From NCBI GenBank assembly GCA_014804245.1, contig JAAVAE010000039.1, positions 32,896-79,451 on the forward strand: a DNA stretch of 46,556 nt, in the 5' to 3' direction. The translations under genes were made by a program, and so were the position numbers. The notes under the pieces were generated by a model. The model saw only the letters and a list, made by a program, of their open reading frames with translations. It made no database searches and was not told the origin of the DNA. Source of the stretch: Lachnospiraceae bacterium (GTDB lineage Bacteria > Bacillota > Clostridia > Lachnospirales > Lachnospiraceae). Positions 1 through 46,556 of this stretch are shown here, piece after piece. How positions within the stretch are numbered: the stretch's first letter is position 1; each line of letters starts with the position of its first letter.

Positions 1-1175
1 ACGATTCCGTTTGCGCGGCAGGGAATGGACAATTCCCGGATAAATTCTATATAGTGTTTTCCACAGTCCGTGCTGATTTCCTCAAAATCCACGTTGATTC
101 CGTCAATTCCATAAGTGAGTGCGGTATTTACTAGACCGTCGATCAGTTTGGCTCTGGTTGTTGTGGAGGAAAGGATTTCGTACATATCAATGCTGTCTTT
201 ATATTCAATGTTTTCAACAAGTGCCCACACTTCAAGTCCCAGCCCGTGAGCCTTGTCCACATAACTCTGACTTGCAAAGCTGGTAAAGTTGCCTTCATTA
301 TCACTGAGCTTGAACCACGTAGGTGAGATAACGTTGAGCCCTTTTGTTTGTGCAGTCATCGCATCGAGGGTGTCATTCCCTGCCACTCCTGCTACCACAT
401 GCCAACCCAGATTAATTTTATGATCCCTTGTAAGGCTGGTGTATTCAGGCTCCTCATAATCCGTGACCGGAATGGGAAGTTCCGCTCTGGCTTCCTCAAG
501 CCGTTTGTTCTCTATATAGCCGATTACGGAGTCTGCCGTCTTGACTTTACTCCAGGTTTCCATCTGTTCAAGGAGGATTACTTTGTCTCCGGCATGGACA
601 TCTTCGAGAATTTCACTCTTGACGCCGCCTAAGACTCTTACCGCAGTATCTTTTTTGACTTCAGCGGTCTGACGTTCTTCCCAGCTGGTGTAAATCTGGA
701 GACGATTCGGCTCTGCGAACCCTTCATAGGAGAAATTGGAGTACTGTTTCACGTAATCTATTGCAACGTATAAAGTCTCTCCTTCATATCGTGCCGGCTG
801 GTATGCCAGAGACCTAGTTCCGCTCTTGTCTGTCACCTCATTGCTTCCTGTAACGGTGCGGATAATATCATCCGGAAGCGTATAGAGTAAAAGACCCTCG
901 CTTTTATCTTCATAGAAACGGTCATTAAAATATTTATGAACCGTATTTAAATCCAAGTAATAAACGCCGTCAAACAGACGTGCTCTCTCTTCAATAATTT
1001 CATTCTGCAGTACGATTGCCACATCTCCATCCCCTGACATGCCAAAATAGGTATTGAGATCGGCGCGGTCTTTTGTGTAGGAATATCTTTCCAATATCTT
1101 TGCTCCGAAGCTTACGCCTGCAATTACTATAATAAGGACGATTGCTATCAGAACAGGTATTATCTTTTTTTTCAT
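1..1175 (-). CDS. Membrane-anchored SH3-domain / glycoside hydrolase family 18 protein (3' end beyond window)
   Basis: The minus-strand frame is open from an ATG at 1175 to the left edge, about 391 residues. The N-terminus is a signal anchor (MKKKIIPVLIAIVLIIVIAG). Next comes about 130 residues resembling a copper-amine-oxidase-like N-terminal domain, then an SH3-like segment (about 160-215, containing VGYIENKRL-like sequence ending at 'SVIGYIENKRLEEA'). A GH18 TIM barrel follows, beginning near 'HKINLGWHVV'. The GH18 catalytic signature D-G-I-N-V-D-F-E is visible at about 79-105, so the acid/base Glu is kept. Family knowledge: such proteins bind or cut chitin- or peptidoglycan-like glycans outside the cell and resemble spore-germination YaaH-type hydrolases. 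The ATG follows a GGAGG site and an extended -10 promoter. The substrate is not known and the last strands of the barrel are missing from the window. Confidence 0.85.
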   Translation of the reverse strand, partial: MKKKIIPVLIAIVLIIVIAGVSFGAKILERYSYTKDRADLNTYFGMSGDGDVAIVLQNEIIEERARLFDGVYYLDLNTVHKYFNDRFYEDKSEGLLLYTLPDDIIRTVTGSNEVTDKSGTRSLAYQPARYEGETLYVAIDYVKQYSNFSYEGFAEPNRLQIYTSWEERQTAEVKKDTAVRVLGGVKSEILEDVHAGDKVILLEQMETWSKVKTADSVIGYIENKRLEEARAELPIPVTDYEEPEYTSLTRDHKINLGWHVVAGVAGNDTLDAMTAQTKGLNVISPTWFKLSDNEGNFTSFASQSYVDKAHGLGLEVWALVENIEYKDSIDMYEILSSTTTRAKLIDGLVNTALTYGIDGINVDFEEISTDCGKHYIEFIRELSIPCRANGI

Positions 1176-1198
1176 CCTGTAACCTCCAATCGTCCTAT

Positions 1199-1227
1199 AT
1201 TATAGCAGACTATTTTCACACCGTCAT
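1199..1227 (-). promoter_or_regulatory. Promoter of the GH18 gene
   Basis: Read on the minus strand, TATAAT (1199-1204) is preceded by an extended TGC and, at 17 bp, by ATGACG (1222-1227), a weak -35 box. It ends 24 bp upstream of the GH18 ATG. Confidence 0.55.
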
Positions 1228-1279
1228 TACCAATTTTGACTTTTTATAACATTTTCTTCCGGCATTGCCGGTATACTTC

Positions 1280-1379
1280 ACGCCGATAAGGAACCGGAAT
1301 ATTCCTGTTGTTTTATTACTATATTATAAGGGGCTTTCTGTTGTTTGGAATATTCGTGTAACAAATCGGTTCCCGGCGT
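1280..1379. repeat. Imperfect palindromic intergenic element
   Basis: The left arm (1280-1305) holds ACGCCG, GGAACCG and GAATATTCC blocks. The right arm (1347-1379) holds their reverse complements in mirror order (GGAATATTC, CGGTTCC, CGGCGT), with about 11 unpaired bases between the first two blocks. The loop is AT-rich. It lies between the small gene ending at 1395 and the GH18 promoter, so it may act as a terminator for the former or be a small palindromic repeat. Confidence 0.5.
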
Positions 1380-1394
1380 GCTTAGATAGGGGCG

Positions 1395-1613
1395 TTAATT
1401 ATGGAATATCCGGTCATACCGGATTTCTTTTATCTTCCCGTTTTCATCAATCACATAGTCTGGCATATATATTGTATCCTCATTCACACAATTCTTCATA
1501 ATATACTCCGTAGTGGACGGAACGCCGTTTAGGTACAGTATAACGCCTTCCCTCTCCAGCTGTTCGAGCTGGGGCTTAAGAGAAACGGGATCTGTGTTTT
1601 GCGTCAAAGCCAT
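1395..1613 (-). CDS. Small conserved protein of unknown function, 72 aa
   Basis: The preferred start is the ATG at 1613, which has GGGAG five bases upstream; a TTG at 1649 would add 12 residues but lacks a ribosome-binding site. The product is acidic to neutral, with no membrane segment and no cysteine pair. Its second half (LYLNGVPSTTEYI, then EDTIYMPDYVIDENGKIKEI) resembles short uncharacterised proteins I associate with Lachnospiraceae, which is the main reason to believe the gene is real; this is memory, not a search. It is monocistronic on the minus strand. No function can be assigned. Confidence 0.55.
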   Translation of the reverse strand: MALTQNTDPVSLKPQLEQLEREGVILYLNGVPSTTEYIMKNCVNEDTIYMPDYVIDENGKIKEIRYDRIFHN

Positions 1614-2147
1614 TTTTTCTCCCATCCGTTTTGAATCTTTTTTTGACAAATTCCAAAAGGATTCCGTGATATGTCATGTCAAAAAGATAAATAAAATTCA
1701 AAACTGATTATAGTTTTCTTATTAATGACGATAATAAAAACAGATAAGATGCCGGACACGTATCTAAAATAAACTACCGCTGCGAATTTCTAATTAGGTG
1801 AATTATAACAGTTGAAAAACTATAGAAAGACTCGCGACAGGCACGAAGCCTGTTAGACATCAATAGATGGCGCCAGCTCAAGCGGTCATATGCAGATATG
1901 CAGATGCGCTTCGGTCTGGACTTCCTTGATTAAATTTGCTTAGATTCGTATAAATAAAATGTTGAAAAATCATGCCTCCTCCCGATACAGGATTTATCCG
2001 GAAGCATCTTACGAAACTGAGCATAGCATTTATTGCCAAATATTTCAATATGATTCCATATTTTTTTATTTATTTTTAACAAAAATCTATAAAAGAATAA
2101 AAAAGCGGGTATTTTATTAAATTTTTTTAAACTGTTTTTCTGTCCTA
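1614..2147. other. AT-rich intergenic region with a small hairpin
   Basis: No credible gene is seen. A short perfect hairpin, ACAGGC-ACGAA-GCCTGT, lies at 1837-1853. It begins a more GC-rich island (about 1830-1925) inside AT-rich sequence that may hold a structured RNA, but I recognise no known family. A tandem ATGCAGAT-type octamer pair is at about 1893-1909. The remainder is A/T-rich and leads into the mecA promoter. Confidence 0.3.
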
Positions 2148-2176
2148 TTGACTTAAATTCGCACAAAGTATAATAT
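2148..2176 (+). promoter_or_regulatory. Promoter of mecA
   Basis: TTGACT (2148-2153) is followed by overlapping -10 candidates: TATAAT at 2169-2174 (15-bp spacer) and TAATAT at 2171-2176 (17-bp spacer). It lies 70-100 bp upstream of mecA. Confidence 0.6.
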
Positions 2177-2248
2177 AATTTTAAGTGACTGCAAGTGTCA
2201 CCAAACGGCAGGATAACAGTATCTTAATAGTAAGGATGTGAAAATAAT

Positions 2249-3049
2249 ATGAAAATAGAAAAAGTTAACGATCATCAGATCCGCTGTACCCTTACCAGAG
2301 AAGATCTGGCTGACAGGGAATTGAAACTCAGCGAACTTGCTTATGGTACCGAAAAAGCCAAAGATTTATTCCGCGATATGATGCAGCAGGCATCTTTTGA
2401 ATTCGGATTTGAGGCAGAAGACATCCCATTAATGATAGAAGCGATTCCTTTGAATTCTGAGTGTATCGTCCTGATTATCACCAAGGTGGAAGATCCTGAT
2501 GAGCTTGATACCCGTTTTTCAAAGTTTGCGCCATCTGTTCACGAAGAAGACAATACTTTAGGTGATGTTCTCGATACCATTGCGGAAGGCGCAGATGATG
2601 TTCTTGATCTTTTCAAGAAAATCCAAAACACGAAAACGGGAAACATATCTTCCGAAGGAACCTCTTCCGCTGGTGAAAGCAGCGCGGATATAGAAAGCAC
2701 CAAGCGTTCTTTCAAGAATGCCCTGCAGAAAAAGCTCTCCGATACCCCGGTTCCGGCGGAACTCACCAAGCTTTATTCTTTCCGCTCGCTGCGGGAGATC
2801 ATCGGGTCAGCCCATGTACTGTCTGATTTTTATAACGGTACGAACTCTTTATACAAGCAAAAAGACGGCTCATATATATTAGTTCTTTCTAAAAGTGATC
2901 ATACACCGGTCGATTTCAACAAGGTCTGCAATGTCCTTTCGGAGTACGGAACGATTATCAAATCAGTGCCTGCTTCCGAGGCATATCTGCAAGAACATTT
3001 TGAGCCAATCATTCAAAATACTGCACTGCAGTCATTATCCTGCATATAG
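2249..3049 (+). CDS. mecA: Adaptor protein MecA
   Basis: The 266-aa product begins MKIEKVNDHQIRCTLTREDL, the typical start of clostridial MecA. The N-terminal domain (1-95) recognises substrates. An acidic, Ser/Glu-rich linker follows (about 96-155), then a C-terminal domain (about 165-260) that in the family docks on the ClpC N-domain and middle domain. Family role: it hands selected proteins to the ClpCP protease; in Bacillus the target is ComK, but clostridial targets are less clear. It has its own promoter and terminator, so it appears monocistronic. Length is normal and no key region is missing. Confidence 0.9.
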   Translation: MKIEKVNDHQIRCTLTREDLADRELKLSELAYGTEKAKDLFRDMMQQASFEFGFEAEDIPLMIEAIPLNSECIVLIITKVEDPDELDTRFSKFAPSVHEEDNTLGDVLDTIAEGADDVLDLFKKIQNTKTGNISSEGTSSAGESSADIESTKRSFKNALQKKLSDTPVPAELTKLYSFRSLREIIGSAHVLSDFYNGTNSLYKQKDGSYILVLSKSDHTPVDFNKVCNVLSEYGTIIKSVPASEAYLQEHFEPIIQNTALQSLSCI

Positions 3050-3066
3050 AATCAGATTCGGAGCTA

Positions 3067-3104
3067 AGGCAGCCCATTAGGGGCTGCCTGTTTTTGTTGT
3101 TTTT
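3067..3104 (+). terminator. Rho-independent terminator of mecA
   Basis: A 9-bp GC-rich stem (AGGCAGCCC 3067-3075 with GGGCTGCCT 3081-3089) is followed by a T-rich run. Confidence 0.85.
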
Positions 3105-3156
3105 GGTATTATTTAATGATAAAATAAATTGTTTACTAAAGAAAGGAGTTTAAACT

Positions 3157-4776
3157 ATGAAAAAAATGAAACGTGGACTGCTTGCAGGAGCATCGGTCCT
3201 TTCGCTTTGCTTTCTGCTGGCACCCGTGATTGCACTTGCCGCAGAGGAAGAGGCCGCGCAGGCGCCTTCCATGTACGCCACCTTCTGGGCGCTTGTACCT
3301 CCCATCGTTGCAATCGTGCTTGCCCTCATTACCAAAGAGGTTTACAGTTCTCTGTTCGTGGGCATTCTTGTAGGAGGATTGTTTTATTCCGGTTTTTCAT
3401 TTGAAGGCACTTTTAATCACATCTTCAATGATGGATTTATAGCGGTACTGTCTGATAGTTATAATGTAGGTATCTTGATTTTCCTTGTAGTCTTAGGCGC
3501 AATGGTAAGTCTTATGAACCGTGCCGGGGGCTCAGCTGCCTTCGGGCATTTTGCCAAAGAGAAAATCAAGACCCGCGCAGGTGCCCAGCTTGCTACGATA
3601 GCACTGGGAGTTCTGATTTTCATAGATGATTATTTTAATTGTCTGACTGTGGGCAGCGTTATGCGCCCTGTGACAGACGAACACAAGGTTTCGCGGGCGA
3701 AGCTCGCCTACCTGATAGATGCCACGGCAGCCCCTGTGTGTATCATAGCTCCCATTTCTTCATGGGCAGCTGCAGTGTCCGGATTTGTTGAGGGGGAAGA
3801 TGGATTTTCCATTTTTATCAGGGCGATTCCCTACAATTATTATGCCCTGCTTACTATTGTAATGATGATAACCATCGTTCTTTTGAACATTGACTTTGGT
3901 TCTATGTGCACTCATGAAAAGAATGCACTGAATGGGGATTTGTTTACTTCCGGGAAAACGGCATCTGATAATGAAGCAGAATCAAAGAGTTCAAAGGGAA
4001 AAGTGATTGATTTGGTAATTCCCATCATCATGTTGATCATATGCTGTGTGATCGGCATGATTTATACCGGCGGTTTCTTCCAGGGCGAAGGATTTGTATC
4101 TGCTTTTTCCAATTCAGACGCTTCTGTCGGACTTGCTCTCGGAAGTATATTTGCAATGCTTCTTACCATTATCATTTATCTGATCAGACGGGTGCTTTCT
4201 TTTAGCGAATGTATGGAGTGCCTGCCTTCCGGTTTTAAGGCAATGGTGCCTGCAATTTTGATCCTGACTTTTGCATGGACCTTAAAAGCAATGACTGACA
4301 GTCTGGGAGCAGCCGTATTTGTGGCAGATGCAATGGCAAAGAGTGCTGGAGGGCTGATGTTCTTCCTGCCTGCTATTATTTTCATTGTAGGATGCTTCCT
4401 GGCATTTTCCACCGGAACGTCATGGGGTACCTTTGGTATATTGATTCCTATCGTAGTTGCGGTTTTCGCCAATTCAAATCCTCAGCTGATGATTATTTCC
4501 ATTTCTGCATGTATGGCAGGCGCTGTATGCGGAGATCACTGTTCTCCTATTTCAGATACCACCATCATGGCAAGCGCCGGCGCTCAGTGTAATCACGTAA
4601 ACCATGTTTCCACTCAGCTGCCCTATGCACTTTTGGTTGCAGCGGTTTCCTTTGTCACATATATCGTTGCAGGTTTTGTGCAAAATCCATGGGTACCGCT
4701 TCCGGTTGGCATTGTTTTGCTTTTAATCTGCCTGTTTGTCATAAAAGGGCGCAGCCGCGAGAAGGACTTAGCATAA
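3157..4776 (+). CDS. nhaC: Na+/H+ antiporter, NhaC family
   Basis: The 539-aa polytopic membrane protein starts at an ATG with a GAAAGGAG site. The first 30 residues look like a signal peptide or first helix ending ALAAEEE, followed by about 11-12 hydrophobic segments. Family features visible include ALITKEVYSSLFVGILVGG, FIDDYFNCLTVGSVMRPV and GDHCSPISDTTIMAS; the last two are the conserved acidic and polar cores of NhaC transporters. The family exchanges Na+ (or couples with other cations) for H+ at the cytoplasmic membrane; some relatives exchange organic acids, so the substrate is inferred. The gene sits alone between two terminators. Its sodium link matters because the ATP synthase here also looks Na+-coupled. 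Confidence 0.85.
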   Translation: MKKMKRGLLAGASVLSLCFLLAPVIALAAEEEAAQAPSMYATFWALVPPIVAIVLALITKEVYSSLFVGILVGGLFYSGFSFEGTFNHIFNDGFIAVLSDSYNVGILIFLVVLGAMVSLMNRAGGSAAFGHFAKEKIKTRAGAQLATIALGVLIFIDDYFNCLTVGSVMRPVTDEHKVSRAKLAYLIDATAAPVCIIAPISSWAAAVSGFVEGEDGFSIFIRAIPYNYYALLTIVMMITIVLLNIDFGSMCTHEKNALNGDLFTSGKTASDNEAESKSSKGKVIDLVIPIIMLIICCVIGMIYTGGFFQGEGFVSAFSNSDASVGLALGSIFAMLLTIIIYLIRRVLSFSECMECLPSGFKAMVPAILILTFAWTLKAMTDSLGAAVFVADAMAKSAGGLMFFLPAIIFIVGCFLAFSTGTSWGTFGILIPIVVAVFANSNPQLMIISISACMAGAVCGDHCSPISDTTIMASAGAQCNHVNHVSTQLPYALLVAAVSFVTYIVAGFVQNPWVPLPVGIVLLLICLFVIKGRSREKDLA

Positions 4777-4793
4777 ATATATTCCATAAAATA

Positions 4794-4820
4794 AGCCGGG
4801 CAAGATGCCCGGCTTTCCTT
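4794..4820. terminator. Bidirectional terminator between nhaC and the DUF1858 gene
   Basis: AGCCGGGC (4794-4801), AAGAT loop, GCCCGGCT (4807-4814). A TTCCTT run follows on the plus strand and a TTATTTTAT run on the minus strand, so it can serve both convergent genes. Confidence 0.75.
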
Positions 4821-4846
4821 ATACCTGAAAATTTCTGCTGGCAAAA

Positions 4847-5038
4847 TCAGATTGCTTCGATCTTAGCCATCAGATCATTTATATCCATGCCATGAACCAT
4901 AGCAGCTTCCTCAAGGCTTTCAGCCTGTGCAGAAGGGCAGCCAAGGCAGTGCATGCCTGCTTCCATGAGGATTGGTGCAACATTCGGATTGGTATTTAAA
5001 ATCTCGCCTATTGTCATGTCTTTGGTAATCTGTGCCAT
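4847..5038 (-). CDS. DUF1858 domain protein, 63 aa
   Basis: A short soluble protein starting at ATG 5038 with a perfect AAGGAGG site. It carries the DUF1858 pattern: [24 protein letters not shown] region, then a C-L-G-C pair and a [20 protein letters not shown] helix. Family members are often linked to hybrid-cluster or redox proteins. The CxxC may bind metal or respond to redox state, but this is inference. A good promoter (TTGTCA-17-TATACT) lies upstream, divergent from the PFL operon, so both could share control under anaerobiosis. Confidence 0.88.
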
Positions 5039-5098
5039 AATAGATAACCTCCTTCTATTGTATACATTTTATGACAGATCTTACGTCTGCGCTTTTAT

Positions 5099-5127
5099 AG
5101 TATAATACTTTGCCCATCTTCTGACAA
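5099..5127 (-). promoter_or_regulatory. Promoter of the DUF1858 gene
   Basis: On the minus strand TTGTCA (5122-5127), 17-bp spacer, TATACT (5099-5104). Confidence 0.65.
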
Positions 5128-5228
5128 GCCTAAACGCATCTTCTGCCCGTGCTGAACATTTTTTACAAAAAAAATATGAAATTTCCCTAAAATCCGTACT
5201 TTGTTCATAAAAAAGTACACTCTTTGCC

Positions 5229-5258
5229 TTGACTGTAAATGATATTCTAACATATAAT
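5229..5258 (+). promoter_or_regulatory. Promoter of the PFL operon
   Basis: TTGACT (5229-5234), 18-bp spacer, TATAAT (5253-5258). The inferred leader is about 65 nt and ends in an AGGAGG site before pflB. I see no clear Rex or FNR palindrome in the region. Confidence 0.75.
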
Positions 5259-5328
5259 GATGGTACGGTAATAGCATAAGTTTTATGCACAAATAAATAA
5301 AATTATTTTAATAGGAGGCTTACACAAA

Positions 5329-7368
5329 ATGAGACCAGAATGGAAAGATTTTGTAGGCGGCAAGTGGGAGAATGAAGTTAACGTACGCGACTTCATCCAG
5401 AGAAACTATCATCCTTATGATGGTGATGAATCCTTCTTAGCTGAGGCTACACAGAACACAAAAGACTTATGGCAGATGGTGCTTGATTTGCAGAAGAAAG
5501 AGCGTGAGGCAGGCGGCGTTCTTGATATGGATACGAAGGTTGTATCTACAATCACATCACATGGCCCCGGTTACTTAGACAAGTCTAAGGAAAAAATCGT
5601 TGGTTTCCAGACAGATAAGCCTTTCAAGCGTTCTCTCCAGCCTTACGGCGGTATCAGAATGGCTGAAAAAGCTTGCGCTGACAATGGTTATGAGGTTGAC
5701 CCTGAAATCAGTGAATTCTTCTCAACACACAGAAAGACACACAATGCAGGATGCTTTGATGCTTACAATGCTGAAATGAGAGCATGCCGTTCCGCACATA
5801 TCATTACAGGTCTTCCGGATGCTTACGGACGCGGACGTATCATCGGTGACTACAGACGTGTTGCTCTTTACGGTATTGACAGACTGATCGAAGACAAGCA
5901 GGCTCAGAAGGATTCCACAGGACGCGTTATGACAGATGATGTTATCCGCCTTCGTGAAGAACTTTCCGAGCAGATGGTTGCTCTTAAGATGATGAAGGAA
6001 ATGGCTGCATCCTACGGCTGCGATATTTCCAAACCTGCTACCAACGTACAGGAAGCAATCCAGGCTACTTACTTCGGATATTTATGTTCTGTTAAGGAGC
6101 AGAACGGTGCAGCTATGTCCCTTGGACGTACCTCCACTTTCCTTGACTGCTACGCAGAAAGAGACCTTGCTAACGGAACATTCACAGAGCAGGAGATCCA
6201 GGAATTTGTTGATCACTTCATCATGAAGCTGAGATGCGTAAAATTCGCACGTACTCCTGAATATAACCAGATTTTTGCCGGCGATCCAGTATGGGTAACC
6301 GAATCCCTCGGCGGTGTTGGCGTTGACGGACGTCCTATGGTAACAAAGATGAGCTTCCGTTATCTGCACACACTTACCAACTTAGGTCCCAGCCCTGAAC
6401 CGAACTTAACTGTTCTCTGGTCCACAAGACTTCCTGAAAACTGGAAGAAATACTGCGCAAAGATGTCTATCCAGACTTCTTCCATCCAGTATGAGAATGA
6501 TGACCTCATGAGAGTAACACACGGTGATGACTACGGTATCGCATGCTGCGTATCTTCCATGGTAATCGGTAAGGAAATGCAGTTCTTCGGAGCAAGAGCA
6601 AACCTTGCAAAATGTCTGCTTTACGCGTTAAACGGCGGTGTTGATGAAGTTACCAAGAAACAGGTTGGTCCTAAGTATCGTCCTGTTGAAGGCGATGTCC
6701 TTGATTTTGATGATGTATACAGCAAGTTCATCGATATGATGGAATGGCAGGCAGATGTATATGTAAATACTCTGAATATCATCCATTATATGCATGACAA
6801 ATACTGCTATGAAAGAGCTGAGATGGCGCTTCATGACAGAGATGTTAAGCGCTACTTCGCAACAGGTGTTGCAGGTCTTTCCATCGTGGCTGACTCCTTA
6901 TCCGCTATCAAGCATGCTAAGGTAGAGGTTATCAGAGATGAAGACGGTATCATCGTTGACTTCAAGACAACCGGTGAGTTCCCTAAATATGGTAATGATG
7001 ATGACCGCGTAGACAGCATTGCTCAGGAAGTTGTTCACAAGTTCATGACAGCGATCAGAAGACACCACACCTACAGAAACGGTGTTCCGACAACATCCAT
7101 TCTTACCATTACATCTAACGTAACTTATGGTAAGGCAACAGGAAATACACCTGACGGACGTAAGAAAGGTCAGCCTTTCGCTCCCGGTGCTAACCCGATG
7201 CACGGACGCGATACTCACGGTGCAGTAGCATCCTTATCTTCCGTATCCAAGCTTCCTTTCAATGATGCACAGGATGGTATCTCTAATACCTTCACCATCA
7301 TCCCTGGAGCACTTGGAAAAGAAGACCAGGTATTCGCTGGTGATATCGAACTTGATTTAAATAAGTAA
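5329..7368 (+). CDS. pflB: Pyruvate formate-lyase catalytic subunit lacking its glycyl-radical domain
   Basis: The 679-aa protein covers the ten-stranded barrel of formate C-acetyltransferase: pyruvate + CoA to acetyl-CoA + formate. The active-site cysteine pair is at residues 406-407 (GIACCVSS). The usual C-terminal region is cut short: after the conserved [20 protein letters not shown] stretch the chain ends in [11 protein letters not shown]. The final ~80 residues with the radical-bearing RVSGYA loop are absent, whereas E. coli PflB is about 760 residues. Here 679 plus the 80 aa encoded at 7633 gives that full length, so the enzyme is genetically split. The stop is genuine in this sequence and is followed by new ribosome-binding sites, so this is not a simple frameshift. 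The pfl-activating enzyme is not in the window. Confidence 0.93.
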
Positions 7369-7405
7369 GAATAAACTATAATCCACTTTCGGGAGGTACA
7401 ATGTA

Positions 7406-7609
7406 ATGGATGACAAAAAGATGATTGATGATCTTGTAAAAATGCTGGATTCCGGCATGGCTATGGGAGTAGGTCACGTTAACGTGGACTACGACGAGAC
7501 AAAAGAGAAATCAAAAGATGTTCAGACCATGGGATGCACAGACTGCTCCAGAACGCCTCTGGCGTGCAGCGTACCTACCCTGGAAGATGGATTGGATGAT
7601 TTTCGTTAA
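7406..7609 (+). CDS. 67-aa Cys-motif protein related to the N-terminal half of the glycyl-radical domain
   Basis: It starts at ATG 7406 with GGGAGG nine bases upstream, between the PFL barrel gene and the radical-domain gene. Residues 7-29 (IDDLVKMLDSGMAMGVGHVN and on) align without gaps to residues 8-30 of the downstream radical-domain protein, sharing D, L, V, L, D, H, N and V positions. The RVSGY radical loop is absent. In its place is a tail with C44-x2-C47-x6-C54 (MGCTDCSRTPLACSVPTL) and an acidic end. I do not know a named family. It could be a paralog of the radical domain turned into a chaperone, redox or metal-binding partner, or a mimic that occupies the barrel's docking site when the enzyme is inactive. 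Confidence 0.8.
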   Translation: MDDKKMIDDLVKMLDSGMAMGVGHVNVDYDETKEKSKDVQTMGCTDCSRTPLACSVPTLEDGLDDFR

Positions 7610-7632
7610 GAATAATAAGGAGGTAAATTACT

Positions 7633-7875
7633 ATGGCAACAAATACAGCACAGGTAGACAACTTAGTATCATTATTAGATGGCTACGCAACAAAGGGCGG
7701 ACATCATTTGAATGTTAACGTATTGAACAGAGATATGTTATTAGATGCGCAGAAGCATCCTGAGAATTATCCTCAGCTTACAATCCGTGTTTCAGGATAT
7801 GCTGTTAACTTTATCAAATTGACACCGGAACAGCAGGCTGATGTTATTTCGCGTACATTCCATGAGTCCATCTAA
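7633..7875 (+). CDS. grcA: Autonomous glycyl-radical domain of split pyruvate formate-lyase (GrcA-like)
   Basis: The 80-aa protein is the missing C-terminus of PFL. It contains [18 protein letters not shown], then [15 protein letters not shown] with the radical Gly at residue 55, and ends TFHESI. It starts at ATG 7633 with AGGAGG nine bases upstream. In E. coli, GrcA/YfiD is a spare part that restores an oxygen-cut PFL. Here the barrel gene has no radical domain of its own, so this protein should be an obligatory subunit rather than a repair part. It must be activated by a PFL-activating radical-SAM enzyme encoded elsewhere. It is the last gene of the operon, before a terminator. Confidence 0.92.
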
Positions 7876-7911
7876 GAAATTGCAAATATGATTATCTGGA
7901 CATGAAAAGAG

Positions 7912-7950
7912 GGCATATCACTTTGGGGATTAAAGTGATATGCCTTCTTA
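7912..7950 (+). terminator. Terminator of the PFL operon
   Basis: A perfect 13-bp stem (GGCATATCACTTT 7912-7924, AAAGTGATATGCC 7932-7944) with a 7-nt loop, followed by TTCTTA. The T-run is weak but the stem is strong. Confidence 0.7.
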
Positions 7951-8000
7951 GGTTAAATGGACATTACTTTTCATGGGGAAGACATTAGTCCGCACAGTCC

Positions 8001-8185
8001 GCACAGGATAGGCAAATATTCCAACGTCGTCGCGCTCTCGCTCCATAAAAACGTAGCAGACGCTAGACTCGAAAGAACCTCGTCAAGCGCTGACGTTTTT
8101 ATAGGGACTCCTTATGGAATATTTACCTATCCTGTGCTACGTTGTTGGCTGGGCTGCAAAGTAGCATGATGTTCAGTTTTTTATC
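8001..8185 (+). repeat. Structured intergenic repeat, copy A
   Basis: Outer arms GCACAGGATAGGCAAATATT... (8001-8023) and their complement (8115-8137) match at 22 of 23 positions. Inside is a second stem, ATAAAAACGT/ACGTTTTTAT, plus an AGACGCT/AGCGCT pairing. A tail (8138-8185) ends GTTCAGTTTTTTATC. Copies B (46226-46364) and C (46430-46556) share the core, and C shares the tail; a short head (CTTAGGTTA, TTACTTTTCAT) before 8001 is also shared with B. Arm sequences differ between copies but stay complementary, so the fold is what is conserved. It could be a MITE-like DNA hairpin or a structured RNA. No protein gene is credible here. Confidence 0.85.
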
Positions 8186-8277
8186 AAATAGTCGAAACAC
8201 AACTCTCGGAACGTCGCACTGGTCAGAGGGTGAAAATATCACTTTAAAATCTTGCACATTTTAGAGAAAAATAGTTA

Positions 8278-8306
8278 TTGAAAAAACAATAACTTAGCGC
8301 TATAAT
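8278..8306 (+). promoter_or_regulatory. Promoter of the Rpn-like gene
   Basis: TTGAAA (8278-8283), 17-bp spacer, TATAAT (8301-8306). An inverted repeat AGTTATTG-N6-CAATAACT (8273-8294) covers the -35 box and could be an operator. A leader of about 200 nt follows, in which I see nothing else. Confidence 0.65.
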
Positions 8307-8514
8307 ATGTTCAAAGCAAAAGATTTCTGTAGGCGGCGCAGCCGTATCTGAAAATATCTATTTCTGACATTCTCGAAATCCAGCTTTTAAATTCAAAAAA
8401 ACAAAAACATAGCAGGAAGTGTAGAGGAAGCCGGTGAAGATATTGATACGTTGTAGGGGCGCAGCGAGAGGTATGAAAGGGCGATGCATTTTCCTGCACA
8501 TAGGAGGAAAATGT

Positions 8515-9288
8515 ATGGCGAGTGATGTAACATCAAAAGCGCAAGAACAGATGCCTTCATACTTTATGGAGAGCCTGTCAAAACTGAATCTGAATGACCG
8601 TTTTCTGTTTGATGAAACGATGGAGGACAAGGAATCCTACCAGGCAGTAGTGAGCATGGACGTGCAGAAGAAAATCTATTATACAGAGATGCAGAAGAAT
8701 AATACCGGCAACCTGAAAAAGAGAAGTCGATACTATCAGGCGCAGATGGATGTATCCCTGTTAGAGCTGGGAAGTGTGAATTTTAACCTACTGAATGACA
8801 GCTGCTTCGTTATGATAGCGCCGTTTGATATATTTGGGAAGAATCTGTACCGGTATACTTTTGAGGGAACATGCAGAGAGTGTCCGGAATTAAGCCTTGG
8901 AGACGGTGCGGTCAGAGTCTTTATCAACACGAAGGGCAGGAACGGAGAGGAATTTTCCCAGGAGTTTCTGGATTTTATGGATTATATCAACGCATCAACG
9001 GATGAAGTGGCGGACAGAACAGACAGTGAAAAAATAAAAAAGATCCATGAAAGAGTCAAGAGGATTAAGATTTCGGAGAAAATGGGGGTGAAGTATATGC
9101 AGAAATGGGAAGAGATTGTGTATGCCAGAGAAGAGGGCAAAGAAGAGGGGAGAAGCGAAGAAATTGTAAAAAGTGTGGAGTCTGTGATGAAAAATTTTAA
9201 TTTGAACCTACAGAGGGCATGTGAAGGACTTGGAAACACAATAGAAGAGTACTATAAAGCGAAGGAGAGTATATCTAAGCGCATATAA
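8515..9288 (+). CDS. Rpn/PD-(D/E)XK nuclease family transposase-like protein, internally deleted
   Basis: The start at ATG 8515 has AGGAGG seven bases upstream; an upstream in-frame start at 8434 lacks one. The 257-aa product shows family landmarks: LNDRFLFDETMEDKESYQA, YYTEMQKNNTGNL (the E-x-Q part of the nuclease core), KRSRYYQAQ, LNDSCFVMIAPFDIFGK and RVFINTKG, then a charged C-terminal tail (EEGKEEGRSEE). In intact relatives as I recall them, about 40-45 residues lie between 'YQA' and 'VSMD', including the R-L-D-V strand with the catalytic Asp. Here the chain runs YQAVVSMD directly. The deletion keeps the frame, but the nuclease is probably inactive. Family role: recombination-promoting nucleases spread by unclear means. 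Confidence 0.75.
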   Translation: MASDVTSKAQEQMPSYFMESLSKLNLNDRFLFDETMEDKESYQAVVSMDVQKKIYYTEMQKNNTGNLKKRSRYYQAQMDVSLLELGSVNFNLLNDSCFVMIAPFDIFGKNLYRYTFEGTCRECPELSLGDGAVRVFINTKGRNGEEFSQEFLDFMDYINASTDEVADRTDSEKIKKIHERVKRIKISEKMGVKYMQKWEEIVYAREEGKEEGRSEEIVKSVESVMKNFNLNLQRACEGLGNTIEEYYKAKESISKRI

Positions 9289-9637
9289 TAAGAAGCTATA
9301 GGTGAAAGTGATTCTAAAGCCACACAATATCTTGGTGTATATCTAATAAAAACGAAATAACAAACACATTATATTGTAGAGAAACGCTGTGAAGACATCT
9401 GTATGGGAGGGCGTTCCGGCGCTTCTTAAAAATACATATCTTTGCGGTGATGCTTGAAGAAGGTGTTGCTGATAGTCAGACGTGCGCACAGGAACAGTTG
9501 TTCCTGTGCGGTTTCTTCGTTGAGATGACTATTCAGAGGATTGGTAAATATTCCAAAAAAGCAATTCAAAAATTGCACAAAATCTTTAAAAATTATTTGT
9601 ACAGCATGACAAAAATTTTCAGAAACTTTACGAAAAC
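9289..9637. other. Intergenic region with a perfect hairpin upstream of the pilus promoter
   Basis: A 12-bp perfect stem, CGCACAGGAACA (9485-9496) and TGTTCCTGTGCG (9499-9510), is followed by GTTTCTTCG. It may end transcription from the Rpn-like gene, although the T-run is short. No gene is supported in this stretch. Confidence 0.5.
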
Positions 9638-9666
9638 TTGACAGTAGATTTTAAGAGTACTATACT
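9638..9666 (+). promoter_or_regulatory. Promoter of the pilus operon
   Basis: A perfect TTGACA -35 (9638-9643), 17-bp spacer and TATACT -10 (9661-9666). It gives an inferred leader of about 120 nt before the adhesin gene. Confidence 0.85.
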
Positions 9667-9794
9667 AATCATGAACCCTAGAATTAGGAAAAAAGTAATA
9701 GAAAGCAAGTAGAATTAATTGTAATAAAAGCTATTGGTAACGTTGCCGGACGGAGAACATACTTCCGGTGATTAAGCATGTGGGGTTGATGAGT

Positions 9795-12700
9795 ATGAAG
9801 CAGAAAATGGAGAAAATGATATCTACCTTAAGAGAAAGAGCGAAGAGAACAGGGATCATAAGAAAGACAGTCGGTCTTGGACTGGCGCTTATGATGGTGA
9901 TTGAAACGCCTTCTTGGAGCGGTCTCATAAGATCGGCGCTTGCACATGAAGATAAAGTGGGATCAGGGCGTTGCATTTATGTAGATACGTCCCTGATTGG
10001 AGCGGATTCAGATGTGATGGAGAGTGGCATCGGAGCGTATGTATATAATCGCGATGGTGGTTCTTATTCTGATGCGCCTATTATAATGGAAAAAGTAGAA
10101 GGGAAAAGGAACGTTTATCAGCTTGTCCTTGATGATTACTATACATATGTAGAATTTACAAAGGGCTCTGATTTAAATACCGGCACGAAGACCGGAGCAC
10201 TGGCAATCGACTGGAGTCTTGGATCACCATGCTATATGTTCAACAGCGAGGCTCTTTCGGATGGAGGACATTTTTATGGCCTTTATACGGTTTACTTTGA
10301 TTTGAATGGTGCCCCGGATGCGAGTGCATTTGCAGATAATGGAGTAGGCGTCTACGCATATAACTCTGATGAAGACAGCTATACCGCTGTCCCAGTGGCT
10401 ATGAAGGCATCAGGTAAGGGTGACAATGTTTATGAATACAGTCTTGATGGGCCTTACGACTGCATTGCATTCATGGGTGGTTATGGCAGCTGGAATTACG
10501 AAGTTGCCACAGCGCCTGTTTACATGGATTGGAGTTACAGTGCCCCTTGCTTCTTCCTTGAGCAGGTGGATGGGCATGAGTCTACTGGTGTATGGCGTAA
10601 TCTTAGATATACAGTTTATTTTGATGCGTCTGACATTAAAGATGATGAGGCCTTTATAGAAAACGGCGTCTGGTTATATGCATTCAATGATTCAGATGAC
10701 AAACTCAGTGAAGATCCAGTAAAAATGGTTGCTTCAAGCGTGGGAAGCTACATATATGAATACACGATGGAAAGACCTTATGAAAATCTGCAGTTTGTAT
10801 TGGGCGATTCTCTTGAGGCAGAGGTTTCATCGCAGGTTCTTGTAAACGACTGGATGACATACGCAGAACCTTGCTACAAGATGACATTAGATAGGAAAGA
10901 AATCCTGATGGCAAGCCCGAGTCCAAGCATGACACCGAGTGCAAGCCCGTCCGGCAGCCCGAGCCCGAGTGTAACACCGAGCATGGATCCTTCCGCAAGC
11001 CCGTCTGGCAGTCCGAGTGCAACTCCTTCGACAAGCCCGAGCGCGGATCCTTCCGCAAGTCCGTCCGGCAGTCCGAGTGCGACACCGAGCATGAAACCGA
11101 GCACAAGCCCGGACGTAACACCGAGCGCAACACCTTCGGCAAATCCGACGGCGACGCCTTCGGCAAATCCGACAGAGGCACCGACAACAGAACCTACAGA
11201 GATACCGACGATTGAGCCTACAGAGGAACCGACCACAGAACCGACATCGGAGCCTACACAGGAACCGGAGCCGGCAGGGGAAGCAACGCCGGAGCCGGTG
11301 GAGGAAGCAACACCGGAGCCGGTACAGGATTCCGAAGAAGATCAGCAGGATACAACATCGGATGATTCGTCATCAGATGAACAGTCGCAGACATTGGATC
11401 AAGCGAGAGCAGCGGCTGAACTGACTGTTACATACGGATCTTATAAAATGATCTGGGTAGGTACAGAAGGCGGAGAAGATATTGAACCCATAACTAATAC
11501 GATAGAGAGTGAAGAGTCTGGAGATACAGATGAGGAGGAACCGTCAACACCGGAGAATCCTCCGACTGTAGATGAATCAACGGATTCTGAGACAACGACA
11601 GATACGGAAGAGCCAGAGGCGCCAGATACTCCGGCAGATGATTCGGATGAAAATCCTACACCTGCGCCCACAACAGGCGGGGAAGAAGATGGGGAGCCTA
11701 TGCCTTCTGATAATCCGGATATGATAAGTGCATCTCCGAGCGCGACACCGATAGGAACTGATGACGAGCCTGTCGTTGAAACGACAATGTCACTGCTCTC
11801 CAGTACAGGCGCTACAATGATGTTCCAGCGTGCAGCTGCATTATCAAGAAGCAATGACAGCGTAACAATTTATTTTGATACGTCGGGTAACGGTTCTTGG
11901 ACAACAGGAGATGCCTATGGGTGGAAGAAAATTGATGCTATGTTCGTCCATTTTTATAATGATGCGGGTGAAAAATTACCAACTACTAACAACTTGGCGA
12001 ATATGAACAGAACAGATTTGCCAGCAAAGGAAGCAGACGGTGTCATATGGGAGTACACCCTTACTAAGGCCCAGGCAGAAAAATTTAAATATGTCATTTT
12101 CCAACGCTATCAAAGCGAGTGGGATAACGATAACCAACAGACGACGAACGACAATGCGATCAATACAATTCCTTACACTATGTCGCGCCCCTGTTTTATA
12201 CTTAGCAGCAGTAATACTAACGAGGCCAAAAAGACAGGTACGTGGTATGATTTGGGACCTTTGTCTCAAAGCGGTGAAAAGATTTATTTCGTCGATATGA
12301 CGTCCCAATATGATGCGGCGAATGTAGAGGCACATTTTGCAGGGAATGGTAATTCAGATACAGTTGGAGAAAGAGATCAGGCAACAGGCGGATATATTAT
12401 ACCTGGAGATACTATTATAGGTTCATATTCGACAGTGACATTTTATGATAAAACGACGAATACTCCAATAGGGGAAACCTATAGTTTCTTCAATGATCCT
12501 GACACGACAAAGGATGAAAAAGGCTTCCGCTATGACAGTGAGGAGTGCAATACTTTCTATTATGGCGCTACTGAAAAGGCGGACGGAACGAAAATCAGCA
12601 CTTGGGGAGCAAGACCTTCTGAAGAGATTGTAAGCTTGGCGGGCAAGAAACTCTATTTTGATAGGTTGTATTTTCAGGTTCCGAAAGATACAAATGAAAA

Positions 12701-15700
12701 TGGCGGAGCAAGTGGAGGTACTGGCACAGGGAATACGAGCGGAACAGGAACGTTGGGAGCCCAGTTCCAGATTGGTACTGAAACACCTGTTTCTCTGACA
12801 GCAGATGAAGGTGATGCCAGAACATACAGCTATACTTTTGACGGCACTTCCACAGCGACTAGTCAATCGATTTTGACTTATTTAGACCAGGATGGGACGA
12901 AGTACCACTTCTTCTGGGATGAATTTGACTTGAAAAATGCGGACGGAACCGTGGTTGAAGGCGGTAACAATCTGGTTACACTTGAAGACGAAATCGCCAG
13001 GGTTAATGGCAAGTATGAAAAGGGAAATTGGATTTACTTTGATGCCACCTTGTCAAAGTTATCTTATGCAGGAAGTTCAAAGGATGCTGCTATCAATGTA
13101 ACTATACCTGGAGATTATGGTGTCTATTGTTGGATGGCAAAGGATAAATATGGGAACGGTGCAAAAACATTTCCCATGGATAAGGTGACGGATAGGGAAA
13201 GCTGGAAGGATGTCTGGAAGGTAAACTTGCTTGAAGGGTATTCTTATGTACGATTTGCAAATTACGATGCTGGGGAGAAGACATTTCAAGATATTAAGGA
13301 TAAATGGGTCAATGTAACGGATGTGTATGAGGTGCCTTGGGATGATTTTGATGATCCCTGCTTTTATGCAGACAGTGGCGATAAGGTACTATATGATTGT
13401 AATGATAATAACAGATTGTGGTGGGGAGGCTACTGGGAGGAGGTTTACACACTCAGGGATGCAGAAAAATACAAAAAAACAGACGTTGTAAATATTGCCG
13501 AAGAATCCAAGGCAATGGATTCCAAAACCCTGTATATGAATGCAACACTGTATGATTATTATACAGACTATGAGTTAAATGGTAATAATCGTGATGATTA
13601 TAAGGTCGGAAATGGCGCAAGCCAGCGGAACTGGGTTACTTTCAGGCAGTTTAACCAGGCATTGAGTGACTATTATGAGGAAAACAATGCCCAGCTTCCC
13701 CTTTATACGGGACACTTTCAGCCAAGTCATACATCGTGGAGTAATAAATTTGCGGATATAGCTGGTACGTTAAATCTGTATGGCTGGGGTAACTATAATA
13801 ATTTCTTTTATGCCAACACATCTACTGTAACCCAAAGCGGCAACACACCTGGTCTTGACTGGCATTATGCCGCACAGGGACTGGTTAACAGCACCCTACA
13901 GGGGAACGATGTTGTCCTATATGGCGGATCGGCACTGGAACCACATTTCAATAAAGATTTTCTTGCTGGAAATAACAGTAAAAATGCCGTTCTGGGAGAA
14001 GTTTATGAGAATGTATCCTTCCCGTTTGTGTCGACAGAATTGTCGGGTAGGGGTGAGGGAGTTAAATACTGGGTATATGACAGCGATAAAACCAGTCTGG
14101 AACTAAAAAAAGATGGAGATGAATACTGGCTCAAGAGTTATGAGGGCAGCAATAAACCAGGCTGGAGCAAGAACCACAGCGCTGAGAATGGTGCGGAGAG
14201 CACGTACGGCTTTTTCCCTTTCAATAACGGGAGCGATGGAAACACTTCCAGTACATATAATTTCGGATATGGTGCCAAGCTGGAATTTAAATTCACGCTG
14301 ACAGAGAATGGAAGGGAAAAGACTACCGATAATAAAGAGGTGCCGATTGTTTTTGAGTTTTCCGGCGATGATGACGTATGGGTATTTATTGACGGAAATC
14401 TGGCACTGGATATCGGAGGACCTCACGGAGCGGTAAGCGGCGAAATTGATTTCAGTGGAGAAGACAGTACCAAAAATGCAAGGGTATATAGCAAGGGTGT
14501 AAAATCAAGCGGCGGTGAAGGTGAATCGACTTTTGAAATAAAAGGCGCAAATACAGATGAGCATACATTCACCATGTTCTACATGGAAAGAGGTATGTGG
14601 GAATCCAACATGAAGATTACGTTCAACTTCCCGGATGAAAACCAGCTGGCAGTTGAGAAGAAAGTAGACGTAAGCGGAGTCAATCCCGCTTTCCAAGGAC
14701 TTTTTAAGAACGTCAGCCTCTTCTCCTTTGAATTAAAGAACCAGGCAACGCACTATGCTGCCGGCGGCATAATTGGATCGGGCCAGAGCGTGGAAAAAGT
14801 GTTCAACGACTCCTTTGCAGGCTCAATAGCCAAGGACAGTGATGCCAATACTTTTGAATCAGTGGGAAGTTATGCCGGAAGGGACAATGTAGTTCACTGG
14901 AGAGCGCGATATAATGAAGCAGGCGGAGGATACAGGGATCAGCGGTGCGGCATAATCTATCCTACCAGTGACGAAGCAAGGAATCTTTCAGATGCCAACC
15001 GGTATCTGCAGTTCGATGTCTACTTTGACGATGACGGAATACCGGCGCTGAACCACATGTACATAGAACTGGTCGATGGAGCGAACTGCAAAATATCGCG
15101 TACCTTAAACGGGGTAACCTATGGAAGCATTGACCTAAACAGGCGTCAGTGGACGACGATAACGGTGGATCTGAGGAAGTTCGTTGGAACTACTGGTTTT
15201 GACTGGACAAACGTGAAGGCTGTCAGGTTTGGCTACAACTTCGAAAAAGATATTTATCTGGACAATTTTATATTTAAATCGCCGTCAAAAGCAGATTCAT
15301 TGACCGGATTTATAACAAAGCAGTATGATATTCCTGATTATGGTTCCGTCGAAGCAAAGGGACTTGTATATCCCAAAGGTGCAGCATACACATTGACGGA
15401 AGCTGATGGAAGCGTATCCTATGGAGTGATAGGGTCTGACGGAAAGTTTGCACTGGCAGACGGAGAAAGCGTGCTTTTCAGGGATCAGTTCAGACGCGGA
15501 AGCTATATCATGCTGAAGGAAATCGCGGATGATGAAGTTTTTGACACCTCATGGACCATGTACGAAAATGGTCAGGCTGTGAAGGGAATGGGTGTCGGAG
15601 ATACGGTAATAAACGGCACGAATGCGGGACTCATCAATATCAATGGCTGTGTTGTGGATGATAAAAGAACAGAAGTATATACGGCAAAGGAGGATGGGGA

Positions 15701-17132
15701 TGAGGTAAATCCGGCGAATACAGGTTATACCGAAACGCGAAGACCCAGTGAGGATGTTTTCGTATTCCGTTCTTATGCAACTCCCGACTATGAGCTTGGC
15801 ATGACTAAGCTGAAGGTGGTGTATACGAATACAGTCAGGACTGGTACGCTTACCATCCGCAAGGAGAAATCCGACAAGTCAGAGAATCTGACGGGAACTT
15901 ACACATTTAATGTCACCTTCGCAAATGTAGCAGGCATGGGACTTGAGAACGAACCGATTACCATGACCTTCACGCTTAAGCAGGATCAGGAGCGTACAAT
16001 TACAGGTATACCGGTCAACACGGAATTTACCATAACTGAGACACCGTCAGACAAATCCTTCCTCGAGGATGTGACAATGGTAACAGGCAGCGGCATTACC
16101 ATCAATTCCGAGACGAAAGAAGTGGCAGGACAGATTACTGAAAGCGGCAGTGATGTGAAGCTGATTTTCACCAATATGCTCAAGCCGGTCATTGACATCC
16201 ATGTTGAGAAGACATGGAAGAATGCAGACGGCACTGCTGTGGAGGATAAGGATAACCAACTGCCTGAGTATCTCCTGATCCGCCTGCAGAGAAGAGAAAA
16301 AGGTTCACAGGGTGAATGGCAGGATGTGATCATCAAGGGACAGGAAACGGCAAATATCAAGATAGGCAACAATCAGGCAAGAACTTGGGAATACAAGTTT
16401 GCAGACCTTGATAAATATGTAGACAATAAAGCAGCTGACAAGATTTTATGGGAATACCGTGTCGTGGAAGTACAGGAAGACAGCGGAAACGTGACTGTGG
16501 TTGAAAAAGGAGGAATCTGGGACAATAAATTCCAGGTAACCTACTCAGATCCAGTATTCGGAGATGAAACTTTAAGTGCCGACGCGGAAGAAAAGCTTGA
16601 AAGTACAATCACCAACATACATAATGTGTCTTTGAAGGTTAAAAAGGTGGATGCCAGCGGTCAGCCTCTTGGAGGGGTTTCCTTCCAATTGCAGAGGAAA
16701 GACAATGAGGGCAACTGGAAACCTGTAGAAGTGACGGTAAATAATACCAAGGTGGATACAATTACAACACCGACCAAGGAAGAGAACCCGGTAGGAGGAG
16801 CAGGTGTTATTATCTTTGCAAATCTTCCCAGCGGTGAGTATCAGTTAATCGAAACAGCGACAGCACCGGGGCATACGCTTTTGGCAAACCCTATTTCGAT
16901 TACCATCAATGCAAACGGAGACTTCAAATACACAATCAACGGAATAGAGCAGACCCCTGTGGATAACACGGTCGAACTTACGATTAAGAATGGTCAGAAT
17001 CTGACGATGCCGTCAACCGGTGGAGCAGGACCAATCCCGTTTACTGTAGGCGGCTTAAGCATTTGCATAATTGCCAGCCTTATGTATATAGATAGTATGC
17101 GTAAGCGCAGAAAGGAGGGTAAAGCCTCCTGA
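9795..17132 (+). CDS. Giant pilus-tip adhesin with fibro-slime, carbohydrate-binding-like and Cna-B domains
   Basis: The 2,445-aa surface protein is the first gene of the pilus operon. I prefer ATG 9795 (GTGGGG nine bases upstream); ATG 9789 and GTG 9768 are possible. A signal/export region covers about 16-52. Three ~95-aa repeats follow (about 58-152, 164-258, 272-366; each has a YxxYFD-type start and a PCY/PCF end), then a Pro/Ser/Thr linker (373-516) and an acidic stretch to about 686. A fourth repeat (690-804) and related modules lead to a fibro-slime/PA14-like domain (about 1216-1616; FSGDDDVWVFIDGNLALDIG). A jelly-roll, carbohydrate-binding-like segment lies at about 1675-1832, and three Cna-B/SpaA-like domains at about 2016-2398. 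The end has MPSTG (2405-2409), a membrane helix and a KRRK tail. The role is inferred to be tip adhesion to host or plant glycan. Confidence 0.88.
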   Translation: MKQKMEKMISTLRERAKRTGIIRKTVGLGLALMMVIETPSWSGLIRSALAHEDKVGSGRCIYVDTSLIGADSDVMESGIGAYVYNRDGGSYSDAPIIMEKVEGKRNVYQLVLDDYYTYVEFTKGSDLNTGTKTGALAIDWSLGSPCYMFNSEALSDGGHFYGLYTVYFDLNGAPDASAFADNGVGVYAYNSDEDSYTAVPVAMKASGKGDNVYEYSLDGPYDCIAFMGGYGSWNYEVATAPVYMDWSYSAPCFFLEQVDGHESTGVWRNLRYTVYFDASDIKDDEAFIENGVWLYAFNDSDDKLSEDPVKMVASSVGSYIYEYTMERPYENLQFVLGDSLEAEVSSQVLVNDWMTYAEPCYKMTLDRKEILMASPSPSMTPSASPSGSPSPSVTPSMDPSASPSGSPSATPSTSPSADPSASPSGSPSATPSMKPSTSPDVTPSATPSANPTATPSANPTEAPTTEPTEIPTIEPTEEPTTEPTSEPTQEPEPAGEATPEPVEEATPEPVQDSEEDQQDTTSDDSSSDEQSQTLDQARAAAELTVTYGSYKMIWVGTEGGEDIEPITNTIESEESGDTDEEEPSTPENPPTVDESTDSETTTDTEEPEAPDTPADDSDENPTPAPTTGGEEDGEPMPSDNPDMISASPSATPIGTDDEPVVETTMSLLSSTGATMMFQRAAALSRSNDSVTIYFDTSGNGSWTTGDAYGWKKIDAMFVHFYNDAGEKLPTTNNLANMNRTDLPAKEADGVIWEYTLTKAQAEKFKYVIFQRYQSEWDNDNQQTTNDNAINTIPYTMSRPCFILSSSNTNEAKKTGTWYDLGPLSQSGEKIYFVDMTSQYDAANVEAHFAGNGNSDTVGERDQATGGYIIPGDTIIGSYSTVTFYDKTTNTPIGETYSFFNDPDTTKDEKGFRYDSEECNTFYYGATEKADGTKISTWGARPSEEIVSLAGKKLYFDRLYFQVPKDTNENGGASGGTGTGNTSGTGTLGAQFQIGTETPVSLTADEGDARTYSYTFDGTSTATSQSILTYLDQDGTKYHFFWDEFDLKNADGTVVEGGNNLVTLEDEIARVNGKYEKGNWIYFDATLSKLSYAGSSKDAAINVTIPGDYGVYCWMAKDKYGNGAKTFPMDKVTDRESWKDVWKVNLLEGYSYVRFANYDAGEKTFQDIKDKWVNVTDVYEVPWDDFDDPCFYADSGDKVLYDCNDNNRLWWGGYWEEVYTLRDAEKYKKTDVVNIAEESKAMDSKTLYMNATLYDYYTDYELNGNNRDDYKVGNGASQRNWVTFRQFNQALSDYYEENNAQLPLYTGHFQPSHTSWSNKFADIAGTLNLYGWGNYNNFFYANTSTVTQSGNTPGLDWHYAAQGLVNSTLQGNDVVLYGGSALEPHFNKDFLAGNNSKNAVLGEVYENVSFPFVSTELSGRGEGVKYWVYDSDKTSLELKKDGDEYWLKSYEGSNKPGWSKNHSAENGAESTYGFFPFNNGSDGNTSSTYNFGYGAKLEFKFTLTENGREKTTDNKEVPIVFEFSGDDDVWVFIDGNLALDIGGPHGAVSGEIDFSGEDSTKNARVYSKGVKSSGGEGESTFEIKGANTDEHTFTMFYMERGMWESNMKITFNFPDENQLAVEKKVDVSGVNPAFQGLFKNVSLFSFELKNQATHYAAGGIIGSGQSVEKVFNDSFAGSIAKDSDANTFESVGSYAGRDNVVHWRARYNEAGGGYRDQRCGIIYPTSDEARNLSDANRYLQFDVYFDDDGIPALNHMYIELVDGANCKISRTLNGVTYGSIDLNRRQWTTITVDLRKFVGTTGFDWTNVKAVRFGYNFEKDIYLDNFIFKSPSKADSLTGFITKQYDIPDYGSVEAKGLVYPKGAAYTLTEADGSVSYGVIGSDGKFALADGESVLFRDQFRRGSYIMLKEIADDEVFDTSWTMYENGQAVKGMGVGDTVINGTNAGLININGCVVDDKRTEVYTAKEDGDEVNPANTGYTETRRPSEDVFVFRSYATPDYELGMTKLKVVYTNTVRTGTLTIRKEKSDKSENLTGTYTFNVTFANVAGMGLENEPITMTFTLKQDQERTITGIPVNTEFTITETPSDKSFLEDVTMVTGSGITINSETKEVAGQITESGSDVKLIFTNMLKPVIDIHVEKTWKNADGTAVEDKDNQLPEYLLIRLQRREKGSQGEWQDVIIKGQETANIKIGNNQARTWEYKFADLDKYVDNKAADKILWEYRVVEVQEDSGNVTVVEKGGIWDNKFQVTYSDPVFGDETLSADAEEKLESTITNIHNVSLKVKKVDASGQPLGGVSFQLQRKDNEGNWKPVEVTVNNTKVDTITTPTKEENPVGGAGVIIFANLPSGEYQLIETATAPGHTLLANPISITINANGDFKYTINGIEQTPVDNTVELTIKNGQNLTMPSTGGAGPIPFTVGGLSICIIASLMYIDSMRKRRKEGKAS

Positions 17133-17199
17133 GGGAGAGAGAAAAAATAAAAATAAAAAGTCAACACAGTAAAAAATTAAAAAGAAAGGATGAGACAAA

Positions 17200-19134
17200 A
17201 TGAAAAAATTGAAGAAATTTTTAGCCGGAGTAGTAACTCTGGCAATGGCAATGTCCATGATGACAATGACGGCATTTGCCGCACCGACCATTGAAGACTC
17301 AAAAGATGGAAACTCTAGCTTGACGATTCATAAGTATGAGTACAATGGGGATGAGAAACTAGAAGGAACTGGTAGTGCGAGTGATAAGGTTCCGGATGGT
17401 GCGAATCCACTGGCAGGAGCAGGGTTCACAATTTACAAGGTTGTAGATAAAGATGGTATGGATGCATATTACAGCAAGAATCCCACGGCACTCCCCAGCA
17501 TTGATACTTATGTTGATGAAAATGGTGTAATTAAATCTGCATATGCTGGCACGAAGGTAGGAGAGGAATTATTCACCGGAACAGATGGTATTGCAAAGTT
17601 TGATAACTTAAATCTTGGTTTTTATGTAGTAATTGAAACAACCAAGCCGCCAGCAGTAACGTCTGCAGTGGAGCCTTTCCTGGTATCCATTCCTATGACT
17701 ACTGTTGATGGTGCTGACTGGCTCTATGATGTACACGTATTTCCGAAGAACGGAACCAAATATGGTAAAGTAGAGCTGGAAAAAACAGGAACTGAGGGTG
17801 CTAAGTTAGAGGGTGTTACCTTTATATTAGAGAAGCAAAATGGTGACAAATGGGATCCTATTACAGCTCAGTCAGGAGCAGGCGGTGACAATACCGGAAG
17901 TCCTTTAAGCCTTACTACGAATGCATCTGGTATTATTAAAGTAGAGAATCTGTCTCAAGGAACTTATCGTTTTATAGAGACATCTGTAGGTGAGAATGCA
18001 AACTACATTATGGACGGAAAGACTCCATATGTGTTTGTAGTAACTGATCAGGGACAGATTACTTACAATGGCGAAACAGCAGATACAATAACGATTCCTG
18101 TTACGAATGAAAAACCTGATTTCAAGAAAGAAGTAAGTGACGGCAAAACTTGGGGGTTAGATGCTGACTACAGCGTTGGAGATGCAGTTCCTTATAAGCT
18201 GACAATTAAGGTTCCTGAGAAAATTACAGACCTTAAGACCTTTGCCATTACGGATACTCCGACCAATTTGCAGGATAAGGTAGAGACTATTAAGGTAAAG
18301 TTTGGTGACGCTGATGTACCTACGGATGTGTATACGACAGAGGCAGTAGACGGAGTCGGATTCAAGATTAAATTTGATACTAAAAAGATGGCTAGTTATG
18401 CTGGTCAGGAAATTACGGTTACATATGACGCTGAATTGTTGAGTTCTGCAGTGACAACTACGGCAGGAAATCCTAATGAGGCTACACTGGAATATTCAAA
18501 CAAGATTTTGCCTGAGGATGATCCGGAAGATGAGACACATAAGATTAAAGATCATGCAACTGTATACACCTTTAAGATTCAAATTTTAAAGAGAGCTGAA
18601 GATGCAAACGGAGATCCTCTTAAAGGCGTAGAATTTGATTTATACAGAGAAGCAAAAGAGGGTGAAACAGGAGTAGCAAATGCAGATGAATTAGGTCTTC
18701 CCAGCGGAAAATCATGGGTAAAAGTAAATGAACATTCACTGGTAACAGATGACAACGGCGAGATTAGCCAGTCCGGTCTTGCCAATGACGTTTACTATTT
18801 GGTAGAGACAAAGACCAATGCGGAGTATAATTTGTTGAAAGCCCCTGTTTTAGTTACATTGAATATTCAGTATACGACAACAACTAAGTCTGAATATACT
18901 ACCGGAGCAGATGGAAAGACAACATTAATAAAGCATGAAATTGAAACAACAGAGTTTACCGGAGCAACTGATAATGTACAGGGTATTTTTGTGGAGACCG
19001 TTATCAATAAGAAGGGCTTTACACTTCCGACCACTGGTGGTATGGGTACTTTTGTATTTACCTTCGTAGGTGTTGCTATGATGGCAGCCGCAGTAATCCT
19101 TTTCTTCACATCAAAGAAAAAAGAAGCAAAGTAA
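17200..19134 (+). CDS. Major SpaA-type isopeptide-forming pilin
   Basis: The 644-aa preprotein has a signal peptide (1-27, cleaved after TMTAFA), several Cna-B/SpaA domains (about 187-285 and 458-600) and a fimbrial D2-type domain with its isopeptide region (about 309-450). The pilin motif is WLYDVHVFPKN with Lys183 as the expected polymerisation lysine. E-box-like segments are YRFIETSVGE and YYLVETKTN. The sorting signal LPTTG (609-613) is followed by a membrane helix and a KKKEAK tail. Sortase C joins the Thr of LPTTG to the pilin-motif Lys of the next subunit, building a covalent shaft. An AAAGGATGAG ribosome-binding region precedes the ATG. It lies between the tip adhesin and the first sortase. 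Confidence 0.93.
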   Translation: MKKLKKFLAGVVTLAMAMSMMTMTAFAAPTIEDSKDGNSSLTIHKYEYNGDEKLEGTGSASDKVPDGANPLAGAGFTIYKVVDKDGMDAYYSKNPTALPSIDTYVDENGVIKSAYAGTKVGEELFTGTDGIAKFDNLNLGFYVVIETTKPPAVTSAVEPFLVSIPMTTVDGADWLYDVHVFPKNGTKYGKVELEKTGTEGAKLEGVTFILEKQNGDKWDPITAQSGAGGDNTGSPLSLTTNASGIIKVENLSQGTYRFIETSVGENANYIMDGKTPYVFVVTDQGQITYNGETADTITIPVTNEKPDFKKEVSDGKTWGLDADYSVGDAVPYKLTIKVPEKITDLKTFAITDTPTNLQDKVETIKVKFGDADVPTDVYTTEAVDGVGFKIKFDTKKMASYAGQEITVTYDAELLSSAVTTTAGNPNEATLEYSNKILPEDDPEDETHKIKDHATVYTFKIQILKRAEDANGDPLKGVEFDLYREAKEGETGVANADELGLPSGKSWVKVNEHSLVTDDNGEISQSGLANDVYYLVETKTNAEYNLLKAPVLVTLNIQYTTTTKSEYTTGADGKTTLIKHEIETTEFTGATDNVQGIFVETVINKKGFTLPTTGGMGTFVFTFVGVAMMAAAVILFFTSKKKEAK

Positions 19135-19156
19135 TTTAAGCAAGTAAGGAGCAATT

Positions 19157-20089
19157 GTGGATAAAAAGAGAGCATGGTTTATAGCAATCCTGTTTTTGTC
19201 GGGATTATGCATAACTTTATATCCGTTTGTCAGTAACCTGATTGCACAGTCAAATGCCAGCCGGGCGATCGCTGAGTATGATGAGCAGATCGCCCAGATG
19301 GATCAGGAAGATATTGATGCTGCTAAGGAGGCTGCTGCTAAGTATAATGAACAGCTCAGCAATGCAGTCACCTTAAGCAGCCAGACTGATGAGAGTATCA
19401 GCTATCTGGATCTGATTGATGTTGGCGAGAGTATCGGTTTTATCGATATTCCTAAAATCGATGTGTATTTGCCGATTTATAACGGCACAAGTGATACGGT
19501 TTTGCAAAAAGGTGTGGGTCATCTGGAACAGTCCTCCTATCCAATAGGAGGAGAGAGTACACACTCAGTTCTGACGGGGCACAGAGGACTGCCCAGTGCG
19601 GTTTTATTCACCGATTTGGATAAAATGGAAGTGGGAGACCTGTTTTATCTGCATGTGCTGGATGAAATTCTGGCATACCGTGTGGATCAGGTTAAGATCG
19701 TTCTCCCGGAGGAAATTGATGAACTTAAGATTGTACCGGGGGAGGATTATTGTACACTGGTAACCTGTCACCCCTATGCAATCAACACCCACAGGATGTT
19801 AGTGCGTGGAACCAGGACGGATTACATTCCGGAAGAGGAGGAAGAGCAGCACGTTACCTATAGCGAGCTGCAGTCCGGTACACTCACGAAGAGAATCGTG
19901 GATGTATGGCCTTGGCTGTTGGTATCACTGGTTGTCATGGCAATTGTAGAGACTGGTATCTTCCTTCTGATTGTAAAAAGAAAGAAGCAGAAGAAAGATC
20001 CGGAAGAAAAGCAACAGAAAGTAAAGAAAAAAAGAGAAAAAAAAGAGCGTCCCGAACGGAAGAGCAGAAGAAAGGATAAAGACAGCTGA
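19157..20089 (+). CDS. srtC: Class C (pilus-polymerising) sortase 1
   Basis: The 310-aa transpeptidase starts at GTG 19157 with AAGGAG in front. It has an N-terminal membrane helix (7-28), a sortase beta-barrel with His142 (LTGHRGLPS) and Cys204 in TLVTC, and the catalytic Arg in MLVRGTR. A second helix (about 252-275) and a Lys/Arg-rich cytoplasmic tail follow, which is the class C topology. It should form the thioester with LPTTG of the upstream pilin and link pilins. The Asp-Pro-aromatic lid motif usual in class C is not seen before the barrel. The stop overlaps the ATG of the MoxR gene (TGATG), so translation is coupled. Confidence 0.9.
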   Translation: MDKKRAWFIAILFLSGLCITLYPFVSNLIAQSNASRAIAEYDEQIAQMDQEDIDAAKEAAAKYNEQLSNAVTLSSQTDESISYLDLIDVGESIGFIDIPKIDVYLPIYNGTSDTVLQKGVGHLEQSSYPIGGESTHSVLTGHRGLPSAVLFTDLDKMEVGDLFYLHVLDEILAYRVDQVKIVLPEEIDELKIVPGEDYCTLVTCHPYAINTHRMLVRGTRTDYIPEEEEEQHVTYSELQSGTLTKRIVDVWPWLLVSLVVMAIVETGIFLLIVKRKKQKKDPEEKQQKVKKKREKKERPERKSRRKDKDS

Positions 20090-21033
20090 TGGGATACGTT
20101 GAAAAAGCAAAGAGGGTCATGGAAGAAGTAAAGAAGGTGATTGTCGGCAAGGATGAGTGTATTGAAAAGATCATGACAGGAATCCTTGCACAGGGGCATA
20201 TCCTGATTGAAGATATTCCCGGAGTGGGAAAGACTACTTTTGCCCTTGCTTTTGCCAAAGCGATGAACTTAAAGCAGAACCGTGTGCAGTTCACACCGGA
20301 TGTGCTTCCTACAGATATCACAGGGTTCACCGTTTACAACAAAGGTTCAGAAACCTTTTCCTATCAGCCGGGTGCAGCGATGTGCAACCTTCTTCTGGCG
20401 GATGAGATCAACCGTACTTCTCCAAAGACACAGTCGGCTTTGCTGGAGGTGATGGAGGAAGGAAATGTGACGGTAGACGGTGTGACCAGAGAAGTGCCTA
20501 CGCCCTTTATTGTCATAGCAACAGAGAATCCCATCGGTTCTACGGGTACGCAGATGCTGCCGGAATCCCAGCTGGACAGATTCATCATCTGTCTCAGCAT
20601 GGGATATCCGGAAATGCAAGATGAAATTAATATTATTAAAGATAGACGAGAAAACAATCCTTTAGATCATGTCATACCTGCAATCCGGGCGGAAGAACTT
20701 CTGGCAATGCAGAAGGAAGTTTCCAGTATTTATGTGCATGATGAGGTTTATAAATATATTGTAGGGCTGGTGAGCGCTACCAGAAAAAATGAAATGCTTG
20801 ACTTAGGGATCAGCCCCCGCGGAACCCTTGCTTTATCCAAGATGGCACAGGCAAGGGCATATTTGCAGAAAAGGGAATATGTGATTCCCGAGGATGTTGT
20901 GACAGTATTTCCGGATGTGGCGGTACACAGGGTCAGACGAAGCGCTAAAGCAAAGCTGAACCATAAAAGTGAGTTTGATATACTGACCCAGATTTTAAAA
21001 GAAACAGCGAAGCCTTCGCCGGAAAAAGGCTGA
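20089..21033 (+). CDS. MoxR-family AAA+ ATPase
   Basis: The 314-aa ATPase has Walker A (PGVGKTTFA, about 44-52), Walker B (LLLADEINRTSPKTQSAL) and the MoxR insert and sensor region (ESQLDRFI, then SPRGTLALSKMAQ). MoxR proteins act as chaperones, usually with a DUF58 or VWA partner, to assemble or activate a protein complex. The next two genes encode DUF58 and transglutaminase-like proteins, a common trio. Finding the trio inside a sortase-pilus operon suggests it helps pilus biogenesis or display, but that is inference. Translation is coupled to the sortase gene. Confidence 0.92.
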   Translation: MGYVEKAKRVMEEVKKVIVGKDECIEKIMTGILAQGHILIEDIPGVGKTTFALAFAKAMNLKQNRVQFTPDVLPTDITGFTVYNKGSETFSYQPGAAMCNLLLADEINRTSPKTQSALLEVMEEGNVTVDGVTREVPTPFIVIATENPIGSTGTQMLPESQLDRFIICLSMGYPEMQDEINIIKDRRENNPLDHVIPAIRAEELLAMQKEVSSIYVHDEVYKYIVGLVSATRKNEMLDLGISPRGTLALSKMAQARAYLQKREYVIPEDVVTVFPDVAVHRVRRSAKAKLNHKSEFDILTQILKETAKPSPEKG

Positions 21034-21049
21034 TTGGGAGAGATACTGC

Positions 21050-22156
21050 ATGAAGAATAAAGTAGTTTATTTGTCAGCGGTTCTGCTTACACTCCTGATT
21101 GCAATCGTAAGCCCTTATGATTTCCCGGTGTTTCTGCTTGCGTTTGAGCTGGTTTTTTTAGTTGGATTATTACTTTTTTCACTTTTTATGTCAAAAAAGG
21201 TAAAGGTCAGCTTACAGCTGCCTGCACCTACGGTGTCAAAGCAGGAGCCGGCTTCCGTAGAAGTAAAGATTGAGAACCGCTCCAGACTGCCCATTGCCAA
21301 CGTGGCAGTGGGGCTTTCTTATATAGATGATTTTGATGGAACGACAATCAGTGAGAGAACATCAGGAATGGTGAACTCTAAGAGCACTGTCGTCTTAAGA
21401 ATGAAAATAACAGCCAGATATGCCGGGAAGATCAGTTTCCGGTTGGATCAGGCGAGAATATATGATTATATGAAATTGTTTAAATGGTATGTGCCGGTTC
21501 AAAAGGACACGGTGCAGATGCTGGTGGTGCCGGATTTGTATCAGGTACATATGGATGTTGGAAATATGACAATGCGCTTTCGGGAGGACGGAGATTTCCA
21601 TTCCCATGAGCGTAACGGAGATGACTCCTCCGAGGTGTTTGATACCAGATTATTCAGGGAGGGGGATACCTTACAGAGGATACACTGGAAATTAAGCGCC
21701 AAGACAGAAGAACTTCTGGTAAGAGAGTTCAGTATGCCGGTTGAAAATACCGTCATTCTGCTTGCAGATTTTTATCTGCCAAAGGAGCGGGAATGGACAC
21801 ATATGCAGATGGATGGCATGCTTACAGTGATTGCATCTATTTCTTACAGTCTTCTGGTACAGGAATGCCCTCATGAGATTGTATGGTATGCAGCTGCTTC
21901 GGAAGAATTGAACCGTTTTTCTATCACCTCCGAGGAAGATATTTATGAACTGGCAGGGCAGCTGATAGACGCAGGAGTTTATGAAAAACAAATAGATTTG
22001 GAAGAGATTTATACAGAGAGTTATTCCTTAGGCGCAGGCAGCAGAGTCCTTGCGGTGGATACCGGATGGAACCTGCGCATGGAAGGGGAGATGGTCGCTT
22101 CTCTTTCAAACAAAGAAATTGATAAGGTGCTGCCGGAGCTTCTTATTGGTATATAA
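21050..22156 (+). CDS. DUF58 domain protein, membrane-anchored
   Basis: The 368-aa protein has two N-terminal hydrophobic segments (about 5-45) and then a beta-rich segment of about 100 residues. The DUF58 core follows, with the hallmark Y/F-x-x-G-D-x-x-x-x-I-x-W (here FREGDTLQRIHWKLSAKT) and LLVREF. DUF58 proteins are VWA-like partners of MoxR ATPases. The gene lies 16 bp after moxR and 13 bp before the transglutaminase-like gene, consistent with one transcription unit. The molecular role is unknown; an adaptor at the membrane is likely. Confidence 0.88.
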   Translation: MKNKVVYLSAVLLTLLIAIVSPYDFPVFLLAFELVFLVGLLLFSLFMSKKVKVSLQLPAPTVSKQEPASVEVKIENRSRLPIANVAVGLSYIDDFDGTTISERTSGMVNSKSTVVLRMKITARYAGKISFRLDQARIYDYMKLFKWYVPVQKDTVQMLVVPDLYQVHMDVGNMTMRFREDGDFHSHERNGDDSSEVFDTRLFREGDTLQRIHWKLSAKTEELLVREFSMPVENTVILLADFYLPKEREWTHMQMDGMLTVIASISYSLLVQECPHEIVWYAAASEELNRFSITSEEDIYELAGQLIDAGVYEKQIDLEEIYTESYSLGAGSRVLAVDTGWNLRMEGEMVASLSNKEIDKVLPELLIGI

Positions 22157-22169
22157 GGCTGGTAGGGGA

Positions 22170-24683
22170 ATGAAGGCTTTTAAAAGAAAGAAAGAGATAG
22201 AGCAGGTTTATAGTGAAGATATCTGTATCGTATCAAGGGAATTGATTCAGATAGATGGAAAAAGGAACAATAAGGTACTTGCCTTTGCAATTACTACAGC
22301 CTTATTATTTTTAGCAGCAGCGGGATCTGCGGGCACATTTATCTCTGCATTTTCCATTCCCTGCATAGCGGCACTGTTTTATCCGGTCCTTTTGGCATTC
22401 TGCATTTTTTGGGCAGGATTTTCCAAGTTAAAGGTGGAGGGAGTCTATCGATTCCTTGCTTTGCTGGCGGCACTGATTGCATTCAGCGTGCTTCTTCTGA
22501 TACTGCAAAGTTTTGTTATACCGGGGTTTATGGAAACGGTCAACAGTGTCATGAATAAACTGAATGAAGAATATGATGGGAATCTCACACTGTATCAGGT
22601 AACAGAAAATTCAGTGCAGATTACCGTTTTCCTTATTTTTGTGTGTTTTCTGGTGGCTGGTATTATTTCAGCCGGTCTGATGTACAGACCAAATATATGG
22701 TGTCTTATGGCGGTGGCTTTTCCGCTGATCATGGGTGTACTGCTTGCCGGAGGAGCTCCCCGCGTAGGTTTTCTGCTTATGATACTGCTCGCTCTGATTG
22801 GAACTATTACGGCATCCACTTTAAAGGATCCGCCTACCTTCTGGAAAGAAGGGGACAAAGAGCAGTTTGAACAGAACATGAACTGCTATGAGAGCATTCG
22901 AAGCAAAATAGTGGTGTTTATCATCGTTCTTGTGATGACTATGTCTATACCCTCATTTTTCCTGTTAAGACCGGGGCTTAGTGTTCCGATAGAATTAGCA
23001 AGAGAGTCAGGCATGAAAGCAGAAAATGGTGTTCTTCAGGCAGTCTGGGGAATCCTTCCCAGGGTGTCCGGCGGGCGCTTGAAGCTGTCGCTGGAAGGAG
23101 TAGGCGGCGGTGTGGATGACGGCACGTTAGGCGAGGTCGAGGGTTATTATTTTGGAAAGGTGCAGGCTCTTAAACTGACTGCGCCGGAAAGACCGGAGGA
23201 AACTGTTTATCTCAAGGGTTTCATTGGATCAGTTTACAGTGGAAGCAGATTTGATGCCGCCGATGAGAAAAGCTTCCTAAATGCGGCGTCTAACTGGAAA
23301 ACACAGGATAATCCTGCTTTATATGTGCAGAATCTTCCTTTCCTTAGGATGATGTATTCTGAAAATGTAAGTTTTTCTGAGGATCAGGATGATGTGACGC
23401 CGGAGCTTTCAGGTGAGGTGGAATCATCTGCAAAGGAGCTTACTGTTGAAAATCTGGATGCCAATGACGATTATACGTATCTGCCGTATAATGCTTTCTT
23501 AAATGAGTATTATGTGATGCTTGCCGGGGACGGCGCAGTAGAGGGGCAGACCAGACAGGATGATATTTTTTCTTATTATCCTAGGGAAATTTATCAGGAA
23601 ACCATGGAAGAATGGATGCTCCATGAGGATTATCATAGCGTTTTGGATACCGCAATGACTTCTTATGAAGATTACGTGAATGCAGTGGATCTGCAGATGC
23701 CGGAGAGCGGTCTTGAAAGACTGAAAGCAGACTGTGAGGCGGCGCAGCTTACTGATATAGATGAGATTAAGGATTATGTAGTAAATACCTTATCACAGAA
23801 TTATGTTTTTAACAGGGATGTGGAGTCCTTACCAGATGGAAAGGATTTTGTAGAATGGTTCTTATATGAGACAGGAGAAGGATATTCCACACATTTCGCA
23901 GCAGCGGCAACTATGATGTTCCGTATGTTTGGCATACCTGCCAGATATGTAGTCGGGTATGTTGCACCAAAGAGCATCTTTTCCAGACAGTCAGACGGTA
24001 CTTACACCGCAATTCTGGAGGATGATAATGCTCATGCATGGACAGAAATTTTTGTCTCCGGCGTGGGCTGGGTGCCGGTGGAGACTACCCCCGGATTTGT
24101 GGCAATGCTGGAAGAGGCGAATTATGATGCACAAAGCGCCGGCGGAGAGTCTGCAAGTAATCATACGGAGAGTCAGGAAGAAGAACAGTCTTCTGAAAAA
24201 ACAGAGGATGAGCAGGCAGCGGCAGAAAAAGAAGAAACATCATCTTCATTCAGGGTGTGGATGGTTCTGCCTGTGATTGTAGGTGTTCTTCTTATAAATG
24301 CTCTGGTCATCCTAATTATTCACAGAAGACATCTGTTGAAAAGAAGACTGGGAAAACTTTCAAATAATAATACAAAAGAAAATATGAAATATGTCTACAA
24401 GAGTTTTTATGAGATACTTTTGTTTGATGGATGGCAGAGCGAACTGGGATGTTCTGATGATGCTTTTCCGGAAGCAGTTTCAGCGAAATATAAGGATCTG
24501 TCTGTAGAGCAGATGAGATCTCTGACAAGGATGGTTCTGCAGGCACATTATGGATTTAAGGAGCAGGGAAAGAAAGAACTTTCGTTTATAAGGAGTGCCT
24601 ACATAAGACTTGGGAAGGCAGTGTACAAAAAGCAGCGCTTAAAGAAAAAGATTCAGTTCAAACTGATTAAGTGCTATCTGTAA
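22170..24683 (+). CDS. Transglutaminase-like membrane protein (TgpA-type) with Ser at the Cys position
   Basis: The start is ATG 22170; the frame is open further upstream, but that part overlaps the DUF58 gene. The 837-aa product has about six N-terminal helices (to about 265). An extracellular region follows with a transglutaminase-core domain (about 545-655), then a Glu-rich stretch, one more helix (about 695-715) and a cytoplasmic tail. The motif GYSTHFAAAATMMFR puts Ser573 where the nucleophilic Cys normally stands. H622 (NAHAWTE) and the following VPVETTPG segment are present. With Ser the usual thioester chemistry is not expected; it may be a binding fold. The neighbours MoxR and DUF58 fit the classic trio. 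A helper role in pilus or wall assembly is inferred. Confidence 0.85.
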   Translation: MKAFKRKKEIEQVYSEDICIVSRELIQIDGKRNNKVLAFAITTALLFLAAAGSAGTFISAFSIPCIAALFYPVLLAFCIFWAGFSKLKVEGVYRFLALLAALIAFSVLLLILQSFVIPGFMETVNSVMNKLNEEYDGNLTLYQVTENSVQITVFLIFVCFLVAGIISAGLMYRPNIWCLMAVAFPLIMGVLLAGGAPRVGFLLMILLALIGTITASTLKDPPTFWKEGDKEQFEQNMNCYESIRSKIVVFIIVLVMTMSIPSFFLLRPGLSVPIELARESGMKAENGVLQAVWGILPRVSGGRLKLSLEGVGGGVDDGTLGEVEGYYFGKVQALKLTAPERPEETVYLKGFIGSVYSGSRFDAADEKSFLNAASNWKTQDNPALYVQNLPFLRMMYSENVSFSEDQDDVTPELSGEVESSAKELTVENLDANDDYTYLPYNAFLNEYYVMLAGDGAVEGQTRQDDIFSYYPREIYQETMEEWMLHEDYHSVLDTAMTSYEDYVNAVDLQMPESGLERLKADCEAAQLTDIDEIKDYVVNTLSQNYVFNRDVESLPDGKDFVEWFLYETGEGYSTHFAAAATMMFRMFGIPARYVVGYVAPKSIFSRQSDGTYTAILEDDNAHAWTEIFVSGVGWVPVETTPGFVAMLEEANYDAQSAGGESASNHTESQEEEQSSEKTEDEQAAAEKEETSSSFRVWMVLPVIVGVLLINALVILIIHRRHLLKRRLGKLSNNNTKENMKYVYKSFYEILLFDGWQSELGCSDDAFPEAVSAKYKDLSVEQMRSLTRMVLQAHYGFKEQGKKELSFIRSAYIRLGKAVYKKQRLKKKIQFKLIKCYL

Positions 24684-24699
24684 GAGGAGTATTAAAAGG

Positions 24700-25425
24700 A
24701 TGAGAAGACGTTTGCCTATGGTTCTGGCAGTTATCGTATGTCTGACTGGACTGGGAGTGCTCTTGTATCCCACAATCAGCAACTGGTGGAATCTGTGGAT
24801 GCAGTCCCGGCTGATTTCAGAGTATGAAAGAAAAGTGGAAGAATTAACAGACACCGAAGAATTCACAGAAATATATGAAGCGGCAAGGATCTATAACGAA
24901 AAGCTTTATCAGCTCGGGCTTTCCTTTGCAAGTATAGATGCAAATGATGAAAGGCTCAGTGTAAATGGTCAGAATTACGACCAGCTCCTTAACATAAATG
25001 GAAACGGTGTGATGGGGTATGTGGTCATTGACAAGATTGATGTGCGGCTCGCCATCAGCCATGGAACAGATGATGCGGTGCTGCATGACGGCGTGGGACA
25101 TCTGGAAGGCAGTTCCCTTCCGGTGGGAGGTGAAAATACGCATGCCGCACTGTTCGGGCACAGAGGACTGCCCTCTGCGCTGCTCTTCACCGACCTGGAC
25201 CAGATAGAAATAGGAGATTATTTCAGTGTCAATGTCCTCGGTAAAGTTTTGAATTATCAGGTGGATCAGATTCTGGTGGTTGAGCCCCATGAGACAGACC
25301 CGCTTGAAATTGAGGAAGGAAAAGATTATGTTACCCTTGTGACCTGTACCCCCTATGCGATAAATACGCACAGGCTGATGATTCGTGGTATCAGGGTAGA
25401 GGGTGCGATAGACCACAATGAGTAA
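24700..25425 (+). CDS. srtC: Class C sortase 2
   Basis: The 241-aa sortase has one N-terminal membrane helix (5-27), His154 (FGHRGLPS) and Cys216 (TLVTCTPYAINTHR), followed by a catalytic Arg segment (MIRGIRVE). It lacks the C-terminal helix seen in sortase 1 and ends soon after the barrel. A preceding ETHAAL-like segment and the NGVMGYVVIDKIDV strand match pilus sortases. No Asp-Pro-aromatic lid is seen. It may polymerise a different subunit, for example join the tip or base pilin, while sortase 1 makes the shaft; the division of labour is inferred. It lies 16 bp after the transglutaminase-like gene. Confidence 0.9.
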   Translation: MRRRLPMVLAVIVCLTGLGVLLYPTISNWWNLWMQSRLISEYERKVEELTDTEEFTEIYEAARIYNEKLYQLGLSFASIDANDERLSVNGQNYDQLLNINGNGVMGYVVIDKIDVRLAISHGTDDAVLHDGVGHLEGSSLPVGGENTHAALFGHRGLPSALLFTDLDQIEIGDYFSVNVLGKVLNYQVDQILVVEPHETDPLEIEEGKDYVTLVTCTPYAINTHRLMIRGIRVEGAIDHNE

Positions 25426-25486
25426 GATGGAATTTTGAAAGTATTACTGACTGTTTCATCAGATTGAGAGAAAAGAGGGAGATGAG

Positions 25487-27127
25487 ATGAAGATGAAAAG
25501 GTGGATAAGAAAAATCATTCCGATCGTGAGTGCCATGCTGCTTATGCTCTCCTGCGGCATCATCGCCTATGCTGATGTGGATACAGGGAGCCTGACCATT
25601 GACGTCAGCGATGGTGAAGAGCATATTGCGGGCGCAGAGTTTGAAATCTATAAAGTGCAGCAATGGGAAGATGTGGTTTCGGATCAGGATCCGGAGTGGT
25701 ACGGTGATTTTGCCGGTTTTGGAGATAAGGAGATTAATGGCAAAAAGATCGGCAGTCTCCGGGGATGCACGGCAAATTTCATGAAATCAGTGGCAGTGCT
25801 GCTGGAAACCCATATTAGGGAAAACGACGGTATTTCTGCGGATATGGCAGGAATTACGGGAAAGAACGGTCTTGCGGCATTTTCCAGCCTTGACCCGGGA
25901 GTATATCTGGTCATCGTGACGCAGCAGCCGAAAGGATATATTGTCACATCTCCTTTCCTGGTGACTGTTCCAAGGATAGATTCAAAAGGTGATGTGCATT
26001 ATGATGTAACCGTGAAGGCAAAGATTGAAGCAGTGCCGGTGCCTACGCCAACAGCGACACCTACACCGACGGCGACACCTACACCGACGGCAACACCTTC
26101 GCCAACGGCGACACCGAGACCTTCATCTACCCCAGGGCCAACTGCGCCTCCGACGTCGCCTCCTACACCAGGACCGACAAATCCGCCCACACCGGCACCG
26201 TCGGATCCGCCTCCGGCACCTACGCCTCCAGCAACACCTGCACCGTCAGACCCGCCGCCACAGCCTTCGGATCCTCCGCAGATAACCAACAGACCGACTC
26301 CGACCCCTACGCCTGACCAGGCAGTGCTTGGTATGCGCAGGAGAAGAGGATGGGAAAAGGGCGTATTAGGAAGGAGAAGACTTCCTCAGACAGGAACACT
26401 GCAGTGGCCGATACCGGTACTTGCAGGAGCGGGAATCCTGCTGTTCTTCATTGGCTGGATGCGAAGATATGGAAAGAAGAATAAACCGGAAGATGGAAAC
26501 GGAAGCAAAAAGAAAATGAAAGGCATGCTGCTCATGAGCGTGGGACCGCTTATGATCATCGGCGGCATGGGAATCCTGCTTTACAACAACTGGGATAACA
26601 CCAGGGCGGAGAAAGCTGCAGAGCAGGTGCTCGTCCAGATAGAACAGAACGCTGCGAGGGCGGAAGGAGCGAAAGCTGCTGACAATTTTGCTATTTCGGA
26701 GGAAATCGAGGAAAAGATTGATACCACCATGGCAACGATAGAGGTGGACGGCTTTACATATATCGGGGAAGTTGCGATTCCGGCAATCGATATCTCACTG
26801 CCCGTCATGAATTCTGTTACCGGCGAAGGACTTAAGATCGCACCGGGCAGGTATGAGGGTAATTATAAAGAAAATTCCCTGATCATAGCGGCACATAACT
26901 ATCAGAGACACTTTGGCAACATCAAGTATCTTTCTCCGGGAGACCAGGTCGTCTTTCTGGATGTGGATGGAACGGAATACTTCTATGAGGTAGCAGAGAT
27001 CGAGACTATCGGCGGCAAGAAAGTGTCAAAGATGTCTGAGGGAGACTGGGATCTGACCTTGTTCACCTGTACCTATGGAGGAAGAAACAGAGTAACTGTC
27101 AGATGCAATCTGCAGGAAGAAGCATAA
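25487..27127 (+). CDS. Fusion of a basal-type pilin (LPQTG) with a membrane sortase
   Basis: One uninterrupted 546-aa frame. Residues 1-28 are a signal peptide (ending IIAYAD). A SpaA-like pilin domain follows (about 30-180) with FEIYKVQQW and a YDVTVKAK segment at the pilin-motif position. A Pro/Thr linker (about 185-275) and an Arg-rich stretch precede LPQTG (299-303), helix 1 (about 307-325) and a basic cytoplasmic loop. Helix 2 (344-367) and a sortase domain (about 422-546) complete it, with His470 (AAHNYQ), Cys528 (LFTCTYGG) and Arg535/539 (NRVTVRC). The predicted topology puts both pilin and sortase outside. It probably anchors the pilus base to the wall. It is the last gene before the operon terminator. 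Confidence 0.88.
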   Translation: MKMKRWIRKIIPIVSAMLLMLSCGIIAYADVDTGSLTIDVSDGEEHIAGAEFEIYKVQQWEDVVSDQDPEWYGDFAGFGDKEINGKKIGSLRGCTANFMKSVAVLLETHIRENDGISADMAGITGKNGLAAFSSLDPGVYLVIVTQQPKGYIVTSPFLVTVPRIDSKGDVHYDVTVKAKIEAVPVPTPTATPTPTATPTPTATPSPTATPRPSSTPGPTAPPTSPPTPGPTNPPTPAPSDPPPAPTPPATPAPSDPPPQPSDPPQITNRPTPTPTPDQAVLGMRRRRGWEKGVLGRRRLPQTGTLQWPIPVLAGAGILLFFIGWMRRYGKKNKPEDGNGSKKKMKGMLLMSVGPLMIIGGMGILLYNNWDNTRAEKAAEQVLVQIEQNAARAEGAKAADNFAISEEIEEKIDTTMATIEVDGFTYIGEVAIPAIDISLPVMNSVTGEGLKIAPGRYEGNYKENSLIIAAHNYQRHFGNIKYLSPGDQVVFLDVDGTEYFYEVAEIETIGGKKVSKMSEGDWDLTLFTCTYGGRNRVTVRCNLQEEA

Positions 27128-27198
27128 ACAACGGATGCCACGCTCTGCGAACCGGTTTATTGTAATTAAAGGAAATCAGAATATGAGATATTAAGGAT

Positions 27199-27230
27199 AA
27201 GCTGTGGGTAATACCCGCAGCTTATTTTTC
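27199..27230 (+). terminator. Terminator of the pilus operon
   Basis: An 11-bp stem with one G-T pair (AAGCTGTGGGT 27199-27209, ACCCGCAGCTT 27213-27223), then ATTTTTC. Confidence 0.85.
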
Positions 27231-27250
27231 ATAAATATAAAGGAGGACGA

Positions 27251-27271
27251 ATGCCAGGAGGCGTAGCATGA
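27251..27271 (+). promoter_or_regulatory. Six-codon minicistron overlapping the cwlD start
   Basis: AGGAGG at 27241 precedes an ATG at 27251 that reads M-P-G-G-V-A and stops at TGA overlapping the cwlD ATG (ATGA). A second AGGAGG lies inside it and serves cwlD. It may couple or tune cwlD translation, or arise by chance. Confidence 0.35.
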
Positions 27272-27975
27272 CAAACAACCAAAACAGGATTTTAAAATTA
27301 GTAATGGTAGGAATTTTAATGTTCTCCATGTTTGTTGTTGCAAGGGAGAGCGCTGTCTATGTGAATTCCACACAGGTGGAGGAAAAAAAGAATATCTGCG
27401 TGGTAATAGATGCAGGGCATGGAGGCGCTGATCCCGGTAAAGTCGGAATTAATGATCAGTTGGAAAAGGATATCAATTTAGAGATTGCACAGATGTTAAA
27501 GCAGTTTTTGCAGGCCGAGGGAATCACGGTAGTCATGACCAGAGAAGGGGACGGCGGACTTTATGATGAAAATGCTTCTAACAAAAAAGTACAGGATATG
27601 AAAAGAAGACTTGCAATCATTGAAGAAGCCGATCCGGTGCTTGTTGTCAGCATTCATCAGAATAGTTACCACGAGGAATATGTAAAAGGCGCGCAGGTTT
27701 TTTACTATGAGACCAGCCAGAACAGCAAACAGCTTGCAGAAATCATACAGGAGCAGCTGCGCAGCCTTGATTCCGACAATAAACGGGAGGCTAAGGGAAA
27801 TGACAGCTACTTCCTGCTGAAAAAAACCTCTAAGCCGATTGTGATCGTTGAATGCGGATTTTTATCAAATCGGGAGGAGGCGGCAGAATTGTCTACTCCT
27901 TTGTATCAGGAAAAAATGGCGTGGAATATTCATATGGGAGTCATGAAGTATTTGTACAATTTACATTTTCTTTAG
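27268..27975 (+). CDS. cwlD: N-acetylmuramoyl-L-alanine amidase, CwlD type
   Basis: The 235-aa Amidase_3 enzyme has one N-terminal membrane helix (10-25). The zinc-site motifs are all visible: DAGHGGADPG (His), EKDINLEIA (Glu), VSIHQNS (His) and VECGFLSN (catalytic Glu). Family role: it cleaves the bond between N-acetylmuramic acid and L-Ala; in sporulating clostridia and bacilli CwlD makes muramic-lactam in spore cortex. The lack of SPOR or binding domains fits CwlD. It stands after the pilus terminator; no obvious -35/-10 is seen in the short gap. Confidence 0.88.
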   Translation: MTNNQNRILKLVMVGILMFSMFVVARESAVYVNSTQVEEKKNICVVIDAGHGGADPGKVGINDQLEKDINLEIAQMLKQFLQAEGITVVMTREGDGGLYDENASNKKVQDMKRRLAIIEEADPVLVVSIHQNSYHEEYVKGAQVFYYETSQNSKQLAEIIQEQLRSLDSDNKREAKGNDSYFLLKKTSKPIVIVECGFLSNREEAAELSTPLYQEKMAWNIHMGVMKYLYNLHFL

Positions 27976-28103
27976 GATTTGTCAATCAGATTTTTTCACA
28001 GACGAAACAATCAAGGTAGTCAAAATTAAGAAAATATGATAAGGTATGTGTGAGACAAACGAAGATTTCGAAGAGAAATCATTTTCCCTGGAGCTTACAT
28101 GAA

Positions 28104-29165
28104 ATGGAAACGAAGGTAATAAGAGTTGACGAAGAAAATATAGATTTGCAGCTGATTGCAGAGGCTGGTGCAATCATCAGAGAAGGAGGGCTGGTGGCAT
28201 TTCCCACGGAAACAGTATATGGTCTTGGCGGGGATGCTCTAAATGCCGCATCTTCAGGAAAGATTTATGCGGCGAAGGGAAGACCCTCGGATAATCCTTT
28301 GATTGTGCATATTGCAGATATGAAAATGCTGGGGAAAATCGTAATGGAGGTTCCAGAGGCGGCGTATAAGCTGGCGGAAAGATATTGGCCGGGACCGCTT
28401 ACCATGATTTTCAACAAGGCGGAGTGTGTGCCGGCGCAGACCACGGGCGGTCTTGCAACGGTGGCAGTGCGTATGCCGTCTCATAAGGTAGCAAAGGCAT
28501 TGATCGAGGCAGCGGGAGGATATGTGGCAGCGCCCAGCGCCAACCTTTCCGGGCGTCCAAGCCCTACTGCTGCAAAATATGTAATTGAAGATCTGGATGG
28601 AAGGGTGGACATGATCATTGATGGAGGCGAGGCGGATATTGGTCTGGAATCTACCATCATTGATCTGACAGGAAAGACTCCCATGATATTAAGACCGGGA
28701 TATGTTACGGAGGAGATGCTTGAGAAGGCGATTGGAAGCGTTGACACGGACAGGACGATTCTGGATGTTGATTCAAAGCAGGCGCCAAAGGCGCCGGGAA
28801 TGAAATACAGGCACTATGCGCCGAAGGGAAATCTGGTTCTCGTGGAAGGTGCGGCAGCACAGGTGGTTGCATATATCAATGAGCAGTTGGCATGGCATAA
28901 ATCCCGCGGTGCGAAAACCGGTGTGATTGCCACAGATGAAACGGCGGATGGTTATCATGCAGACTGCATAAAAAGTGTTGGAAAACGCGAGGATGAAGAT
29001 CAGATAGCAAGGCAGCTGTTCAGAATCCTAAGGGAATTTGATGATGAAGAAGTGCAGGTGATTTATGCTGAAAGTTTTAAAAGTCAGGGAGTAGGTGAAG
29101 CGATTATGAACAGGCTTTTAAAGGCGGCGGGGCATCAGGTAGAGCATCTGCCGGATACAGAATAA
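28104..29165 (+). CDS. sua5: L-threonylcarbamoyladenylate synthase (Sua5/YwlC type)
   Basis: I choose the ATG at 28104 (METKVIRVDE, GGAG ten bases upstream) over an open frame reaching GTG 28050; the product is 353 aa. The N-terminal YrdC/TsaC domain (about 10-205) shows FPTETVYGLGGDA, the KGRPSDNPLIVHI motif and PSANLSGRPSPT. The C-terminal Sua5 domain (about 235-350) is present, so it is the long form. It makes threonylcarbamoyl-AMP from Thr, bicarbonate and ATP for t6A37 of ANN-reading tRNAs. The gene is followed 21 bp later by rpiB, a frequent neighbour in Firmicutes. Confidence 0.93.
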   Translation: METKVIRVDEENIDLQLIAEAGAIIREGGLVAFPTETVYGLGGDALNAASSGKIYAAKGRPSDNPLIVHIADMKMLGKIVMEVPEAAYKLAERYWPGPLTMIFNKAECVPAQTTGGLATVAVRMPSHKVAKALIEAAGGYVAAPSANLSGRPSPTAAKYVIEDLDGRVDMIIDGGEADIGLESTIIDLTGKTPMILRPGYVTEEMLEKAIGSVDTDRTILDVDSKQAPKAPGMKYRHYAPKGNLVLVEGAAAQVVAYINEQLAWHKSRGAKTGVIATDETADGYHADCIKSVGKREDEDQIARQLFRILREFDDEEVQVIYAESFKSQGVGEAIMNRLLKAAGHQVEHLPDTE

Positions 29166-29186
29166 AGATAAACGGAGGGACAGGCA

Positions 29187-29621
29187 ATGATAGCATTGGG
29201 AAGTGATCATGGCGGATATGAACTGAAATGTCATATTATGGAGCATTTGAAGGAAAGGGGAATTTCTTATCAGGATTTTGGATGTTATGACCAGCAATCC
29301 TGTGATTATCCCGATTTCGGAAAGGCGGCGGCAAAAGCAGTTGCAGATGGCAGTTGTGAGCGCGGAATCGTGGTGTGCACTACGGGAATCGGCATTTCAA
29401 TTGCGGCAAATAAGGTTGCAGGCGTGCGCTGCGCACTGTGCACGGATCCCTATCTTGCTAAAATGACAAGGCTGCATAATGACGCTAATATGCTTGCGCT
29501 GGGAGGCGGATTTACAGGGAAGAATCTTGCCATTGAGATAGTGGATACCTTCCTTGACACGGAATTTTCAGAAGGGGAAAATCACGTGCGCAGAGTGGGA
29601 AAGCTGGAAAGTCAGAATTAG
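29187..29621 (+). CDS. rpiB: Ribose-5-phosphate isomerase B
   Basis: The 144-aa RpiB/LacAB-family enzyme interconverts ribose-5-P and ribulose-5-P in the pentose phosphate pathway. Family sites visible: IALGSDHGGYELK at the N-terminus, DYPDFGKAAA, the CTTGIGISIAANK loop with the active-site Cys, and RLHNDANMLALGG. Length is normal. Probably cotranscribed with sua5. Confidence 0.94.
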   Translation: MIALGSDHGGYELKCHIMEHLKERGISYQDFGCYDQQSCDYPDFGKAAAKAVADGSCERGIVVCTTGIGISIAANKVAGVRCALCTDPYLAKMTRLHNDANMLALGGGFTGKNLAIEIVDTFLDTEFSEGENHVRRVGKLESQN

Positions 29622-29651
29622 AACGATGGAGGATGAGGGCAGGTAAAGGAA

Positions 29652-30818
29652 ATGAGAAGGGTAAAGAAAAAAAGTATTGCTGTGTTTATGGTGACAGTTC
29701 TTTTGGTATGTGCTTTTCCCATAACTGTATATGCTGATAAGATATCGGAACTGGAAGAGGAAATCAATAAGAAAAACGAAGAAAAGGAACAGACCGAAAA
29801 TGAAATAAACGAGAAGAAGAATGAACTGGAAGGTCTGAATGCAACCGCAGAAGGTCTTAAAGGGCAGCTTAACAAGTTGAATGCAGATTTAACCACTGTC
29901 AGCAATAATCTTGCAGAACTTGAAGAGAAGATAGAAGTCAAGAATGCAGAAATCGAAACTACGGAAAATGAGCTGGAGGAAGCAAGAAAGGTAGAGGAAG
30001 AACAGTACGCCGCAATGAAGAAGCGGGTGCAGTTCATGTATGAAAAAAGAGACTTCGTTATGTTGGAGATGCTTTTCAGCTCAGCAAGTTTTTCGGAGTT
30101 TTTAAACCGCAATGACTATATTGAGCAGCTTTCGGCATATGACCGGAAGCAGCTTGACAAGTTTAAAGAAACAAGGCAGGAAATCGAGGAGAAGGAAGCG
30201 CAGCTTGTAAGAGAAAAAGAAGAACTGGATGAACTGCGGGATCAGGTGGAACAGGAACAGAGTCATGTTGCAGGGCTGGTAAACCAGACATCCGGTAAGA
30301 TTTCCAGCAATCAGAATGAAATTTCACAGACAGAAGCAGAAATGCTGAAGTATGAAAAGGAACTTGAAGCACAAAAGAACGATCTTGCAAATCTTCAGGC
30401 ACAGCTGGCGGAAGAAAGAAGGCTTTCCGCGTTGGCGGCGCAGTCTGCATGGAGAGATATTTCGGAGGTTTCTTTTGCTGAAGGAGACAGATATTTATTG
30501 GCAAACCTGATTTACTGCGAAGCGGGCAATCAGCCTTATGAAGGGCAGGTTGCAGTGGGGGCAGTGGTTATGAACCGTGTCATGAGTTCGGTGTTCCCGG
30601 ATACGGTGCTGGGAGTTATATATCAGAATAAGCAGTTCTCTCCGGTTGCAAGCGGACGTCTCGCCCTTGCTCTCCAGGAGAATCACGCCACAGATGCCTG
30701 CTATAGAGCAGCGGATGCGGCTATGGCAGGTCAGACCACGGTAGGAAACTGCCTGTTCTTTAGGACACCGATTGAGGGGCTTACAGGAACCCAGATTGGC
30801 GGACATATCTTCTATTAA
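29652..30818 (+). CDS. Secreted coiled-coil cell-wall hydrolase with SleB-type domain
   Basis: The 388-aa protein has a signal peptide (1-28, ending ITVYAD). A long PcsB-like coiled coil follows (about 30-265), rich in Glu/Lys heptads (KISELEEEINKKNEEKEQ). A C-terminal Hydrolase_2/SleB domain (about 275-388) contains LIYCEAGNQPYEGQVAVGA and the ending GTQIGGHIFY. The SleB catalytic Glu is likely in YCEAGNQ. Family role: lytic transglycosylase acting on cortex or wall. In PcsB-like proteins the coiled coil is held by FtsEX; whether that holds here is inference. The stop lies 2 bp from the convergent DUF402 gene. Confidence 0.9.
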   Translation: MRRVKKKSIAVFMVTVLLVCAFPITVYADKISELEEEINKKNEEKEQTENEINEKKNELEGLNATAEGLKGQLNKLNADLTTVSNNLAELEEKIEVKNAEIETTENELEEARKVEEEQYAAMKKRVQFMYEKRDFVMLEMLFSSASFSEFLNRNDYIEQLSAYDRKQLDKFKETRQEIEEKEAQLVREKEELDELRDQVEQEQSHVAGLVNQTSGKISSNQNEISQTEAEMLKYEKELEAQKNDLANLQAQLAEERRLSALAAQSAWRDISEVSFAEGDRYLLANLIYCEAGNQPYEGQVAVGAVVMNRVMSSVFPDTVLGVIYQNKQFSPVASGRLALALQENHATDACYRAADAAMAGQTTVGNCLFFRTPIEGLTGTQIGGHIFY

Positions 30819-30820
30819 AA

Positions 30821-31288
30821 TTACTTGATAAACTTTTTGAGGGAATCAAAGTTGCCGGAGTAAATAATCGTCAGCAAGCGGTCAAGCCGCAGGAGGCTTG
30901 ATTTTAAAGTATCTAAACCGATAGAACGGGTGTCCAGGGCGGTGACCAGCTCGTCCAAATCCACGATTTTTACGAAGCCGTCAGGATAAACGATCACATC
31001 CGCAAGAAGATCTGTCACAATCAAGCTGTTGTCGGAGGGATGAAAATCAAAATCCACAATATCGCAGTACCAGTACAGCAAGTCTCCGTTTTCCCGGCAG
31101 AACTTGCTTACTTTGAAGCCTTCTTTCAGAAAATAGCAGGAACTGCCATGGTGAAGGTCCTTTTTGGGATGCAGGGCATGCCAAGAGGTGACGATATGGT
31201 CTTCGTCACAGGAGAGGATGATGTCATCCTTGAGAAGAACGCACTCTTCCGGAATAATTCGCCTGCGGTACAAAATGGGATTTGCCAT
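30821..31288 (-). CDS. DUF402 domain protein (FomD/nucleoside-phosphatase-like)
   Basis: The 155-aa protein starts at ATG 31288 with GGAGG four bases upstream. The DUF402 core is visible: LYWYCDIVDFDF, then LIVTDLLADVIVYPDGFVKI and DLDELVTAL, whose acidic residues bind divalent metal in structurally known relatives. Some members hydrolyse nucleoside di- or triphosphates or cytidylyl phosphonates; the substrate here is unknown. It is convergent with the SleB-like gene and divergent from the ATP synthase operon, with its own promoter. Confidence 0.88.
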   Translation of the reverse strand: MANPILYRRRIIPEECVLLKDDIILSCDEDHIVTSWHALHPKKDLHHGSSCYFLKEGFKVSKFCRENGDLLYWYCDIVDFDFHPSDNSLIVTDLLADVIVYPDGFVKIVDLDELVTALDTRSIGLDTLKSSLLRLDRLLTIIYSGNFDSLKKFIK

Positions 31289-31323
31289 AAAACCTCCAAA
31301 ACAGTAATAATCTATTTAAAAAA

Positions 31324-31352
31324 ATACTACTATTAATTCAGGGGAAAGTCAA
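31324..31352 (-). promoter_or_regulatory. Promoter of the DUF402 gene
   Basis: On the minus strand TTGACT (31347-31352), 17-bp spacer, TAGTAT (31324-31329). Confidence 0.55.
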
Positions 31353-31418
31353 CGGATTTACCTAATCTTGCCCAAAACGATTTTGTGGCAAATTTCATGA
31401 TTAAATTTTCATTATTCC

Positions 31419-31447
31419 TAGACAGAAATAGAAAAAATAGGTATAAT
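31419..31447 (+). promoter_or_regulatory. Promoter of the atp operon
   Basis: TAGACA (31419-31424), 17-bp spacer, TATAAT (31442-31447), about 50 bp ahead of atpZ. Confidence 0.75.
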
Positions 31448-31497
31448 CAATAAGTGAGTGCAGGCAATAAAAAAGGCACTTTGAAAGGGCGAGGCAT

Positions 31498-31803
31498 GTG
31501 AAGTTTAATCGAAAGGTTTATCAGGCATTAACGATGATCGGACAGTTCGGAATTAACATGTTGGTCCCTGTTTTTATTTGTTCTTTTCTGGGAATGTTCC
31601 TTGATAGGAAGCTGGGGACGAACTTTCTTGTAGTAATATTGTTTTTTGTAGGTGCAGTGGCAGGGGGATATAATGTATATCGATTTGCCAGAGGGATTTA
31701 TGCAGGTGACAGTGAACAGTCAGCCTACCTTCATAAGAGCAGAAGAAACAGGGGAGAATCAAATGAAAGAAAAAATCACCAGAATAAACAGGACTCTGTT
31801 TGA
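31498..31803 (+). CDS. atpZ: AtpZ/AtpI-like small membrane protein
   Basis: The 101-aa product starts at GTG 31498. Two membrane helices (about 14-35 and 41-62) are joined by FLDRKLGTNF, the AtpZ hallmark, and followed by a basic tail. AtpZ proteins precede atpI in many Firmicutes operons and are linked to Mg2+ uptake or c-ring assembly. Its 3' end overlaps atpI by 41 bp. Confidence 0.8.
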   Translation: MKFNRKVYQALTMIGQFGINMLVPVFICSFLGMFLDRKLGTNFLVVILFFVGAVAGGYNVYRFARGIYAGDSEQSAYLHKSRRNRGESNERKNHQNKQDSV

Positions 31804-32209
31804 ACTTGAGACAGGTATCATTATATTTGGCGCAGTGTGCCAGATTTTTGTCTTTCTGGTGGACGATAAGGCAGGATATAGCTGTGGACTCTGGCTGGGG
31901 ATACTGATAGCGGCGCTGAGTGCATTTCATATGTGGTGGTCCCTGGAAAAAGCGCTTGTCCTTCCTGAAAAGTCAGCCGTTAAATCTATGAGCGCTCATA
32001 CAATATTTCGGTATCTATTGATTGCAACGGCGCTTGCAGTGATAGCAATAAGCGGGATTGGAAATCCTCTTTCCGCATTTTTAGGTATTATGGGATTGAA
32101 AGCGTCTGCTTATATGCATTTTATTACCAAAAAGATCAGTACTATTATTTATGGGGAAGAAATTCTTCCCCCGCTGATAGAAGAACCTGCCGGGGGGCAG
32201 GATAGGTAA
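31763..32209 (+). CDS. atpI: ATP synthase subunit I (AtpI-like)
   Basis: The start is ATG 31763 behind GGGGAG; the frame is open further upstream, but that part lies inside atpZ. The 148-aa protein has four hydrophobic segments (about 15-32, 40-57, 80-97, 103-118) and a short acidic tail. Sequence match to AtpI is weak by eye, and the call rests on size, topology and position before atpB. The family assists c-ring assembly. It overlaps atpZ, consistent with translational coupling. Confidence 0.72.
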   Translation: MKEKITRINRTLFELETGIIIFGAVCQIFVFLVDDKAGYSCGLWLGILIAALSAFHMWWSLEKALVLPEKSAVKSMSAHTIFRYLLIATALAVIAISGIGNPLSAFLGIMGLKASAYMHFITKKISTIIYGEEILPPLIEEPAGGQDR

Positions 32210-32221
32210 GGAGGTGAAGAT

Positions 32222-32944
32222 ATGGGACAAGGAATTCTGTTATCTGGAAGTACTGAAGTCGACTTTATGATTCACGGGGTCTTTTCCTATGAATTGTTTG
32301 GTCAGCAGGTATGGATCACGACAACGCATGTATGCGTCTTGATTGTCATGTTGATCATCATCGGATTCTGCATTGCCGCAAACCGGGCAATTAAACATGC
32401 CACCGAGGTGCCTTCGGGATTTCAAAATGTGGTGGAAATGATAGTGGAGATGTTAGATGGAATGATCGGCGGTGTAATGGGCGGTCAGGCGGTCAGATTC
32501 CGGAATTATATCGGAACGATTTTTATTTTCATTCTGGTCAGCAATATTTCCGGACTTTTAGGGCTTCGCCCTCCGACAGCAGACTATGGAGTGACCTTTG
32601 CGCTTGGTATTATCACATTTACATTGATTCACTTTAATAAGTTTAAATACCAAAAGGTATCCGGCGTGCTGAAGGGATTGTGCAGTCCATGGCCAATCTG
32701 GGCGCCGATCAATATCGTGAGCGATCTGGCAGTACCGATTTCGCTCTCTCTGCGTCTGTTTGCAAATATCTTATCAGGAACAGCAATCATGGCGCTCATT
32801 TATGCACTGCTGAGTAAGTTTGCCATCATATGGCCGGCAGCGCTTCATGTATACTTCGACCTGTTTTCAGGTGCAATCCAGACCTATGTATTCTGTATGC
32901 TCACGATGACTTATATCACAGATGCATGCAGTACAGAAGGATAG
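32222..32944 (+). CDS. atpB: F0F1 ATP synthase subunit a
   Basis: The 240-aa membrane subunit has about five or six helices. The conserved arginine helix is visible as PISLSLRLFANILSGTAIM (Arg lies next to the c-ring ion path), and the last helix segment is GAIQTYVFCMLTMTYI. It supplies the ion half-channels of F0. It lies 12 bp after atpI behind GGAGG. Confidence 0.94.
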   Translation: MGQGILLSGSTEVDFMIHGVFSYELFGQQVWITTTHVCVLIVMLIIIGFCIAANRAIKHATEVPSGFQNVVEMIVEMLDGMIGGVMGGQAVRFRNYIGTIFIFILVSNISGLLGLRPPTADYGVTFALGIITFTLIHFNKFKYQKVSGVLKGLCSPWPIWAPINIVSDLAVPISLSLRLFANILSGTAIMALIYALLSKFAIIWPAALHVYFDLFSGAIQTYVFCMLTMTYITDACSTEG

Positions 32945-32965
32945 AGATTGAAAATCAAATAATAA

Positions 32966-33268
<303 letters not shown>

Positions 33269-33270
33269 CA

Positions 33271-33331
33271 CGAGAAAGAGTTTTTCTAAGGCGTCAGAAG
33301 ACGCCGCCTAAGAAAAACTACAACTTTCTCG
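33271..33331 (+). promoter_or_regulatory. Long imperfect hairpin after atpE
   Basis: CGAGAAAG (33271-33278) pairs with CTTTCTCG (33324-33331); AGTTTTTCT with AGAAAAACT (33311-33319); and GGCGTC with GACGCC (33290-33305) at the tip. It probably stabilises or processes atpE mRNA. Confidence 0.6.
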
Positions 33332-33333
33332 GG

Positions 33334-33358
33334 AAAAATGTCTCTGGGAGACATTTTT
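33334..33358 (+). terminator. Terminator-like hairpin between atpE and atpF
   Basis: A perfect 11-bp stem, AAAAATGTCTC (33334-33344), TGG loop, GAGACATTTTT (33348-33358), ending in five Ts. It could end some transcripts after atpE or block 3' exonucleases, so that c-subunit mRNA exceeds the rest. Confidence 0.6.
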
Positions 33359-33410
33359 CAAAGGTATCGAGTGGTCAAAATGCTTAAATATGAGGAAAGG
33401 AGGTTTATGG

Positions 33411-33916
33411 ATGGAACCGAGATTGTTTGATCTTGACTTGCAGCTGCTTTCGGATGCGGTGCTTATGATCATTGCGATTTTTGTGTTGTTTTTGGTGGCG
33501 TCTTATTTTTTGTTTAATCCTGCAAGGGAGATGCTGGCGAAGAGACGGGCAAAGATTAAGGATGAACTGGATAGTGCAGCTAAGGATAAGGAAGACGCAT
33601 CTTTATTAAAGCTTCAGTATGAAGAAAAGCTTAAGAACATTAACAAAGAAGCTGAAGAGATTCTGAGTGATGCCAGAAAGCGGGCGCTGGATAATGAAAA
33701 TAAGATTGTTGCTGAGGCGAAAGAAGAGGCGGCAAGGATCATTGACAGAGCCAAGGTGGAAGCCGAGCTTGAAAAGCAGAAGGCAGCAGATGATGTGAAG
33801 CGCGAAATGGTAGTGCTTGCGTCCATGATTGCCGGTAAGGTAGTGAAGGCATCTATCGATACAACCATACAGGAAAGCCTGGTAAATGAAACGTTAAAGG
33901 AAATAGGTGAGAGCAC

Positions 33917-33929
<13 letters not shown>
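33411..33929 (+). CDS. atpF: F0F1 ATP synthase subunit b
   Basis: The start is ATG 33411 (MEPRLFDLDL) with AAAGGAGG ahead; an upstream ATG at 33390 would be a 7-residue extension without a site. The 172-aa peripheral stalk protein has one N-terminal helix (about 10-35) and a long Ala/Glu/Lys coiled coil. The 3' end overlaps atpH by 13 bp. Confidence 0.93.
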
Positions 33930-36000
<2,071 letters not shown>

Positions 36001-36028
36001 TAGGAAAAGATAAGGATAAGGTGATAGT

Positions 36029-36904
36029 ATGGCTTCAATGCGTGATATAAAAAGGCGTAAGGGCAGTATCCAGAGCACCCAGCAGATTACCAAGGCCATG
36101 AAGCTTGTTTCCACTGTTAAGCTGCAGAGAGCAAAACAAAATGCAGAGAAATCAGGAAATTATTTTCGCTGTATGTATGAGACGGTGAACTCCATTTTGC
36201 AAAGGACAAAGAATCTGGATCATAAGTATTTAAAATCCGGTGCGTCAGGCAAAAAGGCAGTAATCGTGATCACATCCAACAGAGGACTGGCAGGAGGCTA
36301 TAACTCCAATGTAATCAAACTGATTACAAGAGGCGAACTGGCAGAAGAAGACCTGGCAATCTATGCAGTTGGGAAAAAGGGGAAGGATGCACTGCAAAGG
36401 CAGTATGAGATCAAGGCTGATTATTCAGACGTGATTGAAGAGCCTGTTTATGCAGATGCAATGGCAATTGGAAAAGAGGTGCTTGAAGCTTTTGCTAAAG
36501 GTGAAATCAGCGAGATTTATCTTGCCTATACCGCATTTAAGAATACGGTTGTACATGTTCCGACGCTCCTTAAACTTCTTCCGGTGGAAGTAAATGAGGA
36601 AGGAAAATTACAAGGGGAGGCCGAGGAAGCAGCAGGCGAGGATAAAGCGTTGATGAATTTCGAGCCGGAGGATGAGGAAGCTTTGAATCTGCTCATACCC
36701 AAATATATAACCAGCCTGATTTACGGCGGCATGGTCGAATCGGTAGCCAGTGAAAACGGAGCCAGAATGCAGGCGATGGATTCCGCTACCAGCAATGCAG
36801 AAGAAATGATAGATCATTTGACACTGCTGTACAACAGAGCGCGTCAGGGCTCCATTACTCAGGAACTGACAGAGATCATTGCAGGTGCAAATGCAATCTC
36901 GTAG
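36029..36904 (+). CDS. atpG: F0F1 ATP synthase subunit gamma
   Basis: The 291-aa central stalk subunit has the N-terminal helix start MRDIKRRKGSIQSTQQITKA, the Rossmann-like segment VIVITSNRGLAGGYNSNVIK, and the C-terminal helix ending LTEIIAGANAIS. An acidic insert of about 25 residues (GEAEEAAGEDKALMNFEPED) lies at about 198-222, near a region that is variable in the family. Confidence 0.95.
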   Translation: MASMRDIKRRKGSIQSTQQITKAMKLVSTVKLQRAKQNAEKSGNYFRCMYETVNSILQRTKNLDHKYLKSGASGKKAVIVITSNRGLAGGYNSNVIKLITRGELAEEDLAIYAVGKKGKDALQRQYEIKADYSDVIEEPVYADAMAIGKEVLEAFAKGEISEIYLAYTAFKNTVVHVPTLLKLLPVEVNEEGKLQGEAEEAAGEDKALMNFEPEDEEALNLLIPKYITSLIYGGMVESVASENGARMQAMDSATSNAEEMIDHLTLLYNRARQGSITQELTEIIAGANAIS

Positions 36905-36959
36905 TAAGTTTATGGACAGCAGAATTATAAGGAAAGAAACATGGTCCGGCATGCTTTAA

Positions 36960-38393
<1,434 letters not shown>

Positions 38394-38409
38394 TGACGGG
38401 AGGAAGCAG

Positions 38410-38814
38410 ATGGCAGACAACAACTTATTTACATTAAAAATCATTACTCCCGACCGTGTGTTTTATGAGGGATCAGCTTCTATGGTTGAATTTAATACCA
38501 CTGAGGGAGAAATTGGTATCTACAAGAAACATGTGCCGATGACGGTAATTGTAAATCCGGGTATTCTCACCATCACAGAGGCGGAGGGGACAAAGGAAGC
38601 TGCCCTTCACGCCGGCTTTGCAGAGATTCTGCAGGACGAAGTGGTGATTCTGGCGGAGATTATTGAGTGGCCCGAAGAAATCGACATAAACCGGGCACAG
38701 GCAGCGAAAGAGCGTGCCGAAGAAAGACTTCGCAGCAAGACGCCGGAGACGGACATCCTGCGCGCGGAAACCGCACTGCAGAGAGCGCTGGCACGTATTC
38801 ATGTTATTAAGTAA
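38410..38814 (+). CDS. atpC: F0F1 ATP synthase subunit epsilon
   Basis: The 134-aa subunit has the N-terminal beta-sandwich (ITPDRVFYEGSA, then GEIGIYKKHVPM) and a two-helix C-terminal part (INRAQAAKERAEERLRS). Last gene of the operon. Confidence 0.95.
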   Translation: MADNNLFTLKIITPDRVFYEGSASMVEFNTTEGEIGIYKKHVPMTVIVNPGILTITEAEGTKEAALHAGFAEILQDEVVILAEIIEWPEEIDINRAQAAKERAEERLRSKTPETDILRAETALQRALARIHVIK

Positions 38815-38829
38815 AATAAGCATTAATTT

Positions 38830-38853
38830 GAGGGCAGGAAACTGCCCTCTTTT
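38830..38853 (+). terminator. Terminator of the atp operon
   Basis: GAGGGCAG (38830-38837), GAAA tetraloop, CTGCCCTC (38842-38849), TTTT. Confidence 0.9.
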
Positions 38854-38952
38854 GCTGTGGTTTAAATAGATGAAGATGACCAGGCACAGTAGATGCACGG
38901 CAGTGGGCAGGGATGCATATGATAGGAATAAAGAAATAAGGAAGTTATTTAT

Positions 38953-39342
38953 ATGTATGAGCGTAAAATATTGCCCTTTTATATGACATATCCACTGCCT
39001 ATGTATTATGAGGAGGAGGACTCTATCATAAGGGATCTGGAATATCTGCAGCAGATGTATCCATCAGAAGCAAAGCGGTACCAGAAAGTCATAAGCGGTA
39101 TCTTAGATAAACTGGATTATGAGGGCAGCATGATTTATGATGAGTATCCAGATAAGTGGCAGCTCTATAAGTTGTCCAGAGACATATTAGACCGGATCAA
39201 GAGGGAAGAGGAAAAAGAAAACCCTGATTGTGAATTTCCCCCGGAAAGATGGGAATGGCTGGGGGATCTGGTGCAGATCCTGCTTTGTTATGAGATATAC
39301 AAAAGGAGACACAACACGAGAAGAGGGATTCTCAGGTTCTGA
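38953..39342 (+). CDS. Conserved hypothetical protein, 129 aa
   Basis: A soluble, acidic to neutral protein starting at ATG 38953. It begins MYERKILPFYMTYPLPMYYE and contains DLEYLQQMYPSEAKRYQKVI and a Trp/Glu-rich end; helices are predicted throughout. I have seen similar proteins in Lachnospiraceae but know no function. It lies alone between the ATP operon terminator and the methyltransferase gene. The upstream gap (38854-38952) holds no clear promoter. Confidence 0.8.
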   Translation: MYERKILPFYMTYPLPMYYEEEDSIIRDLEYLQQMYPSEAKRYQKVISGILDKLDYEGSMIYDEYPDKWQLYKLSRDILDRIKREEEKENPDCEFPPERWEWLGDLVQILLCYEIYKRRHNTRRGILRF

Positions 39343-39441
39343 TAAAGTTTTAGTTGTGATTTTTCAGTTAAATAAGTAAAATATAGTCATGACGCAAAGT
39401 TATGGCTATATTTGTATATAAAGAATCGGGAGAATGAATTT

Positions 39442-40599
39442 GTGGAAGAGTTAATGGAAAAGCTGTCTGCTGTGTTGTCGGACAGGTTATATCAGGTTAT
39501 TATCAGCAATCCCAGAAAAAAAGAGGGTGCTTTTAAAATAAAGATACGTCCGGTCATGGTGAAGGGAAGGATCTGTTTTCAGGAAACGATATCAAAGGGA
39601 ACTCAGGTTTTTCACGAGAATCATGAGAAGGATGAGATGCTTTTAAAGATTCTTTCTTATATGGAAACAGATTTTAAGCAGTTAGAAGCAGAAAGCATGG
39701 ACGGAAAGCTGATTGCCCTGGTCAGCAAAAAGGGAAAGGTTACGGTAAAGCAACACAAGAGTAAAGAGGAGAAAGCCGGGGATGGACCGGATATGTCACA
39801 TAACCGGGTCAAGAAATATATTCTTGAGGAGGGAACTGCAGTTCCTTTTCTGGTAGATCTGGGCGTGCAGACGAAAGAGGGCAGGATCGTGCGTGCCAGA
39901 TATGACAAATTTAAGCAGATTAACCGATATTTGGAATTTATTGAGGATATACTACCTTCATTGGAAAAGGAAGAACCGGTGCATATCATTGATTTTGGCT
40001 GCGGAAAATCCTATCTGACCTTTGCCTTGTACTATTATTTTCATGAACTTAAGGGAATGGAAGTCTGTATTACAGGGCTGGATCTGAAAAAAGATGTGAT
40101 TGAAAAATGCAATTTGCTGGCGCAGCAGTATGGGTATCGGAATCTGCACTTTTATCAGGGAGATATCAGTACCTTTCAGGGAGTGGAGAAGGTGGATATG
40201 ATTGTCACCCTTCATGCCTGCGATACAGCGACGGACTATGCCATCAAGAAGGCGGTGGACTGGAATGCAAAAGTGATCTTTACCGTTCCCTGCTGTCAGC
40301 ATGAGGTTAATAGGCAGATTGCAAATGAAGTGATGGAACCGATTTTGAAATATGGTCTTTTGAAGGAGAGAATGGCAGCGCTCATAACAGACGGGATACG
40401 CGCGAATCTTCTGGAGGAAGCGGGGTATGATACCCAGGTGCTGGAATTTATTGATATGGAACACACGCCGAAGAATATACTGATAAGGGCGGTAAAACGC
40501 CGGGCGGCAGAAGAGGGTCATAAAAAAGAGACCGGCATTGACCGTATGAGTGAAGCATTTAAGGTAAATACGACCCTGCAGAAATTAATGCAGGAATAG
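39442..40599 (+). CDS. SAM-dependent methyltransferase, Methyltransf_32-like
   Basis: The preferred start is GTG 39442 (GGGAG nine bases before); TTG 39412 would add 10 residues and ATG 39454 would remove four. The product is about 385 aa. After an unusual N-terminal domain (1-165) comes a class I methyltransferase fold: motif I IIDFGCGKSYLTF, then GLDLKKDVIEKCN, and the segment VTLHACDTATDYAI with VPCCQHEVN. These last two resemble RNA/protein methyltransferases of the GSTCD/Methyltransf_32 group, so an rRNA or tRNA target is plausible but not shown. It is followed 11 bp later by the 844-aa gene. Confidence 0.82.
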   Translation: MEELMEKLSAVLSDRLYQVIISNPRKKEGAFKIKIRPVMVKGRICFQETISKGTQVFHENHEKDEMLLKILSYMETDFKQLEAESMDGKLIALVSKKGKVTVKQHKSKEEKAGDGPDMSHNRVKKYILEEGTAVPFLVDLGVQTKEGRIVRARYDKFKQINRYLEFIEDILPSLEKEEPVHIIDFGCGKSYLTFALYYYFHELKGMEVCITGLDLKKDVIEKCNLLAQQYGYRNLHFYQGDISTFQGVEKVDMIVTLHACDTATDYAIKKAVDWNAKVIFTVPCCQHEVNRQIANEVMEPILKYGLLKERMAALITDGIRANLLEEAGYDTQVLEFIDMEHTPKNILIRAVKRRAAEEGHKKETGIDRMSEAFKVNTTLQKLMQE

Positions 40600-40610
40600 A
40601 TGGGAGTTAT

Positions 40611-43145
40611 ATGAAAAAAACGATTATCAAAGGGTGCATAGTGGCAGTTGTATTTTTTGCGACCCTTTTTATTGTAAGCAGCATTATGAACAAGGGAAAT
40701 ACAGATATGACTATGGAGATGAGCGAGGCCTCTTATCCTGTAGTCGGAGTAAGGTACGGCGGATTCCTGATCAATAAAATGCATGGGTATGAGCAGGCCA
40801 TGGAATTAGGGCAGATGCGGGAGAGCATTACGCCGCTTGCTGCCGGAAGAAAAATCAATCTGGAGATCAATACGTATGGAAGGGAGATTTCCCGGATTGT
40901 ATATGAAGTGAGAAATCTAGATGGAAGCCGTTTGATTGAAAGCACACAGGTGGCGGAATTTGAGCAGAGCGAGGAAAAAATTTCGCTGTCTTTTGGATTA
41001 AAGGATCTGATTGAGACCAATCAGGAGTATATGCTTGTCATTCTGCTGACGCTGGAGGATGGGAGAGAAATCAGATATTATACCAGAATCGTCAGTACAG
41101 AAGAGTATCATGCAAGTGATAAGCTTGATTATATATATGATTTTTCCAGAAGAACCTTTGACAAGGAGGCGGCAAAAGAACTTACAAAGTATCTGGAGTC
41201 TAATGCGGAAGGCGACAATACGACTTTTGGAAGGGTTACGATTCACAGCAGCTTTAAGCAGGTGACCTGGGGAGATTTAGAGATCACGAGAGAAAGCCAG
41301 CCGGAAATCACCATCAAAGAATTGGGAACCCAGACGGGGAGTTTTATACAGGAATATTATGTATCCACGCCGGATGGAGAAGATAAAAATTATTACAGGG
41401 TAAAAGAATTTTATCGTGTGCGCTATACGCCCGAGAGAATGTATCTTCTGGATTTTGAGAGGACAATGGATCAGATGTTTGAGGCGGAGAAAGATGTGTA
41501 TGCCAATAACAAGATCATGCTTGGGATTGTCAGCGATCAGGTGCCTCTTAGGGAAAGCGATGGAGGGAATGTCTTTGCATTTGTAGTTGGTAACCGCTTG
41601 TACAGTTACAATGTTGCAGACAACAAGATGGCGCTTTTGTTCGGTTTTTATGATAAGGATAATCTGGATCAGCGGACGTTGTATGACGGGCATGAAATCA
41701 AAATATTAAATGTGGATGAGGGCGGCAATGTCATTTTCCTGGTTTATGGATATATGAACAGAGGGCACCACGAGGGGCAGGTAGGAATTTCGGTTTATTA
41801 TTATGACAGCACAGTAAATACGGTGGAGGAATTGACATACATTCCTTTTACCAGTTCACAGGAACTGCTTATGGAGGAGGTAGATCAGCTGTCCTATATC
41901 AATAGAAACAGTATGCTCTATCTGAAGTGGGGAAGTCAGATTTATGGAATAAATGTTATGGACCGTACCTGCGAGGTAATGGTGGAGAATCTTTCCGAAG
42001 GAAGTTATAAAGTCTCTGACAGCAACAAGATGGCCGTCTGGCAGAAGGGGAGTGATCCTTATCATGTAAAAGAGCTGGTGCTGATGAATCTGACTACCGG
42101 AAAGCAGAAGAGCATTCAGGCAGGAAGCGGCGAGGTCATTGCGCCTATCGGTTTTATGGGAGAGGATCTGATTTACGGTATCGCAAGGGAGAGAGATATT
42201 GTGATGGATTACGCAGGAAATACCGTATTCCCGATGTACTGTGTCAAGATTGAAGATGAAACGGAAGGTGTGCTTAAGACTTACCAGCAGGAGAATGTTT
42301 ATATTACGGATGGGAAAGTGAGCGAAAATCAGATTATTCTGTCTCGTGTGGAAAAGGGAGAGGATGGATTATATCAGGAAATCAAAGACGACCAGATCAT
42401 GAGTGGAGAAACAGAATTGGACAGTAAGAATACCATTGAAACGGCCGTTACGGAAAAGTATGAGAAGCTGACGCAGATAGCTGTTATGAAAGCGATTAAT
42501 GCGGCAACAATGAAGCAGCTTACACCGCGTGAGGTTTTGTTTGAGGGAGAAAGAAATGTGGCGCTGTCCGTTCCGAAGGAACAGCCAGGCAGATACTATG
42601 TATATGGAAAAGATGGCATAGAGGATATTTTTACTAACGAAAACAGCGCAGTAAGCCGAGCAGAATCCATTTCGGGAGTCGTCATTAACGAGGATGGTTA
42701 CTATGTGTGGTCGAAAGGGAACAGGAGCCTGAAGAATCAGATTATGGCGATTCAGGGGCAAATGATGTCAGAAGAAAAAGATTCTCTTGCGGTTTGTCTG
42801 GATACGATGCTGGAATATGAAGGTGTCATAAGAAATTCAAAATATATGCTTGCAAGCGGAGAATCTGTCTTAAGTATTTTGGAAGAAGGACTGCCGGATG
42901 TGCAGGTATTGGAGCTGACGGGATGTTCATTGGACGCAGTGCTATATTATGTAAACAAGGATATCCCTGTGCTGGTCATGATGCGGGATGGCTCTGCAGT
43001 GCTGTTGATTGGATTTAATGAGATGAATACCGTTGTGATGAATCCGGAGACGGGGACGGTTTATAAAGTGGGGATGAATGATTCCAAAGAATGGTTTGAG
43101 GAAAATGGGAATTGCTTTATCACTTATATCAGAAATGAAGGATGA
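40611..43145 (+). CDS. Membrane-anchored protein with degenerate C39-peptidase-like tail, 844 aa
   Basis: A signal anchor covers residues 5-27. The extracellular part has a beta-rich region (about 40-240), then repeats that resemble a beta-propeller (about 300-600) without a named motif. The last ~115 residues resemble a C39-like peptidase: Cys729 sits in SLAVCLDTMLEYEGV, but the expected His in the GHAVLLxGF motif is Ser795 (GSAVLLIGF), and the DP motif is N-P-E-T-G. A proteolytic role is thus doubtful. No function is known. Probably cotranscribed with the methyltransferase. Confidence 0.75.
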   Translation: MKKTIIKGCIVAVVFFATLFIVSSIMNKGNTDMTMEMSEASYPVVGVRYGGFLINKMHGYEQAMELGQMRESITPLAAGRKINLEINTYGREISRIVYEVRNLDGSRLIESTQVAEFEQSEEKISLSFGLKDLIETNQEYMLVILLTLEDGREIRYYTRIVSTEEYHASDKLDYIYDFSRRTFDKEAAKELTKYLESNAEGDNTTFGRVTIHSSFKQVTWGDLEITRESQPEITIKELGTQTGSFIQEYYVSTPDGEDKNYYRVKEFYRVRYTPERMYLLDFERTMDQMFEAEKDVYANNKIMLGIVSDQVPLRESDGGNVFAFVVGNRLYSYNVADNKMALLFGFYDKDNLDQRTLYDGHEIKILNVDEGGNVIFLVYGYMNRGHHEGQVGISVYYYDSTVNTVEELTYIPFTSSQELLMEEVDQLSYINRNSMLYLKWGSQIYGINVMDRTCEVMVENLSEGSYKVSDSNKMAVWQKGSDPYHVKELVLMNLTTGKQKSIQAGSGEVIAPIGFMGEDLIYGIARERDIVMDYAGNTVFPMYCVKIEDETEGVLKTYQQENVYITDGKVSENQIILSRVEKGEDGLYQEIKDDQIMSGETELDSKNTIETAVTEKYEKLTQIAVMKAINAATMKQLTPREVLFEGERNVALSVPKEQPGRYYVYGKDGIEDIFTNENSAVSRAESISGVVINEDGYYVWSKGNRSLKNQIMAIQGQMMSEEKDSLAVCLDTMLEYEGVIRNSKYMLASGESVLSILEEGLPDVQVLELTGCSLDAVLYYVNKDIPVLVMMRDGSAVLLIGFNEMNTVVMNPETGTVYKVGMNDSKEWFEENGNCFITYIRNEG

Positions 43146-43174
43146 GAGAGCGGCAGGGTAGTGGAGGAAGGACG

Positions 43175-43465
43175 CCCTCCGGCACCCGGTCAGATATAAG
43201 ACCGCACCGGAACGGATAAAAGTCCACGCCGAACCTATGTGCAGTGGTAAGAAGGACTAAGTATCCCTTTGGAAGATGTTTCAATGAGGACGCAAGCGGC
43301 GTATTGGTCCATCCGTGGACCAAGTTACGCCTTCGTCGGACGTCCTGTCCGACGATTGCTGGATGTCGAATGGGATACTAAGTCCTTCTAACCACTTTCC
43401 ATAAGGTCCGGTGTGGATTTTTATCCGTTCCGGCGTGGTCTTATATCTGACCGGGTGCCGGAGGG
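43175..43465. repeat. Long imperfect palindrome (about 290 bp) with internal hairpins
   Basis: The left arm 43175-43267 and the right arm 43372-43465 are reverse complements at roughly 85% by eye. Long perfect blocks include CCCTCCGGCACCCGGTCAGA with TCTGACCGGGTGCCGGAGGG. The ~104-nt centre has two hairpins of its own (TGGTCCATCCGTGGACCA and GTCGGACGTCCTGTCCGAC). No gene is credible here. It may be a MITE-like hairpin or a large structured RNA, and differs in sequence from repeats A-C. Confidence 0.8.
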
Positions 43466-43657
43466 CTGGTTTCTCGTGAAATACTGATTTATGGCGGTTT
43501 GCAACCAATAGTTTCCTCTTTTCAAACTAGAATTGGTGGCGCAACCGGGGGGAGAATGGGTATAATCGGCTCGTGATGTGAGGGAATCCGGATTACCTCT
43601 TGAGGTTAGATTGACTGAGAATAATAATGCGAGGAAAGGTATAGGTATAAAGAAAAG

Positions 43658-44485
43658 ATGAATATTGAAATTGCAAATCGACTGGTGAATTTGAGGAAGA
43701 GTAATAATCTTTCTCAGGAGGCTTTGGCACAGAAGTTGGGGATTAGTAGGCAGGCAGTTAGTAAGTGGGAGAGGGCGGAGGCATCTCCTGATACGGATAA
43801 TTTGATTTTGCTGGCGCGGCTTTATGGGGTCTCTCTGGATGAATTGTTGAAAACGGATGATGAAATTCCCAGACCGGATGAAGAAAGAATGGATACGCAG
43901 CAGGAAGGCTGGAAGGATGAGGCGTTCGGGGAAGATGAAAATCCGGAGTATGTGCATGTTGGTTTTGGGGGAGTTCATGTAAAGGATAAGAACGGAGAGG
44001 TTCATGTGGGTTGGGACGGCATCCATGTTGACGACAAGGCAAAAGGAGACAGTGTGCATATTGATAAGGAGGGAGTATTTGTGAATGGGGAAAAGTATGA
44101 CAAGGAATGGTGGTCTCATCATGTGCGCTTTCCTATGCTTCTGACGGTTACGATTGTGTACATTATTATAGGATGTGCTTTCGGGGCATGGCACCCGGGG
44201 TGGCTGTTATTTTTACTTGTACCGATCTGGTATTCGCTGGTGGAAGCAATAGAAAAGAGAAACGCCCATTGCTTTGCGTATCCTGTGCTGGCAACGTTGG
44301 TGTTCCTTTGTCTGGGATTCTTCTGGTTTGCATGGCATCCCGGTTGGGTGGTCTTTTTGACAATACCGCTTTATTATGCGATGGTATCTTACCTCCAGTC
44401 GCTGGTGTATAGAAGGAAAGAGATGAGAAACGATTCTGAAAATGGTGTTTATGAAGGGATGGAGGAGACGAATGAAGAGAGGTAG
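43658..44485 (+). CDS. XRE-family regulator with C-terminal membrane segments
   Basis: The 275-aa protein has an N-terminal helix-turn-helix (5-60, QEALAQKLGISRQAVSKWER). An acidic linker follows, then a short beta-repeat (about 105-145: VHVGFGGVHV, VHVGWDGIHV). Four hydrophobic segments complete it (about 160-255) in two similar pairs, each containing AWHPGW. The HTH is expected to bind DNA; the rest may sense membrane stress. The 3' end overlaps the DUF4097 gene by 14 bp. Such HTH-plus-DUF4097 pairs occur in Firmicutes envelope-stress loci, but the signal here is unknown. Confidence 0.85.
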   Translation: MNIEIANRLVNLRKSNNLSQEALAQKLGISRQAVSKWERAEASPDTDNLILLARLYGVSLDELLKTDDEIPRPDEERMDTQQEGWKDEAFGEDENPEYVHVGFGGVHVKDKNGEVHVGWDGIHVDDKAKGDSVHIDKEGVFVNGEKYDKEWWSHHVRFPMLLTVTIVYIIIGCAFGAWHPGWLLFLLVPIWYSLVEAIEKRNAHCFAYPVLATLVFLCLGFFWFAWHPGWVVFLTIPLYYAMVSYLQSLVYRRKEMRNDSENGVYEGMEETNEER

Positions 44486-45455
44486 AATTGCTTTGTTGGC
44501 AGCGTTAATTGTTATGGCGGTGTTTGTCCTGTTCATCAGCGTGATGAGTGTCAGGAATGCACCGGGAAGGGGAGATATGGTCAGTTTTTCGTTTGGCGGA
44601 AAAGCCGAACTTAGAAATTCGATTGAGATTCCTTCATCAGAATTGGATAGTCTTGTGATGGAATATGGAAGTAAGAATATAAATGTTTACTTGTCAGAAG
44701 ATGATAATGTAATGATCAAAGAGTATTTATATAGTGGCAGCCCTAAAGCAGTCGCATCGGTATCTTATCATGAGGATAAAGAGGTGGTGGTGACGGGCGG
44801 AGAGATGCACTCTATCGTTATCTTTGGCTTTTGGGCGGAAGGGGAGCGGATTGAAGTCTATGTACCGGAGAAAAGTCTTGCAAAACTTTCACTGGAGACG
44901 GGCAGCGGCAATATTACGTCGGGTGTATCCTGTGTCAGGGAAGAGGGGAGCCTTCTGATTAAAGCGGGAAGCGGTAATATCAAATTGAGCCATGCAGAGG
45001 CAGAAAATCTTTCTGTCCGGACGGGCAGCGGTAATGTGAAATTAGAGAGTATAAAGGGAAATCTGAAGGTTGAAACAGGAAGCGGTAATATTACGGGAAA
45101 TCAGATAGAGGGAGAGCTGGACGCACAAGCAGGAAGCGGAAATATCACTCTGACAGAAATTTCCGGTGAAGGAAGTATGGAAGCAGGCAGTGGAAATGTG
45201 AAAGTAGAAACTGTTACAGTAACGGGAGATATGAGCCTTACGACGAGAAGCGGAAATATTCGTCTGGAACTGCCGGAAAATCTTGCATTCCATTTTCAGG
45301 CAGAAACAGGAAGCGGAAACATCAACACGGATTTTGATGGTGCCTTATCCTATAATAAAAAGGGAAATCAGGCGGAAGGAGAAGTAGGTGCAGGGGCACC
45401 GCAGGTTGAGGTTCACGTAAAAGCCGGAAGCGGCAATGTACGTGTCTCAAATTAG
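44472..45455 (+). CDS. DUF4097 beta-helix protein, membrane-anchored
   Basis: The start is ATG 44472 with GGAGGAG ahead; an upstream open frame overlaps the regulator. The 327-aa product has one N-terminal helix (6-28), then about eight repeats of the pattern (T/A)GSGN(I/V)x(L/V) typical of the DUF4097 beta-strand domain. It is likely outside the cell and may be a partner or target of the regulator with which it overlaps. Related domains occur in LiaX-like and LiaF-like stress proteins, which is only a hint. Confidence 0.85.
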   Translation: MKRGRIALLAALIVMAVFVLFISVMSVRNAPGRGDMVSFSFGGKAELRNSIEIPSSELDSLVMEYGSKNINVYLSEDDNVMIKEYLYSGSPKAVASVSYHEDKEVVVTGGEMHSIVIFGFWAEGERIEVYVPEKSLAKLSLETGSGNITSGVSCVREEGSLLIKAGSGNIKLSHAEAENLSVRTGSGNVKLESIKGNLKVETGSGNITGNQIEGELDAQAGSGNITLTEISGEGSMEAGSGNVKVETVTVTGDMSLTTRSGNIRLELPENLAFHFQAETGSGNINTDFDGALSYNKKGNQAEGEVGAGAPQVEVHVKAGSGNVRVSN

Positions 45456-45478
45456 TGGGTGCCCCTTGGAGGGCACCG

Positions 45479-46003
45479 TCAGTTCTGGTCTGTAGAAAAC
45501 AGTCTGCCGCGGTATTTGTTCAGGGTAAACAGAAGCAGCATGCCTAACACACCGCATGAAATAATTTCACCGATTGTTACTGTAATAAATGAGAACCAGA
45601 GGGGCTTTATCCCATAGGCGTACAGAAGTACAAAGGGAACCACAATGGCATTGGCAGCAATCGGCGGAATCGGCGCAAGCCACTTATATTTGCGCAGTTT
45701 ATAAGTAAAAAATGCGCCTACAACGGTGGCAAGGCTGCCGAAAATGATGTCGGGAAGTGCGCAACCTGTCAATAGGTTAGACAGCAGGCATCCGACAAAA
45801 AGTCCCGGTATGGCAGCAGGGGTGAAGTAAGGCAGGATGGTGAGAGCCTCTGAGAAACGCACCTGGATTGCCTGATTGGCAAGTCCCAATGCATTGGCGA
45901 TAAAAGTGAGCACTATGTAAAGTGCAGCAATCATGGCTGCCTGAACGAGAGACAGCAAGGGCGCGGTTCCTGCGGGAGCCGCATTTGTGTTTTGAGTTTT
46001 CAT
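45479..46003 (-). CDS. queT: QueT-type queuosine-precursor transporter
   Basis: The 174-aa membrane protein has about five or six helices. The QueT pattern is visible: AALYIVLTFIA, QVRFSEALTILPYFTP, GLFVGCLLSNLL and the last helix. QueT is an ECF-type substrate-specific (S) component for queuosine precursors such as preQ1; the energy module is not in the window. The preQ1-I-like RNA upstream supports the substrate. Confidence 0.9.
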   Translation of the reverse strand: MKTQNTNAAPAGTAPLLSLVQAAMIAALYIVLTFIANALGLANQAIQVRFSEALTILPYFTPAAIPGLFVGCLLSNLLTGCALPDIIFGSLATVVGAFFTYKLRKYKWLAPIPPIAANAIVVPFVLLYAYGIKPLWFSFITVTIGEIISCGVLGMLLLFTLNKYRGRLFSTDQN

Positions 46004-46017
46004 TTTTTTATTCTCCT

Positions 46018-46055
46018 TTAGTTTTGTTTAACGAGTGGAAGGTCTCGAACACTCG
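46018..46055 (-). promoter_or_regulatory. preQ1-I-like riboswitch upstream of queT
   Basis: Read on the minus strand, stem P1 CGAGTG/CACTCG (46050-46055 / 46032-46037) holds a loop starting TTCGAG. An A-rich tail TTAAACAAAACTAA follows, whose CTAA (46018-46021) touches the AAAGGAG ribosome-binding site. This matches the plan of the preQ1-I aptamer, here placed to hide the queT ribosome-binding site when ligand is bound. The gene downstream supports the call. Confidence 0.75.
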
Positions 46056-46141
46056 AAGCTGGTTTCGCCTGTATGTGATATACAGATGATAAATCAGCTT
46101 TTTATATTATAATGCCCCGAAAAGCGCGGCATTCGTTGTAT

Positions 46142-46169
46142 AGTATAGCACGTGGCTGGGGAATGTCAA
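46142..46169 (-). promoter_or_regulatory. Promoter of queT
   Basis: On the minus strand a perfect TTGACA (46164-46169), 16-bp spacer, TATACT (46142-46147), giving a leader of about 130 nt that contains the riboswitch. Confidence 0.7.
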
Positions 46170-46225
46170 TAGGGGGTACGCCCTTATTGGGCTTAGGTTA
46201 CTTTTCATACGCTGGCTAGAGGGAC

Positions 46226-46364
46226 GCTCTGAGAGGATAAATAATCCAACGTCGCCACGCTCTCGCTCCGTAAAAAGCGTAGCAGACACTAAGCTCGTGA
46301 GGGACCTCGCTAAGTGCTGACGCTTTTTTAGGGGCTCCTAATGGATTATTTATCCTCTCAGAGC
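46226..46364 (+). repeat. Structured intergenic repeat, copy B
   Basis: Outer arms GCTCTGAGAGGATAAATAAT... (46226-46248) and complement (46342-46364) are perfect over 23 bp, though the sequence differs from copy A. The inner stem has AAAAAGCGT/ACGCTTTTT where A has AAAAACGT/ACGTTTTT, and CACT/AGTG where A has CGCT/AGCG. It lies tail to tail with copy C. Confidence 0.85.
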
Positions 46365-46429
46365 TGTGCATTGGCTACCTGATAAAAAGAACTGAACATT
46401 ATTTTACTATGCAGGCTACCGATAACGTA

Positions 46430-46556
46430 GCACAGGGCAGGTAAATATACCAAAAGGAGTCCCTATAAAAACGTCAGCGCTTGGCGAGGTTCCTCACGAG
46501 CCTAGCGTCTGTTACGTTTTTATGGAGCGGGAGCGCGACGACGTTGGTATATTTAC
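46430..46556 (-). repeat. Structured intergenic repeat, copy C (cut by window end)
   Basis: In reverse orientation, GCACAGGGCAGGTAAATATA... (46430 on) reads the outer arm, and GGTATATTTAC at 46546-46556 is its visible partner. The core closely matches copy A. The shared tail runs back from 46429 to 46381 (GATAAAAAGAACTGAACAT on the plus strand). The rest lies beyond the window. Confidence 0.8.

Follow-up and report, generated by a model that had tools for sequence, protein, structure and literature searches.

In a Lachnospiraceae bacterium whose pyruvate formate-lyase (PFL) is split, a short gene lying between the barrel gene and the gene of the separate glycyl radical subunit codes for a 67-residue protein made of two halves, a copy of the N-terminus of the radical subunit and a tail with an invariant pair of cysteines. 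Judged by sequence, this tail appears to be the same element as the C-terminal tail borne by the barrel itself in some relatives devoid of the middle gene, a relation that is new. Sequence comparison establishes that the protein is modular, that the tail is exchanged between a cis and a trans location, that its Cys pair is invariant and that the barrels retain the catalytic cysteines C418-C419 (E. coli numbering). We propose that a split PFL receives its C-terminal tail in trans, in the form of the middle protein, and that the dithiol of this tail would keep reduced or re-reduce the catalytic Cys pair as long as the radical subunit is off the barrel, a proposal whose chances we put just short of even.

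The middle gene lies between the two pieces of a split PFL

The stretch of DNA that was analyzed, hereafter the window, comprises 46,556 nt of a Lachnospiraceae bacterium (GCA_014804245.1, contig JAAVAE010000039.1, positions 32,896-79,451 of the forward strand). The first gene of the locus (5329..7368, on the plus strand like the features that follow) codes for a PFL barrel subunit of 679 aa that has neither a radical domain nor a Cys tail. It is identified as a PFL by its score of 1087 bits against TIGR01255 (cut-off 994) and by its catalytic Cys-Cys pair (6544..6549, motif IACCVSS), which is equivalent to E. coli C418-C419 and is retained in 69/69 aligned barrel rows. The end of the barrel covers only positions 1-51 of the 106 positions of Pfam Gly_radical. 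The last gene (7633..7875), preceded by a ribosome-binding site AAGGAGG (7617..7623), codes for the separate glycyl radical subunit of 80 aa, with the radical glycine codon of its RVSGY loop at 7795..7797. Such a subunit already has a name in NCBIfam, and the protein of the window matches the corresponding model (NF038360, 'autonomous glycyl radical cofactor GrcA3') with 160 bits, for a cut-off of 158. The middle gene (7406..7609) starts with an ATG and has a ribosome-binding site of its own, GGGAGG (7391..7396), nine bases before this ATG.

The activase gene pflA is found on the same contig outside the window (G000:C39:28771-29472), about 8.8 kb upstream of the barrel and on the other strand; among the best 80 of 370 relatives described below, 79 loci hold GrcA3, and in 57 of them a motif search placed pflA downstream at a distance of up to 1.5 kb. 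A 63-aa protein, which resembles a DUF1858 protein, is encoded next to pfl on the minus strand (4847-5038), and a 2454-aa open reading frame at 9768-17132, partly rich in Ser, Pro and Thr, has the look of a surface protein.

The middle protein was found in 32 of the 36 genomes of the genus, the window's own counted, in 2/24 other genomes of the order and, by profile search, in 42/295 genomes of the order. Forty-six genomes passed the threshold of this profile search, four of them through cross-hits to GrcA3 or full-length PFL that were dropped. A scan of the species genomes gave 407 pattern matches; 370 code for relatives, and the best 80 of these were retained. The order barrel-middle-GrcA3 is observed in 79 of these best 80 loci, the exception (L096) being devoid of GrcA3 because its contig ends. 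It is also observed in 43 of the 44 loci where a barrel can be seen; in the remaining one (L201) the middle gene comes just after GrcA3 (barrel-GrcA3-middle). A further middle-gene locus, L147, has no barrel in view. These observations bear out the first-pass annotation, which had described a gene translated from its own ribosome-binding site between the split pfl pieces and had made its conservation in related genomes a point to be checked.

That annotation also knew no description of the protein, and our literature searches found none either; the word GrcA3 was likewise not found. The middle protein matched none of the Pfam families (E up to 10) and nothing better than E 0.27 in PHROG, and its profile retrieved from PDB sequences, at E up to 1, a single match to an interleukin (E 0.29) that we take as chance.

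Some loci show peculiarities. The barrel is in two pieces in L105, and an in-frame stop interrupts it at L211:4320-4322 (G526); both may be assembly errors. In L074 and L097, the spacer before the middle gene repeats the 3' end of the barrel gene (..ELDLNK or ..ELDLK), which is a local duplication. Finally, L156:5816-6202 (G327:C3) codes for a diverged, lone paralog of the middle N-terminal half (E 5.0e-6) with another Cys-bearing end; matches to the barrel and to GrcA3 are absent within 11 kb around it.

The N-terminal half is a copy of the GrcA3 N-terminus

Residues 1-30 of the middle protein (7406..7495) are a copy of the N-terminus of GrcA3, as indicated by shuffles and profile matches. 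The ungapped alignment of residues 7-29 with GrcA3 residues 8-30, on which the first-pass annotation was built, is real: the best 23-mer pairs residues 6-28 with GrcA3 residues 7-29 in the same register, with a BLOSUM62 score of 46 and 9 identities, and 0/1000 shuffled versions of the middle protein reach this score. Profiles built from the middle family match GrcA3 N-termini with E values of about 3e-6 to 7e-3 per genome. The NCBIfam GrcA3 model also picks up this half, weakly (13.9 bits, E 0.045, for a cut-off of 158).

The middle protein thus shares with the GrcA3/GrcA/YfiD proteins (NF038360, TIGR04365; PDB 6owr) an N-terminal piece containing a GGH.NV strand, and with GrcA3 the operon and the link to PFL. 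It differs from them by its low score and by the Cys-pair tail that it has instead of the RVSGY glycine loop; this glycyl radical loop is found in 0/22 aligned members of the middle family. Solved YfiD matches GrcA3 from residue 20 onward only, and E. coli PFL matches it from residue 8. The N-terminal half corresponds to about residues 684 to 709 of E. coli PFL, and by this comparison residues 1-30 would fold as a helix followed by the GGH.NV strand, the strand being assigned from PMC8683613. The copied stretch overlaps residues 696-733 of E. coli PFL, which are required for YfiD binding according to that article (PMC8683613). Compared to E. coli PFL, the barrel studied here has no equivalent of 696-733, and the middle protein supplies a part-copy of it in trans. 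Oxygen-cleaved E. coli PFL together with YfiD likewise consists of a barrel and a separate radical domain, but the PFL studied here is permanently split at the level of its genes.

The C-terminal half is a two-cysteine tail

The second half of the middle protein contains the tail (residues 43-67, 7532..7606). In the window it reads C44-x2-C47-x6-C54, with Cys44 at 7535..7537, Cys47 at 7544..7546 and Cys54 at 7565..7567. Among 22 aligned members of the family, the invariant columns are D15, C47, C54 and P57, and the spacing between C47 and C54 varies. C44 is constant in 79 rows (the window and 78 near relatives) and variable among the 22 wider members. The three-cysteine pattern given in the first-pass annotation is hence present in the window, but its first cysteine is not a family-wide feature. 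That annotation also considered the RVSGY loop to be replaced by a Cys-rich segment; the loop is indeed missing, but the C-terminal half is more than a substitution of the loop and forms an independent tail element. In the 79 rows, third codon positions of the tail differ by 0.499 and residues by 0.078, and the tail looks to be under purifying selection. The Cys pair is followed by a conserved PTL..G.D, which by its look may be a binding motif.

A metal ion or a Fe-S cluster could be bound by these cysteines, as in small subunits of some glycyl radical enzymes. Such Fe-S subunits have four conserved cysteine ligands, and the middle family has only two invariant cysteines, whose spacing moreover varies, which argues against this role. 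We know of no copy of the radical domain in the beta and gamma subunits of benzylsuccinate synthase, which are likewise small Cys-bearing accessory proteins of a glycyl radical enzyme. Some tails do contain three or four cysteines (DCLCCEP, GCCCGAGAC), the clade of the window having three, and both BSS and HPAD have Fe-S small subunits according to PMC12590467. The same source describes benzylsuccinate synthase beta and gamma as HiPIP-like [4Fe-4S] proteins (PMC12590467), and their ligand set is absent from the middle protein. Altogether, we consider metal binding very improbable.

Some barrels devoid of the middle gene carry the tail in cis

Separate GrcA3 genes were taken from among the matches listed for 295 genomes of the order and 391 of the class, where low-scoring ones may be missing. 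Seventy-six loci were tallied, G128 being outside this tally, and nine with no barrel in view were dropped (seven lone GrcA3 copies, G305 and L147), leaving 67 barrels from 67 genomes, 44 with the middle gene and 23 without. Among these listed matches, at least two cysteines in the barrel tail after ALG were found in 0/44 barrels accompanied by the middle gene and in 18/23 of the others (Fisher p 3.6e-12, relatedness being ignored). A phylogeny-aware test on independent pairs, which had four supported pairs, was not significant. A phylum sample of 398 genomes, some from the class itself, was also searched at a strict threshold of E 1e-41, at which divergent separate GrcA3 may be missed; three genomes passed it, G000, G063 and G924, the last with a full-length PFL.

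Eight of the 18 cis tails, such as DCSNGACSTPTLFEGLD (G433), match the profile of the middle tail above all 2000 shuffled tails, and in these eight genomes the barrel C-terminus is clearly the same element as residues 43-67 of the middle protein. Cores found among the cis tails include CSNGAC (G433, G621), CDNGAC (G407), CASGAC (G605) and CQGGAC (G526). The remaining ten have no match to the profile: seven read DCxCCEP, including five that come from a single genus, two read GCCE and one reads CGGDC. For these ten, equivalence therefore rests on the Cys pair and its place. Furthermore, in 4/11 cis genomes searched the profile of the whole middle protein splits over two adjoining genes, its N-terminal half matching GrcA3 and its C-terminal half the last residues of the barrel. 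The E values are 2.0e-4 (G407), 1.2e-3 (G431), 2.5e-3 (G261, where the match runs across the barrel stop codon) and 2.6e-3 (G526).

Cis lineages have no docking copy and keep the tail. The first-pass annotation had suggested that the middle protein may hold the docking site, deliver the radical domain or sense metal. The keeping of the tail in cis lineages bears on a reading in line with this picture, in which the protein would be a dummy radical domain that caps the docking site until GrcA3 comes, or a thiol quencher of a stray radical. Its N-terminal half does copy that part of GrcA3, and an accessory subunit of benzylsuccinate synthase triggers thiyl radical formation and shortens the radical lifetime, as stated in PMC12590467. 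However, capping cannot be a function shared with lineages that have the tail and no docking copy, so a mere docking dummy is less likely, and we find this reading quite unlikely overall. In five split PFLs (G223, G478, G514, G574, G673) both the middle gene and a Cys-pair tail are missing, and a search of their whole genomes, that of G478 being 82% complete, revealed no middle gene elsewhere; the tail is therefore not indispensable.

An apparent repeated exchange of the tail between the barrel and the middle gene

On a tree of 69 barrels from which the tail columns were removed, the trans and cis states alternate. Each label requires 7 changes; supported branches force at least 4 of them for trans and at least 3 for cis. 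Grouping the trans barrels in one clade was rejected (p-AU 1e-65, thinned set of 50 rows). A second tree of 68 rows included eighteen full-length PFLs from among the matches listed and omitted G514, G478, G177, E. coli and near-copies. In this tree, a single supported clade (97*) unites the split barrels with three full-length PFLs, G161, G277 and G642, the last being one of the eighteen (the three together 99*). A clade of split barrels without these three was rejected (p-AU 6e-4); the first tree was already known when both p-AU tests were run. In its simplest form, the history would comprise a single fission, a tail that moved repeatedly from the barrel to the middle gene or back, and a single re-fusion accompanied by tail loss.

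The three full-length PFLs located inside the split clade (loci L199, L200, L233) have a GrcA3-like radical domain and look like re-fusions. In the 45 residues from ALG, 17 of the eighteen full-length PFLs have no cysteine and one has a single cysteine. Cysteines at barrel positions equivalent to E. coli 122, 159, 441 and 505 are commoner in split than in full-length PFLs and were considered as partners of the tail. This idea was rejected since the re-fused PFLs keep most of them (2, 3, 3 and 2 of 3, respectively), so that they look like marks of the clade; position 441 is a cysteine in 48/48 split, 3/3 re-fused and 1/18 other full-length PFLs.

The re-fused PFLs are relevant to the chief rival explanation, according to which the tail, whether in cis or in trans, would serve above all for the docking or recognition of GrcA3, standing in for residues 696-733 of E. 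coli PFL. As part of this explanation, the two cysteines would be a redox gate allowing GrcA3 to dock and be activated only under reducing conditions. All three re-fused PFLs are devoid of Cys at the tail place, a fact that also speaks for our preferred reading, and PTL..G.D has the look of a binding motif. The barrel of the window stops before the equivalent of 696-733, about where the cis tails stand (counted by eye), and cleaved E. coli PFL lacking 696-733 shows undetectable YfiD binding and a 32-fold lower activation according to PMC8683613. Nevertheless, the five split PFLs cited above do without any Cys-pair tail, and the seven DCxCCEP tails keep their cysteines without PTL..G.D, so the cysteines seem to be the more constant part. 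We hold a role restricted mainly to recognition to be rather unlikely.

A possible redox role for the tail

We come back to the preferred reading, a dithiol tail that looks after the catalytic cysteines. We infer that the copied half docks on the barrel at the place where the GrcA3 N-terminus docks, and that the docked protein would bring its dithiol to the barrel entrance. There, the Cys pair could act as does the pair that swings at the C-terminus of class I/II ribonucleotide reductase (RNR). It would keep or make C418-C419 reduced during periods when the barrel has no radical subunit, or when oxygen damage has led to an exchange of that subunit, and a thioredoxin-type donor of the cell would reduce it in turn. 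GrcA3 would replace the damaged radical, and the tail would rescue the damaged thiols. Oxygen inactivation of PFL reportedly involves C419 and a sulfinyl radical. PFL, unlike RNR, has no net redox demand; because its chemistry needs no reductant, a redox role of the tail would be one of repair or protection rather than turnover.

PFL and RNR share the barrel fold, and both tails present a Cys pair of variable spacing at the end of a thiyl-radical barrel enzyme. Two cysteines close to the C-terminal end, either of the barrel or within the tail element, are found in 22/22 middle-family members and in the 18 of 23 barrels without middle gene. The E. coli NrdA end, GCESGACKI, displays the CxxGAC pattern seen in several cis tails (DCSNGAC in G433), a likeness noted by eye and too short for a statistical test; a search of PDB sequences with a 25-residue cis tail at E up to 10 gave nothing, NrdA included. 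The two tails also differ, since NrdA stops right after the Cys pair whereas the split-PFL tail continues with PTL..G.D, and since the latter is attached to PFL and, in many genomes, to a separate docking protein. Class I/II RNR tails re-reduce the active-site disulfide and are reduced by thioredoxin or glutaredoxin, as described in PMC4390871, and the rescue of oxygen-damaged PFL by YfiD/GrcA as a spare part is established according to PMC8683613.

Structure predictions of read-through single chains had a mean pLDDT of 41.8 for barrel and middle protein and of 34.7 when GrcA3 was added, and are uninformative on docking. No thioredoxin or desulfoferrodoxin motif was found when the surroundings of the split pfl genes were searched for such motifs, on the strand of these genes. 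A half-site model, with GrcA3 on one protomer and the middle protein on the other, was considered and set aside.

Seven of the tallied genomes carry a lone GrcA3 (among the matches listed). That of G269 (L196:5884-8272, contig C30) adjoins genes for thioredoxin, rubrerythrin, a desulfoferrodoxin-like protein (below the model cut-off) and a Crp/Fnr-like protein, neighbors that fit an oxygen-stress setting, and the locus looks like an oxygen-stress island that includes a spare part for PFL. The genome of the window has itself a second, lone GrcA3 away from pfl (L193:5226-5459, G000:C7), next to a gene resembling Crp/Fnr-type regulators (below model cut-offs).

Implications for split PFLs

Among the fermentation enzymes of gut anaerobes, PFL has a central place, and oxygen destroys it. 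To our knowledge, the spare-part idea has so far covered the glycyl radical only; a conserved dithiol tail moving between cis and trans would mean that the catalytic thiols are looked after as well, in parallel to the ribonucleotide reductase tail that carries electrons to the active site. In a wider reading, which we see as possible with the balance somewhat against it, the split PFLs of gut Clostridia would be built for repair, from a barrel, a replaceable radical subunit and an RNR-type redox tail movable between the barrel and a docking module; the docking module would have been made from the radical subunit, and the tail cut off the barrel, moved there and moved back. The protein is short and testable, and nature offers a series of variants, with the tail in trans, in cis, missing, or lost with re-fusion. 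If the wider reading is true, no other dithiol repair module would be known so far among glycyl radical enzymes, and a tail resembling that of RNR would have arisen independently on the related barrel fold.
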